In this document: positions 1-45,782 of the stretch, one piece after another | Numbering within the stretch: position 1 is the first letter of the stretch | Layout of the letters: every line of letters begins with the position of its first letter | Assembly: GCA_017994175.1 (NCBI GenBank) | Contig: JAGOLH010000016.1 | Coordinates: 2,907-48,688, forward strand | Origin: Bacteroidales bacterium | Lineage (GTDB): Bacteria > Bacteroidota > Bacteroidia > Bacteroidales > ML635J-15 | DNA length: 45,782 nucleotides | Reading direction: 5' to 3' | The notes under the pieces: generated by a model | What the model saw: the letters and a program-made list of their open reading frames with translations, nothing else | What the model was told of the DNA's origin: nothing | Databases searched by the model: none | Made by a program: the position numbers and the translations under genes

Positions 1-130
1 AGTCCCTCCGGGTTCACAGTTACGAAGACGATTTTTATCGATCTTCGTTTTTTTATCGAAGACAGACGAGAAGTTTATCCCGATGAGGTACGAATCGGGA
101 AGTCCCTCCGGGTTCACGGTAACGAAGACA
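1..130. repeat. Direct repeat pair, about 30 bp, 100 bp apart
   Basis: The segment at 1–30, beginning agtccctccgggttcac, recurs at 101–130 with two mismatches, giving a 100-bp period. Between the copies lies a perfect 7-bp inverted repeat, TCCCGAT at 78–84 and ATCGGGA at 94–100, and a looser TCTTCG/CGAAGA pair near 41–62. Nothing here looks coding. The left copy starts at the window edge, so the array may continue outside. Confidence 0.7.
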
Positions 131-136
131 AAAGAG

Positions 137-211
137 CCCGTCTTTGCGAATGTGAGGTACGAACATGAAGCAATCTGTATTTCAACGGGCTCAGCACAGG
201 TACTTCGACGG
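137..211 (+). repeat. REP-like interspersed repeat, copy A
   Basis: This is a 75-bp unit starting CCCGTCTTTGCGAATG, containing GAAGCAATCTG, and ending GGTACTTCGAC. It recurs almost unchanged at 276–350 and 449–521. Its core resembles the cgtc-ttgcga...gaagcaatc type of intergenic repeat known from many Bacteroidota genomes (family knowledge, not checked here). This copy lacks the inverted arm that precedes copies B and C. Confidence 0.75.
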
Positions 212-244
212 ACAGTTAATTATACGTCTCTGGCTTGGTAGATC

Positions 245-350
245 GCTTCACTGCGTTCGCGATGACGTTTGAGAACCCGTCTTTGCGAATGTGAGGTACG
301 AACATGAAGCAATCTGTATTTCAACGGGCTCAGCACAGGTACTTCGACGG
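245..350 (+). repeat. REP-like interspersed repeat, copy B, with inverted arm
   Basis: The 75-bp unit at 276–350 is preceded by GCTTCACTGCGTTCGCGATG and ACG (245–267). That arm is an imperfect reverse complement of the start of the unit: GCTTCA and TTCGCrAwGACG match the outer and inner ends. The whole can fold as a long imperfect hairpin around TTTGAGAACC. Outer CCCGTC (276) and GACGGG (346) can also pair. Confidence 0.75.
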
Positions 351-387
351 GCGGTTACAGACAGCATTACAAATGCTTAGATAAATG

Positions 388-410
388 CGCCCTCGTTGCA
401 AACGAGGGCG
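388..410. repeat. Perfect 10-bp hairpin
   Basis: CGCCCTCGTT (388–397) and AACGAGGGCG (401–410) pair perfectly around a three-base loop GCA. It sits between REP copies B and C. There is no T-run on either side, so it is not a convincing terminator. Confidence 0.6.
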
Positions 411-417
411 AGTTGGG

Positions 418-521
418 GCTTCACTGCGTTCGCGATGACGTTTGAGAACCCGTCTTTGCGAATGTGAGGTACGAACATGAAGCAATCTGTATTTCAACGG
501 GCTCAGCACAGGTACTTCGAC
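418..521 (+). repeat. REP-like interspersed repeat, copy C, with inverted arm
   Basis: This is the third copy of the unit (449–521), with the same inverted arm at 418–440 as copy B. Copies B and C are identical over about 100 bp, so this part was duplicated recently. Short open frames through this stretch merely follow the repeat and are not credible genes. Confidence 0.75.
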
Positions 522-559
522 AGGCACAATACAAGCATTTCGACGGGCGGTTGCAGGCA

Positions 560-592
560 CTTCGGCGTCTCGACTCCGCTCGACGACCGAAG
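560..592. repeat. Imperfect hairpin near the end of the repeat cluster
   Basis: CTTCGG (560–565) and CCGAAG (587–592) flank an inner CGTC...GACG pair. The motif is another of the short structured pieces that make up the mosaic at 1–600. No coding potential is evident. Confidence 0.45.
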
Positions 593-652
593 ATCGTTTC
601 GCTTTGCTATCGGTGGGGAGGGTAAATGGCTCCGGCATGGTGGTTTCGTCGA

Positions 653-690
653 TAAAGAAAAGAAAACCTGCTGCAAAGCAAACAGGTTTT
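653..690 (-). terminator. Probable terminator of the HIRAN gene
   Basis: Read on the minus strand, AAAACCTG...CAGGTTTT (663–690) forms an 8-bp stem followed by CTTTTCTTT. It lies about 68 bp past the stop of the minus-strand gene ending at 759. Confidence 0.5.
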
Positions 691-758
691 CGATTGACGC
701 ACAACATACAACACATTGCATAAACAGGATATATGCACAAATTGTTCACAAAAAGTTG

Positions 759-1082
759 TTACACCGGTGACTTAAGCAAATACACTATCACATGTAATTG
801 ATTTTCAGGATGTTCCTGAGAGTTAATACTCTGAATACGTGCTTCGAGGCAATTGGAATACCCCATCTCCAGCAGCTTGCTTAACTGGTGATTGCAGGTT
901 CTGGGTACGAACCCCAGTTTGTATCCTTCGAAATACAAGGCAATGGCATAGGGGTCGAACCGGTTATCAGGTTCAAAACGCATTGCCACCACACTTCCAA
1001 TTTCTAATTGATGAAAAACCACCGGTCCATCGTAATATGTAAAACCGGCTACCTGAAAATTGCAAAAATGTCGTCTTTCCAT
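759..1082 (-). CDS. Stand-alone HIRAN-domain protein
   Basis: A 107-residue protein that is almost entirely one HIRAN domain. The typical core is visible: an FHQLEIG stretch, then the RFEPDNRFDPYAIALYF stretch (arginine, DP and aliphatic run), then KLGFVPR and a helix ending QLSKLLEMG. In eukaryotic HLTF/Rad5 this domain binds single-stranded DNA 3' ends at stalled forks; bacterial stand-alone copies are thought to act in DNA repair or replication, but this protein's role is unknown. I start at the ATG at 1082. A longer frame from a TTG at 1109 is possible, but that TTG lies in TTTATTTG, a near match to the phylum's -7 promoter box, so it is more likely promoter. The gene lies 62 bp downstream of the WYL regulator on the same strand. 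Confidence 0.8.
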   Translation of the reverse strand: MERRHFCNFQVAGFTYYDGPVVFHQLEIGSVVAMRFEPDNRFDPYAIALYFEGYKLGFVPRTCNHQLSKLLEMGYSNCLEARIQSINSQEHPENQLHVIVYLLKSPV

Positions 1083-1144
1083 GATTTTATTTGTATTAGT
1101 TCGGTACAAATAAAAGCCGGCAAATTGTCAACTACTGACAATCG

Positions 1145-2038
1145 CTAAAATTTCTTTAAAATTTTTTCGTTGAGAAACTCTTTAAAATCATCCGGAGAAA
1201 TCACGCTTACTTCATCGGGCAAACCCAGTACAAACCTGCCAACGCCTTCGTAGCTGCACACATCGGCTTCAAAAATATAGGAATTGTAATCACCGGGGGT
1301 AACATAGTTTTCGGAAAGAGGAAACTCTTCGATGAGCAATTGGTATGCCCTTAATGACAACCGCAGTTTAACACGGACAAGATTTTCGCCGGAAATACGG
1401 AATACGTCAACAAAAATCTTTGCATGAAGATTCTCGAAAGCCCATGGAGTATCGGTAATAATGACTTTCCCGATACGTGCCAGCTTGAAGAATTTTACCG
1501 AATTACTTGCCGGTTCGTAACAACACACCATGGTGTAATTTGTGGTGAAATCGTAAGGCTCCACCACCCTGTCGCTGATTCTGCCACTATTCGACGAGGA
1601 ATAATCGTGCAGAATTACCTGCTTTTTCTGCCTGATGGCTTCGCAGAGGGCAGTGATATTTTCTGATTTTTCGGCACTAACAATGGCATATGGAACCAGG
1701 TTATTATCGTAGAGCGAGTACAGTTTTTTTGTAAGACTTTCTTTAAGAGCACCGTCGAAATCGATGGAGTGTATTGCCCTGGAGAGCAATTCAGATTCTT
1801 CGGATGAAAAGTGGAGTAAGTCCGATAAGTTCTTCCCCTTTTCGAATTCCGAAATTCTGAAATACCCATTTCGGTTCTCCACAACAAATCCGCAATCGCG
1901 GAAAGTTTGGATATATCGGCGAATCGTCCGCTCCGACCGTTCCATGTCTTCAGCCAGTTCTGCGATAGTTTTTCCGAACGACCCGCTCATTTTCACCAAC
2001 AACCGGAGAATGCTTTCAAATTTTGCCTGTTCTATCAA
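1145..2038 (-). CDS. WYL-domain transcriptional regulator
   Basis: A 297-residue regulator. Residues about 5–60 form a winged helix-turn-helix of the HTH_11/DeoR type (SERTIRRYI recognition helix, then a GYFRI wing). Residues about 130–210 form a WYL domain (DRVVEPYDF, then FFKLARI), and a C-terminal extension follows. WYL domains sense ligands, often nucleic acids or nucleotides, and several regulate DNA-damage or defence genes. The start is unusual: a TTG at 2038. The next ATG, 16 codons in, would remove the first helix of the HTH, and an in-frame TAA lies three codons upstream, so TTG is preferred. It begins 11 bp after the stop of the secreted-protein gene at 2050, so co-transcription is likely, and the HIRAN gene follows. 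Its target is not evident. Confidence 0.85.
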   Translation of the reverse strand: MIEQAKFESILRLLVKMSGSFGKTIAELAEDMERSERTIRRYIQTFRDCGFVVENRNGYFRISEFEKGKNLSDLLHFSSEESELLSRAIHSIDFDGALKESLTKKLYSLYDNNLVPYAIVSAEKSENITALCEAIRQKKQVILHDYSSSNSGRISDRVVEPYDFTTNYTMVCCYEPASNSVKFFKLARIGKVIITDTPWAFENLHAKIFVDVFRISGENLVRVKLRLSLRAYQLLIEEFPLSENYVTPGDYNSYIFEADVCSYEGVGRFVLGLPDEVSVISPDDFKEFLNEKILKKF

Positions 2039-2049
2039 AATAAATTATA

Positions 2050-3093
2050 TTATTTTAAACCGCCCCATTTACCAATACTACTGATGCATCCCTCGGAATC
2101 GTAGGTTATTGTTTTAACAACGCCAATATTTGGAATAAACCATTCAGAAAGATAAGTCACATAATATCCTTCCTCGTTAAGGAACTTCGATTTAATAAGT
2201 TTCTTCTGAACCTGATTATCCAGTCTGTTCTGAAAGTTCTCACGGCGTTTTTGCCATTTTGCATTATCAGCGGCAAATGTGCTTTCAAAGCCCGATTGAA
2301 TCCACATTTCGCTTTCGATTACATAGGCGGTATAGGTTTTATCATCCAGTACAACTTCTTCGGTGCGGTCAACTATTGCGTTTACATAATGAATCGTGTG
2401 GCTGTTCAAAGCTGTCGATTCTAGTACCTTTACATCGATATCTTTCCAAACCTCCTCATATTTCGTCACCTTCCAAGTGCCCGTTTCATACCTCCCTGTT
2501 TGCTTGCTTAAATATGTGGCATTTTTCTCAATGGTTTCCACTTCACGATATCCGTCGAGAACCCGTTGCTTGTCTTCGTAAGAAGTGGTGCCAATAATCA
2601 AATTAGAGATATCTTCGTAACTGGGAAGGATATCGCCTACTTTAAGATTGTTGGGAATAGCCTGCGTCCCATTAAATCCTGCCCCAATGGTATCGCCATT
2701 ACTCACATAATAAACCGGTCCGACAGTCCTATAATAATAATGGACATTATCTACGCACAAGCAAGGAAATGTGTATTCAATTCCATTGATCGTTAATCCG
2801 TAGGTCAGTTTTTCAATTTCGCCTCTTTCAATGTCTTTAACATAAATATCGGCAAAATACGAAGATGATGGAGCTTTTGTTCCGTTTAATACATCGGTGT
2901 TAAATTGATTAATAAGCTCAGCCTTCTTTTCGGGCTTCATTTTACTCCAGCCCTTGGTAGAAGTCAAATCTGAATAATAATTGTGAGATACCGATTTATT
3001 GATATACCCCTTTTCGAGCAAAAAACAATTCTGCGAAAACATGGATACATTAATAAAACACAGCAAGGATAAAGAAACAAGCAACTTTTTCAT
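2050..3093 (-). CDS. Secreted protein of unknown function
   Basis: A 347-residue protein with an N-terminal signal peptide (MKKLLVSLSLLCFINVSMFS, cleavage near residue 20) and no other membrane segment. The mature part is rich in aromatic residues and beta-prone. It has a short FPCLCVD stretch with two close cysteines, and a repeated mixed charged/aromatic pattern that ends in a GIVKTITYD-like strand. I do not recognise a family; a TapB/DUF3108-like fold is a loose possibility. It has a good promoter upstream (3186–3216) and is followed after 11 bp by the WYL regulator. No lipobox or T9SS tail is present, so periplasmic location is the simplest inference. Confidence 0.75.
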   Translation of the reverse strand: MKKLLVSLSLLCFINVSMFSQNCFLLEKGYINKSVSHNYYSDLTSTKGWSKMKPEKKAELINQFNTDVLNGTKAPSSSYFADIYVKDIERGEIEKLTYGLTINGIEYTFPCLCVDNVHYYYRTVGPVYYVSNGDTIGAGFNGTQAIPNNLKVGDILPSYEDISNLIIGTTSYEDKQRVLDGYREVETIEKNATYLSKQTGRYETGTWKVTKYEEVWKDIDVKVLESTALNSHTIHYVNAIVDRTEEVVLDDKTYTAYVIESEMWIQSGFESTFAADNAKWQKRRENFQNRLDNQVQKKLIKSKFLNEEGYYVTYLSEWFIPNIGVVKTITYDSEGCISSIGKWGGLK

Positions 3094-3150
3094 AGTAATT
3101 GGTTTTACATTTCCTACTCATACGCTTTTCGGTAACCGCGTGCATTAAGT

Positions 3151-3168
3151 ATTTGGCATAAGCCAAAT
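3151..3168. other. Perfect 7-bp hairpin in a leader region
   Basis: ATTTGGC (3151–3157) and GCCAAAT (3162–3168) pair around ATAA. It sits downstream of the M28 peptidase stop and inside the predicted leader of the secreted-protein gene at 2050–3093. Without a T-run on the minus strand it is not a clear terminator. Confidence 0.4.
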
Positions 3169-3185
3169 TTTAATACAATAATAAA

Positions 3186-3216
3186 CAAATATAAGTACGA
3201 TATTTCAATTAAACAA
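3186..3216 (-). promoter_or_regulatory. Promoter for the gene at 2050–3093
   Basis: On the minus strand, TTG (3216–3214), a 20-bp spacer and TATATTTG (3193–3186) match the Bacteroidota TTTG/TAnnTTTG promoter form with ideal spacing. The predicted leader is about 85 bases. Confidence 0.55.
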
Positions 3217-3243
3217 TACGAAAAACAGAAAAACAATCGCAAT

Positions 3244-4506
3244 TTAGTACTGTTTAATAAAATTTTGCGCCAGTTTAAAAAATGAAGGAAATAATGTAAG
3301 GCTTTCGCTGTATAGTGTGTCCAGAGGAGTATGATATACTTTAAATGCATCACCATGATCGAGAAAGAATATTGCTGGAACACCTTCGATTGCAAATGGG
3401 TAGTGGTCGCTATTACCACTCAGTTCCGATAAATCAAATCCCTCAAAAAGCATGTTGCTGCTACTTATTGCCTTCATCATTTCGAAGCCGCGCATCCCAT
3501 TGTCGCTAACCTCGGTGTAAACAACAGGGTTGTTATCCGCTATCATATCGAAATTGATTACATATTTTACTTGCGACAATGGAAAAAATGGATGTTGAAC
3601 ATAATTCATTGACCCAAGAAGCCCTGTTTCTTCAGCGGCAAACGCCATAAATGCAATGGAGCATTTCGGTTTGTTTTCAGGTTTCGAATAATACTCTGCC
3701 AGATTCAGAAGCATAGCCACACCACTCAAGTTATCGTTTGCACCAGGGTACCAAACATCGCGTCCGAACCTGCCCATGTGGTCGTAATGGGCGGTGATCA
3801 CAAAAAAACTATCCGGCTGCTGCGAACCCTCAATGTAACCGATGACATTACCGGTTTTGTAGCTTTTCACGAATTTGCTTTTAAAACGAGCATTTATTCG
3901 CGCTGGAGATTTTCCCAACGCATTGTCGGTGATCCAGATAACCCGGGCAGCTCTGGTTGATCCAGATGCAGCCATATAGCGTTTCAGCGGACCATCGAAA
4001 ATAAGCATAACATTTCGCAGCTTCATGTTATTCACAGTAGTAAGCAACAGGCTGTCCCTGACATAGTATGCGTATTCCACTGCAACAAAAGTGTTTGATG
4101 TATCAAGAGCCAAAAGTTCCTGAACTGTTGTTTCTTTTGGTTTTAGGGTATCGATACGGTAAATATTAAAATCACCTTCGAACGAACGACAATACTCACG
4201 GACAACGAAATCGACCCCTGGAACCAATAATCGTCCATCGATGGTAATGCGATGATTGCCATGTTGTGTATTGACGTCAAAGGAAAAATTCTGATAATAG
4301 TCGTCCCAGCTTTTTAACCCCAGTTTATGATACTCGTTTTCGATATATCGGGCAGCTTTACGGTCGCCATGTTTAAAATAACCCCGTCCCTGATATTTTT
4401 CCGACGACAGGTCGTTAATTACTTTGCCCGCATAATCGAGGTTTTGCGCACTCAACCATGAAATAGACAATACCGAAATTAAAAATAACAGAGAGATTTG
4501 TTTCAT
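3244..4506 (-). CDS. Secreted M28-family zinc metallopeptidase
   Basis: A 420-residue signal-peptide-bearing peptidase of the M28 aminopeptidase family. Counted from the ATG at 4506, the metal ligands and catalytic residues are all visible: H240 in AHYDH, D258 in GANDN, E292/E293 in AAEET, D320 in NFDMI and H392 in YHTPLD. A PA-like insert or N-terminal propeptide region fills residues about 25–210. It should cleave N-terminal residues from peptides outside the cytoplasm. An upstream TTG at 4524 could extend the protein by six residues. It lies inside a perfect TATATTTG promoter box, so I reject it and start at 4506. Neighbours give no specific substrate. Confidence 0.92.
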   Translation of the reverse strand: MKQISLLFLISVLSISWLSAQNLDYAGKVINDLSSEKYQGRGYFKHGDRKAARYIENEYHKLGLKSWDDYYQNFSFDVNTQHGNHRITIDGRLLVPGVDFVVREYCRSFEGDFNIYRIDTLKPKETTVQELLALDTSNTFVAVEYAYYVRDSLLLTTVNNMKLRNVMLIFDGPLKRYMAASGSTRAARVIWITDNALGKSPARINARFKSKFVKSYKTGNVIGYIEGSQQPDSFFVITAHYDHMGRFGRDVWYPGANDNLSGVAMLLNLAEYYSKPENKPKCSIAFMAFAAEETGLLGSMNYVQHPFFPLSQVKYVINFDMIADNNPVVYTEVSDNGMRGFEMMKAISSSNMLFEGFDLSELSGNSDHYPFAIEGVPAIFFLDHGDAFKVYHTPLDTLYSESLTLFPSFFKLAQNFIKQY

Positions 4507-4521
4507 AAAAAATCTTTTCTT

Positions 4522-4529
4522 CAAATATA
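4522..4529 (-). promoter_or_regulatory. Promoter -7 box of the M28 peptidase gene
   Basis: TATATTTG on the minus strand is a perfect TAnnTTTG match. No TTG is seen 19–21 bp upstream. The predicted leader is short, about 10 bases before the ATG at 4506. The box decides the start of the gene. Confidence 0.5.
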
Positions 4530-4631
4530 GGTTCAGTGGAAGTCAGATTTTCTTAATAAAAATATAAAACGATTGTAGCAAGTATATATTCAATCTGAAT
4601 TGCTTGCAGATAATAAGAACCTTAAATAGCC

Positions 4632-5585
4632 CTACTGTTTGAACAGGCTCTCGACAAACTCTCTGCGGTTGAATACTTCCAGATCGTCGATACCTTCTCC
4701 GATACCAATATATTTTACAGGAATGCTGAACTGGTCGGAAACACCGATAACCACTCCACCTTTGGCAGTTCCATCGAGTTTTGTAACAGCTAGGGCATTC
4801 ACATCCGTAGCAAGAGTGAATTGTTTTGTTTGCTCAAAAGCATTCTGACCGGTGGAGGCATCAATTACCAGCAGTATTTCGTGAGGTGCATCGGGAATAA
4901 CTTTTTGCATCACTTTTTTTATTTTCGAAAGCTCATTCATCAGATTCAGTTTTGTCTGCAATCTACCGGCTGTGTCGATAATCACTACGTCTGCCTCGTT
5001 TTTTTGTGCTGATACCAGTGTGTCGTAAGCCACCGATGCCGGGTCAGCACCCATTTGCTGTTTAATCACAGGCACTCCTACGCGGTTTGCCCATATTTCG
5101 ATCTGCTCAATCGCAGCAGCTCTAAATGTGTCGGCAGCGCCGATGTACACTCGTTTACCGGCTTTATTAAACTTGTATGCAAGTTTTCCGATAGTAGTAG
5201 TTTTACCAACTCCATTTACCCCGACAACCATAATTACATAGGGTTTTGAGTTTTCGGGGAATTCCCACGAATCAAAATTTTCGACGTGGTTTTCCTCCAA
5301 TAGTTCCACGATTTCGTCGCGGAGTACATTATTAAGTTCGGAGGTACCCAAAATTTTGTCGCGCTTAACACGCTCTTCGATACGTTTAATGATTTTCAAT
5401 GTGGTTTCAACACCAACATCCGAAGATATCAGTATCTCTTCAAGTTGATCAAGCACTTCATCGTCAACTTTGCTTTTCCCGAAAATAGCCCTGTTAATTT
5501 TATCGAAAACGCCTGTCCGTGTTTTCGACAAGCCCTGATCGAGTTTTTCTTTTTTTTCTTTATTGAATAATCCAAATAATGCCAT
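4632..5585 (-). CDS. ftsY: Signal recognition particle receptor FtsY
   Basis: A 317-residue SRP-family GTPase that docks ribosome–SRP complexes at the inner membrane for co-translational insertion. The NG domain is complete: an N domain at about 25–105, P-loop GVNGVGKTT (122–130), the DTFRAA box (152–157), DTAGR (204–208) and TKLDG (268–272). The acidic A domain of E. coli FtsY is nearly absent: only about 20 lysine-rich residues precede the N domain, as is usual in short FtsY proteins. It lies downstream of rpmB–rpmG–DUF4295, the order conserved across Bacteroidota, but with its own promoter at 5612–5641. Confidence 0.98.
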   Translation of the reverse strand: MALFGLFNKEKKEKLDQGLSKTRTGVFDKINRAIFGKSKVDDEVLDQLEEILISSDVGVETTLKIIKRIEERVKRDKILGTSELNNVLRDEIVELLEENHVENFDSWEFPENSKPYVIMVVGVNGVGKTTTIGKLAYKFNKAGKRVYIGAADTFRAAAIEQIEIWANRVGVPVIKQQMGADPASVAYDTLVSAQKNEADVVIIDTAGRLQTKLNLMNELSKIKKVMQKVIPDAPHEILLVIDASTGQNAFEQTKQFTLATDVNALAVTKLDGTAKGGVVIGVSDQFSIPVKYIGIGEGIDDLEVFNRREFVESLFKQ

Positions 5586-5611
5586 TGAATTTGCTTTATT
5601 AAGAACAGCTC

Positions 5612-5642
5612 CAAAGATACATACAAAAACCGGATAACAAAA
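5612..5642 (-). promoter_or_regulatory. Promoter of ftsY
   Basis: On the minus strand, TTTTG (5642–5638), an 18-bp spacer and TATCTTTG (5619–5612) match the phylum consensus. The -33 part coincides with the T-run of the preceding terminator (5642–5665). Confidence 0.55.
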
Positions 5643-5665
5643 ACGCCCTACTTAAGTAAGGCGTT
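5642..5665 (-). terminator. Terminator of the rpmB–rpmG–DUF4295 operon
   Basis: AACGCC-TAC and GTA-GGCGTT form a long stem with one C·A mismatch around TTAA. On the minus strand it is followed by TTTTTG. It lies 25 bp past the DUF4295 stop. Confidence 0.6.
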
Positions 5666-5689
5666 ACATATAAGATTGGTTCCAAATGG

Positions 5690-5845
5690 TTATTTCTCGA
5701 TGAAATAGTCTTTTGTGTGGTCGGGGTGCACTATAGCTTCCTTGAATATATAAGCACCTGTTTTAGGAGAGCGGACCATTTTTATGCATTTCACATATTC
5801 TTTCCCTTCTCCGGTTTTGAGCGTTGCAACAACCTTTTTTGCCAT
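5690..5845 (-). CDS. DUF4295 family small protein
   Basis: A 51-residue basic protein that starts MAKKVVATLKTGEGKEYVK and ends DHTKDYFIEK. This is the DUF4295 family, found nearly only in Bacteroidota and encoded between rpmG and ftsY, as here. The conserved VRSPKTGAYIFKE block is present. Function is not established; its size, charge and constant pairing with L28 and L33 suggest a ribosome-associated role (inference). It starts 8 bp after the rpmG stop, so it is translated from the same message. Confidence 0.93.
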   Translation of the reverse strand: MAKKVVATLKTGEGKEYVKCIKMVRSPKTGAYIFKEAIVHPDHTKDYFIEK

Positions 5846-5853
5846 TTTTTATA

Positions 5854-6042
5854 CTATTTAATTTCTTTATGAACGGTTACTTTCTTTAAAATCGGATTGT
5901 ATTTCTTCATTTCCATCCGGTCAGGTGTGTTCTTCCTGTTTTTTGTAGTAATGTACCTGGATGTTCCCGGCAATCCCGAATTTTTGTGCTCGGTGCATTC
6001 CAATATTACCTGCACCCGATTACCTTTACTTTTTTTACCCAT
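5854..6042 (-). CDS. rpmG: 50S ribosomal protein L33
   Basis: A 62-residue L33. The family pattern is clear: basic N terminus [20 protein letters not shown], then [20 protein letters not shown] and [14 protein letters not shown]. It keeps a single cysteine (C16) and lacks the C-X2-C pairs of the zinc-binding form, so this is the zinc-free (C-minus) type. It is 14 bp downstream of rpmB and 8 bp upstream of DUF4295, as the middle gene of the operon. Confidence 0.97.
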
Positions 6043-6056
6043 TTTTTATTTCTCCT

Positions 6057-6299
6057 TTAATACTTTTCGATAATACCATTTTTCACAGCATCTTCAAGAG
6101 CTACTTTCAAACCTTTTTTATTGATAGTTCTCATACCTGCCGGGGTTACCTTCAGTGTAATCCATCTATTTTCCTCTTCAAGGAAAAACCTCTTCTCAAG
6201 CAGATTAATTTCAAATTTTCGTTTCACTCTGTTGTTGGAGTGCGATACGTGATTTCCTGTCTGCGATGTTTTCCCTGTAATCTGACAAACTTTCGACAT
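6057..6299 (-). CDS. rpmB: 50S ribosomal protein L28
   Basis: An 80-residue L28, first gene of the rpmB–rpmG–DUF4295 operon. Visible family features are the N-terminal CQITGKTSQTGNHVSHSNN segment, KRKFEINL, and the C-terminal RTINKKGLKVAL block. Only one cysteine is present, so it is the zinc-free form. A promoter with correct spacing lies at 6326–6357. Confidence 0.97.
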   Translation of the reverse strand: MSKVCQITGKTSQTGNHVSHSNNRVKRKFEINLLEKRFFLEEENRWITLKVTPAGMRTINKKGLKVALEDAVKNGIIEKY

Positions 6300-6325
6300 A
6301 ACTTTTCCTTATTAATTTCGGACTG

Positions 6326-6357
6326 CAAAATTCACTAAATTTTCGTAATTATCAAAA
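6326..6357 (-). promoter_or_regulatory. Promoter of the rpmB operon
   Basis: On the minus strand, TTTTG (6357–6353), a 19-bp spacer and GAATTTTG (6333–6326) give 7 of 8 matches to the -7 box. The leader is about 20–25 bases. Confidence 0.5.
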
Positions 6358-6466
6358 CATTTTTACTTTTTTTATGGAAAATATTCAACATGTGCTATAA
6401 AACCATAAAATTTACGCGATGGGAAAGGTTTTACTTAATAAAAACAAAACGTATTAATGTTTTTCT

Positions 6467-6474
6467 TAATTTTG
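6467..6474 (+). promoter_or_regulatory. Promoter -7 box of the lipoprotein gene at 6540
   Basis: TAATTTTG matches TAnnTTTG exactly, 65 bp before the ATG. No clear -33 TTG is seen. Confidence 0.4.
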
Positions 6475-6539
6475 TAAAAGCATATAAGCATATGAATTTA
6501 TTTTATGTCTATAGTACAAACTGCTAAATCCCAATACTT

Positions 6540-7043
6540 ATGAAAAAAACATCGTTATTCATTTTTTTAGCAATTGCCTCGTTGGCATTTATTTTTACAG
6601 CATGCCCTTATTCCTCTACGGTACCATTATCGGGCGCCACCGAAAGTATAGACCCTGCTATTTACGGGAAGTGGGTAAAAGTTGATGAATATAACGACTA
6701 CCCGAAGTACTATGTTTTCAGTAAAATTGATGGAAAAAAATTGCGGATTGAACAGTATGAGTATAACGCAACCGACAGCCTTTACACTATCAGCGGAACT
6801 TATGCAGCCCATTTCACAACCATTGGAGACGTTAGGTTTGTAAATATGCTTCAGGACGGCACATATTATTTTTATCGCCTAGAGTTTACCAATCCCGAAG
6901 AGTTTGCGCTTTACGAGATTACCGATAATATTGATGAAGTATTCGATAAATCTGCAGAACTGTATAGTTTTTTCAATGCAAACAAAGGGTTGAGTTTCTT
7001 TTACAATAAAGATGAAGAAACCTATATCCTCAGCAAGGAGTAG
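6540..7043 (+). CDS. Small lipoprotein of unknown function
   Basis: A 167-residue lipoprotein. The signal peptide ends in a lipobox, FTAC, with the lipidated cysteine at residue 22. The mature domain reads as a small beta-structure: a GKWVKVDEY strand near residue 43, then FSKIDGKKLRIEQYEY, and a C-terminal KGLSFFYNKDEETYIL. The pattern of a GxW start followed by alternating strands resembles lipocalin-like lipoproteins common in Bacteroidota (DUF4923/lipocalin_4 types), but I cannot assign a family. It stands alone, 240 bp from rpmB (divergent) and 123 bp before glgP. Confidence 0.8.
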   Translation: MKKTSLFIFLAIASLAFIFTACPYSSTVPLSGATESIDPAIYGKWVKVDEYNDYPKYYVFSKIDGKKLRIEQYEYNATDSLYTISGTYAAHFTTIGDVRFVNMLQDGTYYFYRLEFTNPEEFALYEITDNIDEVFDKSAELYSFFNANKGLSFFYNKDEETYILSKE

Positions 7044-7166
7044 GATTTTATAAAGGTTTTATCTAATTATTTACTTTCCTAAATAATTATAAGGCAACCT
7101 ACTCAGTTGGGGTTCATATAAGAAGTTATCAACTTTTTCGTATCTTTACATAAAATCCTCAGTAAG

Positions 7167-9659
7167 ATGCAAAACAAAGCAGATTCATCGTCTGAAACAT
7201 CACTTTTCAGCGTTAATGAAGAAAAACTTACCCCCGGAGCACTTAGTGGAGCAATCACCGAAAAACTGTTTTATCATTTGGGTAGAAGACCTCACAATGC
7301 TTCAATGAACGATTTTTATCTTGCCGTATCGATTACAGTAAGAGACCGTTTAATGGAACGTGCTTTACTAACAGCAGACAATGCTTTCTCCCAAAAAAAT
7401 CAAAAAATCGTATGCTACCTTTCCGCAGAATTCCTAATGGGACCTCAGTTGGGTGCAAATCTGATTGATCTGGGAATTGAAGCAAACATGATAAAAGCAT
7501 TAAAAACATTCAATATCAGTTTGGAAGATGTAATAGCCATGGAAGAAGAACCTGGCCTTGGTAATGGCGGACTGGGCAGACTGGCTTCATGTTATATGGA
7601 TTCACTTGCTTCCGTCGAAATTCCTGCGGTTGGATACGGAATTCGCTATGAGTTCGGCATTTTTGATCAGGAGATCCGAGACGGCTGGCAGGTCGAAGTT
7701 ACAGATAAGTGGCTTAAAAACGGAAATCCATGGGAAATACCACGACCCGATTTTGCTGTATATGTTAATATGGGAGGTTATACTGAACATACAACCGATA
7801 CAAACGGGGTACTTCGAGTAGCATGGATTCCCGATAATGTTATAAAAGGTATTCCCTATGACACCCCTGAGCTAGGTTATAAAGTGCAATCGTGCAATTT
7901 TCTGCGTCTGTGGCGATCAGAAGCAGTAGAGTCGTTCGACTTTTCAGCTTTTAATCACGGTGACTATTTCAGGGCTGTTAACGAAAAAATGCTTTCCGAA
8001 AACATTAGCAAAGTACTTTATCCGAATGATGAGTCAAGTCAGGGTAAAGAGCTTCGGTTAAAACAGCAATATTTTTTTGTATCTTGCTCTCTACAGGATA
8101 TGATGCGGATGCACATTGAAGCAGGGGGTAACCCGGCAGGTTTTCATAAACGATACTCTGTTCAACTGAATGACACCCATCCTTCGATAGCAGTTGCAGA
8201 GTTGATGCGCTTACTTATCGATACGTACGAGCTCGACTGGGAGACAGCCTGGCAAGTAACTACAAGTACTATGTGTTATACAAACCATACTCTGTTACCC
8301 GAAGCACTTGAAAAATGGGCGCTAGAACTATTTCAGAAACTACTTCCGCGCCACTTGGAAATTATATATGAAATCAACCACCGTTTTTTGATGGAAGTTA
8401 AGCAACGTTTTCCGGGTGATATTTGTAAGCTTGCACGCCTTTCGATTATTGATGAAAACAAGGGAAAATTCGTCAGGATGGCAAACCTCGCATGCGCAGG
8501 CAGCTCTTCAATCAATGGCGTTGCTGAGTTACACACTCGTTTGCTAAAAACCACAGTTTTGCCAGATTGGGTAGATATGTATCCCGATAAGTTTCACAAT
8601 ATTACAAATGGTGTTACTCCGCGCCGATTCATAGTATTGAGCAATCCGGGACTTACAAACCTTATTAACGACACTATAGGGAATGAATGGCCGAGCAACC
8701 TGAATGAACTACGAAAACTCGAGAACTTTATCACGGACACTTCATTTCTAAACCGTTGGCAAACCGTTAAAACCGAAAACAAGAAGTATTTGGCAAAGCT
8801 AATAAAAAGTAAAACCGGCGTTTCAGTCAATCCTGAATCAATGTTCGACATTCATGTAAAGCGCATTCATGAGTACAAACGCCAGCACTTGAATATTCTT
8901 AACATACTTACACGGTATATCCGCATAAAAAGTAATACTGCTATTAATGAAGCACCACGCACGTATATATTTGGAGGTAAGGCTGCTCCCGGCTACTATA
9001 TGGCAAAACTGATGATAAAACTCATCAACTCTGTTGCAGACCTAATTAATAACGATACCCGAATAAACGAATTTATAAAAGTTGTTTTTTACCCTGATTT
9101 CAATGTCACCAATGCTCAACCCATTTACCCGGCAGCGGATCTGTCAGAGCAAATATCTACCGCCGGGAAAGAAGCCAGTGGAACCGGAAACATGAAATTC
9201 GCAATGAACGGTGCATTAACCATTGGTACCCTCGACGGTGCTAACATTGAAATACGTGAAGAAGTGGGTCACGACAACTTTTTCCTCTTCGGACTAACAG
9301 CCGAGCAAATAAATGAAACAATGAAAAAGGGCTATGACCCCAGCTTTATTTATCGTAGCAACGAAGAACTTTGTGAAGTAATAGGGATCATGGAGTCGGG
9401 ATTACTCTCCAGTGGAGACAAAGAACTTTTTAAACCATTGGTACAAACACTTGTCTCGTACGACACATTTATGCTTTTGGCCGATTATCCGTTGTACGTT
9501 GCCTGTCAGGATTATGTTAATCAGGTCTGGAGCAATAAAAATCTATGGGCAACGATGTCGGTTAGAAATGTTGCCCGAATAGGTAAGTTTTCCTCCGATC
9601 GTTCAATACGTGAGTATTGCGAAAAAATATGGCACGTAAAACCATGCAGCATTCAATAG
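7167..9659 (+). CDS. glgP: Glycogen/starch/maltodextrin phosphorylase
   Basis: An 830-residue GT35 phosphorylase of the usual length. It releases glucose-1-phosphate from alpha-1,4-glucan ends in the cytoplasm, feeding glycolysis. Diagnostic stretches include EEEPGLGNGGLGRLA near residue 130, the QLNDTHPSIAVAELMR block, NGVTPRRF, the KRIHEYKRQ block, and the PLP site EASGTGNMKF with Schiff-base lysine K677. The N-terminal helix of allosteric animal enzymes is short. It is monocistronic here, not next to other glg genes, and ends close to the convergent T9SS relic at 9667. A -7-like TATCTTTA lies 19 bp before the ATG (7141–7148). Confidence 0.97.
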   Translation: MQNKADSSSETSLFSVNEEKLTPGALSGAITEKLFYHLGRRPHNASMNDFYLAVSITVRDRLMERALLTADNAFSQKNQKIVCYLSAEFLMGPQLGANLIDLGIEANMIKALKTFNISLEDVIAMEEEPGLGNGGLGRLASCYMDSLASVEIPAVGYGIRYEFGIFDQEIRDGWQVEVTDKWLKNGNPWEIPRPDFAVYVNMGGYTEHTTDTNGVLRVAWIPDNVIKGIPYDTPELGYKVQSCNFLRLWRSEAVESFDFSAFNHGDYFRAVNEKMLSENISKVLYPNDESSQGKELRLKQQYFFVSCSLQDMMRMHIEAGGNPAGFHKRYSVQLNDTHPSIAVAELMRLLIDTYELDWETAWQVTTSTMCYTNHTLLPEALEKWALELFQKLLPRHLEIIYEINHRFLMEVKQRFPGDICKLARLSIIDENKGKFVRMANLACAGSSSINGVAELHTRLLKTTVLPDWVDMYPDKFHNITNGVTPRRFIVLSNPGLTNLINDTIGNEWPSNLNELRKLENFITDTSFLNRWQTVKTENKKYLAKLIKSKTGVSVNPESMFDIHVKRIHEYKRQHLNILNILTRYIRIKSNTAINEAPRTYIFGGKAAPGYYMAKLMIKLINSVADLINNDTRINEFIKVVFYPDFNVTNAQPIYPAADLSEQISTAGKEASGTGNMKFAMNGALTIGTLDGANIEIREEVGHDNFFLFGLTAEQINETMKKGYDPSFIYRSNEELCEVIGIMESGLLSSGDKELFKPLVQTLVSYDTFMLLADYPLYVACQDYVNQVWSNKNLWATMSVRNVARIGKFSSDRSIREYCEKIWHVKPCSIQ

Positions 9660-9660
9660 C

Positions 9661-9676
9661 CTTGTTTTACAACAAG
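9661..9676. other. Small hairpin after glgP
   Basis: CTTGTT and AACAAG pair perfectly around TTAC, directly after the glgP stop. There is no T-run. It contains the stop codon of the relic read on the other strand. A weak terminator at most. Confidence 0.25.
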
Positions 9677-9813
9677 TCGCTTACTTCTAGTAACACCATT
9701 CCCTGTATACGGACCATAAAAATTGTAGGAGTCACATTGCTTAAGTTTATCAGCGTAATGGAGTTACCACCGGAATAACTGTAGTCGCCATAATATACCT
9801 TGTGCCCTAGCAT
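9667..9813 (-). pseudogene. Relic of a T9SS C-terminal sorting domain
   Basis: A 48-codon open stretch on the minus strand translates to the second half of a T9SS type A sorting domain. It opens MLGHKVYYGDYS, equivalent to the LxGxxVxxG turn, continues SITLINLSNV, and reaches IFMVRIQG, equivalent to the GxYxVrI strand; it then ends without the usual basic FIKR-type tail. The first half, with the YPNP motif, is missing, and an in-frame TGA lies three codons upstream. It begins 42 bp downstream of the stop of the giant T9SS gene, which has its own complete tail. It is therefore a leftover of an older gene end or of a tail swap. Expression as a separate peptide is unlikely. Confidence 0.6.
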
Positions 9814-9855
9814 ACTATTTCATTATCATATTTTTACCACATTATCAATAACACC

Positions 9856-12800
9856 TTAGTTTTTTATAAAACGTGCAACCAGTTTGGTATCCTTTCCAGT
9901 AATTCTAACAACATACATTGCCGATGGATACTGATTTAGGTTTATTGAAACACTTACCTCTCCATCAGAAGATACAAAAGTACCCATATATACTGAAAAA
10001 CCAAGAATATCAAGCACCTCAATACAGTAGTCCCCCTCCTGCTCAACCAAGGCTTTTATATTGATTATTTCGTTCGTAGGATTGGGGAAAAGACTTATTT
10101 CGCTTCGTTTGAACAAACCATCGTTATTTTGCTGAATTGTTTCACTTTCCGATGGATTATAATTGTCGGCTGCTGCTTTCCCAGTATTATTAACAACAGT
10201 GATACAAGCAACATCGCTAAATTTCGCATTGCAATGTTCTCCCGACGAAATAATTTTAACTTTGTAATTTCTGGTGTATGGAGGATTTGCCAAAAACGAA
10301 CTGTTGGTAGCTCCCGGTATAATAAGCCACGACCCGTAATATGTTAGGTAATACCACTGGTACGATAATTCCGTTCCACCCGATGCTTCAACAGTAAGAA
10401 GTATACTTTCGCCGGCCTCAACAGTAGAACTTAACGGCTGAGTAATGACGTAAGGATCGGGCACCACCTGAACCGTTACAGCATTCGAAACTGCCTGATT
10501 GCAACCCCAACCCATGAAATCCACAATACAGCGATAGCTTCCTGTGGTCAACATTGTACTTTTGTAGTTTGAAGATGTCGCATTTTCAATGTTAAACCAG
10601 TTGCTACCATCCATTTGCTGCCATTGATAAGCAACAGCGCCTATTCCACCAAAGGTCACGGCAGCTATATTGACCTCGGCTCCACTGCATACACTCTGTA
10701 CTTCTGGAATGTATACCAATGGATCCGGGTGAACCATGACATAAGCAGCGTTACTAATTACAAGATCACAGCCTGCACTATTATTCGATATGGCACACCT
10801 GAAGTAATACGTTTCGAGTAGAATACCTGTATTATACTCATATGATATGGCTCCGGGAATATCGTGCCAACTAATCATATCTGCCGATAATTGCCATTGA
10901 TAATTAAGTGCCGTACCTCCAGTAACAAGCACATTCATAATATGATAGCCGCCTGAACAAATATTTCTGCTTTGCGGATGTGTTTTTATTATTGGGTCGT
11001 TCACGACCTGAATGTTAATCGGACTACTAATTGTTGCGTAGCAATTTGAATTCTGAGGTGTTACAGCCACCCTGTATTCACGGGTATAGGGCGGATGAGT
11101 CAACAACGTACTCCCAGTAAAGCCAGTAGCATTTTTCCAAACACCCTTCAGATTGTACTGCCATTGATACGTATATGTACCCGCAGGGCTCACCTGAGTG
11201 GTTATAAGCGAAGACCCATCAGTGCATACCGTTGTGTTTGCTGCAAGAACGACGGTAATATTATTGTTAACGGTGATAGTAACGGTATTAGAAATAGCCG
11301 TTTCGCAACCTGATGCCGATGCAGAGTACAAACATCGGAAGCCAGTTGTTTGAACAATCGGGGAAGTGATTAACTGACTGGAATTTGTACCTGTATTTAT
11401 CCAGGATGATCCATTAGAATATTGCCACTGATAATTCAATGCACCCGCACCACCCGATGAAACAGATGTCAATGTTACAGTTCCTCCTGAGCAAATCGTG
11501 GTAGCACCGGATATTGAAATCTGAGGGTCTTGCGCAACAACCACTGTTGCTGAATTGCTGGTTGATGCATCACACCCTGCTCCGGATGAAGAATATATAC
11601 AACGGTAAATTGTACTTTGTTCGAGTGCATTAGCAGTTAATACAGGACTATTTGTTCCGGTATTCACCCAATTGGGTGAACTGAAATATTGCCATTGATA
11701 TGTAACAGTACCCGTACCTCCTGTAGCGTTTGCAGTGAGTGATGCTGAACCACCATTACAAATAGTTTGAGTTGGGGTAATGCTGATTGCCGGATCGTCG
11801 GTAACCGTAACCAATATTGCATTTGAATACCCTGTATCGCAACCAGAACCTGCTGCCAATTTAGCACAACGATAATATGCACCCACACTCAGCAAACCGG
11901 TAATATAAGAACTTGTATTGGCTCCGGGAATATCCGACCATGTTGCACCATCAGACGATGACTGCCATTTAAAACTTATCGGAGGCGCACCACCCCCATG
12001 ACTATTAACAATAAAACCTGTGCTACCACCCGTACAAACCGATGTAGTGCCAATGCATTGAATTGTCAGACTTGGGTCAGAATCAACAGTTATATATAAC
12101 TGAGAGGAAGTTGCAATATTACAGCCTGAACCGGTTCTCAAATACGTGCAACGATAATAGCTTCCCGTGGTTAACACTGGTGAATTCCAAACGGGTTGAT
12201 TTGCACCGGGTATAGCCGACCATGTACCTGCATTGGGGGAGCTATACCATTGATATGATTCTGCCCCGACCCCACCCGCAACAGAGGAATTAAGTTGTAT
12301 TGATCCACCAGTGCAGATCCAGTTTGATGAAGTAGATATGGTTATAGACGGATCATCAACCACAGTAACCGTTTCAATATTACTCGTTTTTGACTCACAA
12401 CCGTTACCGGTAGCTGAATAAATGCATCTAAAATTTGTAGTCGACATTAGAGTTGAAGTGTTGTAAGTCGGTCCATTAGTTGGGGAGTTAATCCAATCCG
12501 GACCATTGGAATACTGCCACTGGTAGGAAAGTGTACCCGTTCCACCCGACACATTTGCCGTAAGAGTTGCAGTACCTAGTGTGCAGACCGTGGTGCCGCC
12601 GCTGATACTGATATCCGGATCGGGTACTATAGTTATTGAAACTGAGTTACTATAAGCGGTCTGACATCCGCTACCCGACGCAATATACAAACAACGGTAG
12701 ATGGTACTGACTGTTGGAGAAACAATGTACTCATCACTGCTAGGGCCGGCATTAATCCATACAGATCCACTATTATACTGCCATTGAAATGATATAGTCC

Positions 12801-15800
12801 CGGCTCCTCCCGAAGCAGTTGCCGTAAGTGTTTTACTACCGCCTGTACATATCGTGGCATCGCTAATAATACTAATCTGAGGGTCGTTATTCACTGTGAT
12901 ATAAATTACATTTGAATAACCAGCTTCGCAACCTGAGCCACCGGCATATTTAACGCAACGATAATACATATTTTGAACCATAGAACTCACTCCTAATGTG
13001 GAGGAAGTAGCTCCGCTAATATCACCCCATAGAGTACCATTTGAGGATTGTTGCCACTGAAAGCTAATTGGCGGTGCTCCACCCCCGTGCATATTAACCA
13101 GAAAACTTGTACTGCCTCCAGTACAAACCTCAGTGCTTCCTGTACATTGTATGTTTAAATACGGATCTGAATTTACAGTAATATACAGTTGATTTGATGT
13201 TGCAGTATTGCAGCCGGCTCCGGCAGTTGAATAAGTACAACGATAATAACTTCCCGAGGTTAGCACAGGTGAGTTCCATATAGCTTGCGTAGCACCGGAG
13301 ATTGGAGTCCATACACTTGCATTGGGCGAGCTATACCATTGGTAAGTCTCAGAACCGGTTCCACCACTAACCGAAGATGAAAGTTGCACCGTTCCGCCGG
13401 CGCATATTGAGTTGCTCGAAGTAGCAACGCTGATAGAGGGGTCGGCAATAACTGTTACTGTTACAACGTTACTCGCTTTCGCATCACAGCCATTTCCCGA
13501 TGCAGAATACAAGCATCTGAAATTTGTATTTGTGGTAAGCACCGAAGTTGTATAATTGGCGCTATTTGTTCCTGTATTAACCCATGTTGTTCCATTATAA
13601 TACTGCCATTGATAAGCCAATGTTCCTGTCCCCCCCGAAGCAGAGGCTGTGAGTAAAGCTGTTCCGCCACTACAAATGGTTGTTGCTCCGCTGATTGTTA
13701 TGTCAGGGTCTGAGTTCACCAAGATATGTATTGCACTGGAATAACCGGTTTCGCAACCAAACCCACCTGCTATTTTGGCACATCTGAAATAAGTACTGGT
13801 ATTCAGCGAACCTGTTAAATAAGAGGATGTACCAGCACCCGGAATGTCGCTCCAATTGTCACCGTCGGCAGATTGCTGCCATTGGAAGCTAATTAGCGGG
13901 GCTCCTCCCCCATGAGTATTAACAAAAAAACTGGTACTACCCCCAATACAAATAGCAGTACTTCCAGTGCATTGAATAGTTAATGTGGGATCAGCACTTA
14001 CAGTAATATACAGCTGATTTGATGTAGCAGTATTACATCCGGCTCCTGCAGTTGAATAAGAACAACGATAATAGCTCCCTGTGGTTAGCACAGTTGAGTT
14101 CCATATAGCTTCAGTAGCTCCGGAGATGGGGGTCCATACACTTGCATTTGGAGAACTGTACCATTGATATGACCCTGAGCCCACACCACCACTTACAGTT
14201 GATGACAGCTGTACTGTTCCTCCTGTGCAAATCCAGTTACTCGATGTGAAAGCACTGATAGTTGGGTCGGCAACTACAAAGACTGTTTCAGTATTGCTAA
14301 TTGTCTGATCGCAGCCGGGGGCTGTGGCAGAAAATATGCAACGATAATCAGTGTTATTTGTCAAGGCTGAAGTTGTATAGCTTAGCAAGCCGCTTCCGGT
14401 ATTCACCCATCCTGAGCCTGTATTATACTGCCACTGAAATGTAAAAGTACCGGTACCTCCAGATACAGAAGCCGTTAAAGTGGTTGAGCCCCCTGTGCAA
14501 ACCGTAGTACCACCACTGACGGATATGGCAGGGTCGTTATATACTGCGGTATTAACCGTGTTACTTGTAGATTCATCACAACCCGGACCCGTACTCGATA
14601 CCAGGCACCTGATAGATGTAAAAATATTCATATCTGAATAATCAAGCTGATTAGAATCAGTACCTGTATTATTCCAGCCGATACCTATGTTATATTGCCA
14701 TTGATAATGCAGGGTTCCTACGCCACCACCGGCAACCGCAGTATAGTGTGGAACACCGCCGTAACATATTTCTGTGTTTCCTGATATAGATACACTGGGA
14801 TCAGGATTTACCGTAATCAATATTGCATTGGAAAACCCTGTTTCGCAACCCGATGCGCCAGAAATTTTTGCACAACGAAAATATGATGATGCATATAAAT
14901 AACCTGCATTATAACTACTGCCGGTAGCTCCCCCTATATCGGTCCAAGTATTCCCATCTGTTGAACGCTGCCATTGAAAGCTTATCGGTGCAACACCTCC
15001 ATTATGTGTTTGAACATAAAATGCTGCTATTGACCCGGCGCATATTATGAGATCATTAATACTCGTAATTGTTAAAGATGGATCTGCATTTACACTTATA
15101 TAAATTTGATTCGATGTTGATAAATCACAGCCAGAGGCATCTGTATCGTAGGTACAACGGTAATATATTCCCGACGACAACGCGGGTGAATTGTATGTTG
15201 ATTCTGTGGCCCCCGATATGGCTGTCCAATCGCTGCCATTGGCTGAACTGTACCACTGGAAACTTGGGGTACCATACCCTCCCAATGCTGTTGAGGTAAG
15301 CTGAACTGTACCTCCGGTGCAAATCGACGTTGATGAAGCAGAAATACTGATACCGGGATCAGGAAACAAGTTTACCAGAACAGTATTACTTGTTGATGTA
15401 CCGCAGTCGGCACCTGAAGCTGAGTACTGACAACGGTAGTTTGTCGATGCAGTCAATTGCGGAGTAACAAAAACAGAATTGTTTGTTCCCGTATTTATCC
15501 AATTGGGTGCACTATAGTATTGCCATTGATAGGTTACAGTACCTGTGCCGCCTGTTGCGTTGGCAGTAAGTGTAGCAGTACCACCTGTGCATATATTTGC
15601 ACCAGATGGTATTGTAACCGATGGGTCTGGTACCACAGTAATTGTTACTACATTGCTTATTTTCGTATTACATCCGTTACCGGTTGCAATAAACACACAT
15701 CTTATATCAGTTGTAATGGTAAGAGGCGATGTAGTAAAGTTTAAACCACTAGTGCCTGCATTTATCCAACCAGAGCCATTGTTGTATTGCCATTGGTAGG

Positions 15801-18336
15801 TCAATGTTCCGGTCCCCCCTGAAGTTGACGCTGTGAGAGAAGCCGTTCCGCCACTGCAAATGGTAGTTGCTCCGCTTATAGTAATATCAGGATCGGATAC
15901 AACCGATACTGTAACAGGGGTGCGCACCAGGCTGGCACCACAGGTATAATCCTCGGCATAATACGTTGTGTTACTTGTGAGCTCTGGTGTAAGATAACTA
16001 TTCCCCGTACCAAGCAATGTTCCGTCTGTGGCAGCATTATACCATTTAATTGTACCTGAGCCAGTAGCACTTAAAGTTGCTGTTCCTCCTGAACAAATGG
16101 TTTGGTTTTCTGTAGATGTTGAATTAACAGGCGGATCGGGCGGGTAGCAATACTCGGCCAATTGGGTAAGATAGGGCATAATACTGTTTGGTGTTGCAAA
16201 ATGGACTTTTATTGAATAAGCATTCGTTGCTGGATCCCATGTAAAAAGTACACCATTGCCAATGTCACCGCCACCATATGTAAGACCGTAAAACAGCCCG
16301 TTGTACATATACATAGTGCCTCCCGGATTACGTCCATTGGTGTTATTGAAATCAAATTTTCGTGTATACACATTGGTGGTGGGATTCCATTCAAAAATAA
16401 CCCCATAATCGCTGCTGCCTCCGGTACGTGTAAGTCCATAAAACTTACCGTTATACAGGGCAAGATTTCCCATCGGTGTTTCACCTTCGGCTTCGCTTAA
16501 GTCAACTTTTTTTGTATAGGCATTGGTATTGGGGTCAAACTCAAAGATAACCCCGGCATTTGTCGTTCCCCCTGTAATACACATACCATACATCTTATTA
16601 TTGTATAGTGTTAAGTCACCTCTGGGCATTTCGCCGGTTGCGTTCGCTAAATCGCGTCTTTTTGTAAGAACTCCGGTGGAAGGATTGTAATCGATGATAG
16701 TTCCTGATGAATTTGCTCCACCCGTGCTGGTTAAGCCATATAGTTTACCGCTGTACACTATTAATGCTCCAAAAGGGTTGCCTCCAGTGGAGGTTGAAAA
16801 GTCGATTTTTTTGGTAAAAGTGTTAGTTGCCGGATTCCATTCAAAAAGAGTCCCCAGATTATTGGCTCCTCCCTTATTAGTCATACCATAAAATAAACTT
16901 CCGTATTTCACTAATTTACCATATGGATTATAACCAGTATTTGCGTTGAAATGCTGTTTAATTGTGTACACCTGAGAAATTGGATCCCACTCAAACAAAA
17001 CACCCTTGTTTTCGTTGCCGCCTTCATATGTCATGCCATACATAACATTTCCATCAACAACAACTGACCCATATGCTCTCCTTCCGTCAGCAACGTTGAA
17101 GTCGATTTTCTTTACAAAAATCGATAAAGAAGGCAAATATGCATATATAACCCCTGCATCATTTGCCCCACCAACGCGAGTTGTACCGTACAATGTTCCA
17201 TTATACTCCATCAAGCCTGAATATGGGTTCATTCCGTTTGCAACATCGAAATGGTGTAATGCGGTGTAGGTGTTTGTTGTTGGGTTCCATGAAAAAATAG
17301 TTCCTGCCGAGTTCGCTCCTGCATAGGTTGCAGTGCCATAAAAAACATCGTTTACAAGCAAAAGTGGCGCCATTGGTCCATATCCTGTAGCCGCAGTAAA
17401 ATGATGTTTCACTGTATAGATATTTGTAACCGGGTCCCATTCAAATATAACACCATAACCGTTTGCTCCACCAAGGCGGGTTGTACCGTAAAATTTGTTA
17501 TTTCGCATTACCATGGTGCTCGTAGAATATCCCCCTGTTGCAGCAGCCATGTTCATTTTTAAGGTAAAAGCACCGGTGGAGGGATTGAATGAAAAAATAG
17601 TGCCATAGTTATTGCTACCACCTGAATAGGCCACTCCATACAATAATCCATTATAATATACCAGATCCCCGTCAGGTTTGGTGCCACTTGTTGTGCTAAG
17701 GTCGTATCGCTTGGTATATACATTGGTCGCAGGATCCCAATCAAAAATAACACCGAGGTTATTTGCACCACCCATCGAAGTCATTCCATAGAATTTACCA
17801 TTAACCATTACAAGAGATCCTTTTGGTTCAGCCCCGGTGGCTTCAATAAAATCGAACTTTTTAGTATAAATGTTGTTCACATAGTCATATTCAAAAATCA
17901 CTCCGTCGCCATTGTTTCCTCCCCACCGTGTTGTACCATACAATTTCCCATTGTACAACGTAAGTGTACCCCATGGGGTATTGCCCGGGTTGTTTGTATA
18001 TAACCACCTATACTTCTTGATATACTCGTTCGTAAGTGGATCCCATTCAAAAATAACACCCCCTGCATTAATCCCATCACCACCGCTGGTCATTCCATAC
18101 AATTTGCCATTGCCAACATCGGTGAGCTTGGTATACATCGGTGCTGCACCCGGATAAGGAGAACTAAATGAAAAATCGACCATCTGTGTTTCGTCGGATG
18201 GAGTATAATGAAAAATAGTACCATATTGGTCAGACCCTCCTGAGTACGACAAGCCATAAAGCTGTGTCTGTGAGAAAGCTGTATTATTCTGCATTATGCA
18301 GATAATAAATAATAGAAAGTAAAAGTATTTTGCCAT
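9856..18336 (-). CDS. Giant T9SS-exported repeat protein (TIGR03803 repeats plus 22 Ig-like modules)
   Basis: A 2826-residue secreted protein. A signal peptide (about 1–23) is followed by 14 tandem repeats of about 49 residues with a (F/L)YG(M/T)T..GG..N.GVIFEWDP core. These belong to the TIGR03803 'Gloeo_Verruco' repeat type; 14 could form two seven-bladed propellers (inference). A hinge with YCYPPDPP near residue 725 leads to 22 Ig-like modules of about 90 residues, each with a CSGG-type N-terminal cysteine, a YQWQ/FQWQ core tryptophan and a second cysteine (YRC or similar) suited to a disulfide. Modules end in -DP-. Residues about 2740–2826 are a T9SS type A tail (LFPNPTNE, then MYVVRITG, FIKN). 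Expected to be surface-anchored or released, perhaps adhesive. It stands alone, with a -7 box at 18389–18396. Confidence 0.93.
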   Translation of the reverse strand: MAKYFYFLLFIICIMQNNTAFSQTQLYGLSYSGGSDQYGTIFHYTPSDETQMVDFSFSSPYPGAAPMYTKLTDVGNGKLYGMTSGGDGINAGGVIFEWDPLTNEYIKKYRWLYTNNPGNTPWGTLTLYNGKLYGTTRWGGNNGDGVIFEYDYVNNIYTKKFDFIEATGAEPKGSLVMVNGKFYGMTSMGGANNLGVIFDWDPATNVYTKRYDLSTTSGTKPDGDLVYYNGLLYGVAYSGGSNNYGTIFSFNPSTGAFTLKMNMAAATGGYSTSTMVMRNNKFYGTTRLGGANGYGVIFEWDPVTNIYTVKHHFTAATGYGPMAPLLLVNDVFYGTATYAGANSAGTIFSWNPTTNTYTALHHFDVANGMNPYSGLMEYNGTLYGTTRVGGANDAGVIYAYLPSLSIFVKKIDFNVADGRRAYGSVVVDGNVMYGMTYEGGNENKGVLFEWDPISQVYTIKQHFNANTGYNPYGKLVKYGSLFYGMTNKGGANNLGTLFEWNPATNTFTKKIDFSTSTGGNPFGALIVYSGKLYGLTSTGGANSSGTIIDYNPSTGVLTKRRDLANATGEMPRGDLTLYNNKMYGMCITGGTTNAGVIFEFDPNTNAYTKKVDLSEAEGETPMGNLALYNGKFYGLTRTGGSSDYGVIFEWNPTTNVYTRKFDFNNTNGRNPGGTMYMYNGLFYGLTYGGGDIGNGVLFTWDPATNAYSIKVHFATPNSIMPYLTQLAEYCYPPDPPVNSTSTENQTICSGGTATLSATGSGTIKWYNAATDGTLLGTGNSYLTPELTSNTTYYAEDYTCGASLVRTPVTVSVVSDPDITISGATTICSGGTASLTASTSGGTGTLTYQWQYNNGSGWINAGTSGLNFTTSPLTITTDIRCVFIATGNGCNTKISNVVTITVVPDPSVTIPSGANICTGGTATLTANATGGTGTVTYQWQYYSAPNWINTGTNNSVFVTPQLTASTNYRCQYSASGADCGTSTSNTVLVNLFPDPGISISASSTSICTGGTVQLTSTALGGYGTPSFQWYSSANGSDWTAISGATESTYNSPALSSGIYYRCTYDTDASGCDLSTSNQIYISVNADPSLTITSINDLIICAGSIAAFYVQTHNGGVAPISFQWQRSTDGNTWTDIGGATGSSYNAGYLYASSYFRCAKISGASGCETGFSNAILITVNPDPSVSISGNTEICYGGVPHYTAVAGGGVGTLHYQWQYNIGIGWNNTGTDSNQLDYSDMNIFTSIRCLVSSTGPGCDESTSNTVNTAVYNDPAISVSGGTTVCTGGSTTLTASVSGGTGTFTFQWQYNTGSGWVNTGSGLLSYTTSALTNNTDYRCIFSATAPGCDQTISNTETVFVVADPTISAFTSSNWICTGGTVQLSSTVSGGVGSGSYQWYSSPNASVWTPISGATEAIWNSTVLTTGSYYRCSYSTAGAGCNTATSNQLYITVSADPTLTIQCTGSTAICIGGSTSFFVNTHGGGAPLISFQWQQSADGDNWSDIPGAGTSSYLTGSLNTSTYFRCAKIAGGFGCETGYSSAIHILVNSDPDITISGATTICSGGTALLTASASGGTGTLAYQWQYYNGTTWVNTGTNSANYTTSVLTTNTNFRCLYSASGNGCDAKASNVVTVTVIADPSISVATSSNSICAGGTVQLSSSVSGGTGSETYQWYSSPNASVWTPISGATQAIWNSPVLTSGSYYRCTYSTAGAGCNTATSNQLYITVNSDPYLNIQCTGSTEVCTGGSTSFLVNMHGGGAPPISFQWQQSSNGTLWGDISGATSSTLGVSSMVQNMYYRCVKYAGGSGCEAGYSNVIYITVNNDPQISIISDATICTGGSKTLTATASGGAGTISFQWQYNSGSVWINAGPSSDEYIVSPTVSTIYRCLYIASGSGCQTAYSNSVSITIVPDPDISISGGTTVCTLGTATLTANVSGGTGTLSYQWQYSNGPDWINSPTNGPTYNTSTLMSTTNFRCIYSATGNGCESKTSNIETVTVVDDPSITISTSSNWICTGGSIQLNSSVAGGVGAESYQWYSSPNAGTWSAIPGANQPVWNSPVLTTGSYYRCTYLRTGSGCNIATSSQLYITVDSDPSLTIQCIGTTSVCTGGSTGFIVNSHGGGAPPISFKWQSSSDGATWSDIPGANTSSYITGLLSVGAYYRCAKLAAGSGCDTGYSNAILVTVTDDPAISITPTQTICNGGSASLTANATGGTGTVTYQWQYFSSPNWVNTGTNSPVLTANALEQSTIYRCIYSSSGAGCDASTSNSATVVVAQDPQISISGATTICSGGTVTLTSVSSGGAGALNYQWQYSNGSSWINTGTNSSQLITSPIVQTTGFRCLYSASASGCETAISNTVTITVNNNITVVLAANTTVCTDGSSLITTQVSPAGTYTYQWQYNLKGVWKNATGFTGSTLLTHPPYTREYRVAVTPQNSNCYATISSPINIQVVNDPIIKTHPQSRNICSGGYHIMNVLVTGGTALNYQWQLSADMISWHDIPGAISYEYNTGILLETYYFRCAISNNSAGCDLVISNAAYVMVHPDPLVYIPEVQSVCSGAEVNIAAVTFGGIGAVAYQWQQMDGSNWFNIENATSSNYKSTMLTTGSYRCIVDFMGWGCNQAVSNAVTVQVVPDPYVITQPLSSTVEAGESILLTVEASGGTELSYQWYYLTYYGSWLIIPGATNSSFLANPPYTRNYKVKIISSGEHCNAKFSDVACITVVNNTGKAAADNYNPSESETIQQNNDGLFKRSEISLFPNPTNEIINIKALVEQEGDYCIEVLDILGFSVYMGTFVSSDGEVSVSINLNQYPSAMYVVRITGKDTKLVARFIKN
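11262..15890 (-). repeat. Higher-order Ig-module cassettes A-A-B-C inside the giant gene
   Basis: The Ig-like modules fall into three sequence types. Type A has YQWQYNNGSGW-like cores. Type B has YQWYSSPNASVW and ends QLYITV. Type C has the HGGGAPPISFQWQ core and YFRCAKIAG. In gene order they run AABC (about 15890–14805), AABC (14805–13712), ABC (13712–12880), AABC (12880–11797), then AA (11797–11262). Full cassettes measure about 1085–1093 bp. The short one is about 832 bp, shorter by close to one module. B modules of cassettes two and three are nearly identical. Boundaries are approximate, read from the -DP- junctions. Confidence 0.8.
16180..18270 (-). repeat. Fourteen tandem TIGR03803-type repeats
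   Basis: About 147 bp per unit at DNA level. Each unit contains a YGxTxxGGxNxxGxIFxW/Y core, then a D/NP-T-N-xYTxKxxF strand. Copies differ widely, so this array is older than the Ig cassettes next to it. Confidence 0.8.
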
Positions 18337-18388
18337 ATAACCAGTTATTAATATCAGATACTCAATTGAAAGAATAAACTACATTAAA

Positions 18389-18396
18389 CAAATATA
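18389..18396 (-). promoter_or_regulatory. Promoter -7 box of the giant T9SS gene
   Basis: TATATTTG on the minus strand, a perfect TAnnTTTG, 52 bp upstream of the ATG. No clear -33 TTG. The 301-bp gap 18337–18637 holds this box and the divergent one at 18565; I see nothing else in it. Confidence 0.45.
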
Positions 18397-18564
18397 GCAA
18401 ATACTTAATTTAAAATTTCTGTGGAAACCATTATTATATACTTGGTTGCTATTTTGTTTCTAAACTTTAATGTATTACTCAACTGTCGTATTCACAATTG
18501 CAACTTTACAGCAATGCTTCAAAAAAAACAACAGGGGTTTCTTATCGAATATAAAAAAAACTGT

Positions 18565-18572
18565 TAGCTTTG
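18565..18572 (+). promoter_or_regulatory. Promoter -7 box of the gene at 18638
   Basis: TAGCTTTG, a perfect TAnnTTTG match, 65 bp upstream of the ATG. The -33 element is unclear. Confidence 0.4.
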
Positions 18573-18637
18573 AGGTTAGCATATTAACATGACTTCTTTC
18601 ATTCATATATTTCAGTTGGGTAGTTTTTTATAAGGTT

Positions 18638-18997
18638 ATGAATTCAATGATTGGAACAAAAAAGCTCATAAAGAGACTATGTTTTCTTGCGGTTCTTATT
18701 TACATATCTATTGCTGCGAAAACTCAGGATATTATTATTATTCAGAACCAGTGGACCAAGTGGGAAACAGATACTTTACAAAATTATGAAGGTAAAATGA
18801 AAGTTACAAAAAAAAGAATAAAATACACTTCTACGAATTGTTTGATAACTGAAGAAATATTATTTTTCTATGATGAGTGTAATATTTTAATCAGAAAGAT
18901 AAAAATCAGATCAGACTGTAAGCGTAATATTGGTGAAGGGCGAATTATCCGAGAAAGAAATTATAAAAGTAGTTGTGATAAAAATAAAAACAATTAA
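18638..18997 (+). CDS. Small secreted protein, unrecognised
   Basis: A 119-residue protein. Residues about 8–30 (KKLIKRLCFLAVLIYISIAAKTQ) look like a signal peptide or anchor. The mature part is short, lysine-rich and contains three well-spaced cysteines (in TNCLI, DECNI and SDCKR) that could form disulfides outside the cytoplasm. No family recognised. It is strikingly AT-rich compared with glgP or pyk, like the next gene, and has its own -7 box. It may be an orphan or recently acquired gene. Confidence 0.55.
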   Translation: MNSMIGTKKLIKRLCFLAVLIYISIAAKTQDIIIIQNQWTKWETDTLQNYEGKMKVTKKRIKYTSTNCLITEEILFFYDECNILIRKIKIRSDCKRNIGEGRIIRERNYKSSCDKNKNN

Positions 18998-19105
18998 TGA
19001 ACTGCTTTTCGCGACAACATGGGGATTGAGTTACATTTTAATGTCCTCGAGTTTATTTAATAATTTACACAGGATTAAAAAAGTGGCATTTGACAATTAT
19101 ATTCA

Positions 19106-19813
19106 ATGAAAAGAAGTTTTCGATTTCTTCCGAAAAACGGTACTAAACTTTGCGAAACTTACATCGGATCTTACACTCTAAGAATAAAGTTAAGAGGATT
19201 TTTCATAGTATTTTTTACTGTGTTATCTTCAGTACATTGTTTTGGGCAGAACGATTCAGTTTTTAAATCACTTCAACCTCTGTTTGAGAGTCAGGAGGAA
19301 ATTCAGTGTGATTCAGTTAGTAGCTATACAGTAACTGGGAAGATAGAATGTAAACTGATTTTTTCGCAGCGGAAGTTTGATTCTCAAGGCAATCAATCTG
19401 TTGATATTGGCAGAATCAAGGTTGCAGTCAACGACCAATCTATTCTGTTATCAGAGGAAAAGATAACCGGCAAAAAAGTCCTTCAGCTGGGTTACGACAC
19501 TTGCTATGTAAGAGAATTTACCCAAAAGGATAATATGAGAGAATATTCATACTTAATGCTTTTTAGAAATAAATCAGTTGCAAATGACTGGGAAATTGAG
19601 GTATCTCCTCAAGGAAGTCACTGCATCGATACCGATTATCACTGGGTTAAAATAAGCAAAGACAAAGATAACTTCATCTGTTTTTCGTGCCTGTACAATA
19701 TTAAGATTATCGAACTTGATTTAAATGCAGATAATCAAACTGAAATTTACTTAATCAGCTACATTTTTTGCGAAGGCAAGGCAGAAATTTACCGTATAAA
19801 CAACAAAAATTAA
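19106..19813 (+). CDS. Secreted protein, unrecognised
   Basis: A 235-residue protein. A hydrophobic signal core (GFFIVFFTVLSSVHCFGQ) is preceded by an unusually long 30-residue N-terminal segment; no internal ATG trims it, so either the n-region is extended or the true start is a non-ATG codon. Near the C terminus, LDLNADNQTEIYLISY resembles the D-x-(D/N)-x-D calcium-loop strand of FG-GAP/VCBS-type repeats; this is weak. Three late cysteine positions (SHCID, FICFSC, FCEG) suggest an oxidising compartment. AT-rich like its neighbour, and convergent with pyk after 22 bp. Confidence 0.6.
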   Translation: MKRSFRFLPKNGTKLCETYIGSYTLRIKLRGFFIVFFTVLSSVHCFGQNDSVFKSLQPLFESQEEIQCDSVSSYTVTGKIECKLIFSQRKFDSQGNQSVDIGRIKVAVNDQSILLSEEKITGKKVLQLGYDTCYVREFTQKDNMREYSYLMLFRNKSVANDWEIEVSPQGSHCIDTDYHWVKISKDKDNFICFSCLYNIKIIELDLNADNQTEIYLISYIFCEGKAEIYRINNKN

Positions 19814-19835
19814 TAACCGGACACATTCCGGGTAT

Positions 19836-21272
19836 TTAAACCACGCGTGTGAGTTTCAACATATTGGTGGGGGTTTTGCTAGTCATCGGAGTGGAACCTA
19901 CATGAATCACCAGATCGCCTGGCCGAACCACATCATGACTTTTCAATATTCGCAACGAATGCTCTATAGCATCGTCGATATTGGTATAGAGCGGAATGCT
20001 ATAGGTTTTAATTACTCCCCACAGCAGCGGCAGCCGGCGCAGTAAACGTTTGTTCCCTGTAAACGCGTAAATATCTGCTTTCGGACGATAGCTTGAAATC
20101 TGAAAAGCCGTATGCCCAGAATAGGTAAATGCCACGATGGCTTTTGCGCCCGTCTGTTTTGCCATTACTCCGGCTGAATAACAAATTGAATCCGGCAGGA
20201 AATCAGATGCACTCTCGTTTGGTTTGTGGTCGAGATAAAAAATATCGTTGTTATGCTCCGTGTACTCAATAATGCTTTGCATGGCTTTGATTGAGTCAAC
20301 CGGAAAGGCTCCTACCGATGTTTCACCACTCAACATCAATGCGTCGGCATGATCGATAACTGCATTGGCAACGTCAGTTGCTTCGGCACGGGTTGGTCTG
20401 AAATTAGTAATCATGCTCTCAAGCATTTGTGTGGCAATAATTACAGGCTTACCTGCTTTAATACATTTGCTGATAATAAGCTTCTGAATGGTGGGGACCT
20501 GACTAAAACTCACCTCTACCCCCAAATCGCCACGTGCAACCATGATACCGCAGGCTTCGGCAACAATATTATCGATATCGCTGACAGCTTCAGGCTTTTC
20601 AATTTTGGCTATGATGTCGATATCGGCATTATGTTTTTCAATAAGCTTTTTTAGATCCTTTAAATCCTCCGCTTTTCTCACAAAAGACAAGGCAATCCAA
20701 TCAACCGCATTTTTAATTGCAAATTCGGCATCCAATATATCTTTCTCGGTCAGGCTAGGCATTGTTATACTTGTGTCGGGAAGATTAACTCCTTTTTTTG
20801 AGCTGATGATGCCACCGTTCACCACTCTGGTTTTAACGCAGACCATTCTGTCGGTTTCGAGAACTTCTAGCCGTATTTTGCCGTCATCAATCAGAACCAT
20901 GCTTCCCGGCTCAACATCGCGGGCAAAAAACTCATAATTGATAAACAACTGCTTAGATGTTCCGATACAAGGTTTAATGGTGATTTCAACAATGTCGTTT
21001 TTCTCAACCAGCACACCATTGTTTTCGACATCTCCAATTCTAATTTTCGGACCCTGCAAGTCGGCCAGAATAGAAATATTCACATCCATTTCTTCCTCCA
21101 GCGAGCGGATAGTTTCGATTACGATTTTCTTGTCTTCGTGTTTCCCATGCGAAAAGTTAAGACGGAACACATCGAGTCCTTCGGTTATCATTTTTTTTAA
21201 CGATTCACGGTCTTGCGAAGCCGGACCCAGCGTAGCAATAATTTTGGTTTTTGAATCAAGGATGCCAAACAT
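19836..21272 (-). CDS. pyk: Pyruvate kinase
   Basis: A 478-residue pyruvate kinase catalysing the last ATP-forming step of glycolysis (phosphoenolpyruvate plus ADP to pyruvate plus ATP). Clear features: N-terminal TKIIATLGPAS, RLNFSHG, the beta-barrel active-site stretch IIAKIEKPEAV with the catalytic lysine, GIMVARGDLGVEV, ATQMLESMI and the B-domain at about 70–165. The C-terminal allosteric domain is present but ends without the PEP-utiliser extension seen in some bacteria. Single gene with its own promoter; glgP nearby supplies glucose-1-phosphate upstream in the same metabolism, but the two are not co-transcribed. Confidence 0.97.
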   Translation of the reverse strand: MFGILDSKTKIIATLGPASQDRESLKKMITEGLDVFRLNFSHGKHEDKKIVIETIRSLEEEMDVNISILADLQGPKIRIGDVENNGVLVEKNDIVEITIKPCIGTSKQLFINYEFFARDVEPGSMVLIDDGKIRLEVLETDRMVCVKTRVVNGGIISSKKGVNLPDTSITMPSLTEKDILDAEFAIKNAVDWIALSFVRKAEDLKDLKKLIEKHNADIDIIAKIEKPEAVSDIDNIVAEACGIMVARGDLGVEVSFSQVPTIQKLIISKCIKAGKPVIIATQMLESMITNFRPTRAEATDVANAVIDHADALMLSGETSVGAFPVDSIKAMQSIIEYTEHNNDIFYLDHKPNESASDFLPDSICYSAGVMAKQTGAKAIVAFTYSGHTAFQISSYRPKADIYAFTGNKRLLRRLPLLWGVIKTYSIPLYTNIDDAIEHSLRILKSHDVVRPGDLVIHVGSTPMTSKTPTNMLKLTRVV

Positions 21273-21302
21273 TGTTTGATATTTTCAGGGGTTAACAAGT
21301 GT

Positions 21303-21333
21303 TAAAAATAATCATTATATTTTACGATAGCAA
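21303..21333 (-). promoter_or_regulatory. Promoter of pyk
   Basis: On the minus strand, TTG (21333–21331), a 20-bp spacer and TATTTTTA (21310–21303), 7 of 8 matches. The gap 21273–21569 holds nothing else I can support. Confidence 0.4.
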
Positions 21334-21569
21334 TGAATCGAAGTCATTTCGTACAATAATTAAATTCAATTTGATTAATAGATTTCATATAAATAGGTTA
21401 TAATGCAAAGTCCTTAAATAATAATAAAATGATGTTGAGGAATAGCACTTATAAAAAAAATTCGTATTTTGTGCTAGATACCATTATAACATGTTGATTT
21501 GAAAATATTTACTAAAAATATTCAATTTCTTCCTGTACGTTTTTCAACTGATTACCAAAACACCATATA

Positions 21570-23384
21570 ATGAAAAAACGAAATCTTGTTTTAATATTTA
21601 TTGTTTGTTTATATAGCATTACTCTTCAGGCTCAGGTTCAAATTGGCAGTAGCTTTCAGGGAGATAATGCAACCGATCGTCTTGGGTTTGCCATTTCTAT
21701 GCCCAGTGCTACCACAATTGGAATAGGCGCATATAACAACGACGTTTCGGAGGGATATATCAAGATATTTACCCTGTACAATAATGAATGGGTTCAAAAA
21801 GGAGAAACTATTAGCAGTGATGTGGTAAACGATAATGTTGGAGGATCGTTTAGCATGCCCGATGAAAATACAATTGCAATTGGTTGCAGTGGCAGTTCCG
21901 CAAATGGCTACAATTCAGGCAAGGTAAATGTGTATTCATGGAATGGAAGCAGCTGGATTCAAAAAGGTGCCAGCATTCTTGGTGAAGCAGCTTACGATGG
22001 GTCTGGTATTTCGGTAAGCATGCCCGACGAGAACACCGTTGCTATCGGTGCTAATGGGAACGATGGAGATGTTGGAATTGATAGTGATGTTGGCCATGTC
22101 AGGGTATTTTCCTGGGATGGGTCTCAATGGATTCAGAAGGGAGGCGATATCGACGGAGAAAACCCCGACGACAGATCGGGCTGGCCGGTATCTATGCCCG
22201 ATGCAAATACTGTTGCATCAGGAGCTTATTATAACACCGGCAGTTTTAGCCATGGAGGTCATGTGCGTGTCTTTGAATGGAGCAATACAGATTGGGTGCA
22301 GAAAGGGAATGATATCGACGGTATCGCCGACGGAGAAAATGCAGGATGGTCGATCAGTATGCCCAACGCCAATACAGTGGCACTGGGAGCAATTGGATAT
22401 AACGGAAGTAGTACCGCTATTGGTCAGGTACGCATCTACGGTTGGGATGGCAGCGAATGGGTGCAAAAAGGCGAAGGAATTGATGGGGAAGCGGCTTACG
22501 ACCAATCAGGTTTTTCGATAAGCATGCCTGATGAAAACGCTATTGCCATTGGATCAATATTTAATCAGGGCAACGGAGAGTATTCCGGTCATGTCAGAGT
22601 ATATAAATGGGTTGGTAATTCGTGGGTTAAATATGGTTCCGACATCGACGGAGTAGCTGTATATAACTTTGAGGGTTTTGCAGTAAGCATGCCCGATTCA
22701 AAAACAGTTGCAACGGGAGCCCCCTATAACAATGACAATGGCACGGAAGCAGGTCAGGTACGTGTTTTCTCTGTCTGCGACAGTTACAGTTATTATTCTC
22801 AAGAAGCATGCGTAAGTTATCTATCACCAAGTGGGAATTACTCTTGGACATCAAGTGGATTACATAATGATACTATTCCCAATTCTTTAGGATGCGATAG
22901 CATTATTTCAATTAATCTTACCATTATTGGGGTTGATATTTCTGTCACAAATTCATCACCCGTGCTGATAGCAAATGCTGAAGAAGCTCAATTTCAATGG
23001 TTGGATTGCGATAATAACTATGCAGTTATAAATGGAGAAATCTCTAGTATTTTTACAGCCACCAGTATTGGGAATTATGCAGTTGAAGTATTGCAAAATG
23101 GCTGTATCGATACCTCTGAATGTATTACAGTAACCACAATATCAATTCCGGAGCTCACAAATGAAGATGAAGTATATATTTATCCCAACCCCGCAGGAGA
23201 AAGGATCAAAATTGTAAGCCTTGAACCGATTTTTGAAATTGAATTATTAAATGTTTCAGGAAAAGAATTATTGCATTTGGAGAGCGTCAACGAAATAGAT
23301 GTACAGAGTTTTCCTCCCGGAATTTATATCCTGCAGTTTAAAACTGATAAATTAATCATCAGGAGAAGTATTGTTATTTTATAG
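21570..23384 (+). CDS. T9SS-exported beta-propeller-like repeat protein
   Basis: A 604-residue secreted protein. After a signal peptide (about 1–21), seven repeats of about 55 residues follow, each with a (V/I)SMPDxNTVAIGA core, an N-G-x-x-x-GHVRVF strand and a W(V/I)QKGxDIDG link. Seven copies suit a seven-bladed propeller of the FG-GAP type (inference). Residues about 405–530 hold two cysteine-containing beta modules, beginning CDSYSYYSQEACVSY. The end is a T9SS type A tail: IYPNPAGERIKI, then GIYILQFKTD and the final RRSIVIL. It is exported through the outer membrane by T9SS and may bind surfaces or glycans, which is not shown by sequence. It stands alone. Confidence 0.9.
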   Translation: MKKRNLVLIFIVCLYSITLQAQVQIGSSFQGDNATDRLGFAISMPSATTIGIGAYNNDVSEGYIKIFTLYNNEWVQKGETISSDVVNDNVGGSFSMPDENTIAIGCSGSSANGYNSGKVNVYSWNGSSWIQKGASILGEAAYDGSGISVSMPDENTVAIGANGNDGDVGIDSDVGHVRVFSWDGSQWIQKGGDIDGENPDDRSGWPVSMPDANTVASGAYYNTGSFSHGGHVRVFEWSNTDWVQKGNDIDGIADGENAGWSISMPNANTVALGAIGYNGSSTAIGQVRIYGWDGSEWVQKGEGIDGEAAYDQSGFSISMPDENAIAIGSIFNQGNGEYSGHVRVYKWVGNSWVKYGSDIDGVAVYNFEGFAVSMPDSKTVATGAPYNNDNGTEAGQVRVFSVCDSYSYYSQEACVSYLSPSGNYSWTSSGLHNDTIPNSLGCDSIISINLTIIGVDISVTNSSPVLIANAEEAQFQWLDCDNNYAVINGEISSIFTATSIGNYAVEVLQNGCIDTSECITVTTISIPELTNEDEVYIYPNPAGERIKIVSLEPIFEIELLNVSGKELLHLESVNEIDVQSFPPGIYILQFKTDKLIIRRSIVIL

Positions 23385-23443
23385 GCAGTTTCTAAACAGG
23401 ATTTAGGCTTCAAATGTTTTGATTTGACTGCCTCGCAACCCGC

Positions 23444-24415
23444 CTACCAGCCCAGAATGTGTGCAAAAATCAGGGGGGCAACAATAGTTGCATCCGATTC
23501 AATGACAAACTTCGGTGTTTCGGGTGAGAGTTTTCCCCATGTTATTTTTTCGTTGGGAACAGCTCCGGAATACGATCCGTAACTGGTTGTAGAATCGCTT
23601 ATCTGGCAGAAATATGACCAAAACGGAATGTTTTCCCATTCCAAATCCTGAATCATCATCGGCACAACACAAATTGGAAAATCTCCGGCGATACCTCCTC
23701 CAATCTGAAAGAAACCAATACCATTCTTGGAATTGGCTCTGTACCAATCGGCAAGAAAAACCATATATTCTATACCCGTTTTCAGAATATTGACCGAAAT
23801 ATCGTTACGAATTGTAGCAGCGGCAAACATATTTCCCATAGTGCTGTCTTCCCACCCCGGAACTATTACAGGAATGTTTTTCTCTGCAGCTGCCAGCAAC
23901 CAAGAATTCTTCGGGTCGATCTGATATTCGCTTTTCAGCACACCTGAAAGTAAAAGTTTATACATGAACTCATGTGGGAAATAGCGCTCGCCTTTAGCCT
24001 GAGCATCTTTCCATATTTTAAGCATTTTCTTTTCGATCTTGCGGAAAGCTACATCTTCGGGGATACATGTGTCGGTAACGCGGTTCATACCTTTATCGTA
24101 AAGGGCCTGTTCATCGGCAGGCGACAGGTCGCGGTAGTTAGGAACACGTATATAGTGATTGTGGGCTACCAGATTAAAAACATCTTCTTCGAGGTTAGCC
24201 CCTGTGCAAGTGATAATGCTTACTTTATCCTTTCTAATCATTTCGGCAAGCGAACGACCCAATTCGGCTGTACTCATTGCACCCCCAAGGGTTATCATCA
24301 TTTTTCCGTTTTTCTGAATCAGGGCTTCATAAGCTTTTGCTGCATCAATAACCACCGCTGCATTGAAATGGCGGAAATGCTCTTCAATAAAAGTAGTAAT
24401 AGGTTTACTTGTCAT
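23444..24415 (-). CDS. Deoxyhypusine synthase-like protein, probable homospermidine synthase
   Basis: A 323-residue member of the deoxyhypusine synthase (DHS) family. The NAD-binding and active-site blocks are visible: TLGGAMSTAELG near residue 42, TGANLEEDVFN, PVIVPGWEDSTMGN, FFQIGGGIAGDFP, and EKITWGKL, whose K295 matches the catalytic lysine of eukaryotic DHS. Bacteria lack the eIF5A substrate, and bacterial DHS-like enzymes are reported to make homospermidine from putrescine; that fits here, as its gene overlaps agmatinase by 11 bp and follows arginine decarboxylase. Which acceptor it uses cannot be read from sequence. Confidence 0.88.
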   Translation of the reverse strand: MTSKPITTFIEEHFRHFNAAVVIDAAKAYEALIQKNGKMMITLGGAMSTAELGRSLAEMIRKDKVSIITCTGANLEEDVFNLVAHNHYIRVPNYRDLSPADEQALYDKGMNRVTDTCIPEDVAFRKIEKKMLKIWKDAQAKGERYFPHEFMYKLLLSGVLKSEYQIDPKNSWLLAAAEKNIPVIVPGWEDSTMGNMFAAATIRNDISVNILKTGIEYMVFLADWYRANSKNGIGFFQIGGGIAGDFPICVVPMMIQDLEWENIPFWSYFCQISDSTTSYGSYSGAVPNEKITWGKLSPETPKFVIESDATIVAPLIFAHILGW

Positions 24416-25268
24416 GGGTATGTTTTTTAAATATATAACTCAAAATTTTATAATACAATTTTGCTGCAAGAAAATCTGAGGATTTATCTATCGCATTAGG
24501 GCATAGCTCAACAATATCGAATCCAATTATCTTTGTTTTGGATATCACCTTTTCAAGCAGGTCGAGTACTTCGTAGTAAATCATTCCACCTGGTTCAGGT
24601 GTACCGGTTGATGGCAACACAGATGGGTCGAAAACATCAAGATCGATTGTAATGTAGGTATTATCGGTAAGTTTACTGCAAACCTGATCGATCCAATCCT
24701 TCTTTTTACGAATATCATTGGCAAAAAACACGTTTTCTTTTTTCAGGAACGGAACTTCCACAATATCCATACTTCGTATCCCCACCTGAATCAACTTGCT
24801 TTTCTTCGACGCTTCGTGCATTGCACAGGCGTGATTACAAGTGCTCCCATCGTATTCAGGTCGTAAATCGCTGTGTGCATCCAGTTGTAATACTGTCAGA
24901 TTCTCATATAAATCATTTGCAGCACGCAAAGCGCCAATACTTACAGAATGTTCGCCACCAACCATGCTGAACAACTTACCGATTGCCATATATTTAGTGG
25001 CTTCAACGTAAATTTTTTCGATCATTTTTTCGGGAGAGGCAAAACCTCCTACCAGTGGCAACAGGTGAATCCCATTACGAAAAGGCTCCGAAGCCGATTC
25101 AATATCGTAAAGTTCCATGTTTTCTGCAGCATGAAGAAATGCCTCCGGGCCTTTGTCAGCTCCTTTGCCCCATGTAGATGTGCCGTCGTAAGCTACAGGC
25201 AGCAACACAGTTTTGCTGTTTTCGAAGGTCGCGAACTCAGATGGTATTCCTGCAAAAGTCCTGCTCAT
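24405..25268 (-). CDS. speB: Agmatinase
   Basis: A 287-residue ureohydrolase converting agmatine to putrescine and urea. The two-manganese site is complete: H107 in GGEHS, D130/H132/D134 in DAHSD, and D209/D211 in DLDVFDP. The substrate-entry stretch STGTPEPGG matches agmatinases more than arginases. I begin at the ATG at 25268; a TTG at 25277 would add three residues. It lies 54 bp after the arginine decarboxylase stop and overlaps the DHS-like gene by 11 bp, so the three form one operon with successive substrates. Confidence 0.95.
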   Translation of the reverse strand: MSRTFAGIPSEFATFENSKTVLLPVAYDGTSTWGKGADKGPEAFLHAAENMELYDIESASEPFRNGIHLLPLVGGFASPEKMIEKIYVEATKYMAIGKLFSMVGGEHSVSIGALRAANDLYENLTVLQLDAHSDLRPEYDGSTCNHACAMHEASKKSKLIQVGIRSMDIVEVPFLKKENVFFANDIRKKKDWIDQVCSKLTDNTYITIDLDVFDPSVLPSTGTPEPGGMIYYEVLDLLEKVISKTKIIGFDIVELCPNAIDKSSDFLAAKLYYKILSYIFKKHTHDK

Positions 25269-25322
25269 AAAACGCAATTATTTTTGCAAATATGAACAAT
25301 TATTACAATTGATGAAATGATT

Positions 25323-26723
25323 TTAAGAATAATCGTAACCAAGAATGCGCAGCATCGACTTATAGCTTTGCTCTTTTGAAAACATCTTGGTAGTTATTTT
25401 ACCATCTTCATCCTTATTTATAATAATGTGCTTCGGGCATGGTATCAGGCAGTGCTGCAAGCCTCCAAACCCCCCAATCGATTCTTGATAGGCACCAATA
25501 TTGAAAAACCCGATATACAGGGTTTCTTCACCATCGTATTCTGGAAGGTATATAGCGTTAACGTGTTGTTCGGAGTTATAATAATCGTCGCTGTCGCACG
25601 TAAGTCCACCCAAAAAGACACGCTCATATGGTTTCTCCCAGTGGTTCACCGGAAGCATCAGATATCGCTTGCTGGTTGCCCAAGTATCGGGCAGAGTTGT
25701 AATAAAAGAGCTATCAATCATGTTCCACTTTTCCCTATCATTCTGCTGCTTCTGGTGCATAATTGCATATAGAGCACCTCCACTTTCCCCGACAGTAAAC
25801 GTACCAAATTCGGTATATATATCCGGCTCAGGCACATCATTTTCTTCACAAGCCAACTTAATTTGATTTACTATCTCTTCAGCCATGTATTCGTATTCGT
25901 ATTCGAAAGCCAGATTGTTCTTAATCGGAAATCCTCCGCCAATATTTAAAGAATCAAGCTCAGGGCATACCTTTTTCAGCTGACAATAAACCTGCATACA
26001 TTTATGCAATTCATTCCAATAGTACGACGTATCCTTTATCCCTGTATTAATAAAGAAGTGCAGCATTTTTAGGCTGACCCTTGGATTATTCTGAATGTTC
26101 GACTCATAATATTCCATTATATTCTTATAACCCAGCCCAAGCCTGCTGGTATAAAATTCAAACTTAGGTTCCTCCTCCGATGCTATCCGAATGCCGACAT
26201 TTAAATGCTTTTCGGTATGTTCTAGCAGTTTATCCAATTCGCCCGTATTATCCAGCACCGGTATTACCCATTCGTAGCCATCGTTTATCAATTCAGTTAT
26301 CTTTTCAACATAAACAGGCATTTTATAACCATTGCAAACAATATGAAGTGTTTTATCAACCACATTCGATTCCTCCAGCGATCGGATAATATCAATATCG
26401 AAAGCAGAGCTGGTTTCGATATGAACTTTGTTCTTTAACACTTCTTCAAGCACAAACGAAAAATGATTACTCTTGGTGCAATAACACTGATAATATTTCC
26501 CGGAGTAATTTGCCTTGGCAATAGCAACATTGAACCAAACTCTCGCACGGTTAATATTTTCGGATATCTTAGGGAGGTATGTAAACTTTAAAGGGGTTCC
26601 ATATTGCTTAACAATATCCATTAGAGGTATTTCGTGAAAGTACAACTCACCATCCTCCACGTAAAACTCTTCCTGAGGGAATTCAAATGATTGTTCTATT
26701 AAGTCCAAGTACCTAAGTTTCAT
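25323..26723 (-). CDS. speA: Biosynthetic arginine decarboxylase, short form
   Basis: A 466-residue PLP enzyme with alanine-racemase-like fold III that converts arginine to agmatine and CO2. The PLP lysine is K84 in YCTKSN; the GGGFPI loop binds cofactor phosphate, and GLTCDSDD carries the active-site cysteine typical of this decarboxylase superfamily. It is far shorter than E. coli SpeA (about 660 residues) and lacks its extra helical and beta insertions; similar short forms occur in Bacteroidota. Diaminopimelate decarboxylase is the main alternative. The agmatinase gene directly downstream argues for arginine as substrate. First gene of the polyamine operon, with a promoter box at 26756–26763. 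Confidence 0.88.
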   Translation of the reverse strand: MKLRYLDLIEQSFEFPQEEFYVEDGELYFHEIPLMDIVKQYGTPLKFTYLPKISENINRARVWFNVAIAKANYSGKYYQCYCTKSNHFSFVLEEVLKNKVHIETSSAFDIDIIRSLEESNVVDKTLHIVCNGYKMPVYVEKITELINDGYEWVIPVLDNTGELDKLLEHTEKHLNVGIRIASEEEPKFEFYTSRLGLGYKNIMEYYESNIQNNPRVSLKMLHFFINTGIKDTSYYWNELHKCMQVYCQLKKVCPELDSLNIGGGFPIKNNLAFEYEYEYMAEEIVNQIKLACEENDVPEPDIYTEFGTFTVGESGGALYAIMHQKQQNDREKWNMIDSSFITTLPDTWATSKRYLMLPVNHWEKPYERVFLGGLTCDSDDYYNSEQHVNAIYLPEYDGEETLYIGFFNIGAYQESIGGFGGLQHCLIPCPKHIIINKDEDGKITTKMFSKEQSYKSMLRILGYDYS

Positions 26724-26755
26724 AATTCTATATCGATTACATTAATTTAATTTTA

Positions 26756-26763
26756 CAAATGTA
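26756..26763 (-). promoter_or_regulatory. Promoter -7 box of the polyamine operon
   Basis: TACATTTG on the minus strand matches TAnnTTTG exactly, 33 bp upstream of the speA ATG. Confidence 0.45.
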
Positions 26764-26805
26764 ATGCAATTAATTATATGTCGAATTAAGCTGAGTAAAT
26801 AATTT

Positions 26806-26835
26806 ACAATTATTTCAATTCAATAAAATAATTGT
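26806..26835. other. AT-rich perfect 10-bp inverted repeat
   Basis: ACAATTATTT (26806–26815) and AAATAATTGT (26826–26835) pair around a 10-base loop. It lies between the VWA gene stop and the speA promoter. Either a weak terminator of the VWA gene or an operator of speA; sequence alone does not decide. Confidence 0.35.
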
Positions 26836-26870
26836 ATTATATTATATTTCAATGAGTTAGAAAAACATTA

Positions 26871-28946
26871 TTAATACACTCCCCAAAACTTGCGTAAAAA
26901 CCATTCAAGACTTAGCAAGAACAGAATAATAAAGAAGAGTATTTTTAAGTCGATTAGGTTGCTGAGTTTGATTTGTTCAAACATATTGGTAACAATATTT
27001 TTATCGGACCGTATTAACCCATTTAATGTTCCGATCTGATTGGGATAGACCATTTTTCCGCCATTTTCAACAGCCAGTTTAAAGAGCATCGAGTGGTCGG
27101 CCATTGATGAAAGCTGCTCCAGATTGATTTCGACAACAATAAATTCTGCACTGGCACTGTAAGTCTTTGTGTCAAACTCCAGAGCTGCTTCATATGAATA
27201 TCTTCCTGGAGGCAAAGAGCCCAAATTCAGCGTGTAATAGTTATCGTTACGACTAAACAGCTTTTTCAAGATTCTTCCTTTCTCGTCAGTAATTGTAGCG
27301 TATAACTCCGAGGTATTATTTAGCTCAAATGCTTCATCATAGAACTCAGCCTCAATTATCACCGGTTCGTTTTCGTTAAACACCCTTTTAGAGTCAACAA
27401 CCAAACTTTGTTTGTCGTGGGTGGTAATCATATACTGAACCATTTTATTAACAAATTGGTTGAACAACTGGTGAGAGCCTGACTGTCGGTATGCCTCCAT
27501 TCTCCAGCGCCAAATGCCTTCTCCTGTAATAAAACCATTTTTACTGCTTCCATTATCAGAAAATGCGATTAGCGGACGGTTTGTTGTGACTGCATTTATT
27601 TTTTGCGTCATTAATTTACGACCTGCACCGGTAAATGAATATTCACCAAATGGCACAACTAACGGCGGCAAAGAGCTCACAATGTCTATCCATTCCTGAT
27701 CATTTGAGTATGCTGAGAACGAAGATTGAAACAAAGGCGTTGCTTCGTCGAAAGATGACTTGGCTGCAGTAATTTTCAAACCCGATTGTGTAAGATTCAG
27801 TGCATCAAGCGATGTTTTTGCCCCTAATATATATATACAGGGGATTTTATTTCGTGAAATCTGATTCAGAATGTTACCAGCTGGGTTATTAACCGAAGGT
27901 ACCTGATGTAATATAATAAGCTGGTACTTATTCATTGACTCAGTAACTGTGCCAGCGTATTGCACCGATATCTGATAATCGGGGTTGCTTTTCAGAGCAT
28001 AGGCAATAGCTCCGATATCGGGATGAGGACTATTACCCAGAATAAGTATGTTTTGTTTATTATCGATCACTTCCACTACAAACGACTGACGGTTGTTTTC
28101 GGTGCTGATCTCTCCTTCGATGCGGTCGATTACAACCTCGTACTGCTGTAAGCCTTTAGAAGAAGCCGGAAGTTCCAGTTCAATTTTTTCGATACAATCG
28201 TCCTCATACGCGATAATTTCTTTTTCGAAGAGTTTTTCATTTACGTTAAGAACACGTATGCGAATTTTTTCATTATTGCATTGAACAGCTTCAACAATGA
28301 TCCGTACCGGAAAACTGTTTTTGTAGAAAGCAACTTTATTGTGTTGTACCTGTTTTATAAATACATCTTTTGAGCGCACAGTATCACCCAGTGCAATGGT
28401 ATAAACAGTTGTGCCTATATCGGTGGAGTATACAGGGTTTTCACCCACATTGAATATGCCATCACCGGCAACAATAACTGCCCCAAGGTTTCTCCCTGAA
28501 TGCGCAGCACGAATCATTGGAAAAATTTCAGACATATCAGTAGCTTTATCGGAGAAATCGATGATTGAGTCCTGGCGCATTTGTTCTCCAAAATTGTATT
28601 GATACACCTGATAATCGGTACTCAGGTCACTCATCAGGTTCCTTATGTCGTTGGCGTACTGTCGGGAATAATATAAAGAATCAGTGTTTCGCGAAACTGA
28701 TGCGGAATTATCGAGTGCGAATACAATAATTGGTTTTTCAATGATTTTTTTCTTTGTTTTAAGTAATGGAGCAAACAACAAGCATAATATTAGAAAAACA
28801 GAGAGAAACCTCAGGAGTGCCAGAAGTAAGATCTTCCATTTTTGAAGCTCTGCCAGTGCCTTGTCGCGATAGTACAACGCCATGCTCATACCTACTGACA
28901 ACACTAGAAATAAGGCCAACCACCACCACGAGTACTGAGCTATCAT
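26871..28946 (-). CDS. VWA-like membrane protein
   Basis: A 691-residue membrane protein. Two N-terminal membrane helices (about 7–25 and 38–61) precede a von Willebrand A-type region with a MIDAS-like D79-N-S-A-S83 motif (FALDNSASVS). The central part contains a class I glutamine-amidotransferase-like region (ILILGNSPHPDIG near 300) as in large Bacteroidota VWA proteins, then beta-sandwich stretches, and a last helix at about 668–685. Architecture places the bulk outside the inner membrane. Related proteins are annotated only as VWA-domain or hypothetical; no MoxR ATPase or Bat gene lies next to it. It follows fabG after 45 bp and may share its message. Function unknown. Confidence 0.75.
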   Translation of the reverse strand: MIAQYSWWWLALFLVLSVGMSMALYYRDKALAELQKWKILLLALLRFLSVFLILCLLFAPLLKTKKKIIEKPIIVFALDNSASVSRNTDSLYYSRQYANDIRNLMSDLSTDYQVYQYNFGEQMRQDSIIDFSDKATDMSEIFPMIRAAHSGRNLGAVIVAGDGIFNVGENPVYSTDIGTTVYTIALGDTVRSKDVFIKQVQHNKVAFYKNSFPVRIIVEAVQCNNEKIRIRVLNVNEKLFEKEIIAYEDDCIEKIELELPASSKGLQQYEVVIDRIEGEISTENNRQSFVVEVIDNKQNILILGNSPHPDIGAIAYALKSNPDYQISVQYAGTVTESMNKYQLIILHQVPSVNNPAGNILNQISRNKIPCIYILGAKTSLDALNLTQSGLKITAAKSSFDEATPLFQSSFSAYSNDQEWIDIVSSLPPLVVPFGEYSFTGAGRKLMTQKINAVTTNRPLIAFSDNGSSKNGFITGEGIWRWRMEAYRQSGSHQLFNQFVNKMVQYMITTHDKQSLVVDSKRVFNENEPVIIEAEFYDEAFELNNTSELYATITDEKGRILKKLFSRNDNYYTLNLGSLPPGRYSYEAALEFDTKTYSASAEFIVVEINLEQLSSMADHSMLFKLAVENGGKMVYPNQIGTLNGLIRSDKNIVTNMFEQIKLSNLIDLKILFFIILFLLSLEWFLRKFWGVY

Positions 28947-28991
28947 TTACAATGAGGTTTTAAAGCTTTTAGTTTGAAAAACATCCACTGG

Positions 28992-29735
28992 CTAAATCAT
29001 GCCTCCACACACACTGATAACCTGTCCGGTTACATACGACGACAAATCGGACCCCAAAAATACAACAACGTCGGCAACATCCTCTGGTTTTCCTGCTCTT
29101 CTGAGGGCAATTTTCTCGTTCCACGTGTTTCTGTAATCCTCCGGCAATGCTGCTGTCATTTCTGTTTCGATAAATCCGGGAGCAATGGCATTGCATCTCA
29201 CATTCCTGGAGCCCAACTCCTTGGCAATGGATTTGGTAAACCCAATGATTCCGGCTTTGGAAGCTGCATAATTTGCCTGCCCTGCATTACCGTTCACACC
29301 TACAACAGAGCTGATGTTTATTATGGATCCGTTCTTCTGCTTAAGCATGATTTTTTGCACTGCTTTGGTCAGGTTAAACACCGATTTAAGGTTTACGTTT
29401 ATAACCATATCCCATTGCTCTTCTGTCATACGCATCAGCAGGTTATCACGGGTAATACCGGCATTGTTCACCAGTACGTCGATGCGCCCGAAGGCAGCAT
29501 AAACATCATTAATAAGCTTTTCAGCATCGGTAAATGAGGCCGCATTCGACTCAAACGCTTCGGCTTTTACTCCGAGGCTTCTCAATTCTGAAAGAAGGCT
29601 ACTATAGTTTTCATCAGCCCTCAAGTCGGAAAAAGCAACCTGAGCCCCCTGCTTTGCAACTGCAATAGCAATTGCTCTTCCAATGCCCCTGGCACCTCCG
29701 GTGATTAAAACCACTTTGTTTTGAAGTAATTCCAT
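28992..29735 (-). CDS. fabG: 3-oxoacyl-[acyl-carrier-protein] reductase
   Basis: A 247-residue short-chain dehydrogenase, the NADPH-dependent ketoreductase of type II fatty acid synthesis. The cofactor loop TGGARGIG (12–19), NNAG (90–93) and tetrad N115, S143, Y156, K160 are all in place, with the QANYAASKAG active-site block close to classical FabG. Length and C-terminal GQVISVCGGM also fit. Other SDR substrates cannot be excluded since no other fab gene is adjacent. Confidence 0.9.
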   Translation of the reverse strand: MELLQNKVVLITGGARGIGRAIAIAVAKQGAQVAFSDLRADENYSSLLSELRSLGVKAEAFESNAASFTDAEKLINDVYAAFGRIDVLVNNAGITRDNLLMRMTEEQWDMVINVNLKSVFNLTKAVQKIMLKQKNGSIINISSVVGVNGNAGQANYAASKAGIIGFTKSIAKELGSRNVRCNAIAPGFIETEMTAALPEDYRNTWNEKIALRRAGKPEDVADVVVFLGSDLSSYVTGQVISVCGGMI

Positions 29736-29817
29736 AGTCAGTAATTTCAGGTAAAAATAATAAAATCAATTTCTTTTCGGAAACAATTTCCCATGTTTGG
29801 GATAAACGCAAGTTATA

Positions 29818-29850
29818 TTGACTTAATATCTGTTTTTTTTATTAAATTTA
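29818..29850 (+). promoter_or_regulatory. Possible promoter of mscS–osmC–editing-domain operon
   Basis: TTG (29818–29820), a 22-bp spacer and TAAATTTA (29843–29850), 7 of 8 matches, 27 bp before the ATG at 29877. It argues against a longer start at 29793. Confidence 0.35.
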
Positions 29851-29876
29851 CACTAATAAATCAAATCTATATTGTT

Positions 29877-30692
29877 ATGAATGCAGATGCAATTCTTGAA
29901 AAGCTAGTTGACATTGGTATTAGTTATGGCCCGAAACTTATTGGAGCCATTGCAATCCTTCTTCTTGGTTTGTGGATTATCAAACTGGTTACAAAATCGC
30001 TGCGAAAAATGATGAATAAACGCAACACAAACAAAGAACTTCGTTCATTTTTTCTAAGTCTGGTTAACATCGCGCTGAAAGTACTATTGTTTGTAAGTGT
30101 ACTTGGTATGGTAGGCATCGAAGTAACATCGTTCATTGCCATATTGGGTGCTGCCGGTTTGGCTATCGGTATGGCACTTCAGGGGAGTTTGCAAAACTTT
30201 GCAGGCGGGGTAATCATTATCTTGCTCAAGCCCTTTAAGGTGGGCGATGTGCTCGAAGCCCAGGGTTACCTTGGAATAGTGAAAGAAATTCAAATTTTCA
30301 GTACCATACTTACAACCTTCGACAACAAAACCATTATTATACCAAACGGAGGTCTGGCAACCAGTTCCATGACGAATTATTCAACAGAATCGCTTCGCCG
30401 TGTCGATTGGCTCTATCAAGTGGCCTACGGCGATGATATCGACAAAGTGAAGGCTCTATGCACCAAGCTGATTGAGAATGATAGCCGCATCTTGAAAGAA
30501 CCGGCTGCATTTATCGCTGTAAATGGCTTAAAAGACAGCTCGGTTGAAGTTGCTGTAAGGGTTTGGGTAAAAAGCGAGGATTATTGGGCTGTGTTTCATT
30601 CTATGAATGAAAATGTGTATAATACTTTCCGAAGCGAAGGTCTTCATCTGCCCTACCCTCAAATGGATGTTCACTTACATAATTCAAAATAA
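29877..30692 (+). CDS. mscS: Small-conductance mechanosensitive channel, MscS family
   Basis: A 271-residue MscS-type channel that opens under membrane tension to release solutes. Three helices are visible: about 20–40 (IGAIAILLLGLWIIKL), about 60–85, and the pore helix rich in Ala and Gly (FIAILGAAGLAIGMALQGSLQNFAGG). The beta domain (FKVGDVLEAQGYLGIVKEI, then TTFDNKTIIIPNG) and the cytoplasmic cage follow. I start at the ATG at 29877; an ATG at 29793 would add 28 residues but precedes the likely promoter. Its stop abuts the ATG of osmC without a gap, giving a three-gene operon. Confidence 0.95.
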   Translation: MNADAILEKLVDIGISYGPKLIGAIAILLLGLWIIKLVTKSLRKMMNKRNTNKELRSFFLSLVNIALKVLLFVSVLGMVGIEVTSFIAILGAAGLAIGMALQGSLQNFAGGVIIILLKPFKVGDVLEAQGYLGIVKEIQIFSTILTTFDNKTIIIPNGGLATSSMTNYSTESLRRVDWLYQVAYGDDIDKVKALCTKLIENDSRILKEPAAFIAVNGLKDSSVEVAVRVWVKSEDYWAVFHSMNENVYNTFRSEGLHLPYPQMDVHLHNSK

Positions 30693-31124
30693 ATGGCTAC
30701 AGATTCTTTATCACTACAATGGGTCGACGGAATGGAGTTTACATCTTTGGTAAACGGCCATTCCATTACAATTGACGCCAATTCCGAGTTTGGAGGCAAG
30801 AATAAAGGCCCCCGTCCGAAACCGCTGATGATGCTTGCCTTAGCAGGATGTACCGGAATGGACGTAATTTCAATTCTTCATAAAATGCGTGTTTTCCCCG
30901 ACAGTTTCAAGGTTAACATCGAAACTGCCATCACAGATGAACACCCAAAACACTACACACGCATGAAAGTTATTTATGAATTCAGCGGCGAAAACCTTCC
31001 GGAAAACAAACTGAAAAGAGCTGTTGAACTATCGGAGCAACAATACTGCGGAGTGAGTGCAGTATATAAAAAAGCAATGAATCTTGAATTCGAAATCAGG
31101 TTGAATAACAAGGTACTTGCATGA
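30693..31124 (+). CDS. OsmC/Ohr family protein
   Basis: A 143-residue OsmC-fold protein of the thiol-dependent peroxide-reducing superfamily. Both redox cysteines appear in their usual settings, ALAGCTGMDV (about residue 53) and QYCGVSAVY (about residue 117). The GGKNKGPRPKPLMML segment is typical of the YhfA-like branch of OsmC proteins. It starts directly after mscS and overlaps the next gene by 4 bp (ATGA), so all three are translated together. The natural substrate is not evident. Confidence 0.9.
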   Translation: MATDSLSLQWVDGMEFTSLVNGHSITIDANSEFGGKNKGPRPKPLMMLALAGCTGMDVISILHKMRVFPDSFKVNIETAITDEHPKHYTRMKVIYEFSGENLPENKLKRAVELSEQQYCGVSAVYKKAMNLEFEIRLNNKVLA

Positions 31125-31531
31125 AGCTTTTATTGATATACTGCAGAAGGTTTTCGTATGACCCGGCAGTTAAAACCCTTGCCGAAGTTGCTGATGAAAC
31201 CGAAGGGAAAGAATTCATCAACGCGCAGGTAGCATTCATTCAGGTAGAAGAATCAGATGAAATTAACAGCCATAGTGTGGTGGAGAAACTGGTTAAGAAT
31301 ATTAAATGGGCATGCGGCAAAAACAGTACAAAAAATGTAGTACTTCATTCTTTCGCTCATTTATCGGAAAGCAAGGCCAAAACCGAAGTTTCGAAGAACA
31401 TCTTCGATTTGGCACAGGCAAAACTCACCAATGCAGGATATTCGGCACAGCAAACACCTTTTGGGTTTTTCCTTGATTTACATATCGATGCCCCCGGATA
31501 TTCGCTTGCAAGGATATTTAAAAGCTTTTAA
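31121..31531 (+). CDS. Stand-alone archaeal-type threonyl-tRNA synthetase editing domain
   Basis: A 136-residue protein that reads as a single ThrRS editing domain of the archaeal kind (tRNA-Thr_ED, PF08915), related in fold to D-aminoacyl-tRNA deacylases. Evidence: N-terminal strand KLLLIYCRRFSYDP, the AFIQVEESDE segment, VVLHSFAHLSES with H80 at the expected position, and TPFGFFLDLHIDAPGYSLARIF, which lines up with the family's APFGYYKAFKxSxKGHPLxEL end. The YK pair of that motif is replaced by F-L (117–118). In archaea the domain hydrolyses Ser-tRNA(Thr); here it could be a free-standing editing factor or have a changed role. No synthetase domain is attached and the bacterial ThrRS is not in the window. 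Third gene of the mscS operon. Confidence 0.8.
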   Translation: MKLLLIYCRRFSYDPAVKTLAEVADETEGKEFINAQVAFIQVEESDEINSHSVVEKLVKNIKWACGKNSTKNVVLHSFAHLSESKAKTEVSKNIFDLAQAKLTNAGYSAQQTPFGFFLDLHIDAPGYSLARIFKSF

Positions 31532-31542
31532 AAGAAAGAATC

Positions 31543-31911
31543 TTATTTCTTAAAAATAAAAAACACAGCAAGTACGAGAAAAATAAACCCAATCAGGTGA
31601 TTGATCCTGAATGTTTCTGTACGGAAAACCAGTAGAGTAAACAGTGTAAATACCACAAGCGTTATTACCTCCTGTATCACTTTCAGCTGAAACAACGAAA
31701 ACGGGCCTCCGTTTCCCTGATATCCTATGCGATTTGCCGGTACCTGAAAAAAATACTCAAAAAGTGCAATTCCCCAACTAATGAGCACTATTGCAATAAG
31801 TCCAAGCTTGTTGAACCAAGTCATCTGCGAAAATTTCAGGTGCCCGTACCATGCCAGGGTCATGAAGATGTTGGAGCAAATCAACAATACAATCGTGAGA
31901 ATTCCTTTCAT
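31543..31911 (-). CDS. DMT-family small membrane protein (DUF486)
   Basis: A 122-residue protein with four predicted membrane helices, matching the DUF486/COG3169 group. Signature stretches are NIFMTLAWYGHLK near the first helix, ISWGIALFEYFFQVPANRIGY in the second, and FSLFQLKVIQEVITLVVF in the third. The group is placed in the drug/metabolite transporter clan; no substrate is known. The stop lies 11 bp from the convergent editing-domain gene. Confidence 0.9.
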   Translation of the reverse strand: MKGILTIVLLICSNIFMTLAWYGHLKFSQMTWFNKLGLIAIVLISWGIALFEYFFQVPANRIGYQGNGGPFSLFQLKVIQEVITLVVFTLFTLLVFRTETFRINHLIGFIFLVLAVFFIFKK

Positions 31912-32009
31912 CTGTATTTATAATTTTTTAATTGTTCATACGGAATCTCGCATAAAATAGTAAACGTTTTGGTGGGTGATATTTTTATCATGCTCGATCT
32001 CATAATACA

Positions 32010-32945
32010 TCAGAATTTGCTTATTAAATAGGCATGGGTTATTACCAATTCCTCGACGCTATAATCTTTGAAATCATTAGAGACAGAGACCCTTTGCAGG
32101 TCTTCGGGCTTCCCACGCCATATTTTTTCTTCAGTTACAGGAATATTCAGGCCTTCATACATTTTTTTGTAATCAACTAAACGAAGTCGATTCTGTGGCT
32201 GAATCGCATTATCGATTATTTTCCATTGACGTATGCTGTACTTAAGGAAGTTAAAAACAGTAATGCTTTTATCGAAATGAGCAAAATGGTCAGTCATATC
32301 AATTTGATGACTCATCAAACCATCTTTTTTTAATAGTCTGGTAAATTCTTTCAGAATATCGCAAAGCACCTCCTGGTGTATATGCTCAAATGTATTGTTT
32401 GAACAAATAAAATCGAAGCTTGTATCATCGAGGCCGGTTCTCCTTGCATCGCACACAATAGGTCTCATCCCTATGAGGGCATAGAAATCGTACAACGAAA
32501 AGTCGCTACCTTCGGCAACCAGATCAACAAGCTTTTTCCACTTGCCCTGATCAATATCAGGTAAATATTTATGCAATTCACCTGATTTATGCCATTCGAT
32601 AAATTTGTAAATACAGGCAAAAACAGACTTTTTGCTACTCCACGATCTGATGTCGATAGAAGTAATTTTACCAATTCCGCACAAATACATCGAAACCGGA
32701 ACAACAGGATACCACCCGGTGCCGAGTTCAAGTACCGAAACGCTCTTCCATAAAGAGAAATCTGTATACTTTCGCAGGTAGTTCAGGTGGTCGGATGCAG
32801 CCTGGATTTTATATCCAAAATGCACGTCGTCTAGATCCAGTCCTCTGGTAACATTTTTCTGAAAAAAATAATTCAGTTTCTCCTTGAAAGGGAAGAATGA
32901 TATAGTCTTCTGTACCAGTGCCTTAGATTTCCATTTTAACGACAT
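32010..32945 (-). CDS. Class I SAM-dependent methyltransferase
   Basis: A 311-residue protein with a Rossmann-type methyltransferase core. Motif I is VLELGTGWYPVVP (about residue 90), motif II ends in SIDIRS, the region near motif IV reads FDFICSNNTFEHI, and LLKKDGLMSHQIDMTDHFAHF follows. The N-terminal 80 residues and C-terminal 70 residues are extra to the core. Such proteins act on small molecules, lipids or sugars of the envelope; no substrate can be named from sequence or neighbours. Isolated, with a 98-bp gap to DUF486. Confidence 0.85.
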   Translation of the reverse strand: MSLKWKSKALVQKTISFFPFKEKLNYFFQKNVTRGLDLDDVHFGYKIQAASDHLNYLRKYTDFSLWKSVSVLELGTGWYPVVPVSMYLCGIGKITSIDIRSWSSKKSVFACIYKFIEWHKSGELHKYLPDIDQGKWKKLVDLVAEGSDFSLYDFYALIGMRPIVCDARRTGLDDTSFDFICSNNTFEHIHQEVLCDILKEFTRLLKKDGLMSHQIDMTDHFAHFDKSITVFNFLKYSIRQWKIIDNAIQPQNRLRLVDYKKMYEGLNIPVTEEKIWRGKPEDLQRVSVSNDFKDYSVEELVITHAYLISKF

Positions 32946-33045
32946 ACAGCCTTATGTGAGTTGCGGGATAAAAATATAAAAATTAAAATAAACCACATCA
33001 TTAATACGTCAATGAATCACCCTAAAAGAATAGGTTGAATGTTAT

Positions 33046-33078
33046 AAAAAAGGCACTCCGGGTTGGAATGCCTTTTTT
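33046..33078. terminator. Terminator, mainly for the BNR-repeat T9SS gene
   Basis: AAAAAAGGCA-C-TCC and GGA-A-TGCCTTTTTT form a stem with one mismatch around GGGTT. It has A- and T-runs on both sides, so it works in both directions. It lies 15 bp past the stop at 33094. Confidence 0.7.
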
Positions 33079-33093
33079 CGAATTCAAAACACA

Positions 33094-36045
33094 TTATCGC
33101 TTAATAAATTTGGCAGAGGTACGGGTATTACCATAAGTTAGAACAACCATGTAAACACCGTTATTAATATCGGTTACGTTGATTTGTTTTTGGTACTTTC
33201 CCTTAGTCACATTATTCAAATCGAAGGTTTTCACCAGTTTACCCTCAAGATTATATAGGCTGAGTCTGGCATTCGTAGTATTTTCGGTAATTTCAAAGGC
33301 CAGGTTGGCAATTTCGGTAACCGGATTCGGATAAATTAATAAATTAAGGTTTCCTTTGTCGGCAACGTTACTGCAAATTCCTACAGGGCCTTCGAATTCA
33401 GTGGATTTAAAAATACCGCGACCATGAGTGCCTGCCCAAATATAGCCATGATTTCTGATACCGTTATCGAGATGCACATCTTCCATCCAACCATTGGGGA
33501 TAATTTGCTGACGAAGGTGATACACAGGCACATAATCCATTCCTTCACCATTCTCGTCTGTCCAAACCGGATTGGCTGCAGTAATATCGCTGGTTGCAAA
33601 AACTCCAAATTCCGTACCCACGATTACTTTGCGTGAGTCGCTCCATACTATCAGTGCATCGTACACCGGCATTGCAGGCAGATTTCCCTGCTTTGAAACG
33701 AAACTCCCTGGACCGGTAGCTACCGCCGGGGCTGTATTAGCGCTGGTTGAGTAATACACATAATTGGTATTATCATAATTACCTAACGATACCACAACAT
33801 TGCCCGAAAATTCAGGGTCAACGCCAATTCCGGTTATGTGTCGGTCGTTGAAAACAGCAATCGGAGCAACTTCGAGCAGGTAAGTTGAGAAGTCGGCATC
33901 TCTGGCGCTGTCTTTTCTGTGAACATTAAAATCACCAACCCGGTACAAAACCGAACCATTAAAAAATCCGCCATTAATCCAATTGGTTGCAAAATACAGG
34001 TAGGCACCATCGGCGCTCCATTCAAGACATTGAACTACTTCGTAATTATTGGTTTCGTTGCGAACCTTTGCAACGGGTATCCAGTTTGCAGAAACACGGA
34101 AATTGAGCGCATCCTTTGTTATCCAAACACTGCCTTTAAAGCCTACTGCCAAACGCGATTGATAATGATCGGCCACTTCCAGGGTGTCGTCGTGTGCTAA
34201 AGGTTCATCGAGAACTTTTTTCACATAATGTTCTTTTATGTTACTTTCTACATACACAATTTCACCAGCAGCATAATCGCGGTCTGCTATTTTTGTAAGC
34301 ATTTCAATGCTGTTCAGGTCGTTGAAAGACTCCCACAAGCTAATAGGTGTAACAAATGAGTGTCCGCTTTCTTCTGCACCAGGGTTGAGCTGATTAGAGA
34401 GTCGTGCATTATAGAAAGGAGCCATTGTTTCGCCATTATCTTCGGAACGGTACAAGCTACCATAATATATTGTGCTGAATAAAATACTTGGTTCTATCTG
34501 TGATATTTCGCTGTAACCACCATCGCCTCCCGACACCTCTACTGCTTCATTTTGAAGACCTGAAGTAATAGTACGATCCGGGTCAATAAACAGAGTTCCA
34601 TTATCCTGAGTCCCTCCGATTAAGTTATTGGTTCCATCGTGGCCGATAGCATAGAACTGGGTAACTCCAAAGTTCTTGTTCAATGTCGTCCAGGTGTTAC
34701 CTCTGTTTATAGAACGATGAATTCCACCATCGCTGCCCACATACACTATATCGGGGTTATTCGGATTAAAGCGTATTTCGTGCTGATCGGCATGTACATA
34801 CATTGGACTGGCAATATCGAGGCTCCAGTACGATAACATTTCCCAACCAGTTGAAAGTCCCCATTTCCACATGCTGTACTGGCCACCAACCATGATTTCG
34901 TTTGCATTATCGGGAAAAACGGCTATAATATTGTCGTAATCGCCTTGTTCGCCAAGAGGATTAAATTCGGTGCTACCTCCGGGTCCGATAATTGACCAAG
35001 TCAAGCCACCATCGGTGGAACGGTAAATGTTGAGCAATGAGCGATCGGATTTGGTGGTTTGGGCATACATGATATTTTTATCGGAAGGAGCAATAGCGAG
35101 TTCAGTTCGTATTGATGTTGTAGGCAGTTCACCTTCATCAGAACCGGTAACCTTAACCCATGAATCAGATGCTCCTGCTTCATGCGAAACATAAACCTGA
35201 ATACCCAGATCAACGATAATTGAATTTCCGTCGGAACTGATTTCGACATCGCCGCAAACTTCATTTATCGGGAAGCCGGCTATATTTAAAATTGGATTGG
35301 TCCAGGTAAGTCCGCCATCGGTGGTCATTTGCAAACCGCGCTTGGTAGCAGCATATACGGTGTTGGGTTCTGAAGGGTGAGCTACCATTTTATTAACAAA
35401 GACGAAAGTATTTTTACTATCAGATGTTGACCATGTTGCACTCAGACGTGTAAATGTTTCACCATCGGTTGATTTCCATATCCCGGCTCCCTGAAACCCG
35501 GTATTCTGAGAACCATAAGGGTTGGCAAAGAATTCACCGGTACCGAAGTAGATATCTCCGTTTGAAGTTTGGCAGATAGAGCTAATATTCAAATTCGGAA
35601 TAAGTGCTGTTTCATTGTCTCCGGCATATTTCACCTGATTCCAGCTTGTGCCTCCAGTGGTTGATTTCCACAATCCCCCTGAAACGCCTCCTGCATAAAT
35701 TATATCGGTGTTGTCTTCGTCAACCAGAATTGCCCTGCAACGGCCACCAATATTTGATGGTCCGGCGAACTGCCAGTTCAAGCCCATGGCATTACGCGAG
35801 GACTGCATTCTTCCAATCTGCCTGATTGCATTTTCAACAGCTCCCGGATTGATTTGGCCTGTTTGTACATTGGCCTGACGTTCGTAAATCCATTTGGCAG
35901 CTCCCGAAAAACTGTTGTGCTGAAGCTGCATTGTTGTGTTATCGGGTTGATACACAGCTTGTGCATTCCTTTGCTGGGAAACCGCCAGAATTATACCACC
36001 GGAAACCAATAAAACCAACAACGTGAATAAAGTTAACTTTCTCAT
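33094..36045 (-). CDS. T9SS-exported BNR/sortilin-like repeat protein
   Basis: A 983-residue secreted protein with a signal peptide or anchor (about 1–29) and a large beta-propeller region at about 90–870. It is marked by repeated Asp-box motifs of the S-x-D-x-G-x-T-W type: STTGGTSW, STDGETF, TTDGGLTW, STDGGLTW, SINRGNTW and SEDNGETM. Such WD40/YVTN/BNR-like proteins resemble sialidase or xyloglucanase propellers; many are binding proteins rather than enzymes, and I see no catalytic triad to claim. A T9SS type A tail ends it (LLIYPNPVTE, GVYMVVLTYG, SAKFIKR). Stand-alone gene with a terminator at 33046–33078. Confidence 0.92.
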   Translation of the reverse strand: MRKLTLFTLLVLLVSGGIILAVSQQRNAQAVYQPDNTTMQLQHNSFSGAAKWIYERQANVQTGQINPGAVENAIRQIGRMQSSRNAMGLNWQFAGPSNIGGRCRAILVDEDNTDIIYAGGVSGGLWKSTTGGTSWNQVKYAGDNETALIPNLNISSICQTSNGDIYFGTGEFFANPYGSQNTGFQGAGIWKSTDGETFTRLSATWSTSDSKNTFVFVNKMVAHPSEPNTVYAATKRGLQMTTDGGLTWTNPILNIAGFPINEVCGDVEISSDGNSIIVDLGIQVYVSHEAGASDSWVKVTGSDEGELPTTSIRTELAIAPSDKNIMYAQTTKSDRSLLNIYRSTDGGLTWSIIGPGGSTEFNPLGEQGDYDNIIAVFPDNANEIMVGGQYSMWKWGLSTGWEMLSYWSLDIASPMYVHADQHEIRFNPNNPDIVYVGSDGGIHRSINRGNTWTTLNKNFGVTQFYAIGHDGTNNLIGGTQDNGTLFIDPDRTITSGLQNEAVEVSGGDGGYSEISQIEPSILFSTIYYGSLYRSEDNGETMAPFYNARLSNQLNPGAEESGHSFVTPISLWESFNDLNSIEMLTKIADRDYAAGEIVYVESNIKEHYVKKVLDEPLAHDDTLEVADHYQSRLAVGFKGSVWITKDALNFRVSANWIPVAKVRNETNNYEVVQCLEWSADGAYLYFATNWINGGFFNGSVLYRVGDFNVHRKDSARDADFSTYLLEVAPIAVFNDRHITGIGVDPEFSGNVVVSLGNYDNTNYVYYSTSANTAPAVATGPGSFVSKQGNLPAMPVYDALIVWSDSRKVIVGTEFGVFATSDITAANPVWTDENGEGMDYVPVYHLRQQIIPNGWMEDVHLDNGIRNHGYIWAGTHGRGIFKSTEFEGPVGICSNVADKGNLNLLIYPNPVTEIANLAFEITENTTNARLSLYNLEGKLVKTFDLNNVTKGKYQKQINVTDINNGVYMVVLTYGNTRTSAKFIKR

Positions 36046-36157
36046 AATAAATTATTTACGTAAAATTTTAATAACCATTGCATATCCATTTTGCAAACTC
36101 CTAATATAATTTGATTTTTTTATAAAAACAAAGAAAAATATTCACACACCAAAATAT

Positions 36158-37000
36158 TTAATTCAACTGCTCCTTTCGTTGGCTTTTACGGACTTCTCGA
36201 CTCAGAACAGCATTGTACTTAGAACCGAAACGGTAGGATAAATACACGTATAGAAACAAATTTTTATCATTTTCAGCCATAATTTCGACCTTGCGGAAAT
36301 AGACATCGAATTCTACGCCTCCCTCAATCACGTTTGTCTTCATTACATTCTTACTCAGATCGAATGCAATTGCCGACTTCACAAAGATTCCAGGAACGAT
36401 TTTAATTTCATCAAGACCGTATTTGAAAGGGGCTTTCGAGTATACATCGGTTGGGTTGTATTTATGTATGTCCATCCGGTGTATGTTAGTGTAGTAAACA
36501 ACATAGTCACCAGCATCTTTCGAGCTGTCGACAAGCTCATAATAAACCGGCTTTTCAACACCCAAGATCCCTCCGGCTCCAAAAATTGCATGAACCGAAA
36601 TACTGCCTTTATCCTGTTTTTCTATAAACATATTGTTTATTCCAAAACCCAGTTTAAGGTTTTGAAAGGAGTTCATTTTCCCATAAACAAATTTTTTACT
36701 GACTTCAAAGTATGGATTGATTACCCGTATCTCTTTGGGGTCTTTAATATAATTTACCTGAGCTTCGTAAAAGTACCTTAGCTTAAAATTAATACGTTTC
36801 GAAAAACGGTAATCAGCACCAAATCCATTGGAATTCAGTTTAAACCCAAAGGAATTCTCATTATAATTATCGGGTTCCCGTTCAGTTTCTATTTCACCTT
36901 GAGCATACAAATAATTCCCAATGACTGAAACAAAAAAAAACAGAATGATACAGAATATATATGTTGATCCTTTCATCATTCCCTTTACACAAATACCCAT
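36158..37000 (-). CDS. Predicted outer-membrane beta-barrel protein
   Basis: A 280-residue protein. The signal sequence (GSTYIFCIILFFFVSVIGNY, then LYAQ) is followed by alternating amphipathic strands such as FGFKLNSNGFGADYRF and INFKLRYFYEAQVNY, and a C-terminal YVYLSYRFG strand, all typical of small outer-membrane barrels. No named family is recognised. The first ATG is at 37000; an ATG at 36979, just before the signal sequence and behind an AAAGGGA ribosome-binding-like stretch, is the likelier real start. It follows the small lipoprotein gene 37048–37179 after 47–68 bp with no terminator, so the two are probably co-transcribed from the strong promoter at 37232. Confidence 0.75.
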   Translation of the reverse strand: MGICVKGMMKGSTYIFCIILFFFVSVIGNYLYAQGEIETEREPDNYNENSFGFKLNSNGFGADYRFSKRINFKLRYFYEAQVNYIKDPKEIRVINPYFEVSKKFVYGKMNSFQNLKLGFGINNMFIEKQDKGSISVHAIFGAGGILGVEKPVYYELVDSSKDAGDYVVYYTNIHRMDIHKYNPTDVYSKAPFKYGLDEIKIVPGIFVKSAIAFDLSKNVMKTNVIEGGVEFDVYFRKVEIMAENDKNLFLYVYLSYRFGSKYNAVLSREVRKSQRKEQLN

Positions 37001-37047
37001 ACCTTATAATTCGCATATAAGATACAGAAATAATATTTTAATAATCG

Positions 37048-37179
37048 TCAGCCGTTATTTTCAACTTGCTGGGGTTCTGACGAGCTGTACGCCGGACAAT
37101 CCTGGGTTCCCTTACACGAGTAGAGACCAATGCATAACAGTGCAAGAACAGCAATAATAATTAATGTGCTTTTTTTCAT
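37048..37179 (-). CDS. Tiny 43-residue lipoprotein with CPAY motif
   Basis: This short gene starts at 37179, MKKSTLIIIAVLALL, followed by a lipobox LYSC with C22 as the lipidated cysteine. The mature peptide is only 22 residues and contains DCPAYSSSE. A C-P-A-Y motif in tiny lipoproteins recurs in Bacteroidota from memory; its role is unknown. A promoter with the exact phylum consensus lies just upstream, and the beta-barrel gene follows on the same strand. The lipid anchor plus barrel partner suggests an accessory subunit (inference). Confidence 0.75.
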   Translation of the reverse strand: MKKSTLIIIAVLALLCIGLYSCKGTQDCPAYSSSEPQQVENNG

Positions 37180-37231
37180 CGTAAAATTTATTAGAACATC
37201 GTTTGAGGTTTATTCAAACCACTATAAACTA

Positions 37232-37262
37232 CAAAATTAGTCGTCCACAATCTTAATTACAA
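37232..37262 (-). promoter_or_regulatory. Promoter of the small lipoprotein/barrel operon
   Basis: On the minus strand, TTG (37262–37260), a 20-bp spacer and TAATTTTG (37239–37232): perfect -7 box and ideal spacing. The leader contains a small hairpin, GTTTGA/TCAAAC (37219–37201). Confidence 0.6.
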
Positions 37263-37304
37263 TTTATTCCTCGAAATTTTATTAACATAGTAACGTTTAA
37301 TAAA

Positions 37305-37335
37305 AAAATGGACAAGGGAAAGCCCTGTCCATTTT
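37305..37335 (-). terminator. Terminator of the 1266-residue T9SS gene
   Basis: AAAATGGACA and TGTCCATTTT plus GGG/CCC form a 13-bp stem with one bulged A around AAAG. On the minus strand it is followed by a T-run. It lies 20 bp past the stop at 37356. Confidence 0.75.
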
Positions 37336-37355
37336 ATAACTTATTGAATTAGTTT

Positions 37356-40300
37356 TTATTGTACAACTACGGTTCTTGTTATTGTGATTCCGTTTGTTGT
37401 AATTCTAATAATATATAATCCCTGTTGCAGACTGCTGATGTCCATTTTCAACAATCCTGATCCTGTTACTTCCGAAAGCACTGTTTTACCGGTTGCATCA
37501 AACAAGCTAACAGCCTTTTCTCCGGTAACGGAACCGAAATCAATATTTAACATCGCACTGGCAGGATTTGGATAAACAGCCAACTGTGCAATCATCTCAG
37601 GATCTACTCCTATACCTTCAACAACTGTGATAAGTACTTCGTCGTAAGTTTCGCAGCCGTTCGCAGAAGTTACAAGCACCCAGAACAGATGTTCGCCAAC
37701 TCCAAGTTGGGCTCCGTTAATTACAATATAATCAGTCGTTGCTTCGTTGCTCCACAAATATGAAGCATAACCCGGATAGTTTCCGAGGATAACCGTTTGA
37801 TCTTCGCTTATAGTGTTATCTGGCCCAAGGTTAACAACCGGAACTGGCAGCACGGTAAGGTAAAGGCTATCACTGTTGCTGCATCCGAATTCATCGGTGA
37901 TAGTAACAATATAGTTGCCCATGGTGTCTGCTATGATTTCTTGTGTGGTTTCCCCTGTATTCCAAAGGTAGGACATATTATCCACAGCGTTGATAGTAAT
38001 TGAAAATCCGTCGCAGATAGTTGTATCGTTTGCAAGCTCAATAACCGGCAGGTCTCTGAAGTACACATTTATTTCATCGGATCCTGAGCAGCCATACTGA
38101 TCGGTAACAGTTACTGAGTAATCGCCCGATTCAGTTACAGCAAGAGTATCAGCATCGGAGCTATCTGACCAAAGCCATGATATCCCCATAAGCGGGTCCA
38201 GAACAACAGTTTGTCCATGGCATGACTCAATGTCATCGCCAAGGTTAACAATAATAAAATTGTTGAAGTTCACTTGAATATCATCGCTTACCGAACATCC
38301 GTGTTCATTATAAATTGTAAGAGTGTATAAACCTGTTTCTGTAACAGTAATAGAATTTGTTTCTTCTCCCGTATTCCACAGGTATGAATCGGCTTCAACC
38401 GGTGAGGTAAGTTCTGCTTCGGCACCAATACACAGGTTAATTTCTTCGCCGAGGTCGAATTCTTCAGGATTGCTTGCCTGAATAACTTCTATTTCGTCGG
38501 TAGCGGTGCAGGAAGCCTGGGTAACCGTAAGCGAATAGGTTCCGGCTTCTGTAACCAGAATGCTGTTTTCTACAGTCTCATTACTCCATGCATAAGTACC
38601 CGGTATCGGGGATGAAATTTCGACAGAACCATCAGGGCAGATATAGATATCTTCTCCGAGATTGAGGGTTAATTCTTCGGCAAATGCAACTTCAACGCTA
38701 TCAACTGCAGTACAGCCGTATTCATCGGAAACCGTAACAAAATACTCACCATTTTCGGTAACAGTAAGCGTAGGTTCAACGCTGCTGCCCCAGTCGTAAC
38801 CCATAAATATACCGGGGTTCAGTATTACCTCATAACCTGTACAGTACGAGGCATTTTCCCCAAGCTCAGGCATTGGAATCGAAATGGTTACATCCATTGT
38901 GTCGGAAATAGCCTGAAGTTCTTCTGCTGTTGCAACACAAACATATTGACCTTCTTCGCTGACAGTAATACTGTTTTCGGTAAAGCCCAGCAATGTTTCT
39001 CCATTATACCATGCATAGGTAATGTTTTCGGCACCTGTAACTACCACAGTAAGCACAACCTCTGTGCCTTCGCAAACTATCATATCAGGTGATTGCGATT
39101 CAATTATAAGCTCGTCTTGTGCCTCCTGAACAGTAATTATCGCCCAATCATCGGCAAGTAAATAATCTTCAGTACCAAAGCCAGCTTCGGTATTTGTCAC
39201 CGTATTCATATGAAAAATATAATAAGCTTGTGGGAGATTATGAATTGTAATGCTCCAGGTAATTGTCAAACCGGCGTGTCCGGACAAAGGTGTTCGTGCC
39301 GACTCAATCAATTCGCTCAGGTAAATCTCATATATACCGGAAGGTAATTCAAATGATCCAAGATCGGCATGTCCGCCCATATTATCATCATACACAATAT
39401 CGACTGTAGCTCCTGATGGGGTAACATCTTCAAAAGTAATCAGAGCATCTGTCAGGTATTCACTCAGTATAGGGTCGATAGTTTCAGGATATACAGCAAC
39501 TGCTGTTAGTACGGCATCGTTACCTTGAGTTATCACCTGCGATTCCGGTGTAATTGTAAGAGATGATGCTTCAAAAACTTCATATAGCGCATCAACAATA
39601 TTGCTTGTTACAAAAACATCCAGCACATCCGAAGCAAGAATAAACGTACTGTAAGGGCCATCGGTATTGTCATCGCACAACGAGGCAATTTCAGCCTGAT
39701 ATTGGCCAACGCCAAGCCCTGTAATTGTTATTGTCCAAACATCGGTTATTCCGGAATGACCTGAAAGTAATGCAGGGCTTGTGCCAAGCATCTGCGACAA
39801 TGTAAGTACTGAAGTACCTGCTTCCGGAGCGTAATTTACATCAATACCATATCCTGTATGTACAATGTTGATATTCAATCCAGCCATTAAAGGATCGGTA
39901 AATGAAATGTAAGCATCAACGTAATAACCCGTAGGCAGGTCAGGTGAAAAAGTTGCATACTGAATTGTAACATCAAAACTCACATCCTCACCGTGCAAAA
40001 CTGTGATTGGGTTGGGTTCAACCGTAAGCGATGAATTATTCTGAGCGTCAGCAATTGCTATTTCGATGGGATTTCCGAGCTCTACAATATCATCGAGCGA
40101 ACGGGGAAGTATTTTATAGGCTGAATTAGCATAATCAACAATACCTGTAATACTGTATGTTGTTCCCAGAGTGGGTGTATATGCAAATATAAAGTCATCA
40201 ATATTTATTGCCCCTGACCCATCGTCAACTGTCCATTCTCCGAAACCGGCATCTTCATTAGTGCATGCTGCGTTTTCGACTTTTACCAAAACACCTTCAT

Positions 40301-41156
40301 ACAGTTCTCCTGCGGCAGCCAGTGTAGTAACAACAACTGCATCGGGAAGGGTGTTATCCACTGAATTCACGTTATATTCCGAAACTGAGGTAAGTTCCGT
40401 TTTGCCGTTGTATTCATCAACAATTGCCTTTATTGTAAGGCTGTCACCAAGAAGTGGGTCGTGTGCATTGTCGTAAACAAAAATTCCGTTCCATGCACCG
40501 GCTCCGTCCTGAATAAAATAACCCGTGGCAAAAACTCCGGTAACAATACCACTGGTAATAACCATGTCGCCATCATAAGGCGAGGCGCCTGTATTTCCCT
40601 GTATTTCAGCAATGGTATATTCCGGAATAACAGGCACCGACCATAACTCGAATGATGGGTTCTGAATAAGGTTTATTCCTGCGTTTTCAGTGAAACTTGC
40701 ATTATCAATAATCAATTCTGCATCTCCATCCCAGTTTCCCGAAATATCATAAAACCTGAGTAGTACATATGCTGATGTTGCTTCAGCCGGTACAGTACCG
40801 CTGTATGTAAGCGTCTGAAAAGTAGCTTGGTCTGCAGAATAAATGGTTGAATAATCGTTTGCAGAACTCCAGATTATTGCCATTCTCACCCTGCCGGCAA
40901 CATCATTGTCGTACACGTCGAGAGTATACACAAAACTTGCTCCTCCTGTAACGGAGAACGACTCAGAACGAATGTCCTCATTGGCAGTTCCCGTGAAAAC
41001 AACTTTCAAAGCTTTTGCACCTTCACTAACCGTTGTGGTTTCTTCACTCACCGTGATCAGCGATGTGGCCACCGTCCAGTTATCAGGGGTGCTCTGAGCA
41101 CTCAAACCCAATGAAAACACAAACAGTGCAACCGATAAAATGTACAGTTTTTTCAT
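37356..41156 (-). CDS. Large T9SS-exported multidomain adhesin-like protein
   Basis: A 1266-residue secreted protein. In order: signal peptide (1–20); a carbohydrate-binding-like beta-sandwich ending in NPSFELWS (about 22–165); an OB-like domain of the nuclease-associated type with ITSGIVTGVFATGYFIQDG (about 168–350); two related 130–150-residue beta domains with LSGHSGIT and LSGHAGLT landmarks (about 365–645); an Ig-like module (about 660–735); six SprB-like gliding-motility modules with NLGxDxxxC...YLWxTGE...SVTVTDxxGC (about 740–1170); and a T9SS tail (VYPNPASAML, GLYIIRITTNG, VVVQ). No nuclease catalytic domain is seen despite the OB domain. Probably surface-exposed and adhesive (inference). 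Confidence 0.9.
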   Translation of the reverse strand: MKKLYILSVALFVFSLGLSAQSTPDNWTVATSLITVSEETTTVSEGAKALKVVFTGTANEDIRSESFSVTGGASFVYTLDVYDNDVAGRVRMAIIWSSANDYSTIYSADQATFQTLTYSGTVPAEATSAYVLLRFYDISGNWDGDAELIIDNASFTENAGINLIQNPSFELWSVPVIPEYTIAEIQGNTGASPYDGDMVITSGIVTGVFATGYFIQDGAGAWNGIFVYDNAHDPLLGDSLTIKAIVDEYNGKTELTSVSEYNVNSVDNTLPDAVVVTTLAAAGELYEGVLVKVENAACTNEDAGFGEWTVDDGSGAINIDDFIFAYTPTLGTTYSITGIVDYANSAYKILPRSLDDIVELGNPIEIAIADAQNNSSLTVEPNPITVLHGEDVSFDVTIQYATFSPDLPTGYYVDAYISFTDPLMAGLNINIVHTGYGIDVNYAPEAGTSVLTLSQMLGTSPALLSGHSGITDVWTITITGLGVGQYQAEIASLCDDNTDGPYSTFILASDVLDVFVTSNIVDALYEVFEASSLTITPESQVITQGNDAVLTAVAVYPETIDPILSEYLTDALITFEDVTPSGATVDIVYDDNMGGHADLGSFELPSGIYEIYLSELIESARTPLSGHAGLTITWSITIHNLPQAYYIFHMNTVTNTEAGFGTEDYLLADDWAIITVQEAQDELIIESQSPDMIVCEGTEVVLTVVVTGAENITYAWYNGETLLGFTENSITVSEEGQYVCVATAEELQAISDTMDVTISIPMPELGENASYCTGYEVILNPGIFMGYDWGSSVEPTLTVTENGEYFVTVSDEYGCTAVDSVEVAFAEELTLNLGEDIYICPDGSVEISSPIPGTYAWSNETVENSILVTEAGTYSLTVTQASCTATDEIEVIQASNPEEFDLGEEINLCIGAEAELTSPVEADSYLWNTGEETNSITVTETGLYTLTIYNEHGCSVSDDIQVNFNNFIIVNLGDDIESCHGQTVVLDPLMGISWLWSDSSDADTLAVTESGDYSVTVTDQYGCSGSDEINVYFRDLPVIELANDTTICDGFSITINAVDNMSYLWNTGETTQEIIADTMGNYIVTITDEFGCSNSDSLYLTVLPVPVVNLGPDNTISEDQTVILGNYPGYASYLWSNEATTDYIVINGAQLGVGEHLFWVLVTSANGCETYDEVLITVVEGIGVDPEMIAQLAVYPNPASAMLNIDFGSVTGEKAVSLFDATGKTVLSEVTGSGLLKMDISSLQQGLYIIRITTNGITITRTVVVQ

Positions 41157-41306
41157 AATAAATCATTTTAATTTTTCGTGGATAAATATATTAAATTTTG
41201 CTTTAGCGAAAAAAAATATTGCCGGTTTTTATCAATTATAAAATGAACAATGCTGCAAGAGTAAAAATAATTTTATTAAAATCGAAAGGTTGTAATTGAA
41301 AAAATA

Positions 41307-41314
41307 TACATTTG
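41307..41314 (+). promoter_or_regulatory. Promoter -7 box of the MFS gene
   Basis: TACATTTG is a perfect TAnnTTTG match, 39 bp before the ATG at 41353. It falls inside a longer frame from a TTG at 41296, which it rules out as the start. Confidence 0.5.
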
Positions 41315-41352
41315 TTTGCTTATTTTTCAAAGAACAATTAAAACTTAAAGCT

Positions 41353-43035
41353 ATGACAGAAGCAATTAAAGCCACATTAAGAGAAAGTAGGACGGCAAGG
41401 TGGACCGCCTTAGTGTTGTTAGCATTCGCAATGTTTTGTTCGTATATCTTTATGGATATACTTTCACCGATTAAAGACTTAATGCAATCGACACGAGGGT
41501 GGGATTCGGCTGCATTTGGAACTATGCAGGGGAGTGAAACGTTTTTAAATGTTTTTATTTTCTTCCTCATTTTTGCAGGTATTATTTTGGATAAATTAGG
41601 GGTAAGATTTACCGCTATTTTGTCTGGAGCTGTGATGTTATTTGGTGCGGTTATTAAATGGTATTCTGTAAGCACAGCATTTGTTGGGTCTGGGATAGAA
41701 ACTTGGTTTACAGAAAACTTAAATTATATTCCCGGATTTGATGAATTAGGAATTTCACCATTTTATAGAGGTATGCCTGCATCTGCAAAACTTGCATCAG
41801 TCGGCTTTATGATTTTTGGCTGTGGCGTTGAAATGGCTGGGATTACAGTTTCACGTGGTATTGTGAAATGGTTTAAAGGCAAAGAAATGGCATTGGCTAT
41901 GGGGTCAGAAATGGCATTGGCTCGATTAGGAGTTGCAACATGTATGATATTCTCTCCACTAATTGCAAAATGGGGAGCAGATGCTACCAGTGATACTTTT
42001 TTAATGGATGTAAACGTAGCAAATTCTGTTGCTTTCGGAGTAATTTTACTAATGATTGCTCTGATAATGTTCATTGTTTATTTCTTTATGGATAAAAAAC
42101 TGGATGCACAAACCGGTGAAGCGGAAGAAAAAGACGATCCATTCAAAGTGAGCGATATCCGCAAAATATTTGCAAGTACCGGATTTTGGCTGGTTGCTTT
42201 ACTTTGTGTACTATATTATTCTGCAATTTTCCCATTCCAAAAGTATGCTGTTAATATGCTACAATGTAATCTAACATTTGTTGAGCCAGAAGCCGGAACT
42301 TTCTGGGCTTCTAATACAGTTACCTTTGTTCAGTACGGGATTATGTTAATTGTTGCTGCTTTTGCATTTATTAGCAATTTCCGCAAAGGCGCCCAAAAAT
42401 ACATATTCCTGGGAATATCAATAATTGCCCTCATTGCTTTCTGTTATATGGGTTATATGCGTCAGTCGGCTGAAACTATTTTTGCTGTATTTCCTTTATT
42501 GGCTGTGGGTATTACTCCAATTCTTGGTAAATATGTTGATACCAAAGGGAAAGCTGCATCAATGCTTATGATAGGTTCTATTTTATTAATAGTTTGCCAT
42601 TTAACATTTGCATTTGTATTACCATTAGCCAAAGGCAGTGCCATTGGTGGTGTATTGATTGCTTACGTTACTATTTTAGTTCTTGGAGCTTCTTTCTCAT
42701 TGGTTCCTGCTTCTTTGTGGCCAAGCGTACCCAAATTAGTTGACCAAAAAGTAATTGGTTCGGCTTATGCGTTGATTTTCTGGATACAGAACATCGGTTT
42801 GTGGCTATTCCCATTATTAATCGGCAGAATCCTTAATTCATCAAACCCTGATATCGTTAAACAACTCGATGCTGGTACAATGACTCAACAGGAGGCAGCA
42901 GTATCGTATGACTATACGAACCCACTCATTATGCTTGCATTTTTAGGCGTTGCTGCGCTTATTATCGGATTCCTTCTAAAATACATTGACAAGAAAAAAG
43001 GATATGGACTGGAGCTCCCCAACATCAGTAAATAA
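41353..43035 (+). CDS. MFS transporter, possibly peptide-type
   Basis: A 560-residue transporter of the major facilitator superfamily with 12 or so predicted helices, from the ATG at 41353. Typical marks: a first helix near residue 20–40, an LDKLGVRF loop like the MFS D-x-x-G-x-R motif, a wide periplasmic loop after helix 3, a central charged loop at about 240–265 (AEEKDDPFKVSD), and a second half starting KIFASTGFWLVALLC. It resembles the MFSD1-like branch, whose animal member carries dipeptides. The convergent neighbour is a dipeptidase, which fits peptide uptake, but substrate is inferred only. Confidence 0.85.
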   Translation: MTEAIKATLRESRTARWTALVLLAFAMFCSYIFMDILSPIKDLMQSTRGWDSAAFGTMQGSETFLNVFIFFLIFAGIILDKLGVRFTAILSGAVMLFGAVIKWYSVSTAFVGSGIETWFTENLNYIPGFDELGISPFYRGMPASAKLASVGFMIFGCGVEMAGITVSRGIVKWFKGKEMALAMGSEMALARLGVATCMIFSPLIAKWGADATSDTFLMDVNVANSVAFGVILLMIALIMFIVYFFMDKKLDAQTGEAEEKDDPFKVSDIRKIFASTGFWLVALLCVLYYSAIFPFQKYAVNMLQCNLTFVEPEAGTFWASNTVTFVQYGIMLIVAAFAFISNFRKGAQKYIFLGISIIALIAFCYMGYMRQSAETIFAVFPLLAVGITPILGKYVDTKGKAASMLMIGSILLIVCHLTFAFVLPLAKGSAIGGVLIAYVTILVLGASFSLVPASLWPSVPKLVDQKVIGSAYALIFWIQNIGLWLFPLLIGRILNSSNPDIVKQLDAGTMTQQEAAVSYDYTNPLIMLAFLGVAALIIGFLLKYIDKKKGYGLELPNISK

Positions 43036-43053
43036 AATCAACTCAATATCATA

Positions 43054-43083
43054 AAAAAAGGCAGCCTTCGGGCTGCCTTTTTT
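43054..43083. terminator. Bidirectional terminator between MFS and pepD
   Basis: AAAAAAGGCAGCC and GGCTGCCTTTTTT form a perfect 13-bp stem with a TTCG tetraloop. It ends both convergent genes. Confidence 0.95.
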
Positions 43084-43101
43084 ATTCAAAATGCCGATGC
43101 A

Positions 43102-44562
43102 CTATTTTATTTTCTTTAGCACATCAATGAGGTGTTTCCACCACTTTTCAACGGAAGGTATGTTTACTCTTTCGTCAGGAGTGTGAACATCGCGCAGTGT
43201 CGGACCAAAGGAAACCATATCCAGATCAGGGTATTTTTCAAGGAATAAACCACATTCCAACCCTGCATGAATGGCTCTTACAACGGGGGTAACTCCGAAC
43301 AGATCTTCATACGATTTCACAACAACTTTGAGCACTTCCGACTGTGGATTTGGTGCCCATCCGGGATAGCCGTCGGAATGCTTAATGTTCGCTCCAGCAA
43401 GTTCAAACACTGAATGGACCATATCGCGAACATATTTTTTCCCGCTTTCAAGCGAACTGCGCTGACTGGTTGTAACCACAATCTTTTTGTTTTTTCCCTT
43501 TGGCATTTTTACTGAAGCAAGGTTGGTGGAAGTCTCAACCAAACCCTGAATTGCAGGACTCATATTGATAACGCCGTGCGGACAAGCCATCAATGCCATA
43601 AGCAAATTTTTCAGTGTGGACTGATCGACAGCTTTCTTCTGGCTATGGGTACGCAACATCGTAACTTCAAGTTTTGATTCAACCCTTTCCAGTTCTGCCT
43701 TCACTGTGGCAACGTATGTTTTAAACGATGCTTTTAGTTTTCCGACATTCTTTGAATCGACGGCAAATTTCACCAAAGCTTCTCGCGGAATTGCATTACG
43801 TTTATTCCCTGCATCAATGTAAGAGAGATATACCGGAAATTTTTTACTGATATCGTGTAAAAAGCGGGCTGCGATTTTCACCGAATTGCCGAGACCTTTA
43901 TGTATTTCATCACCGCTGTGTCCACCTTTCAATCCCGATACCTGCATTTCGAATGAAACAGCGCCTTTGGGAATGTCGGTTGAAAAATAATCAAACACAG
44001 CAACAGTATCAACACCACCGGCGCACCCAATAAACATTTCTCCTTCATCCTCTGAATCGAGGTTCAACAATATTTTCCCGGTAATAAAGCCTTTTTCCAG
44101 GGCAAAAGCACCCGTAAGTCCGGTTTCTTCGTCTACTGTGAACAAGCATTCAATTTTACCATGCTGAATTCCGGATGAAGCCAGTATGGCCAATTGAGCG
44201 GCCACACCCATACCATCGTCGGCACCTAAAGTAGTGCCTTTTGCTTTTACCCAATCTCCATCAATAACCGGTGTAATCGGGTCGTTATCAAAATCAATTT
44301 CAACTTTCGCAAGTTTTTCGCAAACCATATCCATATGGCTTTGCAACACCACAGTCGGCCTGGTTTCGAAACCTTTCGCAGCGGGTTTAGATATCAGTAC
44401 GTTGCCAGCCTTGTCGCGCTTGGTTTCAAGTCCATGTTTTTTACCAAAATCAAGAAGATATTTGATAATTTTTTCTTCTTTTTTCGAAGGACGCGGCACT
44501 TTTGTTATTTCTTCAAAAAACTGCCAAACAAGCTTGGGTTCAAGATGATTCAATGCATTCAT
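43102..44562 (-). CDS. pepD: Aminoacyl-histidine dipeptidase, M20 family
   Basis: A 486-residue zinc dipeptidase, the PepD/carnosinase-like M20 enzyme that cleaves Xaa-His and other dipeptides in the cytoplasm. Metal and catalytic motifs are visible: LQSHMDMVCE (H and catalytic D), TLGADDGMGVA (bridging D), DEETGLTGA (catalytic and ligand E), LDSEDEGE (D), and AGLECGLF near the end. The dimerisation lid (about 195–385) contains the KGGHSGDEIHKGLGN block. Length is normal. It shares the perfect terminator at 43054–43083 with the MFS gene. Divergent promoters link its start region to the lipoprotein at 44655. Confidence 0.95.
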   Translation of the reverse strand: MNALNHLEPKLVWQFFEEITKVPRPSKKEEKIIKYLLDFGKKHGLETKRDKAGNVLISKPAAKGFETRPTVVLQSHMDMVCEKLAKVEIDFDNDPITPVIDGDWVKAKGTTLGADDGMGVAAQLAILASSGIQHGKIECLFTVDEETGLTGAFALEKGFITGKILLNLDSEDEGEMFIGCAGGVDTVAVFDYFSTDIPKGAVSFEMQVSGLKGGHSGDEIHKGLGNSVKIAARFLHDISKKFPVYLSYIDAGNKRNAIPREALVKFAVDSKNVGKLKASFKTYVATVKAELERVESKLEVTMLRTHSQKKAVDQSTLKNLLMALMACPHGVINMSPAIQGLVETSTNLASVKMPKGKNKKIVVTTSQRSSLESGKKYVRDMVHSVFELAGANIKHSDGYPGWAPNPQSEVLKVVVKSYEDLFGVTPVVRAIHAGLECGLFLEKYPDLDMVSFGPTLRDVHTPDERVNIPSVEKWWKHLIDVLKKIK

Positions 44563-44597
44563 ATTTTTACATAATTATTTGATCAAAAATTTTCAAT

Positions 44598-44605
44598 CAA
44601 AAATA
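44598..44605 (-). promoter_or_regulatory. Promoter -7 box of pepD
   Basis: TATTTTTG on the minus strand matches TAnnTTTG exactly, 36 bp upstream of the ATG. No clear -33 TTG. Confidence 0.4.
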
Positions 44606-44629
44606 CATATTTATCCATTATCTTTATTG

Positions 44630-44637
44630 TAATTTTG
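44630..44637 (+). promoter_or_regulatory. Promoter -7 box of the lipoprotein gene at 44655
   Basis: TAATTTTG matches exactly, 17 bp before the ATG, giving a leader of about 10 bases. It is divergent with the pepD box 24 bp away. Confidence 0.45.
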
Positions 44638-44654
44638 TAATAATTCAGAAGTCA

Positions 44655-45302
44655 ATGCGAACACATTTTTCAACGGCATTTTTGTTTTTTGCTTTATTAT
44701 TGGCTTTCTCTTCATGCGAAAAGAAAAGGCAGAATATCTTTTCAGGTATCGTTACCGAAACCATTACAGGCACTCCTGTAGAGGGTGTAAGCGTTGAAAT
44801 TGAAATGAAATCGGTTGGCAATAATGGATTTGTATCAGGGTTTGAAACGATTGGCACCGCGGTAACTGATGCTGAAGGAAGATTCAGTTTTGTGTGCGAC
44901 CCTGCACAAGCACTTAAATTCAGGCTAACCTACAGTAAAGACGGGTATCATATTACAACTCGTGAAATAACACCTGATGACGTTGTTGGCACTTACACCG
45001 AAAGCGTGGACCTGCCACGGGAAGCATACCTCAGTTATCATTTCATCAATCTTCCTCCGAACCCTGATTCCGATGTATTCCGATACCGTGTCACCGGTAT
45101 GGCAGATGGGTGCGATGTGTGTTGCAGTAATGAATATCATAGTTTTTACGGACAAAACGACACAGTAATACTCTGCCCGGTTATTGCCTACGATAGCCTC
45201 ATTGTGGAATTCTATACGTTTCTGAACGGAGTTTCGCATCAATATACGGATCAGATTATCGGGGTGCCTTCCGACACGGTTGAAAAAACCATCAGATACT
45301 AA
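44655..45302 (+). CDS. Lipoprotein with carboxypeptidase regulatory-like domain
   Basis: A 215-residue lipoprotein: signal peptide and lipobox FSSC with C21 lipidated. Residues about 28–120 form a CarboxypepD_reg-like/transthyretin-like beta-sandwich (SGIVTETITGTPVEGVSVEI, then TDAEGRFSF, then FRLTYSKDGYHI). The rest, about 125–215, is a beta domain with a close cysteine trio in DGCDVCCSNEY. The regulatory-like domain usually occurs as an accessory fold in surface proteins. It is followed after one base by the gene at 45304, so they are co-transcribed. Confidence 0.8.
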   Translation: MRTHFSTAFLFFALLLAFSSCEKKRQNIFSGIVTETITGTPVEGVSVEIEMKSVGNNGFVSGFETIGTAVTDAEGRFSFVCDPAQALKFRLTYSKDGYHITTREITPDDVVGTYTESVDLPREAYLSYHFINLPPNPDSDVFRYRVTGMADGCDVCCSNEYHSFYGQNDTVILCPVIAYDSLIVEFYTFLNGVSHQYTDQIIGVPSDTVEKTIRY

Positions 45303-45303
45303 A

Positions 45304-45782
45304 ATGAACCTAAAACTTATAATTCAAACCGTTTTTGTCAGTTTGTTTTTCATGTCGCAGTCACAAAAAGTATTCAATCAGAATCGAACTCCCAATATAA
45401 TTCCAATTAAGGCTGGCTGTAATTGTTATCTGATTTGCTCCAACGACGGAGCGGTACTTATCGATGCCGGCTCGCATCATAAATTACAAGCCTTTGATAA
45501 AGTCCTTGCTCAAAACGGTTTGACATGGGATACAATAAAATACATTATAATCACACATACTCATTACGACCATGTGGCTAACCTTGCGGAAATAAAAAAA
45601 CGCAGCGGAGCTAAAGTCATCATACACAAAAACGAGTCTTCCTTCATAGAGTCCGGCATTACACCACTTCCGGAAGGAATGACCTTCACTGGAAAAATTG
45701 GCATTTGCTATACCCGTCATCTTGGCAAACACAATGTTAAAGTTTGTCCGGCAGCAGCAGAAATTTCGGTAGAAGATAATTA
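45304..45782 (+). CDS. Metallo-beta-lactamase-fold hydrolase, 3' end cut by window
   Basis: This frame is open from the ATG at 45304 to the window edge (159 complete codons). The N terminus has a signal-like stretch (about 5–20) and then GCNCYLICSNDGAVLIDAG, the start of an MBL fold. The zinc motif HTHYDH (residues about 85–90) is intact. Later ligands lie beyond the window or are not yet reached, so activity cannot be judged. With the signal sequence it should act in the periplasm. It starts one base after the lipoprotein stop, so both share a message. Confidence 0.85.
   Translation, partial: MNLKLIIQTVFVSLFFMSQSQKVFNQNRTPNIIPIKAGCNCYLICSNDGAVLIDAGSHHKLQAFDKVLAQNGLTWDTIKYIIITHTHYDHVANLAEIKKRSGAKVIIHKNESSFIESGITPLPEGMTFTGKIGICYTRHLGKHNVKVCPAAAEISVEDN

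Follow-up and report, generated by a model that had tools for sequence, protein, structure and literature searches.

The window, a stretch of 45,782 nucleotides from a Bacteroidales bacterium, contains a row of three forward-strand genes that ends in a freestanding protein of the PF08915 family, here called the ED protein (Table 1). The initial annotation had placed this gene behind those of a mechanosensitive channel and an OsmC protein, with a 4-bp overlap. Both features are seen in the coordinates. The MscS gene ends at 30692 and abuts the OsmC start at 30693, and the OsmC stop codon (31122-31124) shares the sequence ATGA with the ATG of the ED gene (31121-31123). A longer open reading frame, starting at 29793, is possible for the MscS protein. 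All three genes have much the same GC content (0.40-0.42).

The ED gene is the only PF08915 locus of the host genome. Its product is unfused: the 136-aa open reading frame stops at 31531, and the host gene for threonyl-tRNA synthetase (ThrRS) lies on a different contig. A DUF486 (DMT_6) membrane protein, encoded at 31543-31911 on the reverse strand, converges on the ED gene. Positions 33094-36045, also on the reverse strand, encode a secreted 983-aa protein whose C-terminal region resembles a type IX secretion sorting domain.

Table 1. Features of the ED locus, in positions of the window
Feature	Position	Strand	Remarks
MscS-type mechanosensitive channel, 271 aa from ATG 29877	29877..30692	+	PF00924 E 1.9e-20; local neighbour, no conserved ED partner
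OsmC-like protein, 143 aa	30693..31124	+	PF02566 E 3e-15; local neighbour, no conserved ED partner
PF08915 (tRNA-Thr_ED) freestanding protein, 136 aa	31121..31531	+	ATG start; PF08915 127 bits
Pocket motif HSFAHL, residues 76-81 of ED protein	31346..31363	+	
Pocket motif FGFFLD, residues 114-119 of ED protein	31460..31477	+	
Arg131 codon, at P. abyssi Glu134 position	31511..31513	+	R in 51/51 copies

Family and fold of the ED protein

In a profile search, the ED protein matched PF08915 over profile positions 1-136 of 137 (E 6.7e-37, 127.1 bits; the curated cut-off is 30.2 bits). It lands squarely inside the family, and its earlier description as a freestanding 136-residue protein of the archaeal ThrRS editing-domain type is confirmed. 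Such proteins presumably carry the NCBI name 'threonyl-tRNA synthetase editing domain-containing protein'. The nearest solved structures by sequence are the ThrRS editing domains of Pyrococcus abyssi, Methanocaldococcus jannaschii and Aeropyrum pernix (E about 2e-13). The alignment to the P. abyssi domain has no gaps across the C-terminal half and an offset of +3, with H80 at the position of H83, F117 at Y120, L118 at K121 and R131 at E134.

An AlphaFold2 model of the ED protein, built on 51 bacterial sequences, has a mean pLDDT of 93. Compared using VIA-align, it reaches Z-scores of 20-23 with archaeal ThrRS editing domains (22-23 with that of P. abyssi), 14-15.5 with DTD and 12.9 with ATD. 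DTD and ATD (PF02580) share with the ED protein the fold, a freestanding form and, where the archaeal domains have lysine, a hydrophobic residue. However, the ED protein fits the ThrRS editing domain better (Z 22, against about 15), has no match to PF02580 at E-values up to 1, and lacks the DTD motifs SQFTL and Gly-cisPro GPVT. An equivalence of S77 with DTD Ser87 was dropped, as the profile alignment of this loop is ambiguous and weak overall (probability 3.6). By profile and fold, the ED protein is a member of PF08915, but its residues depart from those that define the Ser-tRNA(Thr) editing site.

Pocket residues in the bacterial standalone copies

The comparison covered 51 distinct standalone copies. 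They came from 40 of the 247 genomes sampled in the same order and from other sources, namely one relative in the same family, one genome from a draw of the rest of the phylum, named Bacteroidota contigs and one copy binned as Spirochaetota. The third apparent match of the phylum draw (G188) fell below the cut-off and resembles a YggS-type protein. One genome (G499; contigs C233, C197 and C250) has two full copies and one partial match.

In P. abyssi, the scissile bond has P80, F81, A82, H83, Y120, K121 and E134 within 6 Å (PMC4491819). Four of these seven first-shell residues, P80, Y120, K121 and E134, are invariantly exchanged in the bacterial copies. P80 is replaced by S77, Y120 by F117 and E134 by R131 in all 51 copies, and at the position of K121 (residue 118), 49 copies have L and two have M. 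Outside this set, P. abyssi Y79 is replaced by H76 and K128 by P throughout, and the position of A122 (residue 119) is D in 46 copies, N in four and E in one. By contrast, F78 (P. abyssi F81) and H80 (H83) are retained in every copy and A79 in 50. In the adenine site, the stacking residue F114 (P. abyssi F117) is kept in 50 copies, with Y in the remaining one, and G115 (G118) never varies. The only new invariant lysine in the bacterial copies is at the position of P. abyssi L88.

The initial annotation had pointed to an AHLS sequence with H80 and to a PFG block, and both are present without gaps relative to P. abyssi. It had also stated that FGYYK is replaced by FGFFL, with loss of the lysine. 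The replacement is real, and position 121 has no lysine in any of the 51 copies, but the change is wider, in that it includes P80 to S and E134 to R. Given that the loss is common to all copies, it is no peculiarity of the host gene. The mean column identity over the 51 copies is 62%, and against this background the constancy of S77, F117, L/M118 and R131 argues for a maintained site. Judged from the alignment, the rebuilt pocket is a conserved subfamily signature and not decay. Neutral drift of the whole residue set is hard to square with this uniformity, and a pseudogene or local decay was ruled out, since the open reading frame is intact and the pocket is uniform.

A complete archaeal-type ThrRS with a fused PF08915 domain occurs in the Spirochaetota draw (genome G739, locus L099 1-1953 (-)). 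The whole enzyme was probably transferred from archaea. Its fused domain reads YPYVH, PFGWYK and HPLSE, and thus retains P80, the YK pair and E. Since this domain is unaltered although it occurs in a bacterium, the altered pocket tracks the standalone form and not the bacterial host. The contig of the standalone copy binned as Spirochaetota (L010/L098) carries a Bacteroidota-like outer-membrane receptor gene, and Bacteroidales copies adjoin this copy in the tree. Mis-binning and recent transfer cannot be separated in this case.

The roles of several of these residues were established in archaeal domains. Mutation of the lysine to methionine (K121M) severely reduced hydrolysis of Ser-tRNA(Thr) in P. 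abyssi, A. pernix and M. jannaschii by displacing the catalytic water (PMC4491819). The H83A mutation inactivated the P. abyssi domain, but that of A. pernix only partly (PMC4491819). Removal of both Y120 and E134 caused a loss of only 1.5- to 1.7-fold and left Ser/Thr discrimination intact; in P. abyssi, E134 grips the α-amino group of the substrate from the opposite subunit (PMC4491819). In DTD the lysine is naturally replaced by Met, and catalysis proceeds without protein side chains both in DTD and in the ThrRS editing domain (PMC4491819, PMC3845328). The invariant Phe137 and Gly138 of DTD hold the adenosine, and its selectivity requires the Gly-cisPro motif (PMC3845328). The retained Phe and Gly of the ED protein are the counterparts of this pair. 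Archaeal editing domains reportedly need U73 in the tRNA (PMC11295145, PMC8762117).

The ED protein descends from the domain with which an archaeal enzyme takes wrong amino acids off a tRNA. It resembles the N-terminal editing domain of archaeal ThrRS (P. abyssi, M. jannaschii) in its full-length profile match, its fold (Z 22) and the residues H83, F117 and G118. It differs in being freestanding, in the four exchanges (P80 to S, Y120 to F, K121 to L/M and E134 to R) and in having as host a bacterium whose ThrRS carries the bacterial N2 editing domain. The same domain is found in the ThrRS-ed or ThrRS-2 of Crenarchaeota (A. pernix), and the ED protein presumably also acts in trans. However, ThrRS-2 has an anticodon-binding domain and retains WYK and E, whereas the ED protein is only 136 aa long. 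Archaea are known to encode standalone tRNA-Thr-ED proteins next to SepCysS, and bacterial SepRS occurs with the domain fused to it (PMC5424206, PMC8762117). In these systems too, the domain occurs outside ThrRS, and in the SepRS case it is also found in bacteria. The SepRS-fused copies were reported to retain the serine-recognition motif completely (PMC8762117), but this motif is replaced in the 51 copies here. In open-access papers, we found no description of a Bacteroidota standalone subfamily or of the F-L/R pocket. The DTD fold edits by RNA chemistry with few essential side chains, so nature offers in this subfamily, with its four exchanged and since then fixed first-shell residues, an experiment on how the fold changes substrate.

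Genomic neighbours and distribution

A role in osmotic or oxidative stress had been proposed for the ED protein. Across 84 loci (563 kb), ED has no MscS or OsmC gene near it outside the host locus, and the OsmC orthologues of 11 genomes of the same family have neither MscS nor ED in the flanks retrieved. Only the host genome shows the MscS-OsmC-ED order, so the link to stress hangs on one genome. We therefore rejected a stress operon, as MscS and OsmC are away from ED elsewhere and OsmC is apart from both in the 11 relatives.

The neighbours of ED genes at other loci vary. SepRS and SepCysS were not recognised among those that are annotated. In one relative (L059 3595-4466 (-)), a DTD gene of the same orientation follows the ED gene after 2 bp, forming a tandem of two DTD-fold proteins. 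In one sub-clade, the ED gene is part of an island with an arsenic efflux permease, NifX-like proteins, MinD/ferredoxin ATPases and an OYE-type reductase, as well as TrmO, a methyltransferase and an MFS transporter. An anaerobe island with the permease, the NifX-like proteins, the ATPases, the reductase, TrmO and the MFS transporter, together with a CGGC protein and an octaheme cytochrome, recurs at loci L006, L060, L061, L063, L066, L068, L073 and L097. The near-identical ED copies of the sub-clade span five families, which suggests horizontal transfer. We rejected ED as cargo of mobile elements, as no copy was found among plasmids or phages and none was confirmed in viral contigs.

The MFS transporter is present in 11 of 40 ED genomes, but in only 4 of 207 genomes without ED (Fisher p 5e-7, uncorrected for kinship or habitat). 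Of the 11, only three have it on one contig with ED. ED genomes also more often have a member of the arsenic permease family (25/40 versus 63/207; p 2e-4, likewise uncorrected for kinship or habitat), whereas nitrogenase reductase, the control, shows no such enrichment (1/40 versus 17/207). The co-occurrence with the MFS transporter may point to an amino acid, or an analogue of one, that is exported.

Proposed function and alternatives

The host ThrRS is of the bacterial type, and its N2 domain (PF07973) has intact HSSSH and CKGPH motifs. The serine job is therefore taken. A DTD gene is present in the host, as it is in 39 of the 42 ED-bearing genomes examined. With the N2 site and DTD both present, we ruled out that the ED protein fills a missing proofreading function. 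In a host with no apparent gap in proofreading, either the natural substrate is missed by the standard factors or the protein has left tRNA work. Among the host tRNAs read, U73 occurs only in tRNA-Thr (all three isoacceptors), tRNA-Gly and tRNA-Cys.

With moderate confidence, we propose that the ED protein is a trans-acting aminoacyl-tRNA deacylase that has kept its grip on A76 and the 2′-OH chemistry, and reads another aminoacyl group. The trans-editing factor of the initial annotation thus survives as the likeliest reading, with altered specificity; its stress setting does not. The protein would form a dimer and bind the 3′-terminal A76 of the charged tRNA, whose 2′-OH would activate water as it does in DTD and the archaeal N-terminal editing domain (NTD). 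It could tolerate a hydrophobic residue in place of the lysine, as DTD does with its Met. More speculatively, R131 of the opposite subunit might replace the Glu that holds the α-amino group. Such a change could mean that a different aminoacyl moiety is read, which may be acidic, N-modified or otherwise unusual. The tRNA would be that for Thr, Gly or Cys, if the archaeal preference for U73 persists. From the residues kept and lost, A76 binding and 2′-OH-assisted hydrolysis are likely retained, and efficient serine editing is unlikely. The near-universal DTD of ED genomes, which leaves no obvious proofreading gap, counts against this proposal. Moreover, the ED loci have no constant genomic partner that points to a tRNA or synthetase, and the near-abolition of Ser-tRNA(Thr) editing by K121M in three archaeal domains makes a loss of all aminoacyl-tRNA activity possible.

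The ED protein could also be a back-up editor in trans, which would still carry out the archaeal reaction on Ser-tRNA(Thr) with a degenerate pocket. Since the fold can largely do without its side chains, FL and R131 could be neutral changes. Consistent with this idea, Y120A/E134A double mutants retain about two thirds of the activity and full Ser/Thr discrimination (PMC4491819), H83 is in every copy, and tRNA-Thr of the host always has U73. However, the replacements are invariant in the 51 copies and do not drift, and the severe effect of K121M in all three archaeal domains, together with a host ThrRS that already has an intact N2 editing site, makes redundant serine editing unlikely.

The loss of the key lysine and glutamate from all copies would also fit a DTD-fold protein put to a new use, one that has ceased to hydrolyse aminoacyl-tRNA and instead binds a nucleotide or another small molecule, perhaps in the metabolism of metals or in redox reactions. 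One sub-clade places the gene in the arsenic permease, NifX-like, MinD-ferredoxin, OYE and MFS island, but this island is confined to part of the family, and the neighbours elsewhere are unrelated. H83 is retained, as are Phe and Gly in the adenine site, and we regard this alternative as quite improbable. A DTD-like chiral or glycine proofreader, acting on D-aminoacyl-tRNA or Gly-tRNA, would account for the common fold, the L/M at the position of DTD Met141 and the single ED-DTD gene pair. It is very improbable, as the Gly-cisPro motif essential for DTD selectivity (PMC3845328) is missing, PF02580 is not matched, and a separate DTD is present in the host and in most ED genomes.

The proposal of an altered-specificity deacylase can be extended, tentatively and with considerable doubt, to a dedicated bacterial trans-editor that strips a non-proteinogenic or damaged amino acid, acidic or N-modified and read by the Arg of the opposite subunit, from a U73 tRNA such as tRNA-Thr, while the linked MFS transporter exports the same compound. 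If active, the ED protein would be a quality-control factor in about one in six sampled genomes of this Bacteroidota order (40/247).
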